Assembly (NCBI GenBank): GCA_027021615.1 | Contig: JALUTY010000017.1 | Location: 62,001 to 126,000 of the forward strand | From: a bacterium | GTDB taxonomy: Bacteria > Desulfobacterota > Deferrisomatia > Deferrisomatales > Deferrisomataceae | DNA: 64,000 nucleotides | Reading direction: 5' to 3' | Part shown: positions 1 through 64,000 of the stretch, in pieces | Layout of the letters: the number at the start of each line of letters is the position of its first letter | How positions within the stretch are numbered: position 1 is the stretch's first letter | Translations under genes and position numbers: made by a program | Notes under the pieces: model-generated | The model's input: only the letters and a program-made list of their open reading frames with translations | Database searches by the model: none | Told to the model about the DNA's origin: nothing

Positions 1-42
1 CTCCTCGGCGATGGGTCCTCCCTTGATGATCTTTGCGGCCAT
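1..42 (-). CDS. folD: N-terminus of a FolD-like protein (partial)
   Basis: Only the first 14 codons are in the window; the gene runs off the left edge. The peptide MAAKIIKGGPIAEE resembles the start of bifunctional methylenetetrahydrofolate dehydrogenase/cyclohydrolase, which usually begins with a short hydrophobic strand followed by a G-x-x-I-A-E-E segment. A good ribosome binding site (GGGAGG) lies a few bases upstream of the ATG. With so few residues the family assignment is tentative; the presence of a start with a Shine-Dalgarno sequence is clear. Confidence 0.45.
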   Translation of the reverse strand, partial: MAAKIIKGGPIAEE

Positions 43-155
43 GGCTTTCCTCCCTTACGGAATCCTCACGGAAAAACGCCCCTCAGGGGCCTGAATCCGC
101 CGTAAGAAAACACACCCCCACCCCGGTGTCAAGCGCCACCGAAACGCCTTTTGGG

Positions 156-184
156 TTGGCGCCACTCCGGGGATCTCTTACACT
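156..184 (+). promoter_or_regulatory. possible sigma70 promoter for larC
   Basis: TTGGCG (156-161) and TACACT (179-184) are 17 bp apart, each matching consensus at four of six positions. They lie 35 bp upstream of the larC start. The rest of the gap from 43 to 219 shows no gene. Confidence 0.35.
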
Positions 185-219
185 TTTCGGATCTCGAATC
201 CCCCCTAGGGAGGCTTCCC

Positions 220-1398
220 ATGTCCGTTCACCTGCACATCGACCCCTGGAATGGGGCGGCCGGGGACATGCTCCTGGCCGCCCTGGTGGACGCCGGAGCC
301 AGCGCCGAAGCGGTCACGTCGGCCGTGGTGGGGGTGCGGGTGCCCGGGGTGGACCGGGTGGAGCTCTCCTTCCCTACCGTGGCGTCCCACGGTCTGGCGG
401 GCCGAGCCCTCCGGGTGTCGGTGCACCCCGAAGTCCAACCGCCCCATCGGTCAGCGTTCGAGCTTCGGCAGGCCGTCGAGGAGGCGCCGTTGCCCGAGCC
501 GGTGCGGGCCCGGGCCCTGTCTGCCCTGGGCCTGCTCACCCGGGCCGAGGCTGCGGTCCACGGGATGGAGCCCGAACACGTGCACTTCCACGAGATCGGC
601 GGTGTGGACACGGTGATCGACCTGGTGGGGGTGGCGGCCGCGCTCGAGCAGTTGGGCGTGACCAGCATCACCTGCGGCGAGCTCCCCCTGGGAGGCGGGT
701 CGATCCGGTGCAGCCACGGCACCCTGCCCTCCCCCGCCCCGGCCACCCTCGAGATCCTCCGGGGGACCTCGGTTCGGGGGGTGGATCTGGCCATGGAGAC
801 GGTGACCCCCACCGGAGCCGCCCTGCTTCGGGCCACCGTCAACGCCTTCGGCCCTTCCCCGGCCATGGACCTCGAGGCGGTCGGCACGGGGTTTGGCACG
901 GTTCGGGTGCCCGACCGTCCCAACTGCCTGCGGGTCTGGCTCGGGCGGGCTCGGCGGGACGGGGCCTCCGACGAGGTGATTCTCCTGGAGGCGAACCTGG
1001 ACGATCTGACCGGCGAGCTGCTGGGCCCATTGATCCCCCGGCTGCTAGAGGCAGGGGCGCTGGATGCGTGGATCACCCCCGTCTTGATGAAGAAGGGCCG
1101 ACCGGCCCACGTGGTGTCGGCCCTGTGCCCGCCCGCCCGGGTCGGGGCCGTGGAGGAGGTGTTTTGGCGCGAAACCTCCACCCTGGGCGTGCGCCGGGCC
1201 CGGTGGGAGCGTACCTGCCTCGACCGGTCATGGGAGGACGTGGCCACCCCCTGGGGCCGGGTGCGGGTCAAAGTGGGGCACCGGAACGGCCGGGTGGTCC
1301 AGCGGGCCCCGGAGTTCGAGGACTGCCTCACCGCGGCCCGGCGGGCCGGCGTACCGCTCAAGGAGGTGTACGCCGCCGTGTGGAGGTGCATGGGGTGA
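220..1398 (+). CDS. larC: nickel insertion protein LarC (DUF111)
   Basis: 392-residue protein of the LarC family, which inserts nickel into pyridinium-3,5-bisthiocarboxylic acid mononucleotide to make the nickel-pincer cofactor used by LarA-type racemases and epimerases. The N-terminus carries the family hallmark D-P-W-N-G-A-A-G-D-M-L, followed by the H-V-H-F-H-E-I-G histidine-rich motif near residue 125 and the L-E-A-N-L-D-D segment in the C-terminal half. The start at 220 is chosen because AGGGAGG lies 7 bases upstream; an in-frame ATG 69 bases earlier has no such site. LarB and LarE, the partners in cofactor synthesis, are not in this window. Confidence 0.9.
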   Translation: MSVHLHIDPWNGAAGDMLLAALVDAGASAEAVTSAVVGVRVPGVDRVELSFPTVASHGLAGRALRVSVHPEVQPPHRSAFELRQAVEEAPLPEPVRARALSALGLLTRAEAAVHGMEPEHVHFHEIGGVDTVIDLVGVAAALEQLGVTSITCGELPLGGGSIRCSHGTLPSPAPATLEILRGTSVRGVDLAMETVTPTGAALLRATVNAFGPSPAMDLEAVGTGFGTVRVPDRPNCLRVWLGRARRDGASDEVILLEANLDDLTGELLGPLIPRLLEAGALDAWITPVLMKKGRPAHVVSALCPPARVGAVEEVFWRETSTLGVRRARWERTCLDRSWEDVATPWGRVRVKVGHRNGRVVQRAPEFEDCLTAARRAGVPLKEVYAAVWRCMG

Positions 1399-1402
1399 CG
1401 GA

Positions 1403-1430
1403 TTGACAATGGGCGCCCGGCCGGTATTCT
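1403..1430 (+). promoter_or_regulatory. sigma70-type promoter before the radical SAM gene
   Basis: A perfect TTGACA (1403-1408) and TATTCT (1425-1430) with a 16-bp spacer sit just after the larC stop codon. The radical SAM gene starts at 1576. Confidence 0.5.
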
Positions 1431-1575
1431 GCTCAAAACATTGTTTTTCTCCCCTCAACAGCCAGTAACTCTGTCATACCCCACGGCCCAAGAGGCTTGG
1501 CCGTAGCTAGGGAGCCGCCCCAACCGACGACTGTAGACCGCCGACCGAAGGCCGCTGCCGTGAAGGAGGCCGACC

Positions 1576-3369
1576 GTGCGCATCCTGTTAGTGGAACCGT
1601 GCCCTCCCCGCCCCCACGTGTTCAGCCGGATCCGGTTACCCCGCCTCGGGCCGGTGCTCCTTGCGACGATCCTCCGTGATCGGGGACACGAGACCCGGGT
1701 GGTGGTGGAGGAGGTCCGCCCCCTGCGGGACGAGGACCTGGAGTGGGCCGATGTGGTGGGGGTTTCGTCCCTAACCACCACGGCCGCCCGGGCCTACCAC
1801 TGGGCCGACCGGGCCCGAAGCCTCGGCAGGTTCGTGTTCATGGGCGGGCCCCACCCCACGTTCCTGCCGGACGAGGCCCTGGACCACGCGGATGTGGTGG
1901 TACGCGGGGAGGGAGACCTGACGGTGCCCGAGCTCCTGGCGGCCCTCGAGGAGGGCCGCGGGTTCGAGGGTGTCGCCGGGGTCTCCTTCCGCTCGGACGG
2001 CGTCACCGTACACACTTCGGACCGGCCCCTGATCGAGGATCTGGACCGGCTGCCCACCCCGGACTTCTCCCTGGTTGAGAACTGGAGCGGCCGGCGGGTG
2101 ACCCCGGTGTCCACCAGTCGGGGGTGCCCGTTCCGGTGCCGGTTCTGCTCGGTGATCCCAATGTTTGGAGCCCGGTACCGGTTTCAGTCGGCACGGAGGG
2201 TGCTGAGGGATCTGGAGGCGTACTCGCGCACCACGGACCACGTGTTCTTCTGCGACGACAACTTCGCCGCGAACCGCCGCCGCACCCGAGAGATCTGCGA
2301 GGGCATCCTCGAGCGCGAACTCCCTTTGGAGTGGTCGGCCCAGGTCCGGGTAGACCTGGCCCGGGACCGGGACCTGGTCCGCCTCATGGCCCAGGCCGGA
2401 TGCTGGTGCGTGTTCGTGGGCCTTGAATCGGTGAACCCCCGCACCCTTGAGGCCTACGACAAACGGCAGACCGTGGACGACATCCGCAAGGCGGTGGCCA
2501 CGTTCCGGGAGGCCGGGATCTGGGTCCACGGTATGTTCGTGCTGGGGGCCGACACGGACGACCGGGACACGGTGCGCCAGACGGTACGGTTCGCCCGGGA
2601 GGCAGGCATCGAGACCGTGCAGTTCCTGGCCCTTACCCCCACCCCGGGCACGGGCCTGTACGACGATATGATTGCCCAGGAGCGGATCCTGACCCAGCGC
2701 TGGGACCTGTACGACGGCCACCACGTAGTGTTCGAGCCGGCCCAGTTCACCGCCCCGGAGCTCCAGCGGGAGATCACCCGGGCCACGGTCCGTTTCTACA
2801 GCCTTCGCAGGGTCACGCGGGCGGCGCTCCGAGCCCGATGGCTCGAGGCCACGGTGGCGCTGCACGCGTGGCATCACGCTCGACAGTTCCGGCGCCGGGA
2901 GCGGCCCTTCGCCCGCGACCTGCGGCTGCATCTGGTGCACCACCGCGCGGGCCTGCGCGAGATTCTGGGCAGCCGCAGGGTGCGGCGGCTGGCCCTCCCG
3001 ACCCTGGGGGTCCCACCCGAGCAGCTCCGCCTGCTGCGCCGCATCGCCGAGGGACTCCGTCTCCAGATCGTGGAGGTGGCCGAGTCTCCAGAGGCCCTGG
3101 TACGACGCCTGGCGACCCCGCCGGCCCCGGCCGACGTGGTGGTGGTGCCCGCTCGGCCCGGGCTGCTGCCTCCCGGTAACCGGGCGGGCGGCCTGTGGAC
3201 CACCCGGATCGGCTGCGTGCCGGTGCTCGGGTTCCCTTCGGACCCCGCTGCGTTCCGAAGGGCTTGTAGGAATCTGGCCCTGGGTCTGGCCCGAAACGCC
3301 CGGCGAGGGATCCGGGCGTACCGCAGGGCGGTGGCACCCCCACGCCCCGCCCGGCACTCGGACGTTTGA
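1576..3369 (+). CDS. B12-binding domain radical SAM protein
   Basis: 597 residues. The N-terminal 130 residues form a cobalamin-binding-like Rossmann fold (MRILLVEP start, V-R-G-E-G-D-L-T near residue 115). The radical SAM core follows with the cluster motif C-P-F-R-C-R-F-C (CxxxCxxC) near residue 188, then E-S-V-N-P-R-T-L and T-P-T-P-G-T-G-L segments typical of the BchE/HpnJ/HpnP-like group. The last 200 residues are Arg- and Leu-rich and not recognised. It starts with GTG, preceded by AAGGAGG. The substrate cannot be told from sequence; members of the group methylate or rearrange lipids, pigments or natural products. It stands alone between larC and radC. Confidence 0.8.
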   Translation: MRILLVEPCPPRPHVFSRIRLPRLGPVLLATILRDRGHETRVVVEEVRPLRDEDLEWADVVGVSSLTTTAARAYHWADRARSLGRFVFMGGPHPTFLPDEALDHADVVVRGEGDLTVPELLAALEEGRGFEGVAGVSFRSDGVTVHTSDRPLIEDLDRLPTPDFSLVENWSGRRVTPVSTSRGCPFRCRFCSVIPMFGARYRFQSARRVLRDLEAYSRTTDHVFFCDDNFAANRRRTREICEGILERELPLEWSAQVRVDLARDRDLVRLMAQAGCWCVFVGLESVNPRTLEAYDKRQTVDDIRKAVATFREAGIWVHGMFVLGADTDDRDTVRQTVRFAREAGIETVQFLALTPTPGTGLYDDMIAQERILTQRWDLYDGHHVVFEPAQFTAPELQREITRATVRFYSLRRVTRAALRARWLEATVALHAWHHARQFRRRERPFARDLRLHLVHHRAGLREILGSRRVRRLALPTLGVPPEQLRLLRRIAEGLRLQIVEVAESPEALVRRLATPPAPADVVVVPARPGLLPPGNRAGGLWTTRIGCVPVLGFPSDPAAFRRACRNLALGLARNARRGIRAYRRAVAPPRPARHSDV

Positions 3370-3395
3370 CAGGGTTTCCGGAGCCCCCCTAAAAT
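3366..3395 (+). promoter_or_regulatory. sigma70-type promoter for radC
   Basis: TTGACA (3366-3371) overlaps the stop codon of the radical SAM gene and is followed after 18 bp by TAAAAT (3390-3395), 47 bp before the radC start. Confidence 0.5.
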
Positions 3396-3441
3396 TCGGT
3401 AACCTTTGCGCCACGGGGCCCATCCAATGGGGGAGAGCACG

Positions 3442-4134
3442 ATGGGATCGGGCATCCGAAGTTGGCCGGCCCAGGACCGGCCCCGGGAGAAGCTGCTCTG
3501 CCGGGGTGCCGAGGCCTTGACCGACCCGGAGCTTCTGGCGATTCTCCTGCGCACCGGCTCGGGGGGAGAGAGCGCGGTGGACCTGGCCCGCCGCCTGTGG
3601 GCCGACGCAGGGAGCGCATGGCACAGGCTCGCAGAGGCCGCTCCGGCGGAGTTGGCGACCCGGCCGGGCGTGGGGCCGGCCAAGGCCGCTGCCGTGGTCG
3701 CGGCCCTCGAGATCGGTCGCCGCATGGTCGGGCGGCCCTTGACCCTGCGGGAGCCGTTTCGGGCCAGCCGCCAGGTGTACGATCACTTCGCTTCACGGCT
3801 CCGCGGGCTCCACAAGGAGCGGTTTTACTGCCTCCTTCTCGACGCGCGCAATCGGCTCCTGCGGGAAGAGCGGGTGAGCGAGGGCACCCTCACCCAGAGC
3901 TTGGTTCATCCCCGTGAGGCGTTTCGGGCGGCGGTGCGGGAGGCCGCGTCCGCCGTGATCTTTGCCCACAACCATCCGAGCGGAGACCCCAGCCCGAGCG
4001 GGGACGACCGGCAGCTCACCCGGCGGCTGTGGGAGGCGGGGCGGGTGCTCGGGATCCGGGTGCTCGACCACGTCATCGTTGGGGAGGGGCGCTTTTACAG
4101 CTTCGCCGACGAAGGGGAGTTCCCCCCTGTCTGA
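3442..4134 (+). CDS. radC: RadC family JAB-domain protein
   Basis: 230 residues, the usual length for RadC. It has an N-terminal helix-hairpin-helix-like region (residues 45-75, P-G-V-G-P-A-K-A) and a C-terminal JAB/MPN+ metalloprotease fold with the zinc-binding H-N-H-P-S-G-D-P-x-P-S-x-x-D motif near residue 176. The cellular role of the family is unsettled despite the name. The start at 3442 has GGGGGAG about 8 bases upstream; a second in-frame ATG at 3427 has no good site. Confidence 0.88.
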   Translation: MGSGIRSWPAQDRPREKLLCRGAEALTDPELLAILLRTGSGGESAVDLARRLWADAGSAWHRLAEAAPAELATRPGVGPAKAAAVVAALEIGRRMVGRPLTLREPFRASRQVYDHFASRLRGLHKERFYCLLLDARNRLLREERVSEGTLTQSLVHPREAFRAAVREAASAVIFAHNHPSGDPSPSGDDRQLTRRLWEAGRVLGIRVLDHVIVGEGRFYSFADEGEFPPV

Positions 4135-4196
4135 ACGAACCGCCCCGGCGGCGGTTCTCCCGCATCCTCCCGATGAGAAAGGACGGTCCAGGGTCC

Positions 4197-5696
4197 ATGC
4201 TTCGCTTCCGCATTCGGTGGCTTGCCATCGTTCTGCTGCTGGTTCCCGGGGTAGCCGGGGCCCAAGACAACCGGGTCGTGGTGCTCCCGTTCGAGGTGTA
4301 CAACGCGCCGGACCTGGATCCCCTGAGGCCGGGCCTGGAGGCCATGCTGGCGGGAAGGCTGGACGGGCCGGGTTACACGGTCGTCCAAGGGGCAGAGCCC
4401 CAACCGTCGGACTGGACCGTCCGGACCACCATCACCCGTCTCGGGTCTACCTACAGCGTGGACGGGGCTCTGGTCCCGCCGGCCGAAAGCCCTGCCGAGG
4501 GGGCCCGATCGTACCGCACGGTGGGGGCTACCGAGGAGATCCTGCCGGCTCTGGAGGCCCTGGCCCAGGAGCTCAAGGCCTACCTCACCCAAACCCTCCC
4601 CGCGCAGCCCCCCGCCACCCCGGCCCCGTCTCCTGCTCTCCGGGAGGAACCCGCCCCCGCGACGCCGGCCTCCGGGCCCACACCCCCGGCGTCGGGGGTG
4701 CAGGCTGCTGTCGCCTCGCCCCGGGTGGGCCCGCTGGTGGACGGCAACGCCCTGGGGCTTACGGCGGCCGACCTGGACGGCGACGGAATCACGGAGATCG
4801 TGGTTCTGGGCAACCAGGTGCTGACCGCTTACCGAGACACAGGGACCCGGTTCGAGCGGCTCTGGGAGGTCCCGGTGCCGCCGGGCATCACACCAGCGTG
4901 TATCTCGGCCGCAGACCTGGACGGCAACGGGCGGCCAGAGCTGTTCGTTGCCGGCATGAGCGGCACCCAGCCCACCAGCCAGGCCCTGGAGTGGTTCGGA
5001 TCGGCCCTGGCCTCCAAGGGCGAACGGATCCCTGGGTTTGCACGGGCGGCCGACCCCTCCGCCCCGGTGGTGCTCCTGGCGCCGCGCGGCACGGGGAAGG
5101 ACCTGTTCTCCGGCCGCCTCCTCACGCTCCGGTGGGGAGGGGCCGGATATGTGGCCGGAGACCCGCTCCCCCTCCCGGGGGCCGCGCTGCCGGCCAACGC
5201 CGACCGGGTCCACCTGAATCCGACCGCCTTCGGCTGGGCGGTCACCACCCAAGGGGACCGGCTGCGGCTGTACGACGACCAGGGGAGCGAGATCTTCGAG
5301 AGCGCCGACGCGGTGAAGGGGAGCCGGGTGGCCCTGCAGGGGGAGGAACGGATCCGGGACTACCAGGACGAGGACTTCTATCGGGTGCACGGTCGCACCC
5401 TCTCGCGCCTCTCCCAAGGGAGCACACCGGAGTTCGTGCTGTTCAAGAACTATGGGGGCATCTCCCGGGTGTTCCGGCGCATCGCCTCGTTCTCCTACGC
5501 CCAGCTCCTGGTGTGGAAGTGGGACGGGCTCACCATGGTGCCTGTGGCCGAGGGCCCCAAGGTGCCGGGAGCCCTGGTGGACCTGGACTGGGACCCCGCC
5601 TCCCCCGGCCGACGGGTGTACGCTCTGCTGGTCCGGAGTGAGGGGACCCTGTTCCGGAAGGACCGCCACCGGATCCTGGTGTACGAGTTCCGCTAG
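4197..5696 (+). CDS. secreted FG-GAP/VCBS repeat protein
   Basis: 499 residues with a clear Sec signal peptide (basic R-F-R-I-R-W, then a leucine/valine core, cleavage likely after A-G-A). The next 150 residues resemble periplasmic FlgO-like domains, followed by a Pro/Ala-rich linker (about residues 130-180). Two calcium-binding FG-GAP-like loops, A-D-L-D-G-D-G and A-D-L-D-G-N-G, follow near residues 190 and 240. An extracytoplasmic beta-propeller is the likely fold; the function is unknown. Its TAG stop forms the first CTAG of the target duplication around the repeat element that follows. Confidence 0.7.
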   Translation: MLRFRIRWLAIVLLLVPGVAGAQDNRVVVLPFEVYNAPDLDPLRPGLEAMLAGRLDGPGYTVVQGAEPQPSDWTVRTTITRLGSTYSVDGALVPPAESPAEGARSYRTVGATEEILPALEALAQELKAYLTQTLPAQPPATPAPSPALREEPAPATPASGPTPPASGVQAAVASPRVGPLVDGNALGLTAADLDGDGITEIVVLGNQVLTAYRDTGTRFERLWEVPVPPGITPACISAADLDGNGRPELFVAGMSGTQPTSQALEWFGSALASKGERIPGFARAADPSAPVVLLAPRGTGKDLFSGRLLTLRWGGAGYVAGDPLPLPGAALPANADRVHLNPTAFGWAVTTQGDRLRLYDDQGSEIFESADAVKGSRVALQGEERIRDYQDEDFYRVHGRTLSRLSQGSTPEFVLFKNYGGISRVFRRIASFSYAQLLVWKWDGLTMVPVAEGPKVPGALVDLDWDPASPGRRVYALLVRSEGTLFRKDRHRILVYEFR

Positions 5697-5872
5697 CCCG
5701 CATGATTCATGAGCGTTCGTCGCGAAACCGTTGGGTGTGCGTCAGATCGGGGCAAGCGTAGCAACGAGGGGTGCAGGCGTACCGGACGGTACGTCGAGCC
5801 CCGAGGCGCGAGCACGCCCCGAGATGGCGTGCAATCGGCGGTTGCAGCAGAAGGCTTCATGAATCATGCGGG
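5697..5872. mobile_element. MITE-like element, family A, copy 1
   Basis: 176 bp bounded by perfect 16-bp terminal inverted repeats (CCCGCATGATTCATGA at the left, its complement at the right) and flanked on both sides by CTAG. It contains no credible gene. Two internal perfect hairpins are visible: CGTACCG/CGGTACG at 5778-5793 and GCACGCC/GGCGTGC at 5812-5832. Close copies lie at 41456-41631 and 56267-56441, and a diverged copy lies at 47235-47413. The size, termini and 4-bp YTAR-type flanks fit a non-autonomous element moved by an IS5-group transposase, which is not in this window. Confidence 0.8.
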
Positions 5873-5976
5873 CTAGGAGGCCAGTGAGGCGGGGACGCCA
5901 GAAGGCTTGAAAACCGATCCGACTCCCAACCGCTCTAAACATCACTGCACCTCTTTGACACCACCTCACGGCGCGG

Positions 5977-6032
5977 TGGGCATGGGGCCTGTTGGAGCGC
6001 CGGACGTGGCTCCTACCGTCGCTGCATCCGTA
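5977..6032. repeat. partial family-B repeat
   Basis: A stretch beginning GTGGGCATGGGGCCTG and containing GGAGCGCCGGACGTGGCTCC matches one end of the family-B elements at 28615-28821 and 61669-61876; the other arm is missing. The rest of 5873-6149 holds no gene. A 7-bp-type array (GGTCGTCGGTCGGTGG) lies at 6070-6090. Confidence 0.5.
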
Positions 6033-6149
6033 GGGCCCCACAGGGGCCTGGAGGGGCCTCCCAGTAATTTCGGTCGTCGGTCGGTGGTCAAGAAGCCGCA
6101 AGCCCTCGGGCATACGCCGGAACCTCGGGGGGAACTGGGCACCACGGAC

Positions 6150-6177
6150 TTGACAGGGGCCTTCCGGCTCGTATAAT
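6150..6177 (+). promoter_or_regulatory. consensus sigma70 promoter of the tRNA gene
   Basis: Exact TTGACA (6150-6155) and exact TATAAT (6172-6177) separated by 16 bp. The mature tRNA begins 13 bases downstream of the -10 box, as expected for a strong stable-RNA promoter. Confidence 0.9.
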
Positions 6178-6189
6178 AGCGGCCCTTCC

Positions 6190-6266
6190 GGCGGTGTAGC
6201 TCAGCTGGTCAGAGCAGGCGGCTCATATCCGCCGAGTCCGGGGTTCAAGTCCCTGCACCGCCACCA
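6190..6266 (+). tRNA. tRNA with CAT anticodon (elongator Met or Ile2)
   Basis: A complete cloverleaf: 7-bp acceptor GGCGGTG/CACCGCC, D-stem GCTC/GAGC, 5-bp anticodon stem GGCGG/CCGCC with loop CTCATAT (anticodon CAT), 5-base variable loop, T-stem CGGGG/CCCTG with loop TTCAAGT, discriminator A and an encoded CCA. It is not the initiator type because the first acceptor pair is matched. Elongator Met and lysidine-modified Ile2 cannot be separated by eye. Confidence 0.93.
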
Positions 6267-6277
6267 CGGAACGAAAG

Positions 6278-6310
6278 CGCCCCGGCGGCCACGGCCGCCG
6301 GGGCGTTTCT
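6278..6310 (+). terminator. rho-independent terminator after the tRNA
   Basis: A 13-bp perfect GC-rich stem (CGCCCCGGCGGCC and its complement) with a minimal loop, followed by TTTCTCTT, 11 bases after the tRNA CCA end. Confidence 0.88.
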
Positions 6311-6570
6311 CTTCCCCCCTTCCATGTAACTTCCGCTAGGACGCTGGAACGCTTGAAAACCTCCCGGATTCCCACACGTTCTAAGCATCACCATGCCTCT
6401 TCGCCTCCACCCCATGGTCCGGGGGGCGTGGGGCCTGCTGAAGAGCCCGCCCGTCTAACGGGCCGAGCTAGCCGGAATTTCTCTAGTTTCTAGTCTCTAG
6501 CTCGCCCCGGACCAACGCACGTTACCCTTCTCCGTTGTAGGGCCGCGCAGCGGCCGATGGGGGCTTCCCC
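6311..6570. repeat. gap with degenerate repeats (8-bp array, B and D fragments)
   Basis: No gene is seen. The gap holds a degenerate 8-bp-type array (6334-6365), a fragment like family-B termini (GGGGGCGTGGGGCCTGCTG near 6418) and a family-D motif starting GCCCCGGACCAACGCACG near 6511. Related D copies lie near 28834, 43176 and 50863. Three CTAG tetramers cluster at 6467-6505. Confidence 0.5.
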
Positions 6571-8763
6571 CTACGCGCCGTCCCCGAGCACCCGTCGGAC
6601 CTCGACGGCGAGCTGGCTCGGAGAAATCGGTTTCGGCAGGACCACGGCTACCCCTGCCTCGGCGAGGGCCCGAGGGGTCACCGCGGCCGAGTACCCCGTA
6701 CACAGAACGACCGGCAGGTCAGGCCGAACCCCGTGCGCCCAGCGGGCCAGGGCCAGGCCAGTGCAGTCCGGCATGGTCTGATCGGTGAGAAGCAGATCAT
6801 ACCCCCCGGCGTTCTTTTCCAGCCGCGTCCTGGCCTCGGCAGGGGAGACCACCGCCTCCACGTCGTACCCCAAGGCCTCGAGGGTCTGGGAGAGAAAGTC
6901 AGCCACCTCGAGTTCGTCGTCCACCACCAAGACCCGCTCACCCCGTCCCCGCGGGGGCGCCTTCCGTCGGGGCTCCTTGCTCGGCCCGGACTCTGAGCCC
7001 TCCCTTGCCGGCAGATACACCTGAAAAGTGGTTCCCTTGCCCGGTTCGGACTCCACCCGAACCGTGCCGCCGTGGGCCTGCACGATCCCGTGCACCGCAG
7101 CCAGCCCGAGGCCGGTGCCCTTGCCCACCTCCTTCGTCGTGAAGAACGGCTCGAAGATCCGGTCTCTCACCTCGGGAGGCATGCCGCACCCGTCGTCGCT
7201 CACCCGGATCCGCAGGTAGCGCCCAGTGGGGAGCTCCGGGTCCCCAGCAGACACCCAGTGTTCCTCCAGGGCCATCTCCAGGGTCCCGCCGTCCGGCTCC
7301 ATGGCGTGCCATGCGTTGGTCGCCAGGTTCATCAGCACCTGCTGGAGCTGAGTCGCGTCACCCACCACCCAGTCGGACGGCGCCTCGGAACGCACCTCGA
7401 GCCGCACGTGCTTGGGAATGCTGGCTCGGAGAAGCGCCTCGGTCTCCTCCAACAAGGCCCCCAGCCGAAGCGGGGTACGCCCCTCCTCTCCCTGACGGCT
7501 GAAGGCCAGGATCTGCTGCACGATCCCCCGGGCCCGCTCGGCCGCCCGCACCACCCGCTTCAGGTTCCTCTCCAACCGGCTCCCTGGCTCCACCCCCTGC
7601 AGGGCCATGTCCGCGTACCCCAGGATCGGGGTCAGGATATTGTTGAAGTCGTGGGCCACCCCCCCGGCCAGGGTCCCAAGGGCCTCGAGGCGCTGGTTCT
7701 GGGCCAGCCGGCTCTCGAACTCCACCTCCCGGGTCACGTCGCGCTTCACCACCACCAGGTTGCGAACCTCGCCCCCTTCACCCGTCACCGGCGACAGGGC
7801 ACACTCCTCGTGGTACGTGGCTCCGTCCGCCCGTTGCGCCCGGATCCTCCCGCTCCAGACCTGACCCCGCTCCGCTGCCTCCCGCAGCTCCTGTACCCTG
7901 GGCTCGTCCGGGGGGTACAGGGCGAAAAGGCTCACCCCCTCCAGCGGCTCGTCTGCCCCACACATCTTCCGGAATGCGCGGTTGCCGTACAGGACCCGGC
8001 CCTCCGGGTCGGTCACCGCGATGCCCTCCACAGCCTGATCCACGGCCGCAGCCAACCGCGCCAGCTTGTCATCCCGCTCGGCGATCTGGGCCAGCATGCG
8101 GTTGAAGCCCCGGATCAGGGTCCCCACCTCGTCCTGGCCGCCCTCGGGGATGCGCACCGAGTAGTCCCCGGAGGAGGCGACCCGGGCCATGGCGGCGGCC
8201 AACTCCTGAATGGGGCCCGAGATACGCCTGCGCAAAGGGATCGAGACCAGCCAGGCCACGAGCACCGCCACCCCCATGACCCCTCCCGCCACCCCCAGCC
8301 CCCACCACAGCCGAGCGTGGAGATCGCCCGTGTCCACCTGGATCACGATGCGACCTAGAGCCTCCCCTTCGAACGAGACCGTTCGGCCAACCACCAGGGA
8401 GCGCTGTGCCCACCAAACCCCATCTTCCCGGGCGGCCCGGGGGGGAGGGCGCCCCGCCCGGCCGTACCCGGCAAACACCTCGCCGTTCCGACCCAGGAGC
8501 CAGGCCGCCCGAACCTGGGGCTGAGAGGAGAGGGACGCCAGGGTCCGAGCCGCGGCATCGGAGTCGTCGAACAGAAGGGGGGCCGCGCAGTTGGCGGCCA
8601 CCACCTCAGCCAGAGTGCGCAGCCGGTCCGAGGCGTGATCCCGGTACGACCGCACCTCGCGCCAGGCGAACAACCCCACGGCCAAAGCGAGCGAGATGGT
8701 GCTCGCCGCCACCACCGCGAGCCCCACCTTCCGCCCCAACGGCAGGTCACGGAAGCGAGCCAC
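6571..8763 (-). CDS. hybrid sensor histidine kinase (HAMP-PAS-HisKA-HATPase-REC)
   Basis: 730 residues. Transmembrane helices at about 10-32 and 153-176 bracket a periplasmic domain of about 120 residues; then HAMP (177-230), PAS (235-345), HisKA with the phospho-accepting His371 in G-G-V-A-H-D-F-N-N, and a HATPase with D-D-G-C-G-M and G-K-G-T-G-L-G-L. A C-terminal receiver (about 610-725) has the L-L-L-T-D-Q-T-M-P phospho-acceptor. A GTG start at 8763 is preferred because GGGAGGAG precedes it by 6 bases. It overlaps the YfiR-like gene by 17 bp, so the two are probably co-translated. No separate output regulator is adjacent. Confidence 0.9.
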   Translation of the reverse strand: MARFRDLPLGRKVGLAVVAASTISLALAVGLFAWREVRSYRDHASDRLRTLAEVVAANCAAPLLFDDSDAAARTLASLSSQPQVRAAWLLGRNGEVFAGYGRAGRPPPRAAREDGVWWAQRSLVVGRTVSFEGEALGRIVIQVDTGDLHARLWWGLGVAGGVMGVAVLVAWLVSIPLRRRISGPIQELAAAMARVASSGDYSVRIPEGGQDEVGTLIRGFNRMLAQIAERDDKLARLAAAVDQAVEGIAVTDPEGRVLYGNRAFRKMCGADEPLEGVSLFALYPPDEPRVQELREAAERGQVWSGRIRAQRADGATYHEECALSPVTGEGGEVRNLVVVKRDVTREVEFESRLAQNQRLEALGTLAGGVAHDFNNILTPILGYADMALQGVEPGSRLERNLKRVVRAAERARGIVQQILAFSRQGEEGRTPLRLGALLEETEALLRASIPKHVRLEVRSEAPSDWVVGDATQLQQVLMNLATNAWHAMEPDGGTLEMALEEHWVSAGDPELPTGRYLRIRVSDDGCGMPPEVRDRIFEPFFTTKEVGKGTGLGLAAVHGIVQAHGGTVRVESEPGKGTTFQVYLPAREGSESGPSKEPRRKAPPRGRGERVLVVDDELEVADFLSQTLEALGYDVEAVVSPAEARTRLEKNAGGYDLLLTDQTMPDCTGLALARWAHGVRPDLPVVLCTGYSAAVTPRALAEAGVAVVLPKPISPSQLAVEVRRVLGDGA

Positions 8764-9322
8764 GGCCCGCTCCTCCCTGGCCAAGCACCCGCACCGCCAA
8801 CCGCAGCACCTCGGCACTGATCCGAAGGCCGGCTGCCAGAGCCCTGTCGAGGTTCACCTCGAACCGGATCTTCTCCCCCTGCCGTATGAACCCCACCATG
8901 CCCCCGCGATCCACGAAGCCGGGCTGGTCGCTCACCGTGAGGATTTCCCAACCGTCGAGTGCCTCCAACATCCGTCCCACGGACGGCACCGTGGCACCCG
9001 CTAGGAACACGACCTGGCAGCCCCGGGCTTCCCGGGCTGTCCGCACCCGTACCACCTCCACCGGGCGGCCGTGCACGGTGCGGCCGATCAGCTCGTCCCA
9101 CAGCGGCCCGAACGGGTCGTCTCCCCAGACACCGAACCGGAACGCCCCCCCCTCCGGCGGATCGCCGGAGGGCCACCGCGTAAACCGCGCCAGATTGTAC
9201 AGGTAGGCCAGCTTGACCTCTTGCTCCCGGCCGGTTCGCGGCCCCTCCGCCGGCGTGGCGGATCGGCTCCAAATCCCCAGGAGGGCTGCGACGGCCCAAC
9301 CGAGAAACCGGCGCCGGCCCAT
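8747..9322 (-). CDS. YfiR-family (DUF4154) periplasmic protein
   Basis: 191 residues beginning with a twin-arginine-like signal (G-R-R-R-F-L-G then a hydrophobic stretch). The mature part shows the DUF4154 pattern K-L-A-Y-L-Y-N-L-A-R-F-T-R-W-P near the start, then F-R-F-G-V-W-G-D-D and a C-terminal I-R-F-E-V-N-L-D-R-A segment. YfiR itself is a periplasmic regulator of a membrane diguanylate cyclase in Pseudomonas. Here the partner is more likely the downstream kinase, with which the gene overlaps by 17 bp. The start at 9322 is chosen over ATG 9328 and TTG 9337 by spacing to GGGG. Confidence 0.8.
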   Translation of the reverse strand: MGRRRFLGWAVAALLGIWSRSATPAEGPRTGREQEVKLAYLYNLARFTRWPSGDPPEGGAFRFGVWGDDPFGPLWDELIGRTVHGRPVEVVRVRTAREARGCQVVFLAGATVPSVGRMLEALDGWEILTVSDQPGFVDRGGMVGFIRQGEKIRFEVNLDRALAAGLRISAEVLRLAVRVLGQGGAGRGSLP

Positions 9323-9361
9323 TGTCATCCCCGGCAACGGGGAAGGAGGGTCCCGGCCGGG

Positions 9362-11398
9362 CTATGGGGTCTGCCAGGTGATCCGGACATACGCACCCCG
9401 CTCCACCTCGGTGGGGATCGTCTGGATCGCCTTTCCGGGGATGAACTCCAGGTGGGACGGATCGAGGAGATTCTGACCCACCAGGTCCACGCGCCAACCC
9501 CGGCCGAGGCGCCGCCCCAACCGGACGTCCAGCTCCGTGTACGCGTTCACGCCGTCCTGCTCCAACCCGCCCACGTGTCTACCCCAGAGGTCCAGCTCCC
9601 ATCCCCGTCCCAGATCCATCGACGACCGAACCGAGACCCGATGGCGAGGGCTCCTGCCCTCCTCGTTCTCGGTGAACACGTCCCTGCTCCCGCCTTCCAG
9701 CTCGAGGTCCAGGACCATCCAGGTGTACGCCGCATAGATGCGCCACCAGTCCGCCGCGAACCAGTCCACCGAGGCCTCGAGCCCCACGGAGCGGCCCCGG
9801 GCCCGGTTGTCCGTGTTCAGCACGACAGAGCCGTCGGGCGCCACCCGGGGCTCGAACGTGCGCAGGTCCTCGTAACGGTGCCAGAACCCCGCCAGATCCA
9901 CCGACAGCTTCCGGCCCCACAGGAACCGGACCCCTCCCTCGTGAGCCCACAACACCTCCCGGTCGAACTCCTCCGTCCCCTCCAGCACCATTTGCACCGG
10001 GGTCGGGTTCGGTGGCCCTCCGAACCCGGTCACGGCACCCGGCGGCACGAACCCCGACAGAATCCGTCCGTCCGCCTCGGCCCGGCTCGGCGTCCGGACG
10101 GCCCGGGACCACGCTGCCCATACCGCCACGCCGGGCCCCATCCGGCCGATGGCCCGGGCCGTAGGCTGGATCTCCACGCCCGTGTACTCATTGTGCTCCA
10201 CCTTGGCCCCCACCAGAACCCGGATCCGATCCCCGGCGAGGGACAGCTCGTCCTGGGCGAACCCGCTCCACAGGCGGTCGGATTCACGGCTGGACCCGAA
10301 GGAGATCACCTCTGACCCGTCGATCCGGTCCCCGGTCCAGCGAAAGCCGACCCCCCACTGGACGTCGTGGATGCTCCCGAACGAGAACCGGTACTTCAGG
10401 TCCAGGTCCCAGGTGTCCCGGGTCTCCGTGAGCTGGGGCTCCACGCGCACGGTGCGGTCCAGGTACCACCGCACCGTCAGCTCAGACAGGCCGGGGGAGA
10501 CGTGGGTCCAGGTTCCGAGCGCCCAGCCGCCTCGGGTCCTCACCCGATCCCGAACCACCGGCAGCCCCAGCACGTCCTCCGCCCCCAGCACCCTTCGCGT
10601 GGCGTCAGCGTAAGCGATCTCCGCACCGGCTCGGTAGACCTCGGCCTGCACCGACCACCTCTGGGCGGTGCCCACCTCCCCGTCGGCCCGAACCCCTCCC
10701 CTCAGGTCCTCCCACTCGTCGTCCGCCTCCACCCCCAGGGCCTCGCCCCCGCTGTCGCGCGCAGCGTACCGCAGGTACCCCCGGGCCCATGCCGCTGGCC
10801 CAAGGCGCCCACCGTACTCCACAAACCCCTGCGCCCTTTCCTCCGTACCTGCCAGCCCCTCCACGGTCCACCCCTGGGTCTCGGCAGCCGACTTGGTGAT
10901 CACGTTAATCACGCCGTTCACCGCGTTGGCCCCCCAGGAGGACGCGCCCGGACCCCGAATCACCTCAATACGCTCCACGTTCTGCAGCGGCAGGTCCTGG
11001 GAGTCCCAGTACACCCCGGAGAACAGGGGCGTGTACACCGTGCGGCCATCCACCATCACCAGCAGCTTGTTGCTGAAGCGGTCGTTCCCCCCCCGAATCG
11101 TGACCGCCCAGGTGCTGGAGTTGATCCGTGCCACCTCCACCCCGGGCGACAGCCGCAGGGCCTCGGCCAAAGTGGTGGCCCCCGAGCGCCGGATCTCATC
11201 GCCGCTGATCACGTACACCGCGGCAGGGGTTTCCGAAAGCTTCTGGGGTTTCCGGGAGACCGAGGTGACCTCCACCTCGGAGAGGTCTCGAATGTCCAGA
11301 TCCAACAGGGACCCGCTCCCAGCCACGGCGGCCGAGGCCACACTCAACAGCACGGCCCCCACGCCGATCGCCCCCCATCGGACGACGGCAGACCTCAC
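9362..11398 (-). CDS. TonB-dependent outer-membrane receptor
   Basis: 678 residues with a Sec signal peptide (cleavage near A-V-A-G), a short extension with the TonB-box-like S-E-V-E-V-T-S-V-S-R-K-P segment, a plug domain (about 45-160, V-M-V-D-G-R-T-V-Y and I-E-V-I-R-G-P-G) and a beta-barrel. The C-terminus ends in the aromatic/hydrophobic strand Y-V-R-I-T-W-Q. It starts with GTG preceded by AAGGAGGT. It leads an operon with the YfiR-like protein (39-bp gap) and the hybrid kinase. The substrate is not evident, and no cobalamin riboswitch or Fur-like box was recognised upstream. Confidence 0.9.
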   Translation of the reverse strand: MRSAVVRWGAIGVGAVLLSVASAAVAGSGSLLDLDIRDLSEVEVTSVSRKPQKLSETPAAVYVISGDEIRRSGATTLAEALRLSPGVEVARINSSTWAVTIRGGNDRFSNKLLVMVDGRTVYTPLFSGVYWDSQDLPLQNVERIEVIRGPGASSWGANAVNGVINVITKSAAETQGWTVEGLAGTEERAQGFVEYGGRLGPAAWARGYLRYAARDSGGEALGVEADDEWEDLRGGVRADGEVGTAQRWSVQAEVYRAGAEIAYADATRRVLGAEDVLGLPVVRDRVRTRGGWALGTWTHVSPGLSELTVRWYLDRTVRVEPQLTETRDTWDLDLKYRFSFGSIHDVQWGVGFRWTGDRIDGSEVISFGSSRESDRLWSGFAQDELSLAGDRIRVLVGAKVEHNEYTGVEIQPTARAIGRMGPGVAVWAAWSRAVRTPSRAEADGRILSGFVPPGAVTGFGGPPNPTPVQMVLEGTEEFDREVLWAHEGGVRFLWGRKLSVDLAGFWHRYEDLRTFEPRVAPDGSVVLNTDNRARGRSVGLEASVDWFAADWWRIYAAYTWMVLDLELEGGSRDVFTENEEGRSPRHRVSVRSSMDLGRGWELDLWGRHVGGLEQDGVNAYTELDVRLGRRLGRGWRVDLVGQNLLDPSHLEFIPGKAIQTIPTEVERGAYVRITWQTP

Positions 11399-11663
11399 AC
11401 AACACCTCCTTTTCCGGGGAGCTCGACAACCAGGCCGTTTCGGCCCGTCCCCTCCGTATCGGCAGCCGGCGCCTCAATCTGAACCTCTGGCCGGGGTCCT
11501 GGGCACGCCTGACGCGCACCCGCAAGGCGCTCGGCAAGGGTGGGCCGCCCCCCTGACGGCGCCCGCTTAAGGTCCGCAGCCCTTCGGTCGATCCTAGGCA
11601 GTAACGGTCTCCTTGGCGCGCCGGCCCCCTGCCCGGCCCTCACCCCGGACATCGGAGGGATGC

Positions 11664-13577
11664 GTGACGCTTCGTGTGGAACTCAGAAAAGGGGGACTGG
11701 AGGCGGTCGCCTTTCTGGACGAAGGCCCCTTCGACCTGGAGGCAGCGGCCCAGGCGGCGCTCGCCCGCTTGCAGGAGCTGGGCGTACAGCCCCTTCCAGA
11801 GGCGGACCAGCTGCGCATGGCCCTCTCCGTGTTCGAGGGGGGGAGCCCGGTCGAGGAGGGTGTGGTTCTGGCCCGGGGCGAGCCGCCTCAACCGGGGTTG
11901 CCGGCCCAGATCCTGCCCTTCTTCCCGATCCACAACACCCCCCTCGACGATGGGGACGACCCGTTCGGCCGGTACCCGCAAAACGTGGTGTACCCCGGCG
12001 ACCCTTTGATCCAAAAGACCCCGGCCTCGCCCGGCATCCCTGGCCGCACCCTGCTGGGAACGCCCATTCCGGCCCCCGACGGGCGCGACGTACCGGTGGT
12101 ACCGGGTGAAGGGGTCACCGAGGCCAATGACGACAACACGTTCCACGCGGGAACCTACGGGATCGCGCTGTACACCCGGGGGCGGCTGTGGGTGGCCTCT
12201 GGGCTCTACGTGCCGGACGATCGGATGGAGGCCCGGCTCACGGTGGTTTCCGACCCCAGGGAGGACGAGGACACCCAGGTCGAGAAGCTCCTGGGGGCCT
12301 TGGCTCAGCTCGGCGTGCGCGCCGGCGTGGACCGGGAAGCGTTGGCCCACGCCGTCCGCCAGGCCCGGAGCTCCGAGGCTCCCGTCCCGGACGTGGTGGT
12401 GGCCAGGGGGAGGGAGCCCGTCCACGGTCGCGAGGCAGGGTACCGTCCCCTGTTCGACCCCGAGAAAAAGGTCGGTAAGGTCCTCGAGGGCGGGCGCATC
12501 GACTTCCGAGAGGCCGAAACGGTGCAAAATGTCCGGCGCGGCGACCCCCTGGCCGAGGTGGTCCCGGCCGTGGAGCCGGTGAACGGCTACCGCGTCGACG
12601 GAACCCGGCTCCGGGCCCGCCTGGAGCGGTTCCACGGCATCAGGCCCGGCGACAACACCGAACCCGACGAGCAGGGCACCCGGGTCCTGGCCGCGGCCGA
12701 CGGGATGATCGTCCTGAAAGGGGGAAAGTTCCACGTGGTGGACGAGTACCTGGTCTCCGACGATGTGGACTACCGCACCGGCAACATCCGTGCGTCCGGA
12801 GCCGTGCGGATCCGGGGTGGCGTGAAGCCGGGGTTCCAGGTGGAGGCCGGCAAGGACGTGGAGATCCTCGGCGACGTGGAGACCGCCACGATCCGCGCCG
12901 GCGGATTCGTCATCATCCGCGGGGGAATCGCGGCAGAGGCCACCGTGGTCGGGGGCAAGGGGGTCCGGGCCAAGTACGTTCTAAGCTCGCGCATCGAGAG
13001 CGACGGGGACGTGGAGGTGGCCAACTCCATCACCAACTCCCACGTGTACACCCGCGGTAGCGTCCGCGCGCTCTCCGGCCAGGGCGCCCTGTTGGGGGGG
13101 GAGATCAACGCAGCCCTGGGTATCGAGGCCCGCACCGTGGGAAGCCGGTCCGCCCAAACCCACGTGGCGGTGGGCGTGGACCTGCGCGTGGCGCGGGAGA
13201 TGGAGGCTCTCGACACAGAACTCTCCGGCGTGATGGACCAGATCAAGATCCTCCAGTCCAATCTGGGCCGGGACTTCCTCAAGGACCCCCGCACCGCCCT
13301 AGCCCGCATCCCGCCGGCGCTACGCAGGGGCAAGATCGATCTGCTCCAGAAGATGCAGGCGCTGTACCAACGCCATAAAGAACTCACGGCCCGACGTGAC
13401 GAACTCGCGGCTCTCCAAAGGGAGCAGCACGCCGCCCAGATCTCGGTGGCGGGCGAGATTCACGCCGGCACCCGGGTCACCTGCGCGGTGGCCTCAGTGG
13501 TGCTCACCGAGACCCTGCGGCACGTGGTGCTCTCGTACAATGCCGAGACCAACACAGTGAGCTGGCGCAGGATGTGA
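11664..13577 (+). CDS. FapA/DUF342 family polymer-forming protein
   Basis: 637 residues. The central part (about 160-500) has the glycine- and valine-rich repeats of the DUF342 beta-helix (A-S-G-A-V-R-I-R-G-G-V, V-E-I-L-G-D-V, V-I-I-R-G-G-I). A coiled coil follows (about 510-600, rich in L, K, Q and R) before the C-terminal sheet. The GTG start at 11664 follows GGAGGGA; the usual N-terminal FapA domain precedes the helix. The family is linked to flagellar assembly and cell-surface polarity, but the molecular role is not settled. The gap 11399-11663 holds no gene. Confidence 0.82.
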   Translation: MTLRVELRKGGLEAVAFLDEGPFDLEAAAQAALARLQELGVQPLPEADQLRMALSVFEGGSPVEEGVVLARGEPPQPGLPAQILPFFPIHNTPLDDGDDPFGRYPQNVVYPGDPLIQKTPASPGIPGRTLLGTPIPAPDGRDVPVVPGEGVTEANDDNTFHAGTYGIALYTRGRLWVASGLYVPDDRMEARLTVVSDPREDEDTQVEKLLGALAQLGVRAGVDREALAHAVRQARSSEAPVPDVVVARGREPVHGREAGYRPLFDPEKKVGKVLEGGRIDFREAETVQNVRRGDPLAEVVPAVEPVNGYRVDGTRLRARLERFHGIRPGDNTEPDEQGTRVLAAADGMIVLKGGKFHVVDEYLVSDDVDYRTGNIRASGAVRIRGGVKPGFQVEAGKDVEILGDVETATIRAGGFVIIRGGIAAEATVVGGKGVRAKYVLSSRIESDGDVEVANSITNSHVYTRGSVRALSGQGALLGGEINAALGIEARTVGSRSAQTHVAVGVDLRVAREMEALDTELSGVMDQIKILQSNLGRDFLKDPRTALARIPPALRRGKIDLLQKMQALYQRHKELTARRDELAALQREQHAAQISVAGEIHAGTRVTCAVASVVLTETLRHVVLSYNAETNTVSWRRM

Positions 13578-13601
13578 CGGCCCCGGCGCACAGGGCACAA
13601 C

Positions 13602-13634
13602 ACGGCGGCCCCCCATCGGGGGGCCGCCGTTTCC
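13602..13634. terminator. bidirectional terminator between fapA-like gene and hydrogenase operon
   Basis: A 13-bp perfect inverted repeat (ACGGCGGCCCCCC and complement) with loop ATC is followed by T-rich sequence on the plus strand. It lies between the 3' ends of two convergent genes and can serve both. Confidence 0.85.
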
Positions 13635-13636
13635 TC

Positions 13637-14320
13637 CTACTCCTCCTCCACGTACTTGTATCCGCTGAACACGACCGAGATGTGCCCCTCGGTCCAGAAG
13701 ATGTCGCGCCAGATCTGCAGGTAGACGTGGATCGTGGCCAGGGCCACGATGACGAACCCGGCCAAGTGATGGACCTGCCGCACGGCCACGAGGCTGCCAA
13801 ACACCGCCACGGACACCCGTTCCGACAACCCCAGGATCCACGGCCAGATCGGCACGAGCGAGTTGGCGTGACTGAAAGTGGGCCGCATCAGGCCGAACCC
13901 CGTGACCATCTGCACAAACACCAGGAAGTGGATGACCACGAATCCGTAAGCGTTCAAGGGATCGATGCCCGGGTCCCGGGTGGGGGGTTTGTTGCGCAGG
14001 GTGAAGTAGTGCCGGAGCATGGCCCAGGCCTCACCCCATCGCTTGCGAAACGGCACCAGGCTCCGCACGAACGGCTCATCCAGGGAGAAGAAGAACAGGT
14101 AACACCAGCTTAGGAACGCCACGTCCACCAGCATGGCGGACACGAAGTGCGCGAACCGCACGTTCCCCATCACCAGCACGTCGGCCGGTCCGGGAGCGGG
14201 CCGAAACCAGAACGGCTTGGCGATGTAGAGGCCGGTCACGAAGCAGGCTGCCACCGACAGTGCCAGCACCCAGTGCATGATCCGCATCATTACGGTCATG
14301 CGGCGGACTCTCCGGATCAT
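13637..14320 (-). CDS. hyaC: Ni/Fe-hydrogenase b-type cytochrome subunit
   Basis: 227 residues with four or five hydrophobic helices and paired histidines expected to ligate two b haems (H-W near residue 16, F-A-H-F near 58, V-I-H-F near 127, Q-V-H-H-L-A-G and I-H-V-Y in the last helices). It accepts electrons from the hydrogenase small subunit and passes them to the quinone pool. It lies 12 bp behind the large-subunit gene and is the last gene of the operon, with the terminator directly after it. Confidence 0.9.
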   Translation of the reverse strand: MIRRVRRMTVMMRIMHWVLALSVAACFVTGLYIAKPFWFRPAPGPADVLVMGNVRFAHFVSAMLVDVAFLSWCYLFFFSLDEPFVRSLVPFRKRWGEAWAMLRHYFTLRNKPPTRDPGIDPLNAYGFVVIHFLVFVQMVTGFGLMRPTFSHANSLVPIWPWILGLSERVSVAVFGSLVAVRQVHHLAGFVIVALATIHVYLQIWRDIFWTEGHISVVFSGYKYVEEE

Positions 14321-14332
14321 GGTCCACCTCCC

Positions 14333-16009
14333 CTAGAGCACCCGGACCGTGCGAGACGGCCCGTCGTGGCGCAGCAGGTGCACCGCGCACGCGATGCACG
14401 GGTCAAAGGAGTGGATGGTCCGCAGGATCTCCAAGGGCTGCTCCGGGTCGGCCAGCTCGACGCCAACCAGGCTCTGCTCGTACGGACCCCGCACCCCCTT
14501 GGCATCCCGAGGCCCGGCGTTCCAGGTGGTGGGCACCACGCACTGGTAGTTGGCGATCCGTCCGCCCCGCACCTCCACCCAGTGGCCCAGGGCGCCCCGG
14601 GGCGCCTCTGTCAGCCCGAACCCCACGGCCTCGTCGGGCAGGGTGTAGGGGACGAAGGTGCGGCCATCCACCTTCATGACCCGCACCAGCTCCTCCACCC
14701 ACCCGGGCAGGGCGTCGGCCACCCACTGGGTCTCCAGGGCCCGGCCCGCGGTCCGGCCCAGGGTGGAGAACAGCACCGTGGCCGGGGCGCCCAGGCGTTT
14801 GAGGGTGCCGTCCACCAGGGCCCGCACCTCGGGCACACCCCGGGCGTAGGCCACCAGCACCCGCGCCAAGGGGCCCACCTCCATGGGCTGGCCGTCGTAC
14901 CGAGGCGCCTTGAGCCACGAGTACTTGCCGTCGCCCCGGACGTACCCGTCCGCATCCAGGTCGGTGTAGTTCACCTGGGTCACCCCCTTGGACGGGTGGA
15001 TCCCCTGGGACTCGTCGCCGTAGGTGTACCAGGAGTGGGTCACGTACTCCGAGACCTTGGTCGGATCGAAGTCGTACACCCGGCCGAGGTCCTTGCCCAG
15101 GATCACCCCCTGGGGCATGAACAGCTTCCCTCGGTCCAGGTCGTCCGACAGGGGGTAGGCCCCGTAGGCCAGGTAGTTGCCGTGGCCCGCGCCGATGCCC
15201 TGGAGCCCCTCCGCGGCGTACACGCTTCCGGCCAGGAGCACGTCGGGGATGTACGCCCGCCGAACAAACTCGCCGAGCTTACGGATCCGAAAGAGCACGT
15301 CCCCGATCCGCTTGGGGTTTAGCAGGTCCTCCACACAGGTCACCCCACCCACCACCAGGGTCTGGGTGTGGGGCTCTTTCCCGCCCAGAATGGCCAGCAC
15401 CTGGCCCCCCAGGCGCTGAACGTCCAGGGCGTCAAGGTAGTGGGACGCAATCAGCAGGTTCGCCTCAGGCGGCAGTTTGTACGAGGGGTTCCCCCAGTAC
15501 CCATTGGCAAAGGGGCCCAGCTGCCCGCTCTTGGCGAACGCGGCCAGCCGGTTCTTCACCGCCTCCAGGTGTTTGGCATCGGCGTTCCAGGGGTCGTCCG
15601 CGAACCGGTGGGCCAGGTCCTGGGCCTTCTTGGGGTCGGCCCCCAGGGCCGAGACGATATCCACCCAGTCGAGGCCGTGGAGGTGGTAGAAGTGGATGAT
15701 GTGGTCCTGGACCAGCTGGGTGCCCAGGATCAGGTTCCGCACGATCCGGGCGGCCGGAGGCGGGGTGATGCCGAGCGCGTTCTCCACGGCCCAGATCGAG
15801 GCGTCGTAGTGGACGTGGGTGCACACCCCGCAGATCCGCTGGGTCATGAGGGGGGCGTCGCGGGGATCGCGGTCTCGGAGGATGGTCTCGATGCCTCGGA
15901 ACATCATGCCCGAGCTCCAGGCGTCCACCACGCGGTTCCCGTCGAGCTCCACCTCGATGCGCAGGTGCCCCTCGATCCGGGTGATCGGGTCGATGATCTT
16001 ACGCGCCAT
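14333..16009 (-). CDS. hyaB: [NiFe]-hydrogenase large subunit, group 1
   Basis: 558 residues. The active-site motifs are intact: R-I-C-G-V-C-T-H-V-H near residue 58 and H-S-F-D-P-C-I-A-C-A-V-H near the end. Fourteen residues follow the last histidine and would be removed by a maturation protease after nickel insertion. It starts 11 bp inside the end of the small-subunit gene, a translational-coupling arrangement. Gene order small-large-cytochrome matches membrane-bound uptake hydrogenases. No maturation protease or hyp genes are in the window. Confidence 0.95.
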   Translation of the reverse strand: MARKIIDPITRIEGHLRIEVELDGNRVVDAWSSGMMFRGIETILRDRDPRDAPLMTQRICGVCTHVHYDASIWAVENALGITPPPAARIVRNLILGTQLVQDHIIHFYHLHGLDWVDIVSALGADPKKAQDLAHRFADDPWNADAKHLEAVKNRLAAFAKSGQLGPFANGYWGNPSYKLPPEANLLIASHYLDALDVQRLGGQVLAILGGKEPHTQTLVVGGVTCVEDLLNPKRIGDVLFRIRKLGEFVRRAYIPDVLLAGSVYAAEGLQGIGAGHGNYLAYGAYPLSDDLDRGKLFMPQGVILGKDLGRVYDFDPTKVSEYVTHSWYTYGDESQGIHPSKGVTQVNYTDLDADGYVRGDGKYSWLKAPRYDGQPMEVGPLARVLVAYARGVPEVRALVDGTLKRLGAPATVLFSTLGRTAGRALETQWVADALPGWVEELVRVMKVDGRTFVPYTLPDEAVGFGLTEAPRGALGHWVEVRGGRIANYQCVVPTTWNAGPRDAKGVRGPYEQSLVGVELADPEQPLEILRTIHSFDPCIACAVHLLRHDGPSRTVRVL

Positions 16010-17195
16010 GGTTCCCCTCCTCTCCGTCGTGGCCGGGCTTGGACCCCTTCCTCGCCGCGCTGTACACCGCGTGCCCCGCGATACCCACGGCCGTGGCCCC
16101 GATCAGGGTCCAGCCCACCGTGTCCACGGAACCCTCGACCCCCTTGAGGAACGGGATCGCCACCGCACCCTCGGCCAGGGGTTTCTCGAGGGGAGCCATG
16201 TCGTCCCAGAACGCGTCCTCGCTGCACCCGATGCATCCGTGCCCGGCCCGGATGGGGAAGCTCGCCGCCTGGTTCCACTGCATCTCGTTGCAGTTGTTCC
16301 AGGTGTAGGGCCCCTTGCAGCCCACCTTGTACAGGCAGAACCCCTTTCTCGCACCCTCGTCACCCCACTGCTCCACGAACTCGCCGGCGTCGAAGTGGGC
16401 CCGGCGAGGGCAGGTGTCGTGAATGCGCTTGGAGTAGGCCCAGGCGGGCCGGCCGTCTACCAGAGCCGGCACCTCTCCGGTCAGGAGCAGGTGCAGAACG
16501 GTGCCCACCAGGTTCACCGCGTTGTAGGGGCACCCCGGGATCCGGATGGTCTGGATGCCCAGGGCCTCGTGCACCGGTTTGGCCCCGGTGGGGTTGGGCG
16601 CCGCGGCCTGGGGTCCGCCGTAGGACGCGCAATGCCCGATGGCGATCACCACCTTGGCACCGGCCGCCACACGCCGGGCCAGGGACAGCCCGGTCTCGCC
16701 CTTGGGGCCCAAGCGAAGGAACTTCCCGTCCATGGCCGTGGGGATCGAGCCCTCCATCACGCACAGGTACGCGCCCCTATGGCTCTCGACGGTGTCCTCC
16801 AGGCTCTTCTCGGCCGCCTCCCCGGCCGGGGCCATGATCGTCTCGTGGTAGTCGAACGAAAGGTACTCGAGGATCAGCTCGGAGATGCCGGGGTAGGCCG
16901 TGCGCAGGGCGCTCTCGGTGCAGCCCGTGCACTCCTGCAGGTGCAGCCACACCACCGGCACCCGGGTGGCCACGGCCGCCGCCCGTGCCACCGATCGCTC
17001 AAACGACGGAGGCAGCCACAAGGCGGCCGTCATCATGGAGGTCCACTTCAAGAAGCTGCGGCGGGAGATTCCCCGGGAGGCGAGCAGCTCCTCCAGGTCA
17101 TGACCCCGACCTTGGAACCGGGCCTCCAAGCCGTCGAGCCGCCGCTCGACATCCGGTGGGGAAGGAGCACGGCGGGGGTGAGGACACTTCGGCAT
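15999..17195 (-). CDS. hyaA: [NiFe]-hydrogenase small subunit with Tat signal
   Basis: 398 residues. The twin-arginine signal I-S-R-R-S-F-L-K-W lies near residue 45 after an unusually long N-terminal extension. Cluster ligands are visible: C-T-G-C-T-E (proximal), G-H-C-A-S-Y-G-G, P-G-C-P-Y-N, then H-x-x-C, the Y-K-V-G-C-K-G region and H-G-C-I-G-C. A C-terminal hydrophobic helix (W-T-L-I-G-A-T-A-V-G-I-A-G-H-A-V) anchors it in the membrane. The proximal motif lacks the two extra cysteines of oxygen-tolerant enzymes. The start at 17195 has AAGGAGG 8 bases upstream. Confidence 0.95.
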   Translation of the reverse strand: MPKCPHPRRAPSPPDVERRLDGLEARFQGRGHDLEELLASRGISRRSFLKWTSMMTAALWLPPSFERSVARAAAVATRVPVVWLHLQECTGCTESALRTAYPGISELILEYLSFDYHETIMAPAGEAAEKSLEDTVESHRGAYLCVMEGSIPTAMDGKFLRLGPKGETGLSLARRVAAGAKVVIAIGHCASYGGPQAAAPNPTGAKPVHEALGIQTIRIPGCPYNAVNLVGTVLHLLLTGEVPALVDGRPAWAYSKRIHDTCPRRAHFDAGEFVEQWGDEGARKGFCLYKVGCKGPYTWNNCNEMQWNQAASFPIRAGHGCIGCSEDAFWDDMAPLEKPLAEGAVAIPFLKGVEGSVDTVGWTLIGATAVGIAGHAVYSAARKGSKPGHDGEEGNHGA

Positions 17196-17282
17196 GAGAG
17201 AACCTCCTTTCCGGACCAAGGGTCCAAGGGAAACGGAACTCCTCCCGATGCCGAACCGCAACGGAGAACAAGACCGTGTGAG

Positions 17283-17311
17283 GTATTAGCGGACGAACGG
17301 CCCCCCGTCAA
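17283..17311 (-). promoter_or_regulatory. sigma70-type promoter of the hydrogenase operon
   Basis: On the minus strand TTGACG (17306-17311) and TAATAC (17283-17288) are separated by 17 bp and leave a leader of about 80 bases before the small-subunit start. No sigma54 motif was found in this gap. Confidence 0.5.
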
Positions 17312-17411
17312 GGGTGGTGGACACGGTTTTTCCGTGGTCTCAAGGGCTGCGCGTCCGGCCCCGTGGACGGGCCCTGAGCGGGCGGTCAAGAAAGGGGGGA
17401 ATGCTCTGCCC

Positions 17412-18779
17412 CTACCCCGAGCGAAGCCCCAGGCTCTCCATGCGGTGGCGCAGGGTTCCCCGAGGCAGGCGCAAGAGCCGTGCGGCTTGGCTCACGTTGC
17501 CGCCGGTGCGCTCCAAGGCCTGGGTGATCAGGCAGCGGACCAGGTCCCGCTCCAGGGCTTCCAGGTCACACCCCTCGGCCGGCAGCACCCATCGGCCCAG
17601 CCCGGGCTCGCCGCCTCCCCGGATCTCGGGTGGCAGGTCGACGGCCCGCAGCTCCCGGCGCCGGCAGGTGATGGCCATGCGCTCCATGAGGTTTCGCACC
17701 TCGCGCACGTTGCCCGGCCAGGGGTAGCCCACGAGCCGCTCCTGGGCGTCGGGAGCGATGGCCGCAAGCGGCCGGTGATACTTACGGGCGAACCGCTCCA
17801 GGAAGTGCTGGGCCAGGGGCAGGATGTCCTCCGGGCGCTCCCGCAAAGGGGGCACGTGGATCGGAAACACGTTGAGCCGGTAGTACAGGTCCTCCCGGAA
17901 CCCGCCGGAGCGGATCGCCTCGCGCAGGTCCCGGTTGGTGGCTGCCACCACCCGCACGTTCACCGAGGTCTCCCGCACTCCCCCCACCCGGCGGAACCGA
18001 CGGGTCTCAAGGAATCGCAGCAGCTTGGCCTGGAGCCCCGGCTCCATGTCGCCCACCTCGTCCAAGAGCACCGTGCCCCCGTCGGCCGCCTCAAGCAAAC
18101 CCTCCTTGGCCTTACGGGCGTCCGTGAACGCGCCGGGCTCGTGGCCGAACAGCTCGCTTTCGAGGATCGAGCCGGGGATCGAGGCGCAGTTTACCTCGAG
18201 GAACGGCCCGGCCGCCCGCTCCGACAGATTGTGAATGAGCCGGGCCACCACCTCCTTGCCGGTGCCACTCTCTCCGGTGACCAGCACCGTGGTCTCGGGG
18301 TGGGCCGCCACGTCCCGCGCCTGATCCAGCACGGCCTGCATGGCCGGGCTCTCGGCGATCACCGGCTCGCCCGGCCCGATCTCGCGCTCCCGCAGCACCC
18401 GCACCCGCCGCCGGAGCCACTGGGTCTCCAGGGCCAGGCGCACGATCAGCTTGATGGCGTCGGCCTTGAACGGCTTCTTCACGTAGTCGTACGCGCCGAG
18501 CTTCAGGCTCTCGACCGCGCTCTCCACCGAGCCGTACCCGGTGATCACGATCACCAGGAGGTCGGGATCGCGCTCCTTGAGGGCCCGGAGCACCTCGATG
18601 CCGTGGCGATCGGGCAGGTTCAGATCGAGGAGTACCAGGTCCGGGGGCGCCCCCGCCACCGCGTCCAGGGCCTCGGCCCCGGTGCCCACGCCGTGGACCC
18701 GGTACCCCTCCTCGCCCAGGATGCGGCCCAGCTGGTCCCGGAGGAACACTTCGTCGTCCACGATGAGGATCGATGCCAT
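17412..18779 (-). CDS. NtrC-family sigma54-dependent response regulator
   Basis: 455 residues: receiver (1-120, Asp52 in L-L-D-L-N-L-P, K-K-P-F near 108), AAA+ domain with Walker A G-E-S-G-T-G-K-E and Walker B L-L-D-E-V-G-D, and a Fis-type helix-turn-helix at the C-terminus (N-V-S-Q-A-A-R-L-L). The sigma54-contact loop reads G-A-F-T-D-A rather than G-A-F-T-G-A, a natural variant that may change contact with sigma54. It lies downstream of livF and close to the hydrogenase operon. Its likely partner is the kinase at 23903-26980, and its likely target is the sigma54 promoter before livK. Confidence 0.92.
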   Translation of the reverse strand: MASILIVDDEVFLRDQLGRILGEEGYRVHGVGTGAEALDAVAGAPPDLVLLDLNLPDRHGIEVLRALKERDPDLLVIVITGYGSVESAVESLKLGAYDYVKKPFKADAIKLIVRLALETQWLRRRVRVLREREIGPGEPVIAESPAMQAVLDQARDVAAHPETTVLVTGESGTGKEVVARLIHNLSERAAGPFLEVNCASIPGSILESELFGHEPGAFTDARKAKEGLLEAADGGTVLLDEVGDMEPGLQAKLLRFLETRRFRRVGGVRETSVNVRVVAATNRDLREAIRSGGFREDLYYRLNVFPIHVPPLRERPEDILPLAQHFLERFARKYHRPLAAIAPDAQERLVGYPWPGNVREVRNLMERMAITCRRRELRAVDLPPEIRGGGEPGLGRWVLPAEGCDLEALERDLVRCLITQALERTGGNVSQAARLLRLPRGTLRHRMESLGLRSG

Positions 18780-19127
18780 GGCTCGTTTCGGCTGGAAGGC
18801 TGGAAAGCTGGAAGGCTGGGGAACTCCAGCCCTTCGGAAGCGATACGATAGCAGAAAAGTGGCCGAGCCGCCCCCTCAGGCCAGGTTTCCGTCAGATTGA
18901 TACCGAGTTGCGTTCAGACCGAGAGTTCTCGTGGGGCGGGGCAAGGGACCTGCGCTTCAGGAATCAGGGATCAGCGCACAGAAGCCAGGGTCAAACCGCA
19001 CACCCGGGCTTCCTGTCGGCTGAATTCTGAACTCTGAACTCTGTCCACCGAGACGGCCGCGCACGGCCAGAACCAGGCCCCTTGGCCCGCCGGTTCGAGG
19101 GTCGGTAGCTTTGAACGCAAGTTGGAA
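18780..19127. repeat. gap with 8-bp and 7-bp degenerate tandem arrays
   Basis: No gene. Positions 18789-18823 carry an 8-bp array (GGCTGGAA units, four copies). Positions 19018-19046 carry a 7-bp array (GAATTCT, GAACTCT, GAACTCT). Similar arrays recur in other gaps. The promoter of the regulator gene should also lie here but is not obvious. Confidence 0.6.
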
Positions 19128-19832
19128 TCACACCCCCAGGTAGGCCTTTCGCACCTCCTCGTCGTCGAGCAGCTCGCTTCCGGTGCCCTCGCGCACGATC
19201 CGGCCGGTCTCGAGCACATAGGCCCGGTCGGCCACGGCAAGGGTCTGGCGCACGTTCTGCTCCACGATCAGCACCGTGACCCCGTCGCGCCGGATGTCGT
19301 TGACCACGTTGAACACCTCCTCCACCAGGAGCGGGGCCAACCCCAGGCTGGGCTCGTCGAACAGGATCATCCGGGGCAGGCTCATCAGGCCCCGGCCGAT
19401 CGCGAGCATCTGCTGCTCGCCCCCCGACAGGGTGCCGGCCAGCTGCCGACGGCGCTCCTTGAGCCGGGGAAACCGGGAGTACACCCTCTCGAGGCTCTCG
19501 GCCCGGCGGGCCTTGGCCGCGGGCTTCAGGGCCCCCATCTCCAGGTTCTCCTCCACGGTCATCTCGGGGAACAGCCGCCGGGCCTCGGGAACGTGGGCCA
19601 GGCCCAGCTCGATGATGCGGTACGGAGGGATCTGGTCCAGGCGTTCGCCCAGGAACTCCACCGTGCCCTTGCGGGGTCGCAGTAGCCCCGAGATGGTCCG
19701 CAGGGTGGTGGACTTGCCGGCGCCGTTGGTCCCGATCAGGGCCACCACCTCGCCCTCGCCCACGTGGAACGAGACGTCCCACAGCACCTGCACGTCGCCG
19801 TAGAACACGTCGATGCCGTTCACCTTAAGCAT
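19128..19832 (-). CDS. livF: branched-chain amino-acid type ABC transporter ATP-binding protein LivF
   Basis: 234 residues with Walker A G-T-N-G-A-G-K-S-T, signature L-S-G-G-E-Q-Q-M, Walker B M-I-L-F-D-E-P-S-L-G-L and the H-loop region (here V-E-Q-N, as in LivF). It is the last gene of the transporter and overlaps livG by 8 bp. Confidence 0.95.
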   Translation of the reverse strand: MLKVNGIDVFYGDVQVLWDVSFHVGEGEVVALIGTNGAGKSTTLRTISGLLRPRKGTVEFLGERLDQIPPYRIIELGLAHVPEARRLFPEMTVEENLEMGALKPAAKARRAESLERVYSRFPRLKERRRQLAGTLSGGEQQMLAIGRGLMSLPRMILFDEPSLGLAPLLVEEVFNVVNDIRRDGVTVLIVEQNVRQTLAVADRAYVLETGRIVREGTGSELLDDEEVRKAYLGV

Positions 19833-20550
19833 GGGCGGCCTCTCCTCCCAGGTAGGCCTGGATCACCGCCGGGTTCCGGGCCACCTCCTCCGGGGAGCCC
19901 TCGGCGATCTTCTCGCCGTAGTTCAGCACCACGATGTGGTCGCTGATGGACATGATGACCTTCATGTGATGCTCGATGATCAACACCGTGGTGCCGGTCT
20001 CCCGGATCTTGCGGATGATCCGGATGCTCTCGTCGAGCTCCGTGGGGTTCAGGCCCGCGCACGCCTCGTCCAGCAGGATCAGGGCGGGCCGGGTGGCCAG
20101 GGCCCGGGCGATCTCCAGGCGTTTGCGAAGCCCCAGGGGCAGGCCCTTGCTCACCGTGTTGGCGACCGGGGTCAGCCCCGTGAACTCCAGCACCTCCCAG
20201 GCGTTGCGCTCGGCATCCGCGCGCGCTGGAAACCGAAGGAACGAGGACGCGAGCACGTTGTCCAGCACCGTCATGCGCTGGAGGGGCTTCACCACCTGGA
20301 AGGTCCGGGCCAGCCCCATGCGGCACACCTTGTGGGGCTTGAGCCCGTCGATCCGCTCCCCCCGAAACCGGATCTGCCCAGCGGTGGGCTTGAGAAACCC
20401 GTTGATCATGTTGAACAGGGTGGTCTTGCCGGCGCCGTTGGGCCCGATCAGCCCCACGATCTGCCCCTCGGCCACGGCGAAGCTCACGTTGCTCACCGCC
20501 GTGAGCCCGCCGAACTGCTTTGTCACCCCTTCGAGTTCGAGAAGCGCCAT
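19825..20550 (-). CDS. livG: branched-chain amino-acid type ABC transporter ATP-binding protein LivG
   Basis: 241 residues with Walker A G-P-N-G-A-G-K-T-T, signature L-P-L-G-L-R-K-R-L-E-I-A and Walker B L-I-L-L-D-E-A-C-A-G-L, followed by I-I-E-H-H-M-K. The L-P-L-G-L form of the signature is usual for LivG. One base separates it from the livM stop. Confidence 0.95.
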   Translation of the reverse strand: MALLELEGVTKQFGGLTAVSNVSFAVAEGQIVGLIGPNGAGKTTLFNMINGFLKPTAGQIRFRGERIDGLKPHKVCRMGLARTFQVVKPLQRMTVLDNVLASSFLRFPARADAERNAWEVLEFTGLTPVANTVSKGLPLGLRKRLEIARALATRPALILLDEACAGLNPTELDESIRIIRKIRETGTTVLIIEHHMKVIMSISDHIVVLNYGEKIAEGSPEEVARNPAVIQAYLGGEAAHA

Positions 20551-20551
20551 G

Positions 20552-21538
20552 TCACACGCCTCCGGCCCCGGCCGGCTTCGACCGGCCCAGAAAGAATCGC
20601 ATCATCTTGCGGAAGTCGCCCACCACCCCGTTGGGCAGGAAGATGATGATCACGATCAGCAGGATGCCGAACAGGGTCTGGTGGGCTCGGCCGATGTAGG
20701 GCAGGGTCCGGACCACCTCGCTCAACAAGATCATGATCACCGCGCCCACCAAGGGGCCCCACCGGGTGGCCACCCCGCCCACCATCACCACCATGATGGC
20801 CACGATGGACACATCGTGCAGGGCGAACACGATCTCCGGGTCGATGTAGCCCATGTAGCAGGTGTAGAACGCGCCGGCCACGCCGGTCAGCACGGCGCTC
20901 ACCACCAGGGCGATGTTCTTGTACAGGGTGGTGTCGATGCCCAGGGACTCGGCCGCGTCCTGGTCCTCGCGGATCGCCACGAAGTAGTACCCCCATTTCG
21001 ACCGCACCATGACCTCGAGCACGACAAACGAGGCCACGGCAATGGCCAGGATCACGTAGTAGAACGGCTCCTTGGCCACCCAGGTTCGAGTCTCGAGCAT
21101 GATGCCCCGGGTGCCTTCGGTGAGCCACTCCAGGTTCTCGGCCGTCACCCGCAGCACCTCACCCATGGCCAGGGTGCCCAGGGCAAAGTACGGCCCCCGG
21201 AGCCGCAGACAGATGTACCCCACGCCCAGGGCGCCCAGGGCCACCACCACCATGCCCACGGGCAGCCCCCACCAGGCCGACCAGCCCAGGTGGTAGTACA
21301 GGATGCCCCCGGTGTACGCCCCCAGACCGAAGAATGCGGCGTGGCCGAAGGACACCTGGCCGCAGTAGCCGCCGAGCAGGTTCCACGCCATGCCGATCAC
21401 GCTCCACATGAGCATCAAGATCAACATGTGGAGCACGTAGCTCGAGTTCAGGCCGGGCACCAGCGGGATCACCGCCAGCCCCACCACCACCGCGGCGGCG
21501 GTGCGGTACCGGCCCAGGGTCTGTGCTGCGCTCGCCAT
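20552..21538 (-). CDS. livM: branched-chain amino-acid type ABC transporter permease LivM
   Basis: 328 residues with about nine hydrophobic helices and the permease segment G-Y-C-G-Q-V-S-F-G-H-A-A-F-F-G-L-G-A-Y near residue 55 and L-T-G-V-A-G-A-F near 200. The start has GGGAGGAG 8 bases upstream. It forms the membrane channel with LivH. Confidence 0.94.
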   Translation of the reverse strand: MASAAQTLGRYRTAAAVVVGLAVIPLVPGLNSSYVLHMLILMLMWSVIGMAWNLLGGYCGQVSFGHAAFFGLGAYTGGILYYHLGWSAWWGLPVGMVVVALGALGVGYICLRLRGPYFALGTLAMGEVLRVTAENLEWLTEGTRGIMLETRTWVAKEPFYYVILAIAVASFVVLEVMVRSKWGYYFVAIREDQDAAESLGIDTTLYKNIALVVSAVLTGVAGAFYTCYMGYIDPEIVFALHDVSIVAIMVVMVGGVATRWGPLVGAVIMILLSEVVRTLPYIGRAHQTLFGILLIVIIIFLPNGVVGDFRKMMRFFLGRSKPAGAGGV

Positions 21539-21551
21539 GGTCGTCTCCTCC

Positions 21552-22463
21552 CTACCGGCGCCGCATCAGCCCGGCCACGCCCCCGGGCAGGAAGATCAGG
21601 CACGCCACGAACACCAGGAACCGGCCCACTGGGGCCCACCCCATGCCCACGTAGGTGGCGGTCATCGACTCGAACACCCCGAGGATCAGCCCCCCGATGA
21701 TCGCCCCCTGGGTCGAGCCCAAGCCGCCCAGGATCGTGATCACGAACGCGATCAGGGTGAACCGCCCGCCCAGGGCGGGGTAGAGGTAGTACATGGGAAT
21801 GAACAGGCTGCCGGCCGCGCCCACCAGGGCGGCGCCCAGGCCAAACGTGACCACGGTCATGCGCTCCACGTTCACGCCCATCAGGATCGCAGCGTCCTTG
21901 TCCTGGGCCGTGGCCCGGATGGCCTTGCCCGCGTCGGTCCTCTGCAGGAACCACCACAGCGCCGCCGTGATGGCGACCGCGAACCCGAACGACACCACCC
22001 ACGGCACCGAGAACGACAGCTCGATCGGCGACGATCGCCACCAGTCGCTCAGGTACCAGGCGTCCGACGCGTAGTCCACGGGGGTGGACCGGTAGTCCGA
22101 GGTGAAGAACAGGGTGGCCAGGTTCTGGAGCACCATGCCGATGCCCACGGTCAGGATCACCTGGTTCTCCGGCAGGATCGAGTCCACCTTGAGCACCGGC
22201 GAGATCAGGGTCTTCTGGATGAACACCCCGAGCACGAACAGCGCCGGCACCGTGACCAGCAGGGTCACGTAGGGATCCATGCCCAGCAGGTGGAACAGCC
22301 AGAAGGCGATGTACATCGCCACCATCATCAGTTCCCCATGGGCCAGGTTGATGATCTTCATCACCCCCATGATCAGGGTCATGCCGAGCCCGATCAGGGC
22401 GTAGAGCCCCCCGAGCAGCAGCCCCGACACCAGGGTCTGGAGGAACACCTCGAGCTGTACCAT
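21552..22463 (-). CDS. livH: branched-chain amino-acid type ABC transporter permease LivH
   Basis: 303 residues, about eight hydrophobic helices, with the N-terminal G-L-L-L-G-G-L-Y-A-L-I-G-L-G-M and N-L-A-H-G-E-L-M-M signatures of the family. AAAGAGG precedes the ATG. It is separated from livK by an 83-bp gap holding a stable hairpin. Confidence 0.94.
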   Translation of the reverse strand: MVQLEVFLQTLVSGLLLGGLYALIGLGMTLIMGVMKIINLAHGELMMVAMYIAFWLFHLLGMDPYVTLLVTVPALFVLGVFIQKTLISPVLKVDSILPENQVILTVGIGMVLQNLATLFFTSDYRSTPVDYASDAWYLSDWWRSSPIELSFSVPWVVSFGFAVAITAALWWFLQRTDAGKAIRATAQDKDAAILMGVNVERMTVVTFGLGAALVGAAGSLFIPMYYLYPALGGRFTLIAFVITILGGLGSTQGAIIGGLILGVFESMTATYVGMGWAPVGRFLVFVACLIFLPGGVAGLMRRR

Positions 22464-22490
22464 GGCAGCCGCCTCTTTGCGTGGTCACAG

Positions 22491-22527
22491 GAACGGGGCC
22501 CCCGGGCCCGGCCCAGGGGCCCCGTTC
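22491..22527 (-). promoter_or_regulatory. intercistronic hairpin between livK and livH
   Basis: A 12-bp perfect stem (GAACGGGGCCCC and complement) with a 13-base GC-rich loop lies 20 bases after the livK stop. It lacks a T-run, so it is more likely a 3'-end stabiliser or attenuator that lets the binding protein be made in excess over the membrane parts. Confidence 0.6.
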
Positions 22528-22546
22528 CAGCCGGGATCCCCTCGGC

Positions 22547-23740
22547 TCACCGCCGCCGATCGCGCCACCGGGGGATGGGGAACACGTATTTGGCCGTGGC
22601 GAACTTCTTGGGCCAGATCACCTCGTGCTTGCCGTTGATCACCTGGAGCACGAGGGTGTCCATGAAGTTCTGGTTCTTGTACTTGCCCTTGGCCTCGAAC
22701 TTCACCGGGCCGAACGCGGTCACCAGGTCGGTGGCGGCCAGGGCCTTCTTGATCGCCTCCGAGTCCATGCTGCCCGCTCGCTCCAGGGCGTCCTTGAGCA
22801 CATACAGCGCAGAGTAGGCCTCGGCCCCGTGGTACGAGGGGTACTTGCCGGCGCGCTTCTTGTACTTCTCGGCGAACTCCCGGGCCCCCCTGTACGGCGC
22901 AAACGGGCTCCAAAGGGTGGCCGTTACCACGTACTCGGCCGCGTCCTTGGCGTTCTCCACGAACTCGGGGATGGCGAACCCGGCCGCGCCGCCCGCGAAC
23001 AGCTTGGCGTCGATGCGCAGCTCCTTGATCTGGCGCATCAGGAGCGCCGCGTCCATCACGTACGACACCATGTAGATCACGTCGGGCCGCTTGGCCTTCA
23101 CCTGCGAGAGAATGGGCTTGAAGTCCACCGCCCCGGACTCGTACTTCTCGTTGAGCACCACCTTGATGCCGAGCCTCTTGGCCTCCTTCACCATGGACTT
23201 GGAGCCGCTGGTGCCGAAGTCGGTGGCCTCGTACAGGATGGCGATGGTCTTGGGCTTGACCACCTCCCGCAGGAAGCCCCGGAACCCGCTGGTGTAGTAC
23301 TCCACCGAGGGGTTCATCCGGAACACGTACTCGTACCCCTTCTGGGTGATGTCGTTGGCCGCGCCGGTGACCACCAGGTAGGGGACCTTGCGCTCCTCGG
23401 CCAGGGCCGCGATCGCCTTGGAGCAGGACGAGGAGTACGCGCCGATCAAGAACGGCTGCTTGGCCACGTCCACCAGCTTCTCTGCGATGGCCCGCGCGAT
23501 CTCGGGCTTGCCCTGGCTGTCCTGGATGTCCAGCTCGATCTGCATGCCGTTGATGCCGCCGGCCGCGTTGATCTCCTCGGCCGCGATCTCGTAGGACCGC
23601 CTCTCGATCTCGCCGAACTTGGCCTTGGACCCGGTGAGCGGCAGGGGGATGCCGATCTTCAGGGTCTTCGCCAGCGCCGGCGACGCGACCAGCGCCGTTC
23701 CGACCACCGCCACGCCCAACACTTTGACGAGCTTGCCCAT
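22547..23740 (-). CDS. livK: periplasmic substrate-binding protein, LivK/LivJ type
   Basis: 397 residues with a Sec signal peptide (basic M-G-K-L-V-K, hydrophobic core, cleavage near A-L-A-K). The type I periplasmic fold begins L-K-I-G-I-P-L-P-L-T-G and includes I-N-A-A-G-G-I-N-G and G-A-Y-S-S-S-C-S. The ligand is not certain; many homologues bind aromatic acids, amides or other organic acids rather than leucine. AAAAGGAGG precedes the start. It is the first gene of the transporter operon, behind a sigma54-type promoter. Confidence 0.92.
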   Translation of the reverse strand: MGKLVKVLGVAVVGTALVASPALAKTLKIGIPLPLTGSKAKFGEIERRSYEIAAEEINAAGGINGMQIELDIQDSQGKPEIARAIAEKLVDVAKQPFLIGAYSSSCSKAIAALAEERKVPYLVVTGAANDITQKGYEYVFRMNPSVEYYTSGFRGFLREVVKPKTIAILYEATDFGTSGSKSMVKEAKRLGIKVVLNEKYESGAVDFKPILSQVKAKRPDVIYMVSYVMDAALLMRQIKELRIDAKLFAGGAAGFAIPEFVENAKDAAEYVVTATLWSPFAPYRGAREFAEKYKKRAGKYPSYHGAEAYSALYVLKDALERAGSMDSEAIKKALAATDLVTAFGPVKFEAKGKYKNQNFMDTLVLQVINGKHEVIWPKKFATAKYVFPIPRWRDRRR

Positions 23741-23798
23741 CTCCAACCTCCTTTTCGCGAGAAAGAGACCCAACCCGCACGGGGCGTCCCGGCACCAT

Positions 23799-23814
23799 TG
23801 CACGCACCGTGCCA
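23799..23814 (-). promoter_or_regulatory. sigma54 (-24/-12) promoter of the liv operon
   Basis: The minus strand reads TGGCACGGTGCGTGCA: TGGCAC, five bases, GTGCA, with exactly ten bases between the invariant GG and GC. This differs from the consensus at one position. The start of livK is about 60 bases downstream. A sigma54-dependent regulator gene is encoded just past the operon. Confidence 0.72.
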
Positions 23815-23902
23815 CACCCCTCCTCGGTCAGGAGCCCCGGAAAACCAACGAGGTTTGGAGAAGAGGAGGGAAGGAACCGGCCGGATTCGGCCACCCGTCC
23901 GG

Positions 23903-26900
23903 TCAGATCCCGACAACGCGGGGTTGAGAGCCGGCCCGGGGCAGCACCAGCCGGAACACGCTGCCCTCGCCCGGAGCGGAGCTCACCTCCACGGTGCCGC
24001 CGTGGTCCTCGACGATGGTGTGGGTGATGGACAGCCCCAGGCCGGACCCACCCGGCCGCAGGCTGAAGAACGGCTCGAAGATCCGCTCCTGGTCGCCCGG
24101 CGGAATCCCGACGCCGGTGTCGGCCACCTCGACCGCCACCCGGTCCCCCTCTGCATCCACCGTGACCCGCAGCTCGCCACCGTCGGGCATGGACTGCACC
24201 GCGTTGAGTAGGAGGTTCAGCACGGCCTGCTTGAGCTTCTCGGGGGCGGCGATCACCCGGGCGTCGCCCGCCGCCCCCCCCCGGAGCACTCGGATTCCCT
24301 GGCGGCGGGCGGTCTTCTCCACCAGGAACAGGCTCCCCTCCACGATCTCCCCGATCCGGCACTCCCGCTTGGGGGCCGTGTCCACCCGGGCGTACTCCAG
24401 CAGCTCCTGCACGATCCCCTCGAGCCGCTCGATCTCGCCCAGGGCCTGGCGCAGGGCCTGGCGGTCGGCCGGGTCCGGGAGCCGGTCGTGCAGGTCGTCG
24501 AGCAGCAGCGCCACCCCGGTCAGGGGGTTTCGAACCTCGTGGGCCACCCCGGCGGCAAGCCGGCCCAACGAGGCCAGCCGGTCCATCCGCTCCAGGGTCC
24601 GGCGCACCATGCGCTCCTCGGTCACGTCCCGGAACTGGAGGATCAGGCCCCGCTGCCCTCCCTCCTGCCCGAACCGGCTCGGCACCCACACGAACTCCCG
24701 GCGGGCCTCCTCCCGACCCAGGGTGAACTCCCGGGGCTCGAGGGCGGCCCCATGGGCCAGCGCCCGGGCCCAGGTCTCCACCTCGGGGCCGGCGCCCAGC
24801 GTCTCGAACGGGCGCCCCCGCACGGCCTCCGGGTCGCACCCGAAGGCCTGGGCCGCGTAGGTGTTCACCGACAGCACCCGTCCCTCTCCGTCCAGGGTCA
24901 CCACTCCGCTGGCCAGGCTGTCGAGCACCCGCTCCACGAACCGCCGGGCCTGCTCGGCCTCCTCGAACAGACGGGCCCGCTCCACCGCCCGGGCCGCCTG
25001 GCCGGCCACGATCTGAAGGGGCCCCAGGAGGTGTTCGGGGATCGCCCGGCCCGACCGGGCGTTGTCGGCGGCCAGCACCCCCACCACCCGGTCGCGGATC
25101 TTCATGGGCACGTACACGAACGAGGTGGTGCCGGCCCCCTGGGCGATCCGACGGTCCAGCGCCGTCAGCTCGGGGTCGTCCAGGTCCCGCACGAACCGGG
25201 CCCGGCCCGTGCGCACCACGCGGGTGGCCACGCAGTCGTGCACGCCGATCACGAGCGGCCGCTGCCGGATGCGCAGCTCCTCCGTGGGATCGAAGCCGGC
25301 CAGGGCCACCGCTTGCAAGGTGTCCTTCCGCGGGCCGTGGACCAGATGGAGCACGGCACGGTCGAACCCCAGCCCTTGCACGCAGGTGTCGAGGATGACC
25401 TTGAGGGCCGCCTCCCGATCGAAGGTGGTGCCCAGGAACTCGCTGATGGACTGGATGTGGTTCAGGATGCGCAGCTGCTCGGCCAGCCGGTCCGCGCTGG
25501 TGCGGGCCTCGTCGCGGGAGCGGCGCAGGTCCTCGAGGCTCCGGCGCAGGGTCTGGTCCTTCTCGCCCAGCAGCCGGGCCATGCGGTTCAGGTCGTCGGC
25601 CAGGTCGGCCAACTCGTCATGGGTGGTCACCCGAACCCGGGCCGTCAGGTCGCCTCCCGCGATCCGACGAGCCATGTGGGCCATGATGCGCACGGGGTGG
25701 GAGATGGCCCGGGAGAGCACGGCCGATGCCGCCACCACCAGGATGCCCAGGCACCAGGCCAGCACAAACCCCGTGCGCAGGGTGTGGCGCGAGGCCGATG
25801 CGATGGCAGTGGCGGTCTCGGCGGCTGCCCGATGGAACGCCTCGGTGCGCGCGCCGATCGTCACCCCCCCGAACACGCCGTACCGCCGGTAAGGCCCGTA
25901 GGCGAACCGCACCGGCGCGTAGGCCATGACCTTGTCCACACCGGCCACATTGTAAGTGCGGGTGACCCCGGCACGCCCCGCGCGCACCTCCCGTGCCACC
26001 AGGGGGTAGTTGGGGTGGACGAACCCGGCGAAGTCCAGGTTGAAGGGGATCCGACCCGCCTTGATCTCGTCCGGCGTGGACTCCTCGGTGTACGGCGGCA
26101 CCCACCGTCCGTCCGGGCCCAGGCCACGGATGTCCCAGAACTTGGGATGGGCGATGATCCAGCCCTCGTCGTCGAACAGGAAGGCATAGTTACCGGACAG
26201 GTACGAGGGAAACACCACCTCAGCCCGGCTCAGGGGGAGCACGTGCTGGGTGAACTCCATGAGGTGACGGTGGTCCAGGGCCAGGGCCACAACCCCCTCC
26301 AGGGTGCCGTCGGGCCGCCACACGGCCAGGGCGAACCGGAGGACTCCCCGGTACTCGGCACCGTCCACCGCCTCCTCCACGGTTCGGGCTCCCGCGAGCT
26401 GCTCGGCCCGGCCCACGTGCCGGCCCACCACGTGTCCCACCCAGGGCTCGCCGGGCGCGAGCTCCTGGCACGCGGTGAAGTAGGACTCGACCCCGAAGGT
26501 CGTGCCCTCGGGCCGGGACACGTCCCGGAGCCCGTCGGTGGGCACGGGCCGACCGTGGTCCCAACGGAACCGTTCCCGGCCGTCCGGCCCCACCCAGGCC
26601 ACCTCGGCGTACAGGGGAACCCGATCGCGCACCTCCTTCACCCGGCCGTCCGGCCCCCGGCGGCGACGCCACAAGATCCCCGTGCGGCCCCGCGCCAGCG
26701 CCCCGAACGTTCGCGGATCCTTCGGGGCTGTGGCGAGCATGCGGGCGTCCTGGATCCGCTCCTCCAGGAACGCCGCGATCCGGTCGGCCAGGGCCTTGGC
26801 CTGGAGCTCCAGGGTCTGGCGGGACCGCTCATCCAAGGCCTCGGTGGAGCGCTCCACGGCCTGGCGACCCACCTGGGCCACCCGGCGCGATGCATCCAGG

Positions 26901-26980
26901 CCGAACCACACCAGCGGGGGCAGGCTCAGGGCCAGGAACCAGGCGAGCAGCTTCCAGACCAGGGGGACACGTCGTCTCAT
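23903..26980 (-). CDS. membrane sensor histidine kinase (Cache-HAMP-GAF-PAS-HisKA-HATPase)
   Basis: 1025 residues. An N-terminal helix (about 8-28) and a second near 405-425 enclose a large periplasmic region with a Cache-like segment L-F-D-D-E-G-W-I-I-A-H-P near 285. Then come HAMP (430-480), a coiled coil, GAF (about 530-690), PAS (about 700-810), HisKA with G-V-A-H-E-V-R-N-P and HATPase with G-S-G-L-G-L-S. It has no receiver, so it needs a separate regulator; the NtrC-type protein at 17412-18779 is the likely one. It lies 162 bp upstream of livK on the same strand and probably senses the ligand of the transporter or a related compound. Confidence 0.9.
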   Translation of the reverse strand: MRRRVPLVWKLLAWFLALSLPPLVWFGLDASRRVAQVGRQAVERSTEALDERSRQTLELQAKALADRIAAFLEERIQDARMLATAPKDPRTFGALARGRTGILWRRRRGPDGRVKEVRDRVPLYAEVAWVGPDGRERFRWDHGRPVPTDGLRDVSRPEGTTFGVESYFTACQELAPGEPWVGHVVGRHVGRAEQLAGARTVEEAVDGAEYRGVLRFALAVWRPDGTLEGVVALALDHRHLMEFTQHVLPLSRAEVVFPSYLSGNYAFLFDDEGWIIAHPKFWDIRGLGPDGRWVPPYTEESTPDEIKAGRIPFNLDFAGFVHPNYPLVAREVRAGRAGVTRTYNVAGVDKVMAYAPVRFAYGPYRRYGVFGGVTIGARTEAFHRAAAETATAIASASRHTLRTGFVLAWCLGILVVAASAVLSRAISHPVRIMAHMARRIAGGDLTARVRVTTHDELADLADDLNRMARLLGEKDQTLRRSLEDLRRSRDEARTSADRLAEQLRILNHIQSISEFLGTTFDREAALKVILDTCVQGLGFDRAVLHLVHGPRKDTLQAVALAGFDPTEELRIRQRPLVIGVHDCVATRVVRTGRARFVRDLDDPELTALDRRIAQGAGTTSFVYVPMKIRDRVVGVLAADNARSGRAIPEHLLGPLQIVAGQAARAVERARLFEEAEQARRFVERVLDSLASGVVTLDGEGRVLSVNTYAAQAFGCDPEAVRGRPFETLGAGPEVETWARALAHGAALEPREFTLGREEARREFVWVPSRFGQEGGQRGLILQFRDVTEERMVRRTLERMDRLASLGRLAAGVAHEVRNPLTGVALLLDDLHDRLPDPADRQALRQALGEIERLEGIVQELLEYARVDTAPKRECRIGEIVEGSLFLVEKTARRQGIRVLRGGAAGDARVIAAPEKLKQAVLNLLLNAVQSMPDGGELRVTVDAEGDRVAVEVADTGVGIPPGDQERIFEPFFSLRPGGSGLGLSITHTIVEDHGGTVEVSSAPGEGSVFRLVLPRAGSQPRVVGI

Positions 26981-27012
26981 GGCACCGGGGGGGTCGGGCG
27001 GAGAACGGACCG

Positions 27013-27058
27013 ATAGGCTAGCAGGCTCGAAGGCTGGGAAGCTAGAAGGCTAGGAGGA
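27013..27058. repeat. 8-bp degenerate tandem array
   Basis: Five consecutive 8-base units of the form AGGCTAGC, AGGCTCGA, AGGCTGGG, AAGCTAGA, AGGCTAGG between the sensor kinase and the DUF309 gene. Confidence 0.7.
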
Positions 27059-27130
27059 TCGGCGTCTTTGGTCCCTTGTGTCCCTTACCGGGCCCCCGCC
27101 CCCCAACGCCCAGCCGCCAAAGGCCTGAGA

Positions 27131-27508
27131 TTAGTCGGCCGAACGGGGCGGGCCGCTGAGGCGACGGTCCAGCTCCGCCAGGCCGGTGCGGTCCGGGTCA
27201 AACCGAGGACGGTCCCACTCGTGGTCCAGGGCCTTCTCCACGGCCCGCAGCACGGCGTTCAGGTCCAGGCCGGCGTGCTCCGGGCCCAACGCCTGCCAGT
27301 GGGCCCGGGCCCGCTGGAAACACCGGCCGGCCCCGGTCCGGTTGCCCCGGTCTCGATGGAACAGCGCCGCGGCCAGCAGGGCCCAGCCCTGGAAAAGCTC
27401 CCGCTCGGCCCCCCCGGCCTCGTGGCGCAACGCCTCGAAGATCTCCTGTGCATCCAGGTATCGTCCCTGCTCGAACCGTCGGATCGCTTCCCGAAACCGG
27501 CTGTCCAT
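27131..27508 (-). CDS. DUF309 domain protein
   Basis: 125 residues, all helical in character, matching the DUF309 pattern: F-E-Q-G-R-Y-L-D-A-Q-E-I-F-E-A-L-R, then L-F-Q-G-W-A-L-L-A-A-A-L-F-H and G-N-R-T-G-A. The function of the family is unknown. No clear partner is adjacent; it is transcribed towards the Hsp20 genes' direction but lies beyond them. Confidence 0.75.
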   Translation of the reverse strand: MDSRFREAIRRFEQGRYLDAQEIFEALRHEAGGAERELFQGWALLAAALFHRDRGNRTGAGRCFQRARAHWQALGPEHAGLDLNAVLRAVEKALDHEWDRPRFDPDRTGLAELDRRLSGPPRSAD

Positions 27509-27678
27509 GGTCCACCTCGGAGCGGCCCCGCCGGGCCTGGGATCCCACCGTTCGCGGAAGGTGGGGACAAAAGACTACCACGCCGCTGGGAATCCGCCAG
27601 CCCGGTGCGCCGACGCGAAAGGGAGACCCGAAGGCCTCCCTTTTCTCATCGCCGACGTGGGACAAAGCGCCCGTCCGA

Positions 27679-28077
27679 TCAGGTCTCCACCGGGATCTTC
27701 CGCGGCTTGGCCTCCTCCGCCTTGGGCAGCTCGAGCCGCAGCACCCCGTTTTTGAGGCTGGCCCGGATCTTGTCGGCATCGATGGCCTCGGTGATCCGGA
27801 ACTGCCGGAAGAACGGGGTCAGGGTGAACTCCCGAACCAGCACCCGGCCGGGCGTGTCCCGCTGGACCCTCCCGTCGAGCGTAAGAATGCCCTGCTCCAC
27901 CTGAATCGACAGGCCGTCCTTCTTAACCCCCGGCAGGTCCGCAAGCACCACCAGCTTGTCCTCTTCCTCATAAATGTCCACCAGCGGCACCGCATACCGC
28001 TCGGCCTGGCGAGTCACCTCCTCGGTGGTCGCCTTGGTCGGGGCCGTCTCGGGAACCGTCTTCTCCACTGCGCTCAT
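27679..28077 (-). CDS. Hsp20/alpha-crystallin small heat-shock protein
   Basis: 132 residues with an alpha-crystallin domain (about 35-130): V-D-I-Y-E-E-E-D-K-L-V-V-L-A-D-L-P-G-V, G-I-L-T-L-D-G-R-V, and the closing N-G-V-L-R-L-E-L-P-K. It acts as an ATP-independent holdase. It is a diverged paralogue of the gene 17 bp upstream, and both end in the same K-A-E-E-A-K-P-R-K-I sequence. Confidence 0.92.
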   Translation of the reverse strand: MSAVEKTVPETAPTKATTEEVTRQAERYAVPLVDIYEEEDKLVVLADLPGVKKDGLSIQVEQGILTLDGRVQRDTPGRVLVREFTLTPFFRQFRITEAIDADKIRASLKNGVLRLELPKAEEAKPRKIPVET

Positions 28078-28094
28078 GGCTCACCTCCTCCTCC

Positions 28095-28544
28095 TCAGCC
28101 CACCTCGATCGAGATCTTGCGCGGCTTGGCCTCCTCCGCCTTCGGCAGCACCACCTGGAGGATGCCGTCCGAGTACACCGCCTTCACATTGCCCGCATCC
28201 ACATCGGCCGGCAGCTCCACGGTACGCACAAACCGACCCGCGGCGCGCTCGTTCCGGTGGAACGCCTCGGGCTTCACTCCCCCGGGCGCCTTCTTCTCGC
28301 CCGACAGGGTCACCAGGTTATCCTTCACGGTCACGTCCAGGGTCTCCGGATCGACGCCAGGAGCCAGGGCCTCGACAATGAACTGATCGTTCTGCTCGGC
28401 CACGTTCACCCGGGGGTACCGCCGGGCCGACACCCCGGGCATGAACTCCAGGGCCCAGCCCCGCGACGGGAGCACCCCCTCGAAGATCCGGTCCATCTCC
28501 TGACGCAGCCTCTCCAACTCACGGAAAGGATCCCACACCACCAT
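28095..28544 (-). CDS. Hsp20/alpha-crystallin small heat-shock protein
   Basis: 149 residues with the typical N-terminus V-V-W-D-P-F-R-E-L-E-R-L and an alpha-crystallin domain (about 45-145; N-L-V-T-L-S-G-E-K and D-G-I-L-Q-V-V-L-P-K). The start at 28544 is fixed by AAAGGAGG 8 bases upstream. It is the first gene of a two-gene chaperone operon. No CIRCE or ROSE-like element was recognised upstream. Confidence 0.93.
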   Translation of the reverse strand: MVVWDPFRELERLRQEMDRIFEGVLPSRGWALEFMPGVSARRYPRVNVAEQNDQFIVEALAPGVDPETLDVTVKDNLVTLSGEKKAPGGVKPEAFHRNERAAGRFVRTVELPADVDAGNVKAVYSDGILQVVLPKAEEAKPRKISIEVG

Positions 28545-29067
28545 CTCGCACCTCCTTTGGCAGTAACTTCGGTCGTTGGTCGTCGGTCGAAAGCTCGCCT
28601 CGACATCGGAGCCGGGAGGCAAGGGGCCTGGTGAAGTGCCGGGCGTGGCTCCTACAGTCGCTGCATCCGGTGCTCAACCGATGCTCGCCTCCCCCCAGAA
28701 CCCTGAAAACGTTCGCGCTGATCGATCCGCCACTGAACCTTTGCAACCCGGGCTGAGCGCCGGATGCAGCGTGAGCCGGATACTGCACTCACGCGCGGCC
28801 GGAACCCGGCCCCTTGTCCCCTCGCGGCAATGGCCCCGGACCAACGCAAGTTACCCTTCCCCGTTGTAGGCCCCCCAGGGCCGATGGGGGCTTCCCAGCA
28901 ACTTCGGTCGTTGGTCGTCGGTCTGGGGCCTTCGGCCCGCTGGTGCGAAGAGCTCCTCGCTTCCCGCGTGCGGCGGCAACCTAAGTCCGATGCCCGCGGT
29001 TGGCAAGCCCCCCTACGGATGAGAGAATGGGGCCCCTTTGTTTCCCTGTCCGAGAAAGGTGTGCGTT
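28545..29067. repeat. gap filled with several repeat families
   Basis: No gene is supported here. In order: a 7-bp array with the lead CAGTAACTTC and GGTCGTT units (28561-28592), a full family-B element (28615-28821), a family-D block beginning GGCCCCGGACCAACGCAAG (28832-28895) and a second GGTCGTT array (28897-28925). Confidence 0.6.
28615..28821. repeat. family-B inverted-repeat element
   Basis: About 207 bp bounded by arms GAGGCAAGGGGCC and GGCCCCTTGTCCCCTC, which pair with one another. The interior shares GCCGGGCGTGGCTCCT and GCGCCGGATGCAGCG with the copy at 61669-61876. No gene inside. Confidence 0.6.
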
Positions 29068-30201
29068 TTGTCCCCTGCCGTACCGTACCAGTACGTGAAC
29101 GACTCCCGGCACGCCGGGCCGGCCCTGGAGGCCCTGGCCGCGGCCGACCGGATCGCCTTCGACCTGGAGGCCGACAGCCTCCACAGCTACCGGGAGAAAG
29201 TGTGCCTGGTGCAGGCCTCCACCGCCGGCGGCAACTGGATCCTGGACCCTTTGACCGACGACGCCTGGTTCGAGGCCTTCGCGGGCGTCCTTGAGAACCC
29301 AGCCGTGGAGAAGGTGGCCCACGGCGCGGACTACGACATCCGCCTCCTCAAGAAGGACCGTGGGGTGGCCGTACACAACGTGTTCGACACCATGATTGCG
29401 GCCCAGTTCACCGGCCGGACCCGGTTCGGGCTGGCGGCCCTGCTGGAGGAGTTCTTCGGCGTGCGCCTCGAAAAGCGCCACCAAAGGGCCGACTGGTCCC
29501 ACCGCCCCCTGTCCCCGGATCTCCTTGCCTATGCGGCCCTGGACACGGCATACCTGTTGCCCCTCAGGGAGCGCCTGGCGGAGGAGCTGGGGACACTGGG
29601 CCGATCCAGATGGGTGGCCGAGGAGTGTCGCCTGCTGGAACGCGCGGAACCGGCCCAGGACAACGGGCCGTCCGTGTGGAAGGTTAAAGGCGCAAGCCGG
29701 CTTGCACCCCGGGAGCTCGCGGTGCTGGAACGGCTCCTGATCCTGAGGGATCGGCACGCCCGGGAGTGGAACCGGCCAGCGTTCAAGGTACTGTCCACCC
29801 AGACCCTGCTCGGTTGGGCCCAGGAGCCCCCCCGGTCCCGGGCGGCCGTGCTGCGCACCGCTGGGGTCGGAAGGTCCCTGCTGGCCCGGATCGCCGACGA
29901 GGTGGTGGCCGCCGTGGACGAGGCCCTCTCCGCCCCCCCGGACACCTGGCCCCAGAAGGAGTCCCGCCCGTTCGTCCCACTGACCGAGGAGCAGGAAGGC
30001 CGGTTGAAGCGGCTGCGCCGCATGCGGTCCCGCGTGGCCAGGGAGCTCCGGCTGGATTCGGGTCTGTTGATCAACTCGGCCACCCTCGAGCGCCTTGTCC
30101 GGGTCGAGCCACGGCAGTGGGACGTCTGGATGAAGAATCACCTAAAAGCGTGGCAGGAAGAGGTCCTCGGCGACGAGATCCGGGCCGCCTTAAGACCCTA
30201 G
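29068..30201 (+). CDS. rnd: ribonuclease D (DEDDy exonuclease with HRDC domains)
   Basis: About 377 residues. The catalytic residues of a DEDDy 3'-5' exonuclease are present: F-D-L-E-A-D-S (D and E), H-G-A-D-Y-D-I, and Y-A-A-L-D-T-A-Y. HRDC-like regions follow at about 200-280 and 290-365. The enzyme trims structured RNA 3' ends such as tRNA precursors. The start is uncertain: TTG at 29068 with AGAAAGG 8 bases upstream is preferred, while GTG at 29059 is possible. Confidence 0.9.
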   Translation: MSPAVPYQYVNDSRHAGPALEALAAADRIAFDLEADSLHSYREKVCLVQASTAGGNWILDPLTDDAWFEAFAGVLENPAVEKVAHGADYDIRLLKKDRGVAVHNVFDTMIAAQFTGRTRFGLAALLEEFFGVRLEKRHQRADWSHRPLSPDLLAYAALDTAYLLPLRERLAEELGTLGRSRWVAEECRLLERAEPAQDNGPSVWKVKGASRLAPRELAVLERLLILRDRHAREWNRPAFKVLSTQTLLGWAQEPPRSRAAVLRTAGVGRSLLARIADEVVAAVDEALSAPPDTWPQKESRPFVPLTEEQEGRLKRLRRMRSRVARELRLDSGLLINSATLERLVRVEPRQWDVWMKNHLKAWQEEVLGDEIRAALRP

Positions 30202-30275
30202 CGCGCAAGCGCGAGGTGGTGACGCGGCGCCAGGACAGCAGAGGTCTTAGCCTCCTAGCCTCCCAGCGGAGAAGG

Positions 30276-30303
30276 TTGACACGCCCCGCAGCCGCGGTAG
30301 CGT
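30276..30303 (+). promoter_or_regulatory. weak sigma70-type promoter before the ABM gene
   Basis: TTGACA (30276-30281) is followed after 16 bp by TAGCGT (30298-30303), a poor -10 box, 47 bases before the start codon. An 8-bp array remnant lies just upstream (30244-30268). Confidence 0.35.
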
Positions 30304-30349
30304 CGAGGGAAGGGACGGCACAGTTTTCCCCCGACGAAAGGAGGCGGCG

Positions 30350-30634
30350 ATGATCCGGGTTCTGATCGAACGCAGGGTGGCCGACGGGATGCTCGAGTCC
30401 TACCAACTGGCCCTGCGGACCATGCGGGCCCACGCGGTGCAACACGATGGGTACATCTCGGGGGAGACGCTTCGAGACATTACGGACCCCGAGCACTTCC
30501 TGGTGATCTCCACCTGGACCGACCGGACCGCCTGGGAGCGCTGGACCGCGTCCGAGACCCGGCACCGGATCATGGCCAAGATCGCCCCCATGCTGGAGGC
30601 GCCCGAGCGGATCACCGTGTGGGAGCCGGTTTGA
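30350..30634 (+). CDS. ABM-domain (antibiotic biosynthesis monooxygenase-like) protein
   Basis: 94 residues with the dimeric alpha/beta-barrel pattern of ABM proteins: I-R-V-L-I-E-R-R-V start, H-D-G-Y-I-S-G-E-T-L, and F-L-V-I-S-T-W-T-D-R-T-A-W-E-R-W. Such small proteins act on quinones or haem or have unknown roles. GAAAGGAGG precedes the start. Its 3' end overlaps the convergent selenoprotein gene by 23 bp. Confidence 0.78.
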   Translation: MIRVLIERRVADGMLESYQLALRTMRAHAVQHDGYISGETLRDITDPEHFLVISTWTDRTAWERWTASETRHRIMAKIAPMLEAPERITVWEPV

Positions 30635-31457
30635 CCCCTCCCCTCCCGAACCGCCAGGCCTCCCAGTCCGGATCGGCGTAGCGCTCACGCCGCCACCGTA
30701 GGCCCGCGTCCTCTATGGTGCCGGGCTCCCGGGCCGAGAACAGCACCGTAAACGCCCGCCGCAGCACCTCGAGGTGCTGGGCTCGGTTCCCGGGCTCACC
30801 CAGGGCGTGCCCGAACGGGAAGCGCACAAACAACGCCCGGGGCGGCGGGGTCTTCTCCGTGATCTCCCGCACCACCGAAAGGGCCACCGTGGCCACCCCC
30901 GCCGCCTCCACCGCTCTCGCCGCCAGCCCCACGGACCGGTTGCAGATACCTCAAGCCGGCACGAGCAAGGCGTAGTCCACGTGGGCACCGGCGAGCCGCC
31001 GGGCCACCTCCGGGGCCGAGCGCCGCCGCAGGGTCTCGACGTGGGCCCCGTCGATGTGCCCCATGAACGAGTAGCCCACCCCGTGGAGCCGGCCCACCAC
31101 CCCCGCGGCCACGGCCTCGCGCAGGCGCCCAGCCGGGAACACCAGGTTCAGGTCCCTCTCGGCGTCGGCGTGGTCGTAGTAGTCGTGGGTGATGATCAGA
31201 TCCGTGGGGGCCGCGTTCATCGGGACCTCCCGGAACGACGGGTCCCCGCCCGGGTCAACCATGTCGAAGGGGGCCTGGGTACGCAGATGAACCCCGCCGG
31301 TGGTCACAACGGCGAGGGTCGCCTCGGCCAACGGCTTGGTCACAGGGGTCCAGGGGATCGGCTCGGTGTCGGCGGCGAGACCCCGTGCCCACCTGGCGGC
31401 GAGCCCCGGGAACCGGGTGAACACCTTGGCCACCATCCGGTCCTTCCAACCGCCCAT
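30612..31457 (-). CDS. GrdB-family selenoprotein with in-frame TGA
   Basis: 281 residues if the TGA at 30951-30953 is read as selenocysteine (residue 169); otherwise it would be split into pieces of 168 and about 112 residues. Both pieces are in the same frame and both match the glycine/sarcosine/betaine reductase selenoprotein B-like family: I-P-W-T-P-V-T-K-P-L, H-D-Y-Y-D-H-A-D-A-E-R-D-L-N, Y-S-F-M-G-H-I, then L-L-V-P-A-U-G-I-C-N-R-S-V-G-L (U-x-x-C), A-A-R-A-V-E-A-A-G-V. A hairpin suited as a bacterial SECIS lies 11 bases downstream of the TGA. AGAGGAG precedes the ATG. Small members of this family outside the glycine reductase complex have no known substrate. Confidence 0.85.
30923..30939 (-). 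promoter_or_regulatory. candidate bacterial SECIS hairpin
   Basis: On the coding strand CCGGTCCGTGGGGCTGG folds into a 7-bp stem (CCGGTCC with GGGCTGG, two G-U pairs) and a GUG loop. The loop lies about 20 nucleotides after the TGA, within the spacing SelB normally requires, and contains the expected G and U. Confidence 0.6.
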
Positions 31458-31850
31458 GGGACGACTCCTCTTGCGATCGGTGACAAGTGGCGAGTGACGG
31501 GGAAACAGCCGGCCGCCTTGCCGCCCTGCAACGATTCACGGCCGCTTATCGGTGACGGGTGAGATGCGGGAGGAACCGATCTCGTTGCAAGTCTACCGGC
31601 ATCCCTGGCCCGCGCCAGCCTGGCCCCGGGACCCCGTTCCTTCCCCCACACTGACCGGTTTGGGCCCGTCGGCGTCGAGCACGGGGGGCGTGCCCCCAAC
31701 CAATCCCCCTCGCCCCACCTTTCCCACCTTCACGCAGGAGTTTTCCATCTCTACACAAGATATTTACTTGACGAAGGCGCTTGCATTCTTGAGCTGGATA
31801 ATATAGATTTTGAACATCATTTCCCCTGTTTTCACACATACGGTGCACCA
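31458..31850. other. gap with 7-bp-type repeat and AT-rich leader of the sulfur cluster
   Basis: Positions 31478-31498 carry a 7-bp-period sequence (GTGACAA, GTGGCGA, GTGACGG), repeated in part at 31552-31560. From 31741 to 31850 the DNA becomes unusually AT-rich for this genome, with ATAATATAGAT near 31797. This is where the promoter of DUF2061-cysH-cysD should lie, but no single -35/-10 pair is convincing. Confidence 0.4.
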
Positions 31851-32075
31851 ATGGACAGCCCCCGACGAAGTCTGGCCAAAGCTCTTTCGTGGCGCCTGGT
31901 TGCCACGGTGGTCACCACGACCATCGTATACGCCGCCACCGGCGAGGCCGAGTTCGCCGCAACCATCGGGATCGCCGACACCGTGGTGAAGTTCGGAGCC
32001 TACTTCCTGCACGAACGCCTGTGGAACCGGATCTCGTTCGGCCGGGTGCGCCAGGAGCCCGAGTACTACATCTGA
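31851..32075 (+). CDS. DUF2061 membrane protein
   Basis: 74 residues with two hydrophobic helices (about 15-30 and 35-52) and the family segments K-A-L-S-W-R, I-A-D-T-V-V-K-F and H-E-R-L-W-N-R-I. DUF2061 proteins are often encoded next to sulfate-assimilation genes, and here it directly precedes cysH (19-bp gap). Its role is unknown. Confidence 0.85.
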   Translation: MDSPRRSLAKALSWRLVATVVTTTIVYAATGEAEFAATIGIADTVVKFGAYFLHERLWNRISFGRVRQEPEYYI

Positions 32076-32094
32076 GAACCCTAAGGAGGCCCCC

Positions 32095-32826
32095 ATGAGC
32101 CGATCGTTCCCTCCTCCCCCCGTTCTGCCCCCCGGCACGCCGGCCGAGACGATCCTGCGGATCGGCCTCGAGCGGGCCGGAGGCCCCGTGGCCCTGGCCT
32201 GCTCCTTCAGCCTAGAGGACGTGGTGGTGCTCCACATGCTCACCTCGCTCACGGCCCGTCCCCTGGTGTTTGCCCTGGATACCGGCCGGCTGCCCGAGGA
32301 GACGTACGAGATCGCCGAGACCGTGCGGGCCCGTTACGGGGTGGCTGTGCGCTGGTACTTCCCGGATCGAGAGGCCGTGGAGCGGCTCGAGACCGACAAG
32401 GGCCTGTTCAGCTTCCGCGACAGCGTGGAGGACCGGCGCGAGTGCTGCCGCATCCGCAAAGTAGAGCCGTTGGGCCGGGCCCTGGCCGGGCTGGCCGGCT
32501 GGATCACCGGTCTCCGCCGGGAGCAGAGCGTGACCCGCACGGCCGTGGCGCCGATTGAGGAAGACCGGGCCCACGGCGGCATCTGGAAGATCAACCCCCT
32601 GGCGGAGTGGACCTGGGAGCAGGTGGAGGCCTATGCAAAGGACCACGGGGTGCCCGTGCACAAGCTCCACCGGGCCGGGTACCCCTCCATCGGATGCGCG
32701 CCGTGTACCCGGGCGGTCCGGCCCGGCGAGCACCCTCGGGCCGGGCGCTGGTGGTGGGAGGACCCGAAGAACAAGGAGTGCGGCCTGCACGTGGCCCCAG
32801 AACCGGCCCGGCCGGAACCGACCTAA
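32095..32826 (+). CDS. cysH: assimilatory APS reductase (CysH type with [4Fe-4S])
   Basis: 243 residues. Substrate-loop motif S-F-S-L-E-D-V near residue 40, the catalytic E-C-G-L-H near the end, and both cysteine pairs (C-C-R-I-R-K and C-A-P-C) of the iron-sulfur form that reduces adenosine 5'-phosphosulfate. Enzymes that need PAPS lack these pairs, so APS is the expected substrate; this fits the absence of a CysC kinase domain in the neighbouring CysN. AAGGAGG precedes the start. The product sulfite goes to a sulfite reductase. Confidence 0.93.
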
Positions 32827-32836
32827 CGAGGCGACC

Positions 32837-33640
32837 ATGAGAGATCCCCTGACCGAACTGGAGAACCAGAGCATTTACATCTTCCGAGAGGCCTACCGGA
32901 AGTTCGAGAGCCTGGCCATGCTCTACTCCGTGGGCAAGGACTCCACGGTGATGGCCCACCTGGCCCGGAAGGCGTTTTTCGGCCGCATCCCGTTCCCACT
33001 GGTGCACATCGACACCACCTTCAAGTACCCCGAGATGATCGAGTTCCGGGATCGGATGGTAAGGCAGTGGGGTGCCGAGCTGATCGTGGGCAGAAACGAG
33101 GAGGCCCTGGCCGCCGGCATGAGCCCCGACCGGGGCCGGCTGGTCTGCTGCGAGGCCCTCAAGACCCAGGCCCTGTCCCAGACTCTCGCGGCCCACGGGT
33201 TCCAAGGGCTGTTCCTGGGCATCCGGCGCGATGAGGAGGGCAGCCGGGCGAAGGAGCGGGTGTTCTCGCCCCGCGACGAGAACTTCGAGTGGGCCTACAA
33301 GGACCAGCCCCCCGAGCTGTGGGACCAGTTCAACACCGACTTCGACCCGGGCACCCACGTGCGGATCCACCCCCTGCTGGGGTGGACCGAGATCGACATC
33401 TGGCGCTACATCGAGCGGGAGGGGGTGGAGATCTGCCCCTTGTACTTCGCTCGGGACGGCAAGCGGTTCCGGTCCTTGGGGTGCATGCCGTGCACCGGGG
33501 CGTTCCCCTCCAATGCCTCCACCGTGGCCGAGATCATCGAGGAGCTCCAGGCCACCAAGACCCCCGAGCGGGCCGGCCGGGCCCAGGACCAGGAGAACGC
33601 CTACGCCATGCAGAAGCTCCGCGCCCGGGGTTACATGTGA
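32837..33640 (+). CDS. cysD: sulfate adenylyltransferase small subunit
   Basis: 267 residues of the ATP pyrophosphatase fold: Y-S-V-G-K-D-S-T-V near residue 30, I-D-T-T-F-K-Y-P-E, and S-L-G-C-M-P-C-T-G near the C-terminus. Together with CysN it makes APS from sulfate and ATP. It lies 10 bp after cysH. The usual tight cysDN pairing is broken by a 476-bp gap full of repeats. Confidence 0.95.
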
Positions 33641-34116
33641 GACAGAGTTCAGCTCCAGTAGACCGCGAGGCGGCCCGTTTGCGAGGAAACAACTCGAACC
33701 GATCCCTGCACAGTTTCGGCAGTGGGGCATGGGGTCTGCTTCCGGCCGCGTGCGAAGCCGGCCATGAGATTCGCCGCGCAGGCACGGGGCACCAACGGTG
33801 GTTTTATGGCAGTCCGGCCGGGGACCGAACGATTTCACGGTGCAAGCGCTGGAGGCGCTGCGCGGCGAGCCAAGGAGCCGCACGCGGCGCTCCAGCAGAC
33901 CCCATGCCCCCGAGACCGTGAAGTGACGCCAAAGAGGCGGGGCCATGCTTGGAAACACTCTGGAATCAAGTAGGTTTTCATGCGTCCTAGCGTCCTAGCC
34001 TCCCAGCGTCCTAGCGGAAATTACTTGGAAGAGTTCAGTGGACAGAAATCAGGGAGAGCGGGGAGCTGCCAGCCTTCCAGCTTTCTAGCTTTCCACCGCC
34101 CCAGAGGGGGTTCCCG
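33641..34116. repeat. repeat-filled gap splitting cysD from cysN
   Basis: No gene. It holds a family-B element (33724-33910), an 8-bp array (33979-34018: CCTAGCGT, CCTAGCCT, CCCAGCGT, CCTAGCGG), a 7-bp-type GAGTTCAGTGGACAG block (34029-34050) and a second 8-bp array (34071-34096). Confidence 0.7.
33724..33910. repeat. family-B inverted-repeat element with perfect 17-bp arms
   Basis: 187 bp bounded by GGGGCATGGGGTCTGCT and its exact complement. Much of the interior matches the element at 42974-43167 in the opposite orientation, including GATTCGCCGCGCAGGCACGG. No gene is inside, although fragments of open frame are shared between copies because the DNA is conserved. Confidence 0.75.
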
Positions 34117-35679
34117 ATGAGCCGACAAGACACCCTTCGCATCGTGATCGTGGGCCACGTGGACCACGGCAAGTCCACCCTGATCGGCCGGCTGTTCTAC
34201 GACACCGGATCGATCCCCGAGGTCCGGTACCGGGAGATCGAGGAGACCTGCCGGCGGCAGGGCCGCCCCTTCGAGTTCGCGTACCTCATGGACGCCCTGG
34301 AGGAGGAGCGGGAGCAGAACGTCACCATCGACACCGCCCAAACCTTCTTCCGGTGGGAGGGCCGGTCCTACGTCATCATCGATGCCCCGGGCCACAAAGA
34401 GTTCCTGAAGAACACGATCACCGGCGCGGCCAGCGCGGACGCGGCGGTGCTGCTGGTGGACGGGGTGGAGGGGGTGCGCGAGCAAACCCGCCGCCATGCC
34501 TACATCCTGTCGCTTCTGGGGATCCGCCACGTGCTGGTGGCGGTGAACAAGCTCGACAAGGCCGGCTATGACCGCCGGGCGTTTTTGGCCGCGGACAACG
34601 CGGTGCGGTCGCTGCTCCACTCCCTGGGCATCGCACCGGAGCACGTGATCCCCATCTCGGCCCGGGAGGGCGAGAACATCGTCCAGAGGCTCGGTCACAC
34701 CCCCTGGTACGACGGGCCCACGGTTCTCGAGGCCCTCCACACCCTGGGCGGAGCCGGATCCGAGGAGACCCTGCCTCTGCGGTTTCCGGTTCAGGACGTG
34801 TACAAGTGGGACAACCGCCGCCTGTACGCCGGGCGGGTCGAGACGGGACGGGTGCGGGTGGGGGACGAGGTCCGGTTCTTCCCGTCGGGCCGCACGGTGC
34901 GGGTCCGGACCATCGAGCGGTGGGGGGAGCCCCCGCTCGAGGAGGCCCGGGCCGGGGACTGCGTGGGGTTCACGTTCGACGAGGAGCTGTTCGTGGAGCG
35001 CGGCGAGGTGATGGCCCACCCGGACCATGCCCCGGCCGTGGCCCGAGAGGTCCGGGCCAGCCTGTTCTGGCTCGGCCGCATCGCCCTGGAGAAGGGCAAG
35101 ACGTACCTGCTCAAGACGGCCACCACCGAGATTGAGGCCGAGTGCGTGGACATTGAGGACCGGATCGACGCCTCCACCCTGGAGGTGCGCGAGCGCCACG
35201 CGAACGTGCTCGAGAGCCCCGAGGTGGGCAACGTGCTGCTGCGGCTCAAGCGCCCCGCCGCCGTGGACGTGTTCCAGGACAACCCGCGCCTGGGCCGGTT
35301 CGTGCTCCAGGACGGCCGGTTCATCGCCGGCGGCGGCATCGTGCGGGAGACCCGGGTGGCCGGCGGCGCCCGGGCCGCCCAGGTGATCCACCTGGACCGC
35401 CAGTTCGCCACCGAGCCCGACGGGTACGTGGTGGACCTCATCCGGGAGCGGGGCGAGGTGGAGTTCGAGGTGACCCCCCACTTCCTCGATACCCTTTCGG
35501 CCGGAAACCGGGTACTCTTCCGGCTCCGGGGCCCCGAGCAGGTCACGCCGGTGGCCCTGCTGGCCTACGAGCACGACATGGAGTTCACGTTCCGGCGCAC
35601 CGACGACGGGGTGGCCCTGGTGTTGTGGCGGCGCCCCGGGCCGAGCGCCTCGGTTCCCCTGGAGGGACTCGGACTGTAG
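34117..35679 (+). CDS. cysN: sulfate adenylyltransferase large subunit (GTPase)
   Basis: 520 residues with translation-factor-type GTPase motifs: G-H-V-D-H-G-K-S-T (G1), D-A-P-G-H (G3), N-K-L-D (G4), followed by beta-barrel domains. GTP hydrolysis drives APS formation by CysD. There is no C-terminal APS kinase domain, in keeping with direct APS reduction. Its ATG at 34117 follows GAGGGGG. Confidence 0.94.
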
Positions 35680-35684
35680 CCCGG

Positions 35685-36455
35685 ATGATCCCCTACCCCT
35701 CCATCGATCCGGTGGCGTTCCGGATCGGGCCCCTGGCGGTCCGGTGGTACGGCATCGCCTACCTGCTGGGGTTCCTGTCGGCCGCCCACATTCTTCGGCG
35801 GCTCGCCCGTAGCGGGCGGGCCGTCCTGGCCGAGGCCGAGGTGGGCGACCTGGTAGGGTGGCTGGCGCTCGGCGTGATCCTGGGGGGCCGGTTGGGATAC
35901 GTGCTGTTCTACAACCTCCCCTATTTCGCGGCCCAGCCGTGGAAGATCGTCGCGGTGTGGGAGGGGGGCATGAGCTTCCACGGCGGCCTGGCCGGGGTGG
36001 GGCTGGCCGCCTGGGCCTACGCCCGCCGGAGGAACCTGTCCCTGCTCGGTCTGGCCGACGCTCTGGCCGTGGCCACCCCGCCAGGGGTGTTCTTCGGGCG
36101 GCTGGCCAACTTCGTGAACGGCGAGCTCTACGGCCGGGTGACGGAGGCGCCATGGGCCATGGTGTTTCCCGCCGGCGGGCCCCTGCCCCGTCACCCGAGC
36201 CAGCTCTACGAGGCGATGCTGGAGGGCCTCCTCCTGGGGCTCGCGCTGTGGTGGTTCTGGAAACGCTTCCCCCAACGAGGGGCCGCCACGTCGGCGTTTC
36301 TCGTCGGATACGGCATCCTGCGGTTCGCGGTGGAGTTCACCCGGCAGCCCGACCCCCAGCTGGGGTTCGTGGCCGGTCCATTCACCATGGGCCAGCTGCT
36401 GAGCCTCGCGATGATCGCGGCCGGGGCGTGGATCTGGGCCGCGCGGAAGCGGTGA
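35685..36455 (+). CDS. lgt: prolipoprotein diacylglyceryl transferase
   Basis: 256 residues with about seven membrane helices and the Lgt signatures R-W-Y-G-I-A-Y, S-F-H-G-G-L, G-R-L-A-N-F-V-N-G-E-L-Y-G-R and H-P-S-Q-L-Y-E-A. It transfers the diacylglyceryl group from phosphatidylglycerol to the lipobox cysteine at the inner membrane. It starts 5 bp after cysN, so it is probably co-transcribed, although no functional link is known. A family-C repeat begins directly at its stop codon. Confidence 0.93.
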   Translation: MIPYPSIDPVAFRIGPLAVRWYGIAYLLGFLSAAHILRRLARSGRAVLAEAEVGDLVGWLALGVILGGRLGYVLFYNLPYFAAQPWKIVAVWEGGMSFHGGLAGVGLAAWAYARRRNLSLLGLADALAVATPPGVFFGRLANFVNGELYGRVTEAPWAMVFPAGGPLPRHPSQLYEAMLEGLLLGLALWWFWKRFPQRGAATSAFLVGYGILRFAVEFTRQPDPQLGFVAGPFTMGQLLSLAMIAAGAWIWAARKR

Positions 36456-36607
36456 TACCAATTTGCGTCAAGATGAGCGCATAGAGGGGCGATTGGGTGC
36501 CGTCGGTCCTCCGCCGGGAAAGACGGCCTCGCCGAAGCCGCTACGGCTCGGCCGTAGCGCTCTGGGCCAACGGCCCCCAAATCGCTGGCTTCGAATGCGA
36601 CTTGGTA
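36456..36607. repeat. family-C inverted-repeat element, intact copy
   Basis: About 152 bp ending in TACCAA and TTGGTA, with further imperfect pairing inward (GCGATTGGG with CCCCCAAATCGC). A copy in the other orientation, carrying a family-A element, lies at 41329-41661. The remaining 50 bases to the next gene show no other feature. Confidence 0.65.
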
Positions 36608-36658
36608 CGAGGGGACCCTGGTCATTCCGAACCCTGGCTCCTGAAAAGCGGAGGCTCC

Positions 36659-37804
36659 ATGCGCATCGACACCCGCCTGGTCCGGGCCGGCCTCGGCACG
36701 GACCCCCAAACCGGAGCGGTGAGCACACCGATCCACCCCTCGGCCACCTTTGCTCACCCAGGGCTCGGCCGGAGCACCGGGTTCGACTACTCCCGTACCG
36801 CCAACCCCACCCGCCGGGTCCTGGAGCAGGCCCTGGCCGAGGTGGAAGGGGGCGTCCGGGCGTTCGCGTTCCCGTCGGGCATGGCGGCTCTCACCACCCT
36901 GTGTCTCCTGTTCCGTCCCGGAGACCACCTGGTGGCCTCCGACGATCTGTACGGCGGCACCTACCGGCTGTTGGAACGGGTGTTCCGGGAGTACGGCCTC
37001 GAGGTCACCTACACCGACACCACTGCCCCGGAGTGGGTGGAGCCCGCCCTGCGGCCCAACACCCGGGCCCTCCTGGTGGAGAACCCCACGAACCCCCTGC
37101 TCAAGGTGGCGGACCTGGAGGCCCTGGGCCGGCTGGCCCGGGACCGGGGCCTGGTGTTCGTGGTGGACAGCACCTTCCTCACCCCTTATCTCCAACGCCC
37201 CCTGGAGCTCGGGGCGGACATCGTGGTGCACAGCGCCACCAAGTTCCTCGGCGGCCACAACGACCTGCTGGCCGGGATTCTGGTGGCCCGGGAGCCCGAG
37301 TGGGCCGAGCGGATCGAGTTCCTCCACAACACCACCGGCGCCGTGCTCGACCCGTTCTCCTCGTGGCTGCTCGTGCGCAGCCTCAAGACTCTGGCCGTGC
37401 GGGTGGAGCACCAGTGCCGCACGGCGGAAAAGGTGGCCCGATTCCTCCTGGGCCACCCCGGGGTCACGCGGGTATACTACCCCGGCCTGCCCGACCACCC
37501 GGGCCGACAGATCCTCGAACGCCAGGCCCGGGGGTTCGGCGCCATGGTGAGCTTCCGCCTCCGGGGCGCCCACGAGGTGCCGGGCTTCCTGGAAAGGCTG
37601 CGGCTCGTGACCTTTGCCGAGAGTTTGGGCGGCGCCGAGACCCTGGTGACGGTGCCGAGCCGCCAGACCCACTGCGACATGCCGTCCGAGGTGCGCGAGC
37701 GCCTGGGCGTGACCGACGATCTGGTGCGTCTGTCGGTGGGCCTGGAGGGCTCTGAAGACCTGATCGAGGACCTGGACCGCGCCCTGCAAGGAGAGAGCGG
37801 ATGA
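36659..37804 (+). CDS. cystathionine gamma-synthase-type PLP enzyme
   Basis: 381 residues of the Cys/Met-metabolism PLP family: Y-S-R-T-A-N-P-T-R, the PLP-lysine region V-V-H-S-A-T-K-F-L-G-G-H-N-D, and S-L-G-G-A-E-T-L. The C-terminal H-C-D-M-P region fits a MetI/MetB-like synthase that joins an activated homoserine with cysteine or sulfide. GCGGAGG precedes the ATG. It overlaps the next gene by 4 bp, forming a pair like metI-metC of Bacillus. Confidence 0.82.
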   Translation: MRIDTRLVRAGLGTDPQTGAVSTPIHPSATFAHPGLGRSTGFDYSRTANPTRRVLEQALAEVEGGVRAFAFPSGMAALTTLCLLFRPGDHLVASDDLYGGTYRLLERVFREYGLEVTYTDTTAPEWVEPALRPNTRALLVENPTNPLLKVADLEALGRLARDRGLVFVVDSTFLTPYLQRPLELGADIVVHSATKFLGGHNDLLAGILVAREPEWAERIEFLHNTTGAVLDPFSSWLLVRSLKTLAVRVEHQCRTAEKVARFLLGHPGVTRVYYPGLPDHPGRQILERQARGFGAMVSFRLRGAHEVPGFLERLRLVTFAESLGGAETLVTVPSRQTHCDMPSEVRERLGVTDDLVRLSVGLEGSEDLIEDLDRALQGESG

Positions 37805-38952
37805 ACCGCAGACGTCCGTCCCCGGCCACCCGCTGCGTGGGGGGCCGCACCGAGGTGGACCCGACCACGGGAGCCCTGGGAACCCCCATCGTGATGGCGA
37901 GCACGTTCCACCAGGAGGACCCCGGCCGGCCCGGCCCCTGGGAGTACACCCGCTCGGGCAACCCCACCCGCCACGCCGTCGAGACCCTCCTGGCCGAGCT
38001 GGAGGGGGGCACGGCCGGGTTTGCCTTTGCCTCGGGCATGGCCGCCACCACGGCGGTGCTGTCGCTCCTGAACCAGGGGGATCACGTGGTGGCGGCCCAG
38101 GACCTGTACGGCGGCACGTTCCGGGCCCTGACGGCCGTGTTCTCCCGGTTCGGGATCGAGGCCACCTTTGCCGACGCCACCGACCCGGACGCACTGGCCC
38201 GGGCGTTCCGGTCGAACACCCGGATGGTGTGGCTGGAGACCCCTTCGAACCCCCTGTTGCACGTCACGGACCTTCGCGCGTGTGCATCGTTCGCCCGGGA
38301 GAGGGGCGCGCTGACCGTGGTGGACAACACGTTCATGACCCCGCTACGGCAGCACCCTCTGGGGCTCGGGGTGGACATCGTGGTCCACAGCGCCACAAAG
38401 TTTCTGGGCGGCCACAGCGACCTGGTGGCCGGAGCCGTGGTGGTGTCGGACCCGGACCTGGCCCAACAGGTGGGCTACCTGCAGAACGCCCTGGGCGGGG
38501 TTCTCTCCCCCCACGACTCGTGGCTCCTGGCCCGGGGCATCAAAACCCTCAAGGCCCGCTACGACACCGAGGAGGCGACGGCCCAGGAGCTGGCCCGTCG
38601 CCTGGACGAACACCCGGCCGTGGAGCGGGTGTACTACCCGGGTCTACCCGACCACCCGGGCGCCGGGATCCACGCGGCCCAGGCCTCGGGCCCGGGCGCG
38701 GTGCTGAGCTTCGACGTGGGCTCCGAGGAGGCCGCCCTGCGGGTGCTCCAGGCCGTGGAAGTGCCGGCGGTTGCCGTGAGCCTAGGGGGGGTGGAGTCGA
38801 TCCTGTCCTATCCCTGGACCATGTCCCACGCGGCCATGCCACCGGCCCACCGCCGGGCCCTGGGCATCGGTCCCGGCCTGCTGCGGCTGTCGGCCGGGCT
38901 GGAGGACGTGGAGGACCTGTGGGCCGACCTGGAGCGGGCTCTCGGGGGGTGA
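37801..38952 (+). CDS. cystathionine beta-lyase-type PLP enzyme
   Basis: 383 residues of the same PLP fold: Y-T-R-S-G-N-P-T-R, V-V-H-S-A-T-K-F-L-G-G-H-S-D and S-L-G-G-V-E-S-I-L-S-Y-P. The last motif is common in beta-lyases and gamma-lyases. The ATGA overlap with the preceding gene points to a coupled pair that converts cysteine and activated homoserine to homocysteine. Reverse trans-sulfuration (gamma-lyase) cannot be excluded. Confidence 0.82.
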   Translation: MNRRRPSPATRCVGGRTEVDPTTGALGTPIVMASTFHQEDPGRPGPWEYTRSGNPTRHAVETLLAELEGGTAGFAFASGMAATTAVLSLLNQGDHVVAAQDLYGGTFRALTAVFSRFGIEATFADATDPDALARAFRSNTRMVWLETPSNPLLHVTDLRACASFARERGALTVVDNTFMTPLRQHPLGLGVDIVVHSATKFLGGHSDLVAGAVVVSDPDLAQQVGYLQNALGGVLSPHDSWLLARGIKTLKARYDTEEATAQELARRLDEHPAVERVYYPGLPDHPGAGIHAAQASGPGAVLSFDVGSEEAALRVLQAVEVPAVAVSLGGVESILSYPWTMSHAAMPPAHRRALGIGPGLLRLSAGLEDVEDLWADLERALGG

Positions 38953-39336
38953 GGAGCCGTATGCGGCGCACCACCGGCCTCCATGCTCCCCGAGATGGTG
39001 AGGCAAAGGCAGAGAGGTGCAGTGACCCCTAGAACGTGCGGGGATCCGGAAGATTTTTCAAGCCTTCCAGCATCCTAGTGTCATGGTTCGCAAGTTCGTG
39101 CATTCCCGAGGGGGTGGGGCTGGGGGCCCCTCCTTCGCTGAACGGCCTCGCAGGGGCCGCCTCGGCGCGGTCCGCTGCAGCGCGTGAGAGCACGCGCCGC
39201 GGCCGCTCCCCTGGCGCCGGGCGACCCGAGCTGCTCGGCCGTCGCGCTTCGTCGGGGCCCCCAGCCCCACCCCCGGAATGGATATACGCTTTTGTGGAAC
39301 GGAACACTAGCCTTCCAGCCTTCTAGCGGACGTTAC
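38953..39336. repeat. gap with inverted-repeat element and 8-bp arrays
   Basis: No gene. A 172-bp element at 39106-39277 is bounded by 21-bp complementary arms (GGGGGTGGGGCTGGGGGCCCC), placed like a family-B element but with different arm sequence. Short 8-bp-array remnants lie at 39060-39078 and 39308-39329. The 38953-39010 stretch has a fragment of family-B terminus. Confidence 0.6.
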
Positions 39337-41190
39337 ATGGGGGACACGTCGGCAATCCTGGAGCCCCTGGAAACCGAGGGCCTCATCGGGCCTTTGGACG
39401 TGGAGTTCGCCCGGCTCCTGGCCCGGCTCTCGGGTGACGCCCGGCCCGAGCTCCTGCTGGCCGCAGCCCTGACCAGCCGGGCCGTGGCCCTGGGTCACGT
39501 GTGCCTGCCCCTGGCCGCGCCGACCCGGGCCGTGGGTCGGGAGGACCTGCCGGCCCTCCCCTCCCCCGACCACTGGGCCGAGGCCCTGGCCCAAAGCCCT
39601 GCGGTGGGCTCGCCGGGCCAGCACCGACCCCTGGTCCTCGACCGGGGGCATCGGCTCTACCTCCACCGATACTGGGCCTACGAGCACGACGTGGCCACCT
39701 GGATCCGGACCCGGGCCGAGGCGCCCGACCTGCCCCACGACCCTCGGGGCGCCCGGGCCGTGCTGGACCGGCTGTTTCCCCGGCGGGCCGCAAGCCCCGA
39801 CTTCCAACGGCTGGCCGCGGCCACGGCCCTGCTTCGGCCCCTCACGATCCTCTCGGGCGGGCCGGGAACGGGCAAGACCTACACCGTTGTACGGATCCTG
39901 GCCCTTCTCCTCTCCCAGTCCTGCAACGGGGGCCTGCGGGTGGCCCTGGCCGCGCCCACCGGCAAGGCCGCAGCCCGGGTCCAGGAGGCCGTGCGCCAGG
40001 CCCGGGACGACCCGTCCGCATTGCCCCTACCCGATGAGGTTCGGGACCGTCTGCCGGCCGAGGCCATGACCCTGCACCGCCTTTTGGGGGCCGTACCCGG
40101 CCGCGCCCGGCCCCGGCACGGCCCCGACCGGCCGCTCCCCCACGACCTGGTGGTGGTGGACGAGGTGTCCATGGTGGACCTAGCCCTGATGGCCAAGCTC
40201 ACCGCCGCGGTCCGGCCCGGGGCCCGGCTCGTACTGGTGGGTGACCGGGACCAGCTGGCCTCGGTGGAGGCCGGATCCGTGCTGGGCGACCTGTGCGACA
40301 CCGGCCGGGACCACCGGCTCTGCCAGGAGATGGCCCCGGCCCTCGGCCCCCTGGCCGGGTTTCCCCTGGACGGCCTGGTCGGGGACGAGCCCCCCCCCGC
40401 CCGGGGCCTGGTGGTGCTCCGCGACAACTTCCGGTTCCGGGCCGACAGCGGCATCGGCCGGGTGACCCGGGCCGTGAACGCCGGCCGAGCCGACGAGGCC
40501 CTGGAACTCCTGCGGCAGGGGTCCGGCGGCGAGGTCTCGTGGAAGGACCTGCCGGCCCGCTCCCGCCTGCCCGAGGCGCTGGCGCCGGCGGTGCTCGAAG
40601 GGTATGCGCCCGTGTTCCGGGCCGTGACCCGGGGCGAGGCGGAGGAGGCGTACGATCTGCTGGGTCGGTTCCGGGTGCTGTGCGCTCTCCGGGTCGGACC
40701 GTTCGGCGTGGAGGCCGTGAACCGGGCCGTTGAGGCGGTGCTGGCCCGGGAGGGCTGGGTGCCCACCTCGTCGGGCTGGTACCCGGGACGGCCGGTGCTG
40801 GTGACCCGGAACGATCCGGCCCTGCGCCTGTACAACGGCGACGTGGGCCTCGTGGTGCCGGACGCCCACGCCGGCGCGGTGCAGGTGCTGTTCCCCACCC
40901 CGGACGGGAGGTGGCGCCGGCTCCCGCCGGTGAGGCTCCCGCCCCACGAGACCGTGTACGCCATGACCGTGCACAAGTCCCAGGGCTCCGAGTTCGATCG
41001 GGTGCTCCTGGTGCTCGGCGACCGGCCCAACCCGGTGCTGACCCGCGAGCTGGTGTACACCGGCCTCACCCGGGCCCGGACCCGGGCCGAGGTGTGGGGC
41101 TCGGCCGGGGTGTTCACCGCAGCCGTGCGGGCCAGGGCCCAGCGCACCTCGGGCCTACGCGACCGGGTGTGGAAGGGGGAGGTCCGTTGA
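39337..41190 (+). CDS. recD: RecD-like exodeoxyribonuclease V alpha subunit (helicase)
   Basis: 617 residues, close to RecD length. SF1B helicase motifs: Walker A S-G-G-P-G-T-G-K-T-Y-T near 175, Walker B V-V-V-D-E-V-S-M-V, G-D-R-D-Q-L-A-S, and C-terminal M-T-V-H-K-S-Q-G-S-E-F with L-V-Y-T-G-L-T-R. It would be the fast 5'-3' motor of RecBCD. recB and recC, usually adjacent upstream, are not in the window; the space before it is filled with repeats. No good ribosome binding site is seen before the ATG. Confidence 0.88.
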   Translation: MGDTSAILEPLETEGLIGPLDVEFARLLARLSGDARPELLLAAALTSRAVALGHVCLPLAAPTRAVGREDLPALPSPDHWAEALAQSPAVGSPGQHRPLVLDRGHRLYLHRYWAYEHDVATWIRTRAEAPDLPHDPRGARAVLDRLFPRRAASPDFQRLAAATALLRPLTILSGGPGTGKTYTVVRILALLLSQSCNGGLRVALAAPTGKAAARVQEAVRQARDDPSALPLPDEVRDRLPAEAMTLHRLLGAVPGRARPRHGPDRPLPHDLVVVDEVSMVDLALMAKLTAAVRPGARLVLVGDRDQLASVEAGSVLGDLCDTGRDHRLCQEMAPALGPLAGFPLDGLVGDEPPPARGLVVLRDNFRFRADSGIGRVTRAVNAGRADEALELLRQGSGGEVSWKDLPARSRLPEALAPAVLEGYAPVFRAVTRGEAEEAYDLLGRFRVLCALRVGPFGVEAVNRAVEAVLAREGWVPTSSGWYPGRPVLVTRNDPALRLYNGDVGLVVPDAHAGAVQVLFPTPDGRWRRLPPVRLPPHETVYAMTVHKSQGSEFDRVLLVLGDRPNPVLTRELVYTGLTRARTRAEVWGSAGVFTAAVRARAQRTSGLRDRVWKGEVR

Positions 41191-41328
41191 CCAAAGGCCC
41201 GGGTCGCTTGACTTGGCCGCCGGCCCGAACACCCTCTTTCCAGCCTCCCGGCTTCCCAGCCTGTGCAAGCCTGGCAAGCCTGCAGACCTGTCACCAGAGC
41301 CGACCGGTTCGAGACCCACGAGGTACGA

Positions 41329-41661
41329 TACCACGTCGCATTCGAAGCCAGCGATTGGGGGGCCGTTGGCCCGGAGTGTTACGGCCGAGCCGTAGCGGCT
41401 TCGGCGAGGCCGTCTTTCCCGGCGGAGGACCGACGGCCCCCAAACCGATCTCTAGCCCGCATTATTCATGAGCGTTCGTCGCGAAGCCGTCGAGTGTGCG
41501 TCAGATCGGGGCAAGCGCAGCAACGAGGGGCGCAGGCGTACGGGACGGTACGTCGAGCCCCGAGGCGCGAGCACGCCTCGAGACGGCGTGCAATCGGCGG
41601 TTGCAGCAGAAGGCTTCATGAATCATGCGGGCTAGGAGCTCATCTTGATCGCAAATTGGCA
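41329..41661. repeat. family-C element interrupted by a family-A MITE
   Basis: The left part (41329-41451) and right part (41636-41661) together match the reverse complement of the intact copy at 36456-36607. The break falls exactly at the CTAG flanks of the family-A element. Confidence 0.75.
41456..41631. mobile_element. MITE-like element, family A, copy 2
   Basis: 176 bp with terminal inverted repeats (one mismatch: CCCGCATTATTCATGA on the left) and CTAG directly on both sides (41452-41455 and 41632-41635). It is nested in a family-C repeat, so its insertion site is defined by comparison with 36456-36607. Confidence 0.85.
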
Positions 41662-41668
41662 TGACGGG

Positions 41669-42859
41669 TCAGTCCCCCCGCCCCCTGCGCTCCAGCCACT
41701 CCGCAACCATGAAGGCGGCCACCGTGCCCTCACCCACGGCGGCCGTGATCTGCTTTCGGCTGCCCACGCGCACGTCGCCGGCCACGAACACCCCGGGCAG
41801 CGAGGTGGTCAGGGTGGCGGGGTCGGCCCTCACGAACCCGGCCTCGTCCAGCTCCAGGATGCCCCGCAGGAAGCCGGCGTTGGGCTCGAGCCCGATGAAC
41901 ACGAACACCCCGTCGCAAGCGATCACCTCGTGCCGGCCGGCGGCCGCGTTCTCCACCTCGACCCCCTCCACCGCGTCGGTTCCCAGCACCCGCCGCACCC
42001 GGTGGCCCAGCCGGATCTCCACCCCGGGCAGGGCCCGCACCCGGTCCTGCAGCACCTGGCTCGCCGTGAGGCGATCGAGGTTCTGCACCAGGGTGATCCG
42101 ATCCGCGAACCCGGCCAGGTGCACGGTCTCCTGGAGGGCCGAGTTCCCGCCGCCCACCACCACCACGTGCTTCCCCCGGAAGAACGGCGCGTCGCAGGTG
42201 GCGCAGAAGCTCACTCCACGGCCCACCAGCTCCTCCTCGCCCGGAACCCCCATCCTCCGGTACACCGACCCCGTGGCCACCACCACGGAGCAGGCCCGGA
42301 TCTCCCCCTGGGCCGTCCGGACCCGGAACATCCGCCCCTCGGGCTCCAGGCCCTCGGCCCCTTCGAAGGTTCGGACCTCGGCCCCGAACTTCAGGGCCTG
42401 GCGGTATACCCGCTCCATGAGCTCGGCCCCGTTCACCGGGTCCGGGAATCCCGGGTAGTTCTCGATCCGGTCGGTCAGGGCTGCCTGGCCGCCCGGCATG
42501 CCCTTGTCCAGCACCAAGGTGCGCAGCCCCTCCCGGGCGGTGTAGATCGCCGCGGTCAGCCCGGCCGGGCCCGCTCCCAGCACGGCCACATCGTAGACCC
42601 GCGGGAGACCCGTGAGATCCACCCCCAGGGCCTCGCCCAGGGCTTCGGTGTCCGGGTCCACCACCATCCGCTCTCCAACCCGAACGGCCGGCACCTCCAG
42701 GGCTCCGCCGGTGGCCTGCTGGAGCCGCCGAGCAGCGTCGGCGTCGTCCTCCGGGTTCACCACCCGGTACGACACCCCTGCCGCCTCCAACAGCTCCCGC
42801 ACCCGATGGCACCGCTCACACCACGGCACGGCGTACAGAACGACCTCGGTGGGCTTCAC
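41669..42859 (-). CDS. glutaredoxin-thioredoxin reductase fusion flavoprotein
   Basis: 396 residues. Residues 1-78 form a glutaredoxin/NrdH-like domain with the redox motif P-W-C-E-R-C-H and the cis-Pro segment V-P-A-V-R-V-G. Residues 85-396 are a thioredoxin-reductase domain: FAD site G-A-G-P-A-G-L-T-A, active site C-A-T-C-D-A-P-F-F, NADPH site G-G-G-N-S-A, and the FAD segment V-F-V-A-G-D-V. The fused domain could be the direct substrate of the reductase active site. It starts at ATG 42859 with GGAGG upstream. Confidence 0.88.
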   Translation of the reverse strand: MKPTEVVLYAVPWCERCHRVRELLEAAGVSYRVVNPEDDADAARRLQQATGGALEVPAVRVGERMVVDPDTEALGEALGVDLTGLPRVYDVAVLGAGPAGLTAAIYTAREGLRTLVLDKGMPGGQAALTDRIENYPGFPDPVNGAELMERVYRQALKFGAEVRTFEGAEGLEPEGRMFRVRTAQGEIRACSVVVATGSVYRRMGVPGEEELVGRGVSFCATCDAPFFRGKHVVVVGGGNSALQETVHLAGFADRITLVQNLDRLTASQVLQDRVRALPGVEIRLGHRVRRVLGTDAVEGVEVENAAAGRHEVIACDGVFVFIGLEPNAGFLRGILELDEAGFVRADPATLTTSLPGVFVAGDVRVGSRKQITAAVGEGTVAAFMVAEWLERRGRGD

Positions 42860-43329
42860 GGTGGACCTCCTTCCCAGTAACTTCGGTCATTGGTCGTTAG
42901 TCGTTGGTCGTCGGTCGGAGGCCTTCGGCCCGCTGGGCGGCTAGGCGGCTCCTGAGCCCCGCCGCCAGGACCTCCGGGGGGCATGGGGTCTGCTGGAGAG
43001 CCGCGCGCGGCTCCTCAGCTCGCCGCGCAGCGCCTTCAACGCTCGCACCGTGAGTTCGTCCGTGCCCCGCCGAACTGTCATGAAGCTACCGCCGGTGCCC
43101 CGTGCCTGCGCGGCGAATCTCAATGCCCGGCTTCGCGCGCGGCCGGAAGCAGGCCCCATGCCTCCGGCGTGAAGGCCCCGGACCAACGGAAGTTACCCTT
43201 GTATCAGTCGTTGGTCGCTGGTCGGGGCCTTTGCCTCGCCCACCGTATCACCTCCGGCGCAACCGTCCACCCCACCCTTTACGGCCGGCCGCCCACCGCG
43301 GTACCTTGCCCGGGATGCGCGGAGGAACC
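42860..43329. repeat. gap with 7-bp array, family-B and family-D repeats
   Basis: No gene is supported. In order: CAGTAACTTC plus five 7-bp units of the GGTCGTT type (42874-42917), a family-B element (42974-43167), a family-D block starting GGCCCCGGACCAACGGAAG (43175-43200) and another short 7-bp array (43203-43226). Confidence 0.65.
42974..43167. repeat. family-B inverted-repeat element
   Basis: 194 bp with arms CCGGGGGGCATGGGGTCTGCT and, complemented, CCGGAGGCATGGGGCCTGCT. Over most of its length it is the reverse complement of the element at 33724-33910. Confidence 0.72.
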
Positions 43330-44175
43330 ATGACCGAACCGATCCGGTCCCGGAAGAACGAGCGGCTCCGGTGGGCGGCCCGGGTGGTGCGCGACCGGCG
43401 GTTCCGCCGGCGCGAAGGGGTGTGGGCGGCCGAGGGCGTCCGCCTGGCCGAGGAGGTGGCCGGCTCCGGCCTGCCGGTGCGGCTGTGGCTGTTGGAGGAG
43501 GGCTGGGGGGCCGAGCCCGGCCGGAACCGCCGGCTTCTCGAGGCGGTGACGGAGCGGGGGGATCCGGTGGTTCGGGTGGCCCGGGGGCTGCTGCGGGAGG
43601 CAGCCGACACCCAGACCCCCCAGGGCGTGGCGGTGGTGTTCCAGGCGCCCCGGTGGGCGCCGGAGGACCTGCTGGCCCGATCCGGCCCCCTGGTGGTGCT
43701 CGACCGGCTCCAGGACCCCGGGAACCTGGGCACCCTGGCCCGCACCGCCGAGGCCACGGGCGCGGCCGGCCTCGTGCTGGTACCCGGGTCGGCCGATCCA
43801 GGCAATCCCAAGGCCCTACGCGCATCGGCCGGATCGCTGCTTCGGTTGCCCGCGCTCACCGTGCCCGATGCGGCCGGGTTCCTCAAGGCGGCCGGGATCC
43901 AGGCCCTGGCCACGGTGCCCCAGGGCGGGGCCGCGCCGGACGAGCTGGACCTGGCCGGCCGGTTCGCGCTCCTGCTCGGCCAGGAGGGCGGCGGCCTGGC
44001 CCCCGACCTGGCCGGGTCGGCAGCCCTCCGGGTCACCCTGCCCATGGAGGGCCGGGTGGAGTCGCTCAACGTGGCCGCGGCCGCGGCCATGATCCTGTAC
44101 GAGGCCCAACGCCAACGCCGCAAGGCCCTTTCCCCCATCTCAAGGAGTGCCCCATGGCCCAGATCCAGACCCTGA
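43330..44175 (+). CDS. TrmH/SpoU family RNA 2'-O-methyltransferase
   Basis: 281 residues. An N-terminal RNA-binding substrate domain (about 1-95) precedes the SPOUT knot: L-D-R-L-Q-D-P-G-N-L-G-T-L-A-R-T-A-E-A (motif 1), L-L-L-G-Q-E-G-G-G-L (motif 2) and S-L-N-V-A-A-A-A-A-M (motif 3). It is similar to RlmB-like rRNA 2'-O-methyltransferases; the exact target is unknown. GGAGGA precedes the ATG. It is the first gene of a four-gene overlapping group. Confidence 0.87.
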   Translation: MTEPIRSRKNERLRWAARVVRDRRFRRREGVWAAEGVRLAEEVAGSGLPVRLWLLEEGWGAEPGRNRRLLEAVTERGDPVVRVARGLLREAADTQTPQGVAVVFQAPRWAPEDLLARSGPLVVLDRLQDPGNLGTLARTAEATGAAGLVLVPGSADPGNPKALRASAGSLLRLPALTVPDAAGFLKAAGIQALATVPQGGAAPDELDLAGRFALLLGQEGGGLAPDLAGSAALRVTLPMEGRVESLNVAAAAAMILYEAQRQRRKALSPISRSAPWPRSRP

Positions 44176-44591
44176 CCTTCACCCAGACCCTCACCCACAC
44201 CGGCGGGTTCCGAGCCGAGGCGCGGGTCCGAGATCTGCCCCCCTACGGCCTGGACGAGCCAAGGGACCTGGGAGGCGAGGACTCGGCGCCTTGCCCCATG
44301 GACTACCTGCTCACCGCGGTGGGCGGGTGCCTCCTGTCGAGCCTGGCCATGTGCCTCCAGAAGAAGCGGGTGGAGGCCCCGGTGTCCATGGACCTGGAGG
44401 GCGAGGTCGCCCGCAACGACGAAGGGCTCCTCCGGGTGAAGAGGATCCGGGTGCGCATCCGGGTGGACGCCCGGGAGGAGGACCGTCGCAAGGTGGAGGG
44501 GTGCTATCAGATCTTCAAGAAGTACTGCATCGTGTCCGCCTCGGTGGCCCAGGGGATCCCCCTGGAGACCGAGCTGGCGTTCGGCGGATAG
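44154..44591 (+). CDS. OsmC family peroxiredoxin-like protein
   Basis: 145 residues with the OsmC core: N-terminal strands, C-P-M-D-Y-L-L-T-A-V-G-G-C-L near residue 47-60, and a later C-Y-Q-I-F-K-K-Y-C segment. The two conserved cysteines (in G-G-C and K-Y-C) suit a thiol peroxidase role against organic hydroperoxides. It overlaps the methyltransferase gene by 22 bp; AAGGAG lies 6 bases upstream of the start. Confidence 0.85.
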   Translation: MAQIQTLTFTQTLTHTGGFRAEARVRDLPPYGLDEPRDLGGEDSAPCPMDYLLTAVGGCLLSSLAMCLQKKRVEAPVSMDLEGEVARNDEGLLRVKRIRVRIRVDAREEDRRKVEGCYQIFKKYCIVSASVAQGIPLETELAFGG

Positions 44592-44597
44592 CCGGCG

Positions 44598-45515
44598 TTG
44601 TCCCGGTTCGCCCGACGGTTCGATCGATACCGGGAGATCGTCCCCGACTTCGAGGCGTTCTGCGAGGCCCACGAGCGCCCCGCTCCGGTCCACCTGCGGG
44701 TGAACCCCCGCAAGGCCGCCCCGGCCTGGGTGGTCGACCGGCTGACCCGGGCCGGGGTGCAGGTACGGCCCGAGCCCTGGTACCCCTACCTGCTCCGGGT
44801 GAGGGCCGCGCCCGAGGGGTTCGCCTTCGGCGCCACCCTGGTTCACGCCCTGGGGTTCGTGTACATCCAGAGCGCCTCCTCCGCGGTACCGGCCCTGGCC
44901 CTGGGGGCCCGTCCCGGCCACCGGGTGCTGGACCTGTGCGCCGCGCCTGGGTCCAAGACCACCCTGCTGGTGCAGGAGATGGACGACCGGGGCCTGGTGG
45001 TGGCCAACGAGCCCAACCGCCGCCGGATCAAGTCGCTGGTCACGAACCTGGAGAGGATGGGGGCCGCATCCGCCCTGGTCACGGCCTACGCCGGCCAGAA
45101 CTTTCCCGAGAGGGTCCGGTTCGATCGCATCCTGGTCGATGCCCCGTGCTCGGGCGAGGGCACCTGGCGGGGCCCCCGGGCGAAGCCCCGCAGGATCACC
45201 CCGGAGTTTCGTTCCGGCCTGGTCCGGCAGCAGACCGGCCTGTTGGAGCGGGCGTGGGACCTCTTGGAGCCCGGAGGGGTCCTGGTGTACTCCACCTGCA
45301 CCTACGCCCCGGAGGAGAACGAGGCCGTGGTGGCCGACCTGGTGGAACGAACCGGCGCCGAGGTGCTGCCGGTGCCGGTGGACGTTCCGGCCCGGCCCGG
45401 CCTGACCGCGTGGCAGGAGCGGACCTTTCCCCCCTCGCTCGCCCGGACCGCCCGCCTGTTCCCGCACCGGTTCGACTCGGAGGGATTCTTTGTCGCTCGA
45501 CTGGCTAAGCCCTGA
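44598..45515 (+). CDS. RsmB/RsmF-type RNA (cytosine-5) methyltransferase
   Basis: 305 residues. SAM-binding L-D-L-C-A-A-P-G-S-K-T near 115, the catalytic D-A-P-C-S-G-E-G-T (P-C) near 180 and Y-S-T-C-T-Y-A-P-E-E-N-E near 235, as in NOL1/NOP2/Sun enzymes. The likely start is TTG at 44598, 6 bp after the OsmC stop. The C-terminal PUA-like domain that RsmF-type enzymes carry is absent and appears to be encoded by the next, overlapping gene. Confidence 0.9.
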   Translation: MSRFARRFDRYREIVPDFEAFCEAHERPAPVHLRVNPRKAAPAWVVDRLTRAGVQVRPEPWYPYLLRVRAAPEGFAFGATLVHALGFVYIQSASSAVPALALGARPGHRVLDLCAAPGSKTTLLVQEMDDRGLVVANEPNRRRIKSLVTNLERMGAASALVTAYAGQNFPERVRFDRILVDAPCSGEGTWRGPRAKPRRITPEFRSGLVRQQTGLLERAWDLLEPGGVLVYSTCTYAPEENEAVVADLVERTGAEVLPVPVDVPARPGLTAWQERTFPPSLARTARLFPHRFDSEGFFVARLAKP

Positions 45516-45963
45516 GGATACCCGGCGGGTCACGGCCTACCTGCAGGAGCGCTGCGGCATCCCTGCCGGAGCCCTGGCCGGCCTGCGCCTGTTCCGGCGA
45601 GGCGGGTACGTCTGCGCCCTGCGGGACGAGGCCGCGGCCGCGGCCGAAGCGCTCCGGGCGGCGGGGGGAGGGCTGCGCGTGGTCAAGGAAATGGGACCCG
45701 ACCGGTACAAACCCGCGACCCGGGGGATGCAGGTCCTGGCGGCCCGGGCCGGGAGGGGGATCGATCTGACCGAGGCCGAGCTGCGGGGCCTGCTCCAGGG
45801 CCAGACCCTCTCCACCTCCCTGCCCAGCAGGGGGTTCGTGCTGCTCCGGTGGGAGGGCGCCGTGGTGGGGGTGGGCCTCCTGCGCGAGGGCCGGCTGGTG
45901 GGGCAGCTGCCCCGCACCGTGACCGAGCACCTGCGCCTCGGCGGGGAGCGGCCCCTGGTGTGA
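45490..45963 (+). CDS. PUA-like RNA-binding protein, RsmF C-terminal domain type
   Basis: 157 residues. The C-terminal half (L-L-Q-G-Q-T-L-S-T-S-L-P-S-R-G-F-V-L-L, then G-V-V-G-V-G-L-L-R-E-G) resembles the PUA-like tail of RsmF/YebU and NSUN methyltransferases. It starts with TTG after GGAGGG and overlaps the methyltransferase gene by 26 bp in another frame. The two products probably act together on the same RNA. Confidence 0.65.
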   Translation: MSLDWLSPEDTRRVTAYLQERCGIPAGALAGLRLFRRGGYVCALRDEAAAAAEALRAAGGGLRVVKEMGPDRYKPATRGMQVLAARAGRGIDLTEAELRGLLQGQTLSTSLPSRGFVLLRWEGAVVGVGLLREGRLVGQLPRTVTEHLRLGGERPLV

Positions 45964-46376
45964 GCCCTGCTCAAGGTTCCCTACGGCTCAACCGACAAGG
46001 TTAAGGAGCGGGGGTGCCTGGGCGCCCGGCTCTCCGGCAGGCCCCACGCCCCAGAGCGCGTCTATTTAGCCGCCGGAGTAGTAATACCTGCAAACGTATT
46101 GCCAGGGTGCGGGGTGGGGGCCTGGTTCCGGCCGGGCGCGAGTGCAGCATCCGATCACCGCGCCTTCTCATGCCGTCGCTTGCCCGTCGATCCATGCCAC
46201 GATAGCGGAAACCTTGGGATCCGGCGGCGATCCGGACGTTCGGAGGGCGCGGCGAGCCAAGGGCCCGCACCCGGCGCTCCACCAGACCCCCACCCCGCAC
46301 GCCCCAAGGGGAAGGGGGCACGGGTCTGGCACTACTTTCGTTGGGATTAGTAACACCTCACAAGGGGAAGTGCCCC
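45964..46376. repeat. gap with a family-B element
   Basis: No gene. Positions 46107-46300 form a 194-bp element with arms GTGCGGGGTGGGGGCCTGGT and its complement (19 of 20 pairs). The arm sequence differs from other family-B copies while the adjoining TTCCGGCCG and GGCGCTCC blocks are shared. A short inverted repeat fragment (CGGCAGGCCCCACGCCCCAG) lies near 46035. Confidence 0.65.
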
Positions 46377-47234
46377 ATGGATCGACCCGCACCGGTCCTC
46401 GTGGAGATCACCGAACGGCTCGAGCGTCTGCCTCCCATGCCTCAAACCGTGTCCGAGGTCATGCAGATGAGCCGGACGGAGGACTTCGCCGTGGGCGACC
46501 TGGCGCAGGTGGTGTGCAAGGACCCCACCCTGGCCGCCCGCGTGCTCAAGCTGTGTAACTCGGGCTTCTACGGGCTAGGCAAGGAGGTCACCAGCATCCA
46601 GAGGGCCGTGGTCCTGTTGGGGTTCGAGATGACCAAGAACCTGGTCCTCTCCAGCTTCGTCCATTCGGTGATCCAGGGCGATTTCGAGGCCTATGCCCAG
46701 ACCTCGGACGGGCTGTGGGAGCACAGCTTCGGCTCGGCCACCGCCTGCCTGGCCCTGGCCGAGAACACCACCCCGGACCTGGTGGAGGTGGCCTACACCG
46801 CGGGGCTGCTCCACGACATCGGCAAGGTGGTCCTGGCGTCCCTGCTGGCCGAGCGGTTCCAGGAGGTGATCGAACGGGTGAAGACCCGGAGGATCCCGTT
46901 CCCCCAGGCCGAGCACGAGGCGCTCGGCACCGACCACGCCGAGGTGGGGGCCTTGGTGGCCGAGCGGTGGAACCTGGCCCCGGTGCTCCGGGAGGTGATC
47001 CGCTCCCACCACCACCGGGACGTGGAGGTGTCCGAACCCCGGTTGGCCGCCCTGGTCCGGTTGGCCGACGGGGTGTGCGGCATCCTGGGGGTGGGGGCTG
47101 GGTTCGACGCGACCGACGCAGAGCTGGACGACCGGGACCTCGCCCTGGTGGGGCTCGGCGGCGAAAAGCTCCAGCCCGTCCTGGATCAGGTGATGGCCCG
47201 GGTCATGGACGTGCGCGGGTTCCGGCTGTTTTAG
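46377..47234 (+). CDS. HDOD domain protein
   Basis: 285 residues. The HDOD signature is clear: L-P-P-M-P-Q-T-V near residue 18, V-C-K-D-P-T-L-A-A-R-V-L-K-L-C-N-S near 50, and H-D-I-G-K-V-V-L near 140. Such proteins act in signalling networks with chemotaxis-type or second-messenger systems. The H-D pair is retained, but HDOD proteins generally lack phosphodiesterase activity. It stands alone on the plus strand, with a diverged family-A repeat at its stop codon. Confidence 0.9.
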   Translation: MDRPAPVLVEITERLERLPPMPQTVSEVMQMSRTEDFAVGDLAQVVCKDPTLAARVLKLCNSGFYGLGKEVTSIQRAVVLLGFEMTKNLVLSSFVHSVIQGDFEAYAQTSDGLWEHSFGSATACLALAENTTPDLVEVAYTAGLLHDIGKVVLASLLAERFQEVIERVKTRRIPFPQAEHEALGTDHAEVGALVAERWNLAPVLREVIRSHHHRDVEVSEPRLAALVRLADGVCGILGVGAGFDATDAELDDRDLALVGLGGEKLQPVLDQVMARVMDVRGFRLF

Positions 47235-47413
47235 CCCGGGCTGCTCATGAGACCTTCTGCTGCGACCGCCGATTGCACACCATCTCGGGGGGTGATCGCA
47301 TCTCGGAGCCCGACGTACCGTCCAGTACGCCTGCGTCTCTCAGCGCTACGCGTACTCCCACCTGCTGCCACACACCCGGCGGTTTCGCGACGAACACCCT
47401 TGAATAATCCGGG
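47235..47413. mobile_element. diverged MITE-like element, family A, copy 4 (reverse orientation)
   Basis: About 179 bp. Read in reverse it shares with the other copies GTTCGTCGCGAAACCG, GACGGTACGTCG, CCCGAGATGG and GTGCAATCGGCGG. The termini have decayed (CCCGGGCTGCTCATGA at the left). The internal hairpin CGTACT/GGTACG keeps pairing through a G-U. Its left end abuts TTAG, the last bases of the HDOD gene. Confidence 0.65.
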
Positions 47414-47428
47414 ATAAGCGGGGGTGCC

Positions 47429-47998
47429 ATGGAGAAGATCATCTGCATCGGGGGCAGCACGGGGGCGCCGGCTGGGCTCACCGATCTCCTGGCAAAGCTG
47501 CCGGCCGACCTGCCGGCCCCGGTGCTGGTGGCCCTCCACATGCCCGCGTACATGACCGAGGGCTTCGTCCAGACCCTCGAACGTCGCGTGGCCCTGCGGG
47601 TGACGGTGGCAGAGAACGGCGCCCGGCCCGAGCCGGGGTGTGTGTACGTGGGCCCGGGCGGGCTCCACCTGGGCCTGTCGCCCGCCGGCCGGATCGTGGT
47701 GAGCCCCAAACCCACCGAGCTCCACTTCAAACCCAGCATCGACGTGCTGTTCTTCACGGCCGCCCGGGCCCTGAGAAACCGGGCGGTGGGCGTGGTCCTG
47801 ACCGGGCTGTCGGCGAAGAAGGACGCGGTGGAGGGGACCTTGGCCCTGCGCAAGGTGCGCGCCGAGGTGCTAGTGATCGACGATCCCTCTGCCAGGTTCC
47901 TCGGCATGCCCAAGGCCGTGATCGAGGCGGGAGGCGCCAGCCGGGTGCTCCAGGCCGCAGACCTCCCGGCCGCCGTCACACGGGTGGCCCGCGGTTGA
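47429..47998 (+). CDS. stand-alone CheB-type methylesterase domain protein
   Basis: 189 residues with the CheB catalytic fold and no receiver: Ser in G-G-S-T-G-A-P (residue 10), His in A-L-H-M-P and an Asp in the T-G-L-S-A-K-K-D-A-V-E-G region. This last segment is two residues longer than the usual T-G-M-G-x-D-G. The following D-D-P-S-A-R-F-L-G-M-P-K-A-V matches CheB. Without a receiver it would be unregulated or act in a non-canonical pathway. GCGGGGG precedes the ATG. Confidence 0.8.
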   Translation: MEKIICIGGSTGAPAGLTDLLAKLPADLPAPVLVALHMPAYMTEGFVQTLERRVALRVTVAENGARPEPGCVYVGPGGLHLGLSPAGRIVVSPKPTELHFKPSIDVLFFTAARALRNRAVGVVLTGLSAKKDAVEGTLALRKVRAEVLVIDDPSARFLGMPKAVIEAGGASRVLQAADLPAAVTRVARG

Positions 47999-48079
47999 CC
48001 GGGGCGTCCCCCCCCACTAAACTGTAGGGCTTCCCGGGCCCAGCCCGCCCCCTCACTCCCGAGGCCGATCGGACGACCC

Positions 48080-49513
48080 ATGGCCGTCGCCGTCATCAGT
48101 CGAACCGACCTTCCCGCCCTCCTGCTGGACCCCCGAGCCAACCCGGAACCCATGGTCTTCGTGACGGACGACCCGGCGCTGGCCCGGATGGCCCGCCGAA
48201 GGGGGTTTCGGACGGCCACCGGAGAGCTCACCGACCCCCGCGTGTTCCGGCGGGCCCGCATCGGCCCGGAGGACCGGGTGCTGTTCCACCTGCCCCGCCT
48301 CACCGATCTGAACCGGTGCCTCGCCGCCTTGCTCAAGGTGGTGCCCGACGCGGCCGTGGCCGCCCTCCTGGAACCGGGCCGGGCCGCGCCGCGCCGGTGG
48401 AAGGAACGGGTGCTGTTCATCCCCACGGGCCAGATCGGCACCGTGTGCCTGCGCAGCGAGCTGGAAAAGGCCGCCACCCGAAGGATGCTGGCGGGGATCC
48501 GGTCCCTGTTCGAAGGGGCCGAGAAGGTGCTCCTGCTCGTCCAGGACGATCCCGACCCCGACGGCCTGGCCTCGGCGTTGGCCCTGCGGGCCCTGCTGGG
48601 GCGGAACCGGTTGACCGCCGTGATCGGGGCGTTCGGGGCGGTGACTCGGCCGGAGAACGTGGCCATGGTGAGGCTGCTGGATATCCAGGTGGAGACGATC
48701 ACCCCGAAGAGCCTCGGGCGCTTTGACCGGATCGCCCTGCTGGACGTGCAGCCGCTGCACTCCCCCGATATCCCGCTGCGGGTGGACCTGGTGATCGATC
48801 ACCACCCCAAGCGTGCCCAGTGCCGGGCCCGCGTCGCGGACATCCGGCCCAAGTACGGCGCCACCTCCACCATCATGACCGAGTACCTGCTGGCCTCCGA
48901 CACCCCCATCTCCCAGCGCCTGGCCACAGCCCTGATCTACGGCATCAAGACCGACACCCAGCTGCTGGGCCGGGACACCACCCCCATGGACGTGTCGGCG
49001 TTCGCCGCCCTGTACCCCCTGGCCAACCACGCGCTGCTGCGGCGGATCGACCGACCCCAGTTCCCCCGGCGGGACCTGCCCTCCCTCAGCCATGCCCTCA
49101 ATCACGCCCGCATCGTGGACGACATCCTGTTCGCCCACCTGGGCCCCCTGACCCGGGAGGACGTGGTGCCGTTCATCGCGGACTTCGGCCTGGAGGTGGA
49201 GGCGGTGGAGTGGTCGGTGGTGTCGGGGGTCTACGGCGGAAAGCTGGTGGTCTCGGTCCGCAGTTACGGCACCGGCCGCAGCGCGGGCGAGGTGGTCAAG
49301 GCCGCGTTCGAGCCGTTCGGAAGCGCCGGAGGCCACAAGGCCATGGCCAAAGCGGTGATCCCCCTGGACAACGTGCCCGACGAGTGCGTGGACCACGAGA
49401 CCTGGGTGCAGGGCCGTTTCCTGAACGCGCTGCACCAGAGGGCCAAGGCCAGGTGCCCTGACAACGGCAGGGCCCCGGGCAACGGCAGCGACCCGACCTG
49501 CGCGCGCCCGTGA
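48080..49513 (+). CDS. DHH-family phosphoesterase with N-terminal nucleotide-binding-like domain
   Basis: 477 residues. Residues 1-125 look like a TrkA-N/Rossmann-like domain. The DHH domain follows with D-D-P-D-P-D-G-L-A-S (near 155), V-I-D-H-H-P (near 237), and a DHHA1 domain with S-A-G-G-H-K-A-M-A near the end. Similar proteins hydrolyse nano-RNA or cyclic dinucleotide products; the specific substrate is unknown. It converges on the ThiF-type gene with only 18 bp between them. Confidence 0.85.
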   Translation: MAVAVISRTDLPALLLDPRANPEPMVFVTDDPALARMARRRGFRTATGELTDPRVFRRARIGPEDRVLFHLPRLTDLNRCLAALLKVVPDAAVAALLEPGRAAPRRWKERVLFIPTGQIGTVCLRSELEKAATRRMLAGIRSLFEGAEKVLLLVQDDPDPDGLASALALRALLGRNRLTAVIGAFGAVTRPENVAMVRLLDIQVETITPKSLGRFDRIALLDVQPLHSPDIPLRVDLVIDHHPKRAQCRARVADIRPKYGATSTIMTEYLLASDTPISQRLATALIYGIKTDTQLLGRDTTPMDVSAFAALYPLANHALLRRIDRPQFPRRDLPSLSHALNHARIVDDILFAHLGPLTREDVVPFIADFGLEVEAVEWSVVSGVYGGKLVVSVRSYGTGRSAGEVVKAAFEPFGSAGGHKAMAKAVIPLDNVPDECVDHETWVQGRFLNALHQRAKARCPDNGRAPGNGSDPTCARP

Positions 49514-49531
49514 CCCGTGCGCGGGGCTCGG

Positions 49532-50350
49532 TCAGCAACGGTCCGATGGATTGGCCGCGCACACGGCCCCCGGCTCGTCCGAGAGGGGCCGCCGGTGCGG
49601 GGGGTCGCCGCAGGCCGGACACCGGGGATCCCGGTGCACCCGCAGCTCCCGGAACGTCAGGGTCTCCCCCTCGAACAGCAGCAGACGATTCACCATGGGC
49701 TCACCCACTCCGAGGAGGAGCTTGAGCACCTCCAGGGCCTGGAGGCTGCCCATCACCCCTGCCACGGCCCCCAGGATCCCGGCCTGGGCGCAGGTGGGCA
49801 CCGCCCCCGGCGGCGGGGGCTCCCGGAAGAAGCACCGGTAGCAGGCTCCTCTCCCCGGCACCACGGTGAGCATCTGGCCCTCGAACCGAAGGATACCCGC
49901 GTACACGTACGGCACCCCAGCCGCAGCGCAGGCGTCGTTCACTAGGAACTTCGAGGGGAACGTATCGGTGCCGTCCACCACCACATCGTAGCCTTGGATG
50001 ACCCCCAGGGCGTTGGCCGCGGTGAGCCGGAAAGGATGACGCAGCACCTGAACCCCGGGGTTCAGGCGGACCAAAGCCTCAGCGCCCGAGTCCACCTTGG
50101 GCCGACCCACGTCGGGGGTGCCATGGAGGATCTGCCTCTGGAGATTGGTAAGGTCCACCCGGTCGGCATCGCACAGCCCCACGCTGCCCACCCCGGCCGC
50201 GGCCAGGTACAGGGCCGCCGGGCTGCCCAGCCCTCCGGCCCCCACCACCAGAACCCGGGCCTGGCGCAGACGCTCCTGCCCTCTTCCCCCAACCTCGGGC
50301 AGGAGGATCTGACGGGAGTACCGAAGGACCTCCTCCCCGGTCAGAGTCAT
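49532..50350 (-). CDS. ThiF/MoeB/HesA-family E1-like adenylyltransferase
   Basis: 272 residues: nucleotide-binding G-A-G-G-L-G-S-P-A, D-A-D-R-V-D-L-T-N-L-Q-R-Q, and zinc-binding C-Y-R-C near 180 with C-P-A-C near 250. It should adenylate a ubiquitin-like sulfur carrier (ThiS or MoaD type) for thiamine, molybdopterin or cysteine/homocysteine synthesis. It overlaps the upstream tusA-like gene by 4 bp (ATGA). No carrier protein gene is adjacent. Confidence 0.88.
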   Translation of the reverse strand: MTLTGEEVLRYSRQILLPEVGGRGQERLRQARVLVVGAGGLGSPAALYLAAAGVGSVGLCDADRVDLTNLQRQILHGTPDVGRPKVDSGAEALVRLNPGVQVLRHPFRLTAANALGVIQGYDVVVDGTDTFPSKFLVNDACAAAGVPYVYAGILRFEGQMLTVVPGRGACYRCFFREPPPPGAVPTCAQAGILGAVAGVMGSLQALEVLKLLLGVGEPMVNRLLLFEGETLTFRELRVHRDPRCPACGDPPHRRPLSDEPGAVCAANPSDRC

Positions 50351-50568
50351 GCCTTCTTGCGCACCCGTAACCGAAACGCCTCGCCAACCCGCTCCACAGC
50401 CAGGACTTGGTGCCCCTCGTCCCGGAGCATGCTGGGGATGCTCGTGACCGGCTCCCCGGCTGCCATCAGGATCTCCAGCTCTCCCCCGGGCTCCACCTGC
50501 TCCAGGCCCATACGGACCCGTACCATGGTCATGGGGCACACGTCGCCCGTGATGTCCAACGTCTGCAT
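50347..50568 (-). CDS. TusA-family sulfurtransferase
   Basis: 73 residues with the TusA start: L-D-I-T-G-D-V-C-P-M-T-M-V, in which Cys12 is the persulfide-bearing residue. Directly upstream of, and overlapping, the E1-like gene, it probably passes sulfur to the carrier activated by that enzyme. Confidence 0.88.
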   Translation of the reverse strand: MQTLDITGDVCPMTMVRVRMGLEQVEPGGELEILMAAGEPVTSIPSMLRDEGHQVLAVERVGEAFRLRVRKKA

Positions 50569-50927
50569 GTTCGGCTCCTTCCCAGTAAGTTTGGGCCTTC
50601 GGCCCGCTGGAAGGCTGGAAGGCTGGAAGGCTAGGAGGCCAAAACCCTATCTTAGCTCCTAGCGTTTCAAGTAGCTCTGCGTTCCAGCATCACGGTCCGG
50701 GGGCGTGGTTTCAGGGGCCAGAATTCAGAAGTCGGTGGACAAGGAGAAGGCTCTTCGGTACCCCGAGAGAGTCCCCCCGGGAACCCAAACTGCCTTTCGG
50801 GACTTCCTGTCTCCTGTCCGCTGAACTCCGGTTCCTGAAACCCACGCCTTGCCGCCGACAATGGCCCCGGACCGCGCCAGTTGCCTTCCGTTGTTGCCCG
50901 GCCCCGGCCGCGGGGGGCGAAGGCCCT
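50569..50927. repeat. gap with 8-bp and 7-bp-type arrays
   Basis: No gene. Four clear 8-bp units (GGAAGGCT three times, then AGGAGGCC) at 50609-50640. A 7-bp-type block (CCAGAATTCAGAAGTCGGTG) lies at 50717-50736, with related sequence (CTGTCCGCTGAACTCCG) near 50815. A family-D fragment begins near 50863. Confidence 0.6.
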
Positions 50928-51866
50928 CTACCGGAGCGGCTGGAACCGTTCGAGGGCCTCGGGGGTGATCGGCGTCCACTTCTCCCGGTCCACCCCGTCG
51001 AGCACCTCGGCCTGAAACCGCTCGACCCCGATCCGCAGGATGCTCTGGCCCAGACGCTCCTTGGGCTCCCCGCTGTCCCGATACCAGGCCTTGATCCGGC
51101 CCACCGCCTCGATCGCCTCGGGCTCCGCAAGGAACTCTGCGATCTGGATCCCCACCTGCTTCATCCGCCCCCAGCGGCCACCGGCGAACAGGTGCAACCC
51201 GGTGCGGCCCGCCTTCATGGCACCCAGCGGGCACGCCTTGATGCAGTCTCCACAGCTCACGCATGCCCTCCGGTCCATGCGCGGCAGCCCCTGCTCGATC
51301 GTCATCGCGGCCAGGTGACAGGCCTCCACGCACACGCCGCACCCCGTGCAGGCGTTGGGATCGCACTCGGGCCGGGCCGCGCCCATCAAACCCACGTCGT
51401 TCAGCTGGGGCTTGGAGCAGCTGGAGGCACACCCCGAGACCCCCACCTTGAACTTGTGGGGCAACACCTCGGCATCGTTGTACCGCCGGTCGATCTCCCA
51501 TGCGAGATGGAACGTATCCACGTTGCCGTGGGGGCACACAGTCCCGCGGCAGGCCGTGGTGGTGCGCATCCGGGGGCCGCACCCAGCCAGCCCGATGCCG
51601 GCGTCGGCGAGCTCCTGGCGCAGGGCCTCGAACCCCTCCCCGGTCACCCCGGGCAGCTCCACCCCGTACCGGGCCGTGAGGAGGATCTCCCCCCGGCCGT
51701 GCTTCCGGCAAAGACGGGCAAGGCTCTCGAGGGCGTCGGCCGTAAGGAGCCCCACCGGGATCCGGAGCCGGGCGGAGTACTCGTTTTCCCCTTTGGTCTT
51801 GATCATCCCGGTGAGCTGAGCCCCCAGGACCTTGGGCGTATAGAACTCGGACGGTTGCACGGACAT
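50928..51866 (-). CDS. siroheme nitrite/sulfite reductase-like protein with two ferredoxin clusters
   Basis: 312 residues. An N-terminal ferredoxin-like half-domain (L-R-I-P-V-G-L-L) precedes the cluster-siroheme region with T-T-A-C-R-G-T-V-C-P-H-G and V-S-G-C-A-S-S-C-S-K-P, giving C-x4-C and C-x3-C. Two [4Fe-4S] ferredoxin motifs (C-T-G-C-G-V-C-V-E-A-C and C-V-S-C-G-D-C-I-K-A-C) follow. This is the layout of small anaerobic sulfite reductases of the AsrC type. It may finish assimilatory sulfate reduction after CysH. A strong promoter precedes it. Confidence 0.78.
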   Translation of the reverse strand: MSVQPSEFYTPKVLGAQLTGMIKTKGENEYSARLRIPVGLLTADALESLARLCRKHGRGEILLTARYGVELPGVTGEGFEALRQELADAGIGLAGCGPRMRTTTACRGTVCPHGNVDTFHLAWEIDRRYNDAEVLPHKFKVGVSGCASSCSKPQLNDVGLMGAARPECDPNACTGCGVCVEACHLAAMTIEQGLPRMDRRACVSCGDCIKACPLGAMKAGRTGLHLFAGGRWGRMKQVGIQIAEFLAEPEAIEAVGRIKAWYRDSGEPKERLGQSILRIGVERFQAEVLDGVDREKWTPITPEALERFQPLR

Positions 51867-51905
51867 GGCATTCTCCCCATCGGCCGAAAAGACAGGATGT
51901 CCGAG

Positions 51906-51934
51906 ATTATGACGCCCCTATTCTGTAGTGTCAA
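51906..51934 (-). promoter_or_regulatory. sigma70 promoter of the siroheme reductase-like gene
   Basis: On the minus strand a perfect TTGACA (51929-51934) and CATAAT (51906-51911) with a 17-bp spacer, 40 bases before the start codon, in an AT-rich patch. An imperfect inverted repeat with ATTCA/TGAAT arms overlaps the end of truD just upstream. Confidence 0.75.
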
Positions 51935-51956
51935 GATAAAGTTTATGGATCCACAT

Positions 51957-53003
51957 TCATACACCATATAGAGTGAATCCAGCCGGAGCTCCCGTGATCT
52001 CCCGCACCACCGAGGTGGCGAAGGTGCCCGGAGGACACAGGAACTCCACCTCCGTGGCCGTGCCCCTGGGTCGCACCTCCACTCCGGCCAGGGGGATCCG
52101 CAGGGGCCGACGGGCCCCGGTCTCCCGGGCGAACAGCTCCTCCTCCAGGCCGAACGCCTCCAGCACCCGCGTCTCCTCCCGTGCCACGCCTCCCAGGGGC
52201 CGGACCATCTTGCGGCCCCACAGGGGCCCGGTGGGGGCCACATCGAAGCGCTTCACCCGCCCTGCCTCGGCCCGGGGATCGGTGCACACGAACAGCCCAC
52301 CCGAGTCCACCTTCCGGAGCACGTCCCCCTGTAGGGGGCGGTCCAGGGTTCTAGCCTCGATCCGCCTCGCCAGCACCTCGTTGAACACCGCGGACTGAAG
52401 GGCCGACACGAGGAGGTCCCGCTTCCACCGGCCGGTGCGCAGCTCGCGCCGCAGAAGGCGGACCCCCTGCAGGGCGTTGTCGCCTTTGACCCCGAACCGC
52501 TGGGGTCCGAAGTAGTTGGGCACCCCCCAAGATCGCAGGGTGGTCAGTACCCGCTCCACGGCCGCCGAACCTACCCCCTCAACCACGACTCGGAACCGAT
52601 TAGCCGCCAGATGACCCAAACGCAGCTTGTTGCGGTGGCGGGTTGCGGTGAGGACCCGAGCCCCCTCCGCCTCGAACGCGGCCCGGGCCACCTCGGTCGG
52701 CACCCCGGTCACCGTGAACCCCTGGACCGCGGTGCACCGCTTGTCCTTCATGCCCGCGTAGCCCACGGCCGCCGGGCCGAGACCCAGCCGCCGGGCCACG
52801 GCCACCGCCAGATCCCGAGTGCTCCGCCCCGCCCTCTCCACCCACAGGGCCGCGTGCTCACCCTCTCCGCCGAATGGGTACCGGGGCACCTCCTCCACCC
52901 GGAACGTATCCGGCCCCGGCGTCCACACCCCACCCGCAGGCTTGGCCACGGCCCTCGGATAGTCGAAATCGCGGTACGGGGCCAGAGAGAGGTCTGCGCG
53001 CAT
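51957..53003 (-). CDS. truD: tRNA pseudouridine(13) synthase TruD
   Basis: 348 residues from the chosen start. The catalytic Asp lies in G-Y-A-G-M-K-D-K-R; N-R-F-R-V, N-Y-F-G-P-Q-R-F-G and the late A-L-Q-S-A-V-F-N segment are typical of TruD. An ATG at 53045 is also in frame; 53003 is preferred because GAGG lies 6 bases upstream and it leaves a normal-length N-terminus. Confidence 0.9.
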   Translation of the reverse strand: MRADLSLAPYRDFDYPRAVAKPAGGVWTPGPDTFRVEEVPRYPFGGEGEHAALWVERAGRSTRDLAVAVARRLGLGPAAVGYAGMKDKRCTAVQGFTVTGVPTEVARAAFEAEGARVLTATRHRNKLRLGHLAANRFRVVVEGVGSAAVERVLTTLRSWGVPNYFGPQRFGVKGDNALQGVRLLRRELRTGRWKRDLLVSALQSAVFNEVLARRIEARTLDRPLQGDVLRKVDSGGLFVCTDPRAEAGRVKRFDVAPTGPLWGRKMVRPLGGVAREETRVLEAFGLEEELFARETGARRPLRIPLAGVEVRPRGTATEVEFLCPPGTFATSVVREITGAPAGFTLYGV

Positions 53004-53203
53004 CCTGGGCCTCGACGAAAAAACGGTGCCGGCGGGCGGGTTCATGGGCCGCCAATACGAAACTGCCGGCTCCGGCAGAAGGCCTCGTGAGTCCTCCGGG
53101 GCCAAGTGCGTTGAACGGCTGTTTTCCCCTATGCTACCGTACCTACGCGTGGGCCGCATCCGTGGTCTCTGGCAGCCTTCCGCATCAAGGGGACCTTTCT
53201 CCC

Positions 53204-53833
53204 ATGCCGATTCGCGTTCTCATCGCCGAGGATCAGCGCCTGTTGCGCCAGTGCTTCGAGGAGGTGCTGGCCCTCGACCAAGGCCTCGTCGTGGTGGCCA
53301 CTGCCTCCGACGGCACCGAGGCCGTGATGCTCACGGAGAAGCACCGGCCGGACATCGTCCTGATGGACCTGGCGATGCCCCGGTTGGACGGAATCCGGGC
53401 CACCCGCCTGATCCGAGAGCGGGTCCCCCACACCAAGGTGCTGATCCTTTCGCTGCACGAGGCCCCCACCAAGGTGGACCAGGCCATCAAGGCCGGTGCG
53501 TGCGGTTACGTGCTCAAGGACGTGGATCTGGACGAGCTCGTGCGCATCCTCAAGGCCGTGTACCACGGCGAGGAGATCCACTCGCCGTTCCTGGCCGATC
53601 AGAAGCTCTCCCAAGCCCAAGACCCGGCCCGGTACGGGCTCACGGCCCGGGAGCTCAAGGTATTGCGGTTCCTGGCGCGGGGCGACAACAACGCGGAGAT
53701 CGCCGAGAAGCTTTGCGTGTCAGAGCAGACCGTGAAGAAGGAGCTGGTCAGCCTGTTCGAAAAGCTCGGCGTGAAGAACCGGACACAGGCTGCGGTGAAA
53801 GCGGTCCAGCTGGGGCTCGTGGAGTCCGGGTGA
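53204..53833 (+). CDS. NarL/LuxR-family response regulator
   Basis: 209 residues: receiver (1-120) with acidic pair E-D near 10, phospho-acceptor in V-L-M-D-L-A-M-P and Lys in V-L-K-D; C-terminal LuxR helix-turn-helix with L-T-A-R-E-L-K-V-L and C-V-S-E-Q-T-V-K-K. No kinase is adjacent, so it is an orphan here. AAGGGGA lies about 10 bases before the ATG. Confidence 0.9.
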   Translation: MPIRVLIAEDQRLLRQCFEEVLALDQGLVVVATASDGTEAVMLTEKHRPDIVLMDLAMPRLDGIRATRLIRERVPHTKVLILSLHEAPTKVDQAIKAGACGYVLKDVDLDELVRILKAVYHGEEIHSPFLADQKLSQAQDPARYGLTARELKVLRFLARGDNNAEIAEKLCVSEQTVKKELVSLFEKLGVKNRTQAAVKAVQLGLVESG

Positions 53834-53851
53834 CCGTAGAGGAGGCCGAAC

Positions 53852-53941
53852 ATGATCCTGGGGCTGGTGGGAAGCGGGAGAGCCCTTTCCAACCCTCGGA
53901 GGCTCCTGGAAGAGGCCCTGGAGCGCAGCCTCGTCCCCTGA
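53852..53941 (+). CDS. possible 29-residue small protein
   Basis: A short open frame starts with ATG 9 bases after TAGAGGAGG and lies 18 bp after the regulator gene. It begins MILGLVGSGRALSN and ends LERSLVP. The strong ribosome binding site is the only support; it may be a decayed gene start. Confidence 0.25.
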   Translation: MILGLVGSGRALSNPRRLLEEALERSLVP

Positions 53942-53949
53942 CTGTCCTC

Positions 53950-54153
53950 TCACCGGCACCCCGCGCACGACCTCGCGGTACACCCGGAGCACCCACCGCC
54001 GGAGGCCCCCCCCCTGCCCCCCACGGAGAACGCCGAGAGCTTCCGCTCCGGGTCCGACGCTCCGCACCGGGGGCACGCCGGGACCTGCCCTGGCCGGACC
54101 AGGGCCTCGAACCCGTGCCCGCACCTTCGGCAAACGAAGTCGTACAGCGGCAC
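53950..54153 (-). CDS. FmdB-family zinc ribbon protein
   Basis: 67 residues, GTG start. The N-terminus P-L-Y-D-F-V-C-R-R-C-G-H-G-F-E and the later C-P-R-C-G make the FmdB zinc ribbon. A glycine- and cysteine-rich tail (G-G-G-C-S-G-C and C-A-G-C) follows. The family is annotated as putative regulators without firm function. It lies 12 bp after the ybhB-like gene. Confidence 0.82.
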   Translation of the reverse strand: MPLYDFVCRRCGHGFEALVRPGQVPACPRCGASDPERKLSAFSVGGRGGASGGGCSGCTARSCAGCR

Positions 54154-54165
54154 GGCGCCCCCCGG

Positions 54166-54642
54166 TCAGCGGGCCCGCTCGTAGGTCCCCACCAGCTCGG
54201 CCTTACCCAGCACCTTTCCCTCCATGGCACGGAGCAGCGCCGCCTTGGTGGGGGTGCCCAGGTCAGGGAGCCGCTCGGACAGGGCGTAGAGCTTGTGGAA
54301 GTACCGGTGCCGTCCCACCGGCGGGCATGGCCCGCCGTACCCGGTGCGCTTCCAGTCGTTGAGCCCCTGGCCGGTGCCAGGGGGCAGGTCCGAGGCCGTC
54401 ACCCCCTCGGGCAACCCGCGGGTCTCGGGAGGGAGGTTGTAGAGGACCCAGTGGACCCAGGTCATGCGGGGTGCCCGGGGATCGGGCGCGTCGGGGTCGT
54501 CCACGATCAGGACCAGGCTCTGGGTGCCGGCCGGCACCCCGGTCCACTCCAGGGGCGGGGACACGTCGTCCCCGTCGCAGGTGTACCGGACCGGGATCTC
54601 CGCGCCGTCGGCAAAGGCGGGGGACCGGATCTCGAAGGCCAT
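54166..54642 (-). CDS. YbhB/YbcL family (PEBP-like) protein
   Basis: 158 residues of the phosphatidylethanolamine-binding-protein family: Y-T-C-D-G-D-D-V-S-P-P-L-E-W, D-D-P-D-A-P and H-W-V-L-Y-N-L-P. GAGGAGG before the ATG at 54642 fixes the start; an upstream in-frame ATG would add a hydrophobic leader but has no such site. Bacterial members have no clear biochemical role. Confidence 0.87.
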   Translation of the reverse strand: MAFEIRSPAFADGAEIPVRYTCDGDDVSPPLEWTGVPAGTQSLVLIVDDPDAPDPRAPRMTWVHWVLYNLPPETRGLPEGVTASDLPPGTGQGLNDWKRTGYGGPCPPVGRHRYFHKLYALSERLPDLGTPTKAALLRAMEGKVLGKAELVGTYERAR

Positions 54643-54741
54643 GGCGTCACCTCCTCGGAACACCGCAATGCCCAACGCAGAAACGCACATCACGAGGAAT
54701 AGGCTGTTGGTCATGGGTTGTCGGTCCGTCGGGTCGGGACG

Positions 54742-56181
54742 TTAGGACGTCGGGACGTTGGGACGCCTCCCAGCCTTCCTGGGCCGCAGGCCCAGGTGCT
54801 CGGCCACGGCCTCGGCCGAGGCCTCCAGCGCCACGGGGCGGTTCACCAGCTCCGGCCGGGGCTCCACCTCGTACTCCGGATCCAGGGTACCCGCGAAATA
54901 CGCCTCTTGGAACCCCGCAAACTTGAGCTGGTGGCTGGTGGAGTCGCACACGAACCGGCCCGTGGCCGGGATCAGCCCCTTGGCCAGGGCCTTGCGCAGG
55001 CCGGCCACGGCCTCCCCCCCCTGGGTGCACACCACATGGCCGTGGCGGTTGACATGGAGCATGGTATCCAGGATCTCCTGTTCGGTCACGCTCACGCAGG
55101 CAAACCGGTCCCGGTACTCCTCCTCCACCAGCTGGCGCACCTTGGGAAACGACACCGGGCTACCGATCATCGCGGCCTGGGCCACGCTGGGCCGCACCCG
55201 CACGGGCTCGTACCGGCCGGTGCTCCGCCACCGGGCCACGGGATCGGCGTGCTCGCTCTGCACCCCCAGGATCCGGGGCAGCCCGTCGGTCACACCCAGA
55301 CGCTGCAGGTCTCGGAACCCTTCCAGGATGGCAGTGACGTTGCCCGCGTTACCGATGGGCACGGCCACGGTAACGTCTTCCACGGCCCACCCCAGCTGCT
55401 GGGCCACCTCGAAGGCGAAGGACTTCTGGCCGTTGATCCGCACCGGGTTCTTGGAGTTGAGCAGGAACACCTCGTAGCGGTCGGCCAGATCCTCCACCAG
55501 CCGCATGCAGTCGTCGAACACCCCGGGCACCTCGATCACCCGGGCCCCGCTGCCCAGGGGCTGGGAGAGCTGCTGGGGGGTCACCCTGCCCTGGGGCAGG
55601 AGCACGGCGGGGCGCACCGCGGCCTTGGGCAAGTACGACAGGTACAGGGCCGCCGCGGCCGAGGTGTCGCCGGTGGAGGCGCAGATGCCCAGCACCGTGC
55701 CCGGCCGGCGGGTGCGCAGGTAGTGGTTCAGAAAGCTGATGGCGCTCGCCATGCCCCGGTCCTTGAACGAGGCCGAGGGGTTCTGGCCGTCGTTCTTGAT
55801 GAAAAGCTCGGCGCCCACCCAGTCCGCCAGCTCGGGGTTCGCCCGCACGAGCGGGGTGTGGCCCTCGCCCAGGTACACCACGTCCTCCAGAGGCACGTGG
55901 GGCAGGATGAGCTCGTGGAAGCAGAAGATCCCCTGCAGGGCCTCCACCCCCACGGCCCGCCGCAGGTCGAACACCCGGCGCCACTCGTCCCCGCCGCGGT
56001 CCCGGAGCGCCTCGAAGTTCTCGTCGCGCACCCGCAGCAGCCCCCCGCACGAGGGGCAGGTGTACAGCAGCCGGCCCAGGTCTTCGGTGGCCCCGCACCG
56101 GATGCAGGCGTACACCATGCGGGGCTGGTGGTGGGGCACCACGTCGATGCCCGTGAGCTCTCGGATCTCTTCGGGAAGCAC
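54742..56181 (-). CDS. thrC: threonine synthase
   Basis: 479 residues, GTG start after AGAGGAG. The N-terminus carries a zinc-ribbon-like pair (C-I-R-C and C-P-S-C), found in the longer bacterial/archaeal threonine synthases. The PLP lysine lies in S-A-S-F-K-D-R-G-M near 140; A-S-T-G-D-T-S-A and the phosphate-binding P-I-G-N-A-G-N follow. It converts O-phosphohomoserine to threonine. Confidence 0.92.
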   Translation of the reverse strand: MLPEEIRELTGIDVVPHHQPRMVYACIRCGATEDLGRLLYTCPSCGGLLRVRDENFEALRDRGGDEWRRVFDLRRAVGVEALQGIFCFHELILPHVPLEDVVYLGEGHTPLVRANPELADWVGAELFIKNDGQNPSASFKDRGMASAISFLNHYLRTRRPGTVLGICASTGDTSAAAALYLSYLPKAAVRPAVLLPQGRVTPQQLSQPLGSGARVIEVPGVFDDCMRLVEDLADRYEVFLLNSKNPVRINGQKSFAFEVAQQLGWAVEDVTVAVPIGNAGNVTAILEGFRDLQRLGVTDGLPRILGVQSEHADPVARWRSTGRYEPVRVRPSVAQAAMIGSPVSFPKVRQLVEEEYRDRFACVSVTEQEILDTMLHVNRHGHVVCTQGGEAVAGLRKALAKGLIPATGRFVCDSTSHQLKFAGFQEAYFAGTLDPEYEVEPRPELVNRPVALEASAEAVAEHLGLRPRKAGRRPNVPTS

Positions 56182-56266
56182 GGGACTCCTCTTCGGGCCC
56201 TCGGCCCGTCTGAAAGGCTGGAAGGCTAGGAGGCTGGGAGGCTAGAAGGCCTAAGACCTCCCCCAG

Positions 56267-56441
56267 CCCGCATGATTCATGAGCGTTCGTCGCGAAACCG
56301 TCGAGTGTGCGTCAGATCAGGGCAAGCGCAGCAACGAGGGGTGCAGGCGCACGGGACGGTACGCCGAGCCCCGAGGCGCGAGCACGCCCCGAGATGGCGT
56401 GCAATCGGCGGTTGCAGCAGAAGCTTCATGAATCATGCGGG
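56267..56441. mobile_element. MITE-like element, family A, copy 3
   Basis: 175 bp with perfect 16-bp terminal inverted repeats, flanked by CCAG on the left and CTAG on the right. It differs from copy 1 at only a few positions and lacks one G near its right end (AGAAGCTTC). It lies 17 bp after an 8-bp array that itself contains CTAG. Confidence 0.85.
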
Positions 56442-56475
56442 CTAGCGGTTCATGTAGTTTTGCGTCGCACTCTCA

Positions 56476-56531
56476 TGGTCCGGGCATGGGGTCCGCTGGA
56501 GAGCCGCGCACGCCCGGCTGCGGACCCCATG
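56476..56531. repeat. shortened family-B hairpin
   Basis: About 56 bp: GGGCATGGGGTCCGC and its near-exact complement GCGGACCCCATGTCC enclose only about 25 bases (GGAGAGCCGCGCACG region). It looks like a deletion product of a full-length family-B element. Confidence 0.6.
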
Positions 56532-56689
56532 TCCCACCACCGCCGGGCACCGTTGTGGCGATCGCATCGGCTCGGCCCCCCATTCAACGGGCAAACCCGG
56601 CTGCGGGTCAAGGCCGGGTTGCGACGACGCCGGCCTTTGGGGTACTAGAGCAGAACCCGCCCCGGGCGTCTTCCGTTTCCACACGGGCT

Positions 56690-56874
56690 TGTGGATAACG
56701 TGTGGACGACGGTGTGGATACCCGGGAAAACCTCCGGGGCCAAGGGGCCCCTGGCCAAATCGCACATTTTTTGTGCAACGATAAACACTCAACGATTTCA
56801 ATATATTAAGAAAAACCCCTTGATCCGCCCCGGCTTTTCGGCCCTGCCGGCCGATCCGAGGGCGATTATCCACA
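56690..56874. other. DnaA-box cluster with AT-rich core (replication-origin-like)
   Basis: TGTGGATAA (56690-56698, perfect box), TGTGGACGA (56701) and TGTGGATAC (56713, one mismatch) lie in one orientation, and a perfect TTATCCACA (56866-56874) lies in the other. Between them, 56763-56820 is strikingly AT-rich for this genome. The arrangement fits DnaA binding and unwinding, but no dnaA, dnaN, parA or gidA gene is in the window. Confidence 0.5.
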
Positions 56875-56911
56875 TGCCGCTGCGGCGACACCCGCGAAAG
56901 GAGGAGTTCCC

Positions 56912-57601
56912 ATGGTCGACGTCACCTACCACGGACACGCCTGTTTTCACTTGGACGACGGCGCCCACCGGGTCCTCATCGATCCGTTCCTCTCGGGCAA
57001 CCCCAACGCCCGGGTCGGGCCCGAGGCCTTCGAGCGGCTCGACGCGATCCTGGTCACCCACGGCCACGCCGATCACCTGGGGGACGCCGTGGAGATCTCG
57101 AAGCGCACGGGTGCGCCGGTGGTGGCGCCGTTCGAGCTGGCCATGTTCTGCCAGCGCCGGGGGGCCGTGGTGCACCCCATGCACATCGGGGGCAGCCACC
57201 GGTTCGAGTTCGGTCGGGTGAAGCTCACCATCGCTCACCACGGATCGGCGTTCGTGGACAAGGGCACCGAGTACACCGGCAACCCCTGCGGCTTCGTGCT
57301 CGAGATGGGGGGGCTCACCCTGTACCACGCCGGCGACACCGGGCTGTTCTACGACATGAAGCTCATCGGCGAGATGAACCGGATCGACGTGGCGTTCCTG
57401 CCCATCGGTGACAACTTCACCATGGGGCCCGAGGACGCGGCCAAGGCCGTGGAGCTGGTGCGTCCCCGGTACGTGGTGCCCATGCACTATGCGACCTTCG
57501 ACGTGCTGGTGCAGAGCCCCGACGAGTTCGCGTCCCTGGCCGGCGGGCAGGGGGCCGAGGTGGTGGTGATCGGGTTCGGTGACACCCGCCGGTTCGACTG
57601 A
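56912..57601 (+). CDS. UPF0173 metal-dependent hydrolase (beta-lactamase fold)
   Basis: 229 residues: T-Y-H-G-H-A-C-F at the start, I-D-P-F-L-S-G-N-P, the metal motif V-T-H-G-H-A-D-H, Y-H-A-G-D-T-G-L-F and V-P-M-H-Y. Substrates of UPF0173 proteins are unknown. AAAGGAGGAG precedes the ATG; the AT-rich DnaA-box region lies just upstream and may also carry its promoter. Confidence 0.9.
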   Translation: MVDVTYHGHACFHLDDGAHRVLIDPFLSGNPNARVGPEAFERLDAILVTHGHADHLGDAVEISKRTGAPVVAPFELAMFCQRRGAVVHPMHIGGSHRFEFGRVKLTIAHHGSAFVDKGTEYTGNPCGFVLEMGGLTLYHAGDTGLFYDMKLIGEMNRIDVAFLPIGDNFTMGPEDAAKAVELVRPRYVVPMHYATFDVLVQSPDEFASLAGGQGAEVVVIGFGDTRRFD

Positions 57602-57748
57602 CCCGTCCGGGGGGCGGCCGCCCCCCCGTTGATCGCCCCCCCCGCCTGAAGTATGCTTTCGCTCCGGCGCTCGAAGCCGGAGGGGCGGGAGGTTCGTCGG
57701 ACTCCGGGGCCCGGTGCCGCAGCCACGCCCCCCGGGAGGCTACCCACG

Positions 57749-58414
57749 GTGAAGTTCCAACTCGATCCTGAAGCAGCCGAAGCCCTGGAGCAGGCCTCGA
57801 TCGTGCGCGATCTCAACCGGTCGGGGCTGCCCCACTTCCTGGTGCGTGTACCGGACCTGGCCAAAGCGTTCGAGGCGGATCTGGGCATCGAGATCAACCG
57901 GGAGGAGGACGGGTGCGTCGCGCTGTCGATCCTCCTCTATGACATCCCCACCGAGCCGGTGAGCTACGACCTGCGGTTGTACCCCGACCAGCCCGAGGAC
58001 CTCCGGTTCCTGTGGGCGTTCCTGGAAACCAAGCAGTTTCGGGTCCACCCCTGCCAGCCGGGGCCGGAGGGCTGGAGGGTGGGCGAGGCCCAGACCTTTC
58101 GGCTGCCCCCCAGCGTGGTTCTGAGGCTCAAGCACTACTCTCTGTCCTGGCCGGCCCCCCTGGGAGGCCCGAGGGCCGAGGCAGAGGCCCCCCCGGAGCC
58201 GGATGCGCCCCCCCCGCCTGCGGCCCGGGGGCCCGATCCCCGGGACACGGTGATCCGCAAGCTCAAAGAGCAGGTGCAGGCCCTGCGGGAGCAGATCCAG
58301 GAGCGGGACAAGCGCATCATCGAGCTGGAGGACGAGCTCCACGAGATGAAGAGCCGGGGCCGCACCTACCGGCTCACGGGCGAGAAGCGCTCCTGGTGGA
58401 AACCCTTCTCCTGA
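57749..58414 (+). CDS. uncharacterised protein with C-terminal coiled coil
   Basis: 221 residues from a GTG at 57749, chosen because GGGAGG precedes it; no family is recognised. The first 130 residues look globular (F-L-V-R-V-P-D-L, D-L-R-L-Y-P-D-Q-P-E-D). A Pro/Ala-rich linker (about 145-170) leads to a heptad-like segment L-K-E-Q-V-Q-A-L-R-E-Q-I-Q-E-R (about 175-210) and a basic end. Confidence 0.6.
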   Translation: MKFQLDPEAAEALEQASIVRDLNRSGLPHFLVRVPDLAKAFEADLGIEINREEDGCVALSILLYDIPTEPVSYDLRLYPDQPEDLRFLWAFLETKQFRVHPCQPGPEGWRVGEAQTFRLPPSVVLRLKHYSLSWPAPLGGPRAEAEAPPEPDAPPPPAARGPDPRDTVIRKLKEQVQALREQIQERDKRIIELEDELHEMKSRGRTYRLTGEKRSWWKPFS

Positions 58415-58530
58415 GATCGGGGCGGCCTCCGGCTTGAGCCGGCGCCGGATTCGTGGTACAAGGGCGGGCCTTTGTTGCCGTCATGAACCCAGCCGGGAAG
58501 GCTGGCCCGGATCCGGAGGAGGAACGTCCC

Positions 58531-58725
58531 ATGGCCAGACGGTGTGAAATTTGCGGCAAGGGCCCCACCCGGGGCAACAACGTGAGCCACGCCAACAACC
58601 GCACGAAGAAGATCGTGCTGCCCAACCTCCAGGTGGTGCGGGCCAAGGTGGGGGGGGGCACCCGGCGGGTCAAGGTGTGCACCCGCTGCCTGCGCTCGAA
58701 CCGGGTGGAGAAAGCGGTGTCGTAG
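58531..58725 (+). CDS. rpmB: ribosomal protein bL28
   Basis: 64 residues: [24 protein letters not shown] and V-C-T-R-C-L-R. Both zinc-binding C-x-x-C pairs are present (a C+ form). GGAGGA precedes the ATG. A strong terminator follows, so it is a monocistronic unit or the end of one. Confidence 0.95.
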
Positions 58726-58748
58726 CACCCCGAACCCGCGACGCCCGA

Positions 58749-58785
58749 ACGGGCCGGAGAGCAAGAGCTCCCGGCCCGTTTTTTC
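58749..58785 (+). terminator. rho-independent terminator after rpmB
   Basis: ACGGGCCGG (58749-58757) pairs with CCGGCCCGT (58771-58779), with an imperfect upper stem, followed by a run of six T. Confidence 0.88.
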
Positions 58786-58878
58786 GTAACCGCGGTCTTC
58801 GGTCGCCAGTTCGGCGCCCGATCCCACCGTATCCGCGGCGCTATCGGGTCCCTTCCCGCCGACCGCAGGCCCCGGTCT

Positions 58879-59622
58879 CTACCCCATCAGCAGCAGCTTC
58901 ACCGCGAACACCACCACCGCGGCCGTGACCACCCCCTTGACCCATCCGTGGCCCTTGAGCACCGTGAGCCGCACTCCCACCTGGCTGCCGGCCACGGTGC
59001 CCACGGCCAGGGCCAGGCCCAGGTCCCACACCACCTTGCCCTGCCACGCGAACAGCCCCAGGGACAGGGCCGTGTAGACCAGAACGCTGAGCACCTTGAC
59101 CGCGTTGCCCCGCACCAGATCCAGGCCGGCCAAGGTGGTGGTGGCCAGGATCAGAAACCCGACCCCGGCCTGCACGAACCCGCCGTAAATTCCCACCACG
59201 AAGAATCCGGCCGCCAGCCACCCCACCTGGGGCCGGTCGCCGGGCCGCAGGAACGCCCGACGCTTGCGCAGGGGGTCCCACAGGGTCCACAGGGTCACGG
59301 CGATCATGAGGATCGCCAGCACGTTCCGGAACGCCGCATCCCCGATGCTCACCGCGGCCCAGGTGCCGAGCCCGGCCCCTAGGGTGGCCGGCACGGCCGC
59401 CCACAGCACGTAGCGCCAGTCCATCATCTTGTGGCGGTTGAACCCCCACACGGCGGCTACGTTCTGGAGGAAGACCCCCACCCGGTTCGTGCCGTTGGCC
59501 ACGGTGGGCGGAAGCCCCAGGAAGATCAGGATCGGCAGGGTCAGGAACGACCCCCCGCCCGCGATCACGTTCAAGGCCCCGGCCACCAACCCCACCCCGA
59601 ACAAGAGCACGTAGTCCGTCAC
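58879..59622 (-). CDS. TauE/SafE-type anion exporter
   Basis: 247 residues with about eight hydrophobic helices in two halves. The N-terminal G-A-L-N-V-I-A-G-G-G-S-F-L-T-L-P and the mid-protein G-I-Y-G-G-F-V-Q-A-G-V-G-F are the repeated family motifs. Members are proposed to export sulfite or sulfonates. Given the sulfate-assimilation genes in the window, sulfite is a reasonable but unproven guess. Confidence 0.88.
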   Translation of the reverse strand: MTDYVLLFGVGLVAGALNVIAGGGSFLTLPILIFLGLPPTVANGTNRVGVFLQNVAAVWGFNRHKMMDWRYVLWAAVPATLGAGLGTWAAVSIGDAAFRNVLAILMIAVTLWTLWDPLRKRRAFLRPGDRPQVGWLAAGFFVVGIYGGFVQAGVGFLILATTTLAGLDLVRGNAVKVLSVLVYTALSLGLFAWQGKVVWDLGLALAVGTVAGSQVGVRLTVLKGHGWVKGVVTAAVVVFAVKLLLMG

Positions 59623-59643
59623 CCGCTCGCCTCCCGTCGTCCG

Positions 59644-59677
59644 CTAGAAAGCTGGGAAGCTGGAAGGCTAGAAGGCG
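59644..59677. repeat. 8-bp degenerate tandem array
   Basis: Four units: AGAAAGCT, GGGAAGCT, GGAAGGCT, AGAAGGCG, upstream of the exporter gene. The rest of 59623-59859 shows nothing else. Confidence 0.68.
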
Positions 59678-59859
59678 AAAGACTTCCTAGCTCCCGCCAA
59701 GACTGCAGGAAAAAATGCCGCGACTCCGGGCCCGGAAGCAAGGGGGGAGATCAAAGCCCCCCTCTTCTGGGGAAGCCTGGCTCGCCACCGGGGCCCGCGC
59801 GTGCGGTACCGTTGGGTGCCTGATCGGAGACCGTCGGCCGTAGAACGGATCCCGCCTGC

Positions 59860-60378
59860 TCACCCCGCCAGCGAGCGGACGGCGGCCAGGGCCCGGTCAT
59901 AGTCCGGGTGGGTCCCCACCTCGGGCACGATCTCCACATACCGGATCACGTCGGCCGGGTCGATCACGAACAGCGCCCGCGCCAGGAGCCGCACCTCCTC
60001 GATCAGCACCCCGTAGGCCAGACCGAACGAGGCCTCTTTGTAGTCCGAGAGCACCCGGATCCGGTCGATGCCATGGGTGGCACAGAACCGCTTCTGGGCA
60101 AACGGCAGGTCCATAGAGATCGTGGCGATCGCAACCCCCTCGGGCAACGCCGCCGCCGCCTCGTGAAACCGCTTCGTCTGGAGCTCACACACCGGGGTGT
60201 CCAGGCTAGGCACCACGCTCAGCAGCCGCACCCCGCTCCCCAGGTCTCCGAGCCCGACCGGCCGCAGGTCGGCGTCCACCACGCTGAACGCGGGCGCCGG
60301 GTCGCCGGGCTTGAGCTCGGGGCCCACCAACGTCATCGGGTTGCCCCCCAGACTCACGACTCCTTTGCGTCGATCCAT
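59860..60378 (-). CDS. tpx: thiol peroxidase (Tpx, 2-Cys peroxiredoxin)
   Basis: 172 residues. Peroxidatic cysteine in P-S-L-D-T-P-V-C-E-L-Q-T and resolving cysteine in A-Q-K-R-F-C, the spacing of Tpx. GAGGAGG precedes the ATG at 60378. It detoxifies peroxides using thioredoxin; the Grx-TrxR fusion encoded 18 kb away could be part of its reducing chain. Confidence 0.93.
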   Translation of the reverse strand: MDRRKGVVSLGGNPMTLVGPELKPGDPAPAFSVVDADLRPVGLGDLGSGVRLLSVVPSLDTPVCELQTKRFHEAAAALPEGVAIATISMDLPFAQKRFCATHGIDRIRVLSDYKEASFGLAYGVLIEEVRLLARALFVIDPADVIRYVEIVPEVGTHPDYDRALAAVRSLAG

Positions 60379-60526
60379 GATCGTCCTCCTCGGCGAAAGG
60401 GCATCACACACAGCCGAGGAGGATACCGGGAGCGACGGCATTCGCAAGCGCACCCGTAGCTCGAGGCCCCGATCGGTCTGCTGCCGAGGACGCCCCCCCG
60501 TTTCTCTTCCTCCCCTCCCGGGGGCT

Positions 60527-61561
60527 TCAGACCGCTCCGGCCCTCCTGTCGGTTGGCCGGGAGAACTCTGGGTACAACCGCCCCAGACATTGGGGGCAAA
60601 GGCCGTGGGAGAACTCGGCGTGGCTGCGTTCCGTCACGTAGGCCTCCACCGGCACCCAGGCTGCCTGGTCGGACTCCTCCCGTCCCTCCAGCCGTATCTT
60701 CTTGCAAACCGAGCAGATCGGGAGCAGCCCCTCCAGCACCCGGAGGCGAGCGACGGCGTCTTCTACGGCCTGTGCCTTCCGGACCAGCTTCCGACCGAAC
60801 CAGCCGACCCCCAGCAGGCACACGCCCGCGATGAGCCCGTGCCAGAGCAACAGCCCCACCTCCCGTGCCCTGGCGGACTCGAAAAATGGGGTGTAGTCCA
60901 AGGAGAGGCTCAAAGCGCCTCGAAGGTCCCCTTCTCGGTACCCCTGCACACCGTGGCACGAAAGACAGGCCCCTTGGGCCGCTAAGGCCCGGACGTACCG
61001 AAACTCCAGACGTCCGTCCTTCCGTCTTCCTTCTTGGCCCCACTCCAATGCCTCTCGTCTTCCCGTCAAAAACTCAAGGGCTTCCGTTTCCCATCCCCGG
61101 GGACGATTGTCCGGTCGAAGGGGCCGATCGCTTACCAGGCGGATCTGGATCCCCGTCCGGCCGGGCAACTCCTCGGCCACGAGTCGCGTGAGGTAGGCCG
61201 GGTTCACCTTCGTCAGCCGGCGGCCCCGATCGTCGATCACATCCCGGTCGGGCACACGCAAGTACGGGTTGGGAAGCACGCGGGAGGATGCCGGCACGTA
61301 TACTCCTCCTTGTTCTGCTGTCCACGCCCGCATGGCCACGATGGTGTCGGCGATGCTGCGGGCCGCTCTCCAAACCAGCTCTTCGGAATGCTTCTCAGCG
61401 GTCCACAGGTTCCACGCCAACGAAGTGCCGAGGACAAAAACCAAAAGGCCTGCCACGAGCCACACCTGTACCCGGATCGACCTCACCGTGCGGTGGGCAA
61501 TCTCTGGCAGGGGGGGAATGGGGGACCCGGGACCGCGGGCCTCCGGAGGCCAAACGTTCAT
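60527..61561 (-). CDS. DUF3365 haem-c sensor protein with cysteine-rich tail
   Basis: 344 residues. A membrane helix (31-50), a periplasmic DUF3365-like domain (55-230) with a c-haem site C199-L-S-C-H203, and a second helix (about 228-252). Then a short C-terminal domain, L-P-I-C-S-V-C-K-K-I-R ... F-S-H-G-L-C-P-Q-C (about 275-330). That tail is usually found at the end of histidine kinases and PAS proteins in deltaproteobacteria, but no kinase or cyclase domain lies between. GGAG precedes the ATG at 61561 by 6 bases. It probably senses redox state or ligand at the membrane. Confidence 0.78.
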   Translation of the reverse strand: MNVWPPEARGPGSPIPPLPEIAHRTVRSIRVQVWLVAGLLVFVLGTSLAWNLWTAEKHSEELVWRAARSIADTIVAMRAWTAEQGGVYVPASSRVLPNPYLRVPDRDVIDDRGRRLTKVNPAYLTRLVAEELPGRTGIQIRLVSDRPLRPDNRPRGWETEALEFLTGRREALEWGQEGRRKDGRLEFRYVRALAAQGACLSCHGVQGYREGDLRGALSLSLDYTPFFESARAREVGLLLWHGLIAGVCLLGVGWFGRKLVRKAQAVEDAVARLRVLEGLLPICSVCKKIRLEGREESDQAAWVPVEAYVTERSHAEFSHGLCPQCLGRLYPEFSRPTDRRAGAV

Positions 61562-61954
61562 CACATGCTCCGGAGTGGTTGGGAAGCCACTCGCTCGAGG
61601 AACGCAGGACCACACCCCACGGACGGCGCCATGCCTTCTGTTCCTCCGGTGACAAAATCAATGCGCTTGGGGGCGTGGGGCCTGCGGGAGCGCCGGGCGT
61701 GGCTCCTGCCGTCGCTGCACCCGGCACTCCGCCTACGCGCGGCGTTTCCCGGCCTCGGGTACACCGAAAACGCCCCGTATTCCCGAGGGGTTTCAGTCCG
61801 TACGGATGAGCGCCGGATGCAGCGCAAGCCGGATACCGCCCTCACGCACGACCGGAAGCAGGTCCTGCGCCCCTGCGGCCGCTTGCGCGTCGTTCAGAGC
61901 CGCCGGGTCAATAGCAGGCCCAGGTCCTCGCCCCCCCCGCTCCTTGGGCCACGG
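61562..61954. repeat. gap with a family-B element
   Basis: No gene. A roughly 208-bp family-B element spans 61669-61876, with arms GGGGGCGTGGGGCCTGC and (complemented) GGGGCGCAGGACCTGC. It shares GCCGGGCGTGGCTCCT and GCGCCGGATGCAGCG with the copy at 28615-28821. An inner hairpin (AACGCCCCGTATTC with CCCGAGGGGTTT nearby) lies around 61770-61792. Confidence 0.62.
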
Positions 61955-63274
61955 TTAGAACAGCTCGATCCGGGGCCCCTCTTCCTCCAAGGGGACCTGC
62001 GCTACGCCCTTTGTCTGCTCGTGGATCGCGCGCTGCCCCCGCATGGTGTAGCCCGAGCTCATCCCGTCCACGTCGAACGGGGGCACCGATCCCAGGTCGC
62101 CGCCCTGCCCACGCTCGCGGAGCAGGCGGGAGTGGCGGTCCATCTCCGTCAGGACCTCTGCCACGTGCTCCAGGCGCTGGCGGGTGATGTCTTGGAACTG
62201 GATACTGGCAAGCCCCTCCATGACCTCTCGGCTCACCTCCTCGTTTGCCCGGCGGGTCTCCTCCAGAACGGCCCGCACCACGACCGGCACCTCGCTCGAC
62301 GCGGCACCCACCGCCCCCAGGGCTGCCCCCACCTCCTCCAGGGTTGCGATCTGGCCCTTTCTGGCAGCCGAGTCGAGCTGCTGCGCGAACTTCGCCCGGA
62401 TCGACTCTGTCATCTCTGCGAACCCTTTCTCGATCCGTTGGGCCGCCTCCGCCGACCTCTGGGACAGCGACCGGATCTCCGCCGCCACCACCGCGAACCC
62501 CTTGCCCGCCTGCCCGACCCGCGCCGCCTCGATGGCGGCGTTCAAGGCGAGCAGGTTGGTCTGGTCGGCGATGTCCTTCACCATGGCGGTGAACTCGCCC
62601 AACTGCTCCGCCTCGGCCAACATCTCCTCTACACGCTGCCACTCTCGCTCCATCTCCTTCTGCCGCCCGGTCAGGTACTCCTGCATGCTCCGGAGCACCT
62701 GCCGATCGCGGGCGCGGTTCTCCCTCACCTGGGCTGCCAGGGCCTCGATCTGCTCCATCCCGGCTTGAATGCGGGCCGTCATCCCACCGACCAGGTTGTC
62801 GAGCTTTTGGAAACGGCTCACGATGTCCTGGGCGGCCTCCTCCGTGACCTCGGTGACCCCGGCCAACTGCCCCCGGAGCACCTCCCGGGCCTTGGAGTAC
62901 CCCTCGAGCACCCCGAGAACTCCCCTCAGCCCCCTGCGCAACAACATCAGATCCTTCCTCGCCCGGGCCCACTCTGCCAGCGCCGGTGCATCCTGCACCG
63001 TCACCATCAGGAGCAAAGCCCCGACCCCCATTGCCAAGACGACGCTCAAAAACCCCGTCCACTCCTTGAGGGGACCGGGGAGGGGTCCTCCCCCCAGCTC
63101 GCCCCACGCATAGACCCCCACCTCGCCCGTGGACGCCACGACCAAGGCCAAGCCCATCAACAGCACGGTCCGGCGGTTCAGCAGCACGTGCTCACGGGGA
63201 TCCTCACGCTCCACCATGGGGACCTCGTCTCGGAAATCGAACACCGGGGAAACAGCCGACCTCACCCGACTCAT
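61955..63274 (-). CDS. methyl-accepting chemotaxis-type protein
   Basis: 439 residues. Two close membrane helices (about 35-52 and 73-92) with only a short loop between them, so no real periplasmic sensor. A coiled-coil cytoplasmic region carries the signalling hairpin [19 protein letters not shown] near 235. The ATG overlaps the cheY-like stop by 4 bp. It likely reports on a cytoplasmic or membrane-related signal. Confidence 0.88.
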
Positions 63275-63642
63275 GCGCCGGGAACCACCTGCCTGATCAC
63301 CTGGAGGAGCTGCTCGGCCGCCACGGGCTTGACCAGCCATCCGGTCGCCCCGGCTGACCGAGCCTCTTGACGCTTCGACTGCTGCGACTCGGTGGTGAGC
63401 ATCAGGATGGGAGTGAACCGAACCCCCGGCAGTTTGCGAACCTGACGGATCAGGCCGATCCCATCCATCCCGGGCATGTTCAGGTCGGTGATGATGAGGT
63501 TCGGCCTCAGGCCGGACCTCAGCTTCTCCAAGGCATTCTCCGCGCTGCAGGCCTCCTCGGCCCGGTACCCCGCCTTGGAGAGAATCGAGGTCATGCTCAT
63601 CCGTAGCGTGCTCGAGTCGTCCACCACCAGAATCGTCTTCAC
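63271..63642 (-). CDS. CheY-like single-domain response regulator
   Basis: 123 residues: V-D-D-S-S-T-L-R (acidic pair), phospho-acceptor in I-I-T-D-L-N-M-P, and Lys in L-V-K-P. This is the T-D-L-N-M-P form typical of chemotaxis CheY proteins. It overlaps the MCP gene (ATGA), so the pair is co-translated. Confidence 0.93.
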
Positions 63643-63739
63643 GGCTTCACCCCTTCCCCGGCGCGGCTACCGAGGTGCACATCTCCGCCAAACGTCCCGA
63701 CCTCATTCGCTCCCTCGCAGGCGTTGTTTGGACTGGCGG

Positions 63740-64000
63740 TTAGACGGACGCGCTTCCTTCCCCGCTCGCGGGGCCCATCGCAGCCCTTTTCTTCGGCCCT
63801 CCTCTCTGTCCTCCCCCCTCCCACCCCTGACCCGCACACCGGTGAGAGGACAGCGCGACCTCCAGCCAAACCCGCAGCCCGGGGTCTTCCGGCCACGCAG
63901 ACACGGGCACGCCCGTGGCCATCAACACCTGGAGAAGCGCTGCGTGCAGATGCGTGCACCTTTTCAGGTTCACCTTGGCCCTGGGACGGTTTTGGAGCCA
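63740..64000 (-). CDS. C-terminal part of a small chemotaxis-cluster protein, possibly STAS-like
   Basis: 87 codons enter from beyond the right edge. The segment V-N-L-K-R-C-T-H-L-H-A-A-L-L-Q-V-L-M-A resembles the last helix of STAS-like proteins found in some chemotaxis clusters, followed by an acidic/tryptophan piece and a low-complexity G/R-rich end. It lies upstream of, and in line with, cheY and the MCP gene. Confidence 0.5.
   Translation of the reverse strand, partial: WLQNRPRAKVNLKRCTHLHAALLQVLMATGVPVSAWPEDPGLRVWLEVALSSHRCAGQGWEGGGQRGGPKKRAAMGPASGEGSASV

Follow-up and report, generated by a model that had tools for sequence, protein, structure and literature searches.

The window analysed here, a stretch of 64,000 nucleotides from a bacterium of the Deferrisomatales (contig JALUTY010000017.1, positions 62,001 to 126,000), carries on its minus strand a PrdB-like selenoprotein gene of 281 codons plus stop (30612..31457), in which an internal UGA is very probably read through as selenocysteine (Sec) rather than as a stop. 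On balance we are inclined to regard this gene as one of a widespread group of PrdB-like selenoenzymes that have no pyruvoyl partner, that would perform a Sec-dependent reduction distinct from amino-acid reduction, possibly on sulfur or arsenic compounds, and that would have been misfiled as proline or glycine reductases.

Reading frame and the in-frame TGA

The minus-strand frame opens at an ATG at position 31457. Immediately 5' of this ATG the purine-rich stretch AGAGGAG (31464..31470, minus strand) can be read directly in the sequence and is a likely ribosome-binding site. The frame runs for 168 codons to a TGA at 30951-30953 (minus strand), and then continues in the same phase for 112 sense codons to a stop TGA at 30612-30614, giving a total of 281 residues with the putative Sec at residue 169 in the motif U-G-I-C. 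The second residue of this UxxC motif, located by alignment, is Cys172, encoded by a TGC codon at 30942..30944 (minus strand) and invariant in 36 aligned sequences. An earlier note on this DNA had described two in-phase minus-strand frames parted by a single TGA, and its coordinates, phase and lengths were all reproduced. An annotation that takes the UGA as a stop truncates the gene to 168 residues, which makes the gene a clear candidate for correction.

Conservation of the TGA was examined by scanning genomes with the joined protein, which yielded 47 related loci, assigned by their record titles to the Deferrisomatales, Desulfuromonadales, other delta-proteobacteria, Methylomirabilota, Acidobacteriota, Binatia, Nitrospinota, Rokuibacteriota and Marinimicrobia. 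The search used six patterns and did not favour TGA, because one of the six assumed Cys codons at residue 169. Apparent duplicates (L009/L082, L010/L079, L013/L089, L014/L087 and L041/L071), recognized by identical scores, counts or tree positions, were not counted twice. One of the homologues, L041, is from Pelovirga terrestris, a relative that can be cultured. In a codon alignment of 49 genes, comprising the 47 relatives, the window gene and a paralogue from its own genome, residue 169 is encoded by TGA in 48 and by GGA in one; none of these 49 subfamily genes has Cys in this column. In Terrisporobacter and Enterococcus, the annotated prdB genes, which adjoin prdA, likewise have TGA in this column. 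Cys forms were surveyed outside the phylum in a plasmid collection, and a distant Roseomonas homologue has TGC (Cys) at the TGA column. The earlier note had called for U or C at this site; the Sec codon was indeed conserved, both in the subfamily and in annotated prdB, whereas Cys was absent from the subfamily itself and was seen only in the Roseomonas protein. In a profile search of 297 genomes of the phylum, the strong matches (above about 240 bits) each cross an in-frame TGA, with no full-length stop-free form among them; a few are interrupted by a further stop and are possibly decayed genes. Judged by its codons, the subfamily is represented in the genomes searched by Sec forms alone, one Gly codon excepted. 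A scan of viral contigs returned no relatives.

Two of the related loci call for separate comment. In L030 the codon at 5508-5510 is GGA (Gly) with the downstream hairpin unchanged, pointing to a recent mutation or an assembly error. The record containing L053 is labelled Klebsiella pneumoniae, but its gene clusters in the tree with a Binatia bin and L029, and the record is probably a mislabelled metagenome bin.

Codon differences indicate that purifying selection acts both before and after the TGA, with the downstream half the more conserved. In comparison with the relative L083, the region upstream of the TGA has 23 amino-acid-changing and 24 silent codon differences in 168 codons, and the region downstream has 6 and 20, respectively, in 111 codons. 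An AlphaFold model, made with Cys substituted for Sec at residue 169, predicts a single compact domain that spans the TGA (mean pLDDT 92.6, pTM 0.91). In this model a strand (162-166) is followed by residue 169 and then by a helix (172-185), and the strands at 189-194 and 207-210 are encoded after the TGA. The resulting strand-to-helix turn at residue 169 resembles many thiol redox motifs and, taken with the UxxC motif, is the predicted redox site. Searches of solved structures by sequence and by fold gave generic alpha/beta matches alone and no specific match; the best fold match, microcystinase C (VIA Z 8.4, rmsd 3.9, 152 aligned), was itself generic and was excluded as evidence.

The hairpin and the selenocysteine machinery

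A bacterial-type SECIS hairpin is predicted from folding and covariation at 30923..30939 (minus strand). It consists of a 7-bp stem with a GUG apical loop, placed after an 11-nt spacer from the TGA such that the loop begins 18 nt past the UGA, and the 17-mer has a folding energy of -8.7 kcal/mol. The bSECIS rules specify a loop of 3-9 nt, a stem of 4-16 bp, a G in the first two loop positions, a loop located 16-37 nt from the UGA and an MFE no higher than -7.5 (PMC13188914), and the hairpin agrees with these rules in loop, stem, distance and energy. Two of the seven stem pairs in the window's own copy are G-U. Rfam has no family covering the hairpin.

Free energy was rejected as proof of a SECIS element, as, in this GC-rich DNA, shuffling the 54-nt stretch gave an equally good fold in 57 of 200 cases. 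Because the folding energy is not significant against shuffles, covariation was used as evidence instead. Across 44 distinct sequences, stem pairing is found in 96.1% of cells. Two-sided changes occur at five of the seven stem pairs, in 26 cells compared to 6.7 in shuffles. The covariation score, again over 44 distinct sequences, is 0.347, compared with 0.164 for shuffles and no more than 0.134 for versions with slid partners; the shuffles ignore relatedness, but the slid versions keep relatedness and fail too. The 17-base hairpin 11 nt past the TGA that the earlier note had proposed was thereby recovered, as an element that conforms to the bSECIS rules and has a covarying stem.

A selenocysteine system had also been predicted elsewhere in the genome, and searches for it detected selA (582.9 bits against a cut-off of 268), selB (336.7 against 242), selD (356.4 against 125) and a tRNA-Sec with the anticodon TCA. 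The selD gene (L057; G000:C78:237566-238486) has one in-frame TGA, which probably makes selenophosphate synthetase a selenoprotein in this genome as well. The same genome contains a second PrdB-like gene, the paralogue L070 (G000:C37:1574-2305, minus strand), in which an in-frame TGA (VPVUPVC) is likewise accompanied by a matching hairpin (CGTGTCC-GTG-GGACACG); two further genomes of the genus also have paralogues of this type.

According to the mechanism that we propose, SelB bound to the hairpin just 3' of the in-frame UGA would deliver Sec-tRNA(Sec) to the ribosome, allowing synthesis of a 281-residue U-x-x-C protein. In the absence of selenium, translation would stop at residue 168 and the last strands of the sheet would be lost. 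By analogy with PrdB and GrdB, Sec169 at the strand-to-helix turn would most likely attack and reduce a small electrophilic substrate, Cys172 would resolve the product as an Se-S bond, and cellular dithiols (thioredoxin or similar) would return the site to its reduced form.

Alternatively, the TGA might be a true stop or result from a sequencing error, the locus then being a pseudogene or encoding two proteins, the second initiated from a GTG at 30932. This GTG does open a 106-amino-acid frame after the TGA, and the relative L030 has GGA in place of the TGA codon, but no ribosome-binding site is apparent before GTG 30932, and TGA is found in 48 of the 49 aligned genes and in the same column of annotated prdB. 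The predicted fold spans the break, selection appears to act on both halves and the SECIS stem covaries, all of which further argue against either a stop or an error. Sequencing error is very unlikely because the same TGA codon is present in those 48 genes, and because a single-contig genome of the same genus (G021) also has the TGA gene. Taken together, we consider a stop or an error to be extremely improbable, and we favour readthrough with Sec at residue 169.

Family, partner and neighbouring genes

The profile matches place the protein in the GrdB/PrdB superfamily, as a PrdB-like protein rather than a full-length GrdB. PF07355 was matched at 28.8 bits (gathering cut-off 22) by the C-terminal part alone, corresponding to profile positions 212-345 of 347, and TIGR01917 at 42.7 bits (cut-off 602.2), also by the C-terminal part only. 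The best curated model was TIGR04483 PrdB, at 158 bits and below the equivalog cut-off of 300; PrdB of Terrisporobacter, with which the window protein shares 38% identity over 218 residues, scores 424.7 on this model. The tree places the two PrdB genes on a fully supported branch of their own, separate from the clade of the window gene. GrdB and the Roseomonas homologue lie on long branches that meet, and the deep order of the tree was not interpreted. The 'GrdB-family' selenoprotein of the earlier note thus stands with respect to the superfamily and the UxxC motif, with the name GrdB giving way to PrdB-like.

We also searched for the pyruvoyl-forming partner subunit using PF09338 (GrdE/PrdA), a model that in a control detects both PrdA and GrdE. 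PF09338 had no match in the gene's own genome (134 contigs and an estimated 97.8% complete, so that a missed gene is possible), and a direct search of this genome with PrdA found nothing. Nor was there a PF09338 match in the single-contig genome G021 or in the sampled genomes of the same genus, family and order. Among the 297 genomes of the phylum, PF09338 is present in 12, all of which also have a match to the family profile; in most of these 12, a lower-scoring (GrdB-type) match lies on the same contig, no more than a few kilobases away. Of the 70 phylum genomes in which the family profile has a match, 58 are without PF09338. Two testable defining features of D-proline reductase are therefore lacking, because the TIGR04483 score is below its cut-off and PrdA was not found, although the chemistry may still be related to that of D-proline reductase. 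Because the PrdB cut-off was not reached and the pyruvoyl-forming partner was not found, the protein most likely acts as a stand-alone, partner-free redox enzyme with a UxxC motif, and not as an amino-acid reductase, an assignment that we hold to be probable.

The gene neighbourhoods of the relatives give suggestive evidence of a shared thread of sulfur and arsenic chemistry. In 11 of the 47 relatives, mainly in the Desulfuromonadales and Deferrisomatales, the gene is preceded on the same strand, at a distance of no more than about 280 nt, by a rhodanese gene. In relatives from the Methylomirabilota and Binatia, and in those adjacent to them in the tree, ArsS (432.8 bits against a cut-off of 300), a TIGR04283 arsenosugar glycosyltransferase (270.2 against 182), VTT membrane proteins and a MerA-like FAD enzyme are among the products encoded nearby. 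A small cytochrome c gene precedes the PrdB-like gene in a further group of relatives. Arsenosugar-type genes were noted near L042, L046, L038, L049 and L053, in combinations of ArsS, TIGR04283, VTT and MerA-like oxidoreductase that vary among these loci.

The window gene itself, flanked by a convergent ABM-domain gene (30350-30634) and by opposite-strand genes starting at 32095, stands alone, with no rhodanese gene, arsenic gene or operon of this kind beside it. The gene at 32095 (plus strand) tested as a PAPS/APS reductase. The plus-strand region 32095-35679 looks like an assimilatory sulfate reduction set, with further genes that are CysD-like and CysN-like as judged by reading only.

If the gene encoded a true subunit of D-proline reductase (PrdB) or glycine reductase (GrdB), it would function in amino-acid fermentation. 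This reading draws on the best curated match being TIGR04483 and on the identity to Terrisporobacter PrdB, but a score of 158 bits falls short of the cut-off of 300 and of the 424.7 bits of Terrisporobacter PrdB itself, and the search for PF09338 was negative from the genome up to the sampled order. The distribution across the phylum also stands against it, as the 12 genomes with PF09338 are all family-positive and the 58 without it make up most of the family-positive set. We consider this reading very unlikely and retain the stand-alone redox enzyme. A narrower form of the preferred explanation would make the substrate an arsenic or sulfur compound, within a detoxification or sulfur-relay pathway. 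The rhodanese genes directly upstream in 11 of the 47 relatives are consistent with this proposal, as are ArsS, the TIGR04283 glycosyltransferase, the MerA-like FAD enzyme and the VTT proteins near other relatives. These neighbourhoods vary by lineage, however, and none of the genes in question is found beside the window gene, so we put the narrower form forward only tentatively, as a possibility with the odds against it; judged from the genes near its relatives, the substrate class is perhaps a sulfur or arsenic compound.

Comparison with known selenoproteins

Among known systems the closest is the D-proline reductase of clostridia, and the window protein has the same domain, size class, and UGA and UxxC column as the Sec subunit of that enzyme, PrdB (TIGR04483). 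It differs from PrdB in scoring at about half the equivalog cut-off, in having an N-terminal extension, in lying on a separate branch of the tree and in having no PrdA partner gene found in its genome. With GrdB of glycine/sarcosine/betaine reductase (PF07355, TIGR01917/TIGR01918) it has in common the C-terminal domain and the region of the Sec motif; the GrdB models, however, have an additional N-terminal part and a length of approximately 430 residues, their gene lies near GrdE, and the window protein is below the TIGR cut-offs.

Sec-containing 'PrdB' proteins with a UxxC motif have been on record since 2005. These include 42 Sec-containing sequences from the Sargasso Sea (PMC1088965), 235 Sec and 110 Cys sequences from GOS (PMC2398784), and proteins of Anaeromyxobacter and Geobacter uraniireducens (PMC1794560). 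They are of the same PrdB type with UxxC, some of them delta-proteobacterial, and the window gene probably belongs to the same group, a comparison based on their published descriptions. The consulted portions of these papers call the proteins proline reductase and mention no test for PrdA. The absence of a pyruvoyl partner in this group seems to be unstated in the literature as far as these sources extend, and earlier selenoprotein-family work (Haft and co-workers) could describe the subfamily. The names 'proline reductase' and 'glycine reductase selenoprotein B' are likely to mislead when applied to a subfamily that is mostly without the partner that defines amino-acid reductases. Bacteria are already known to have selenoproteins of this family, to which the window gene adds a member.
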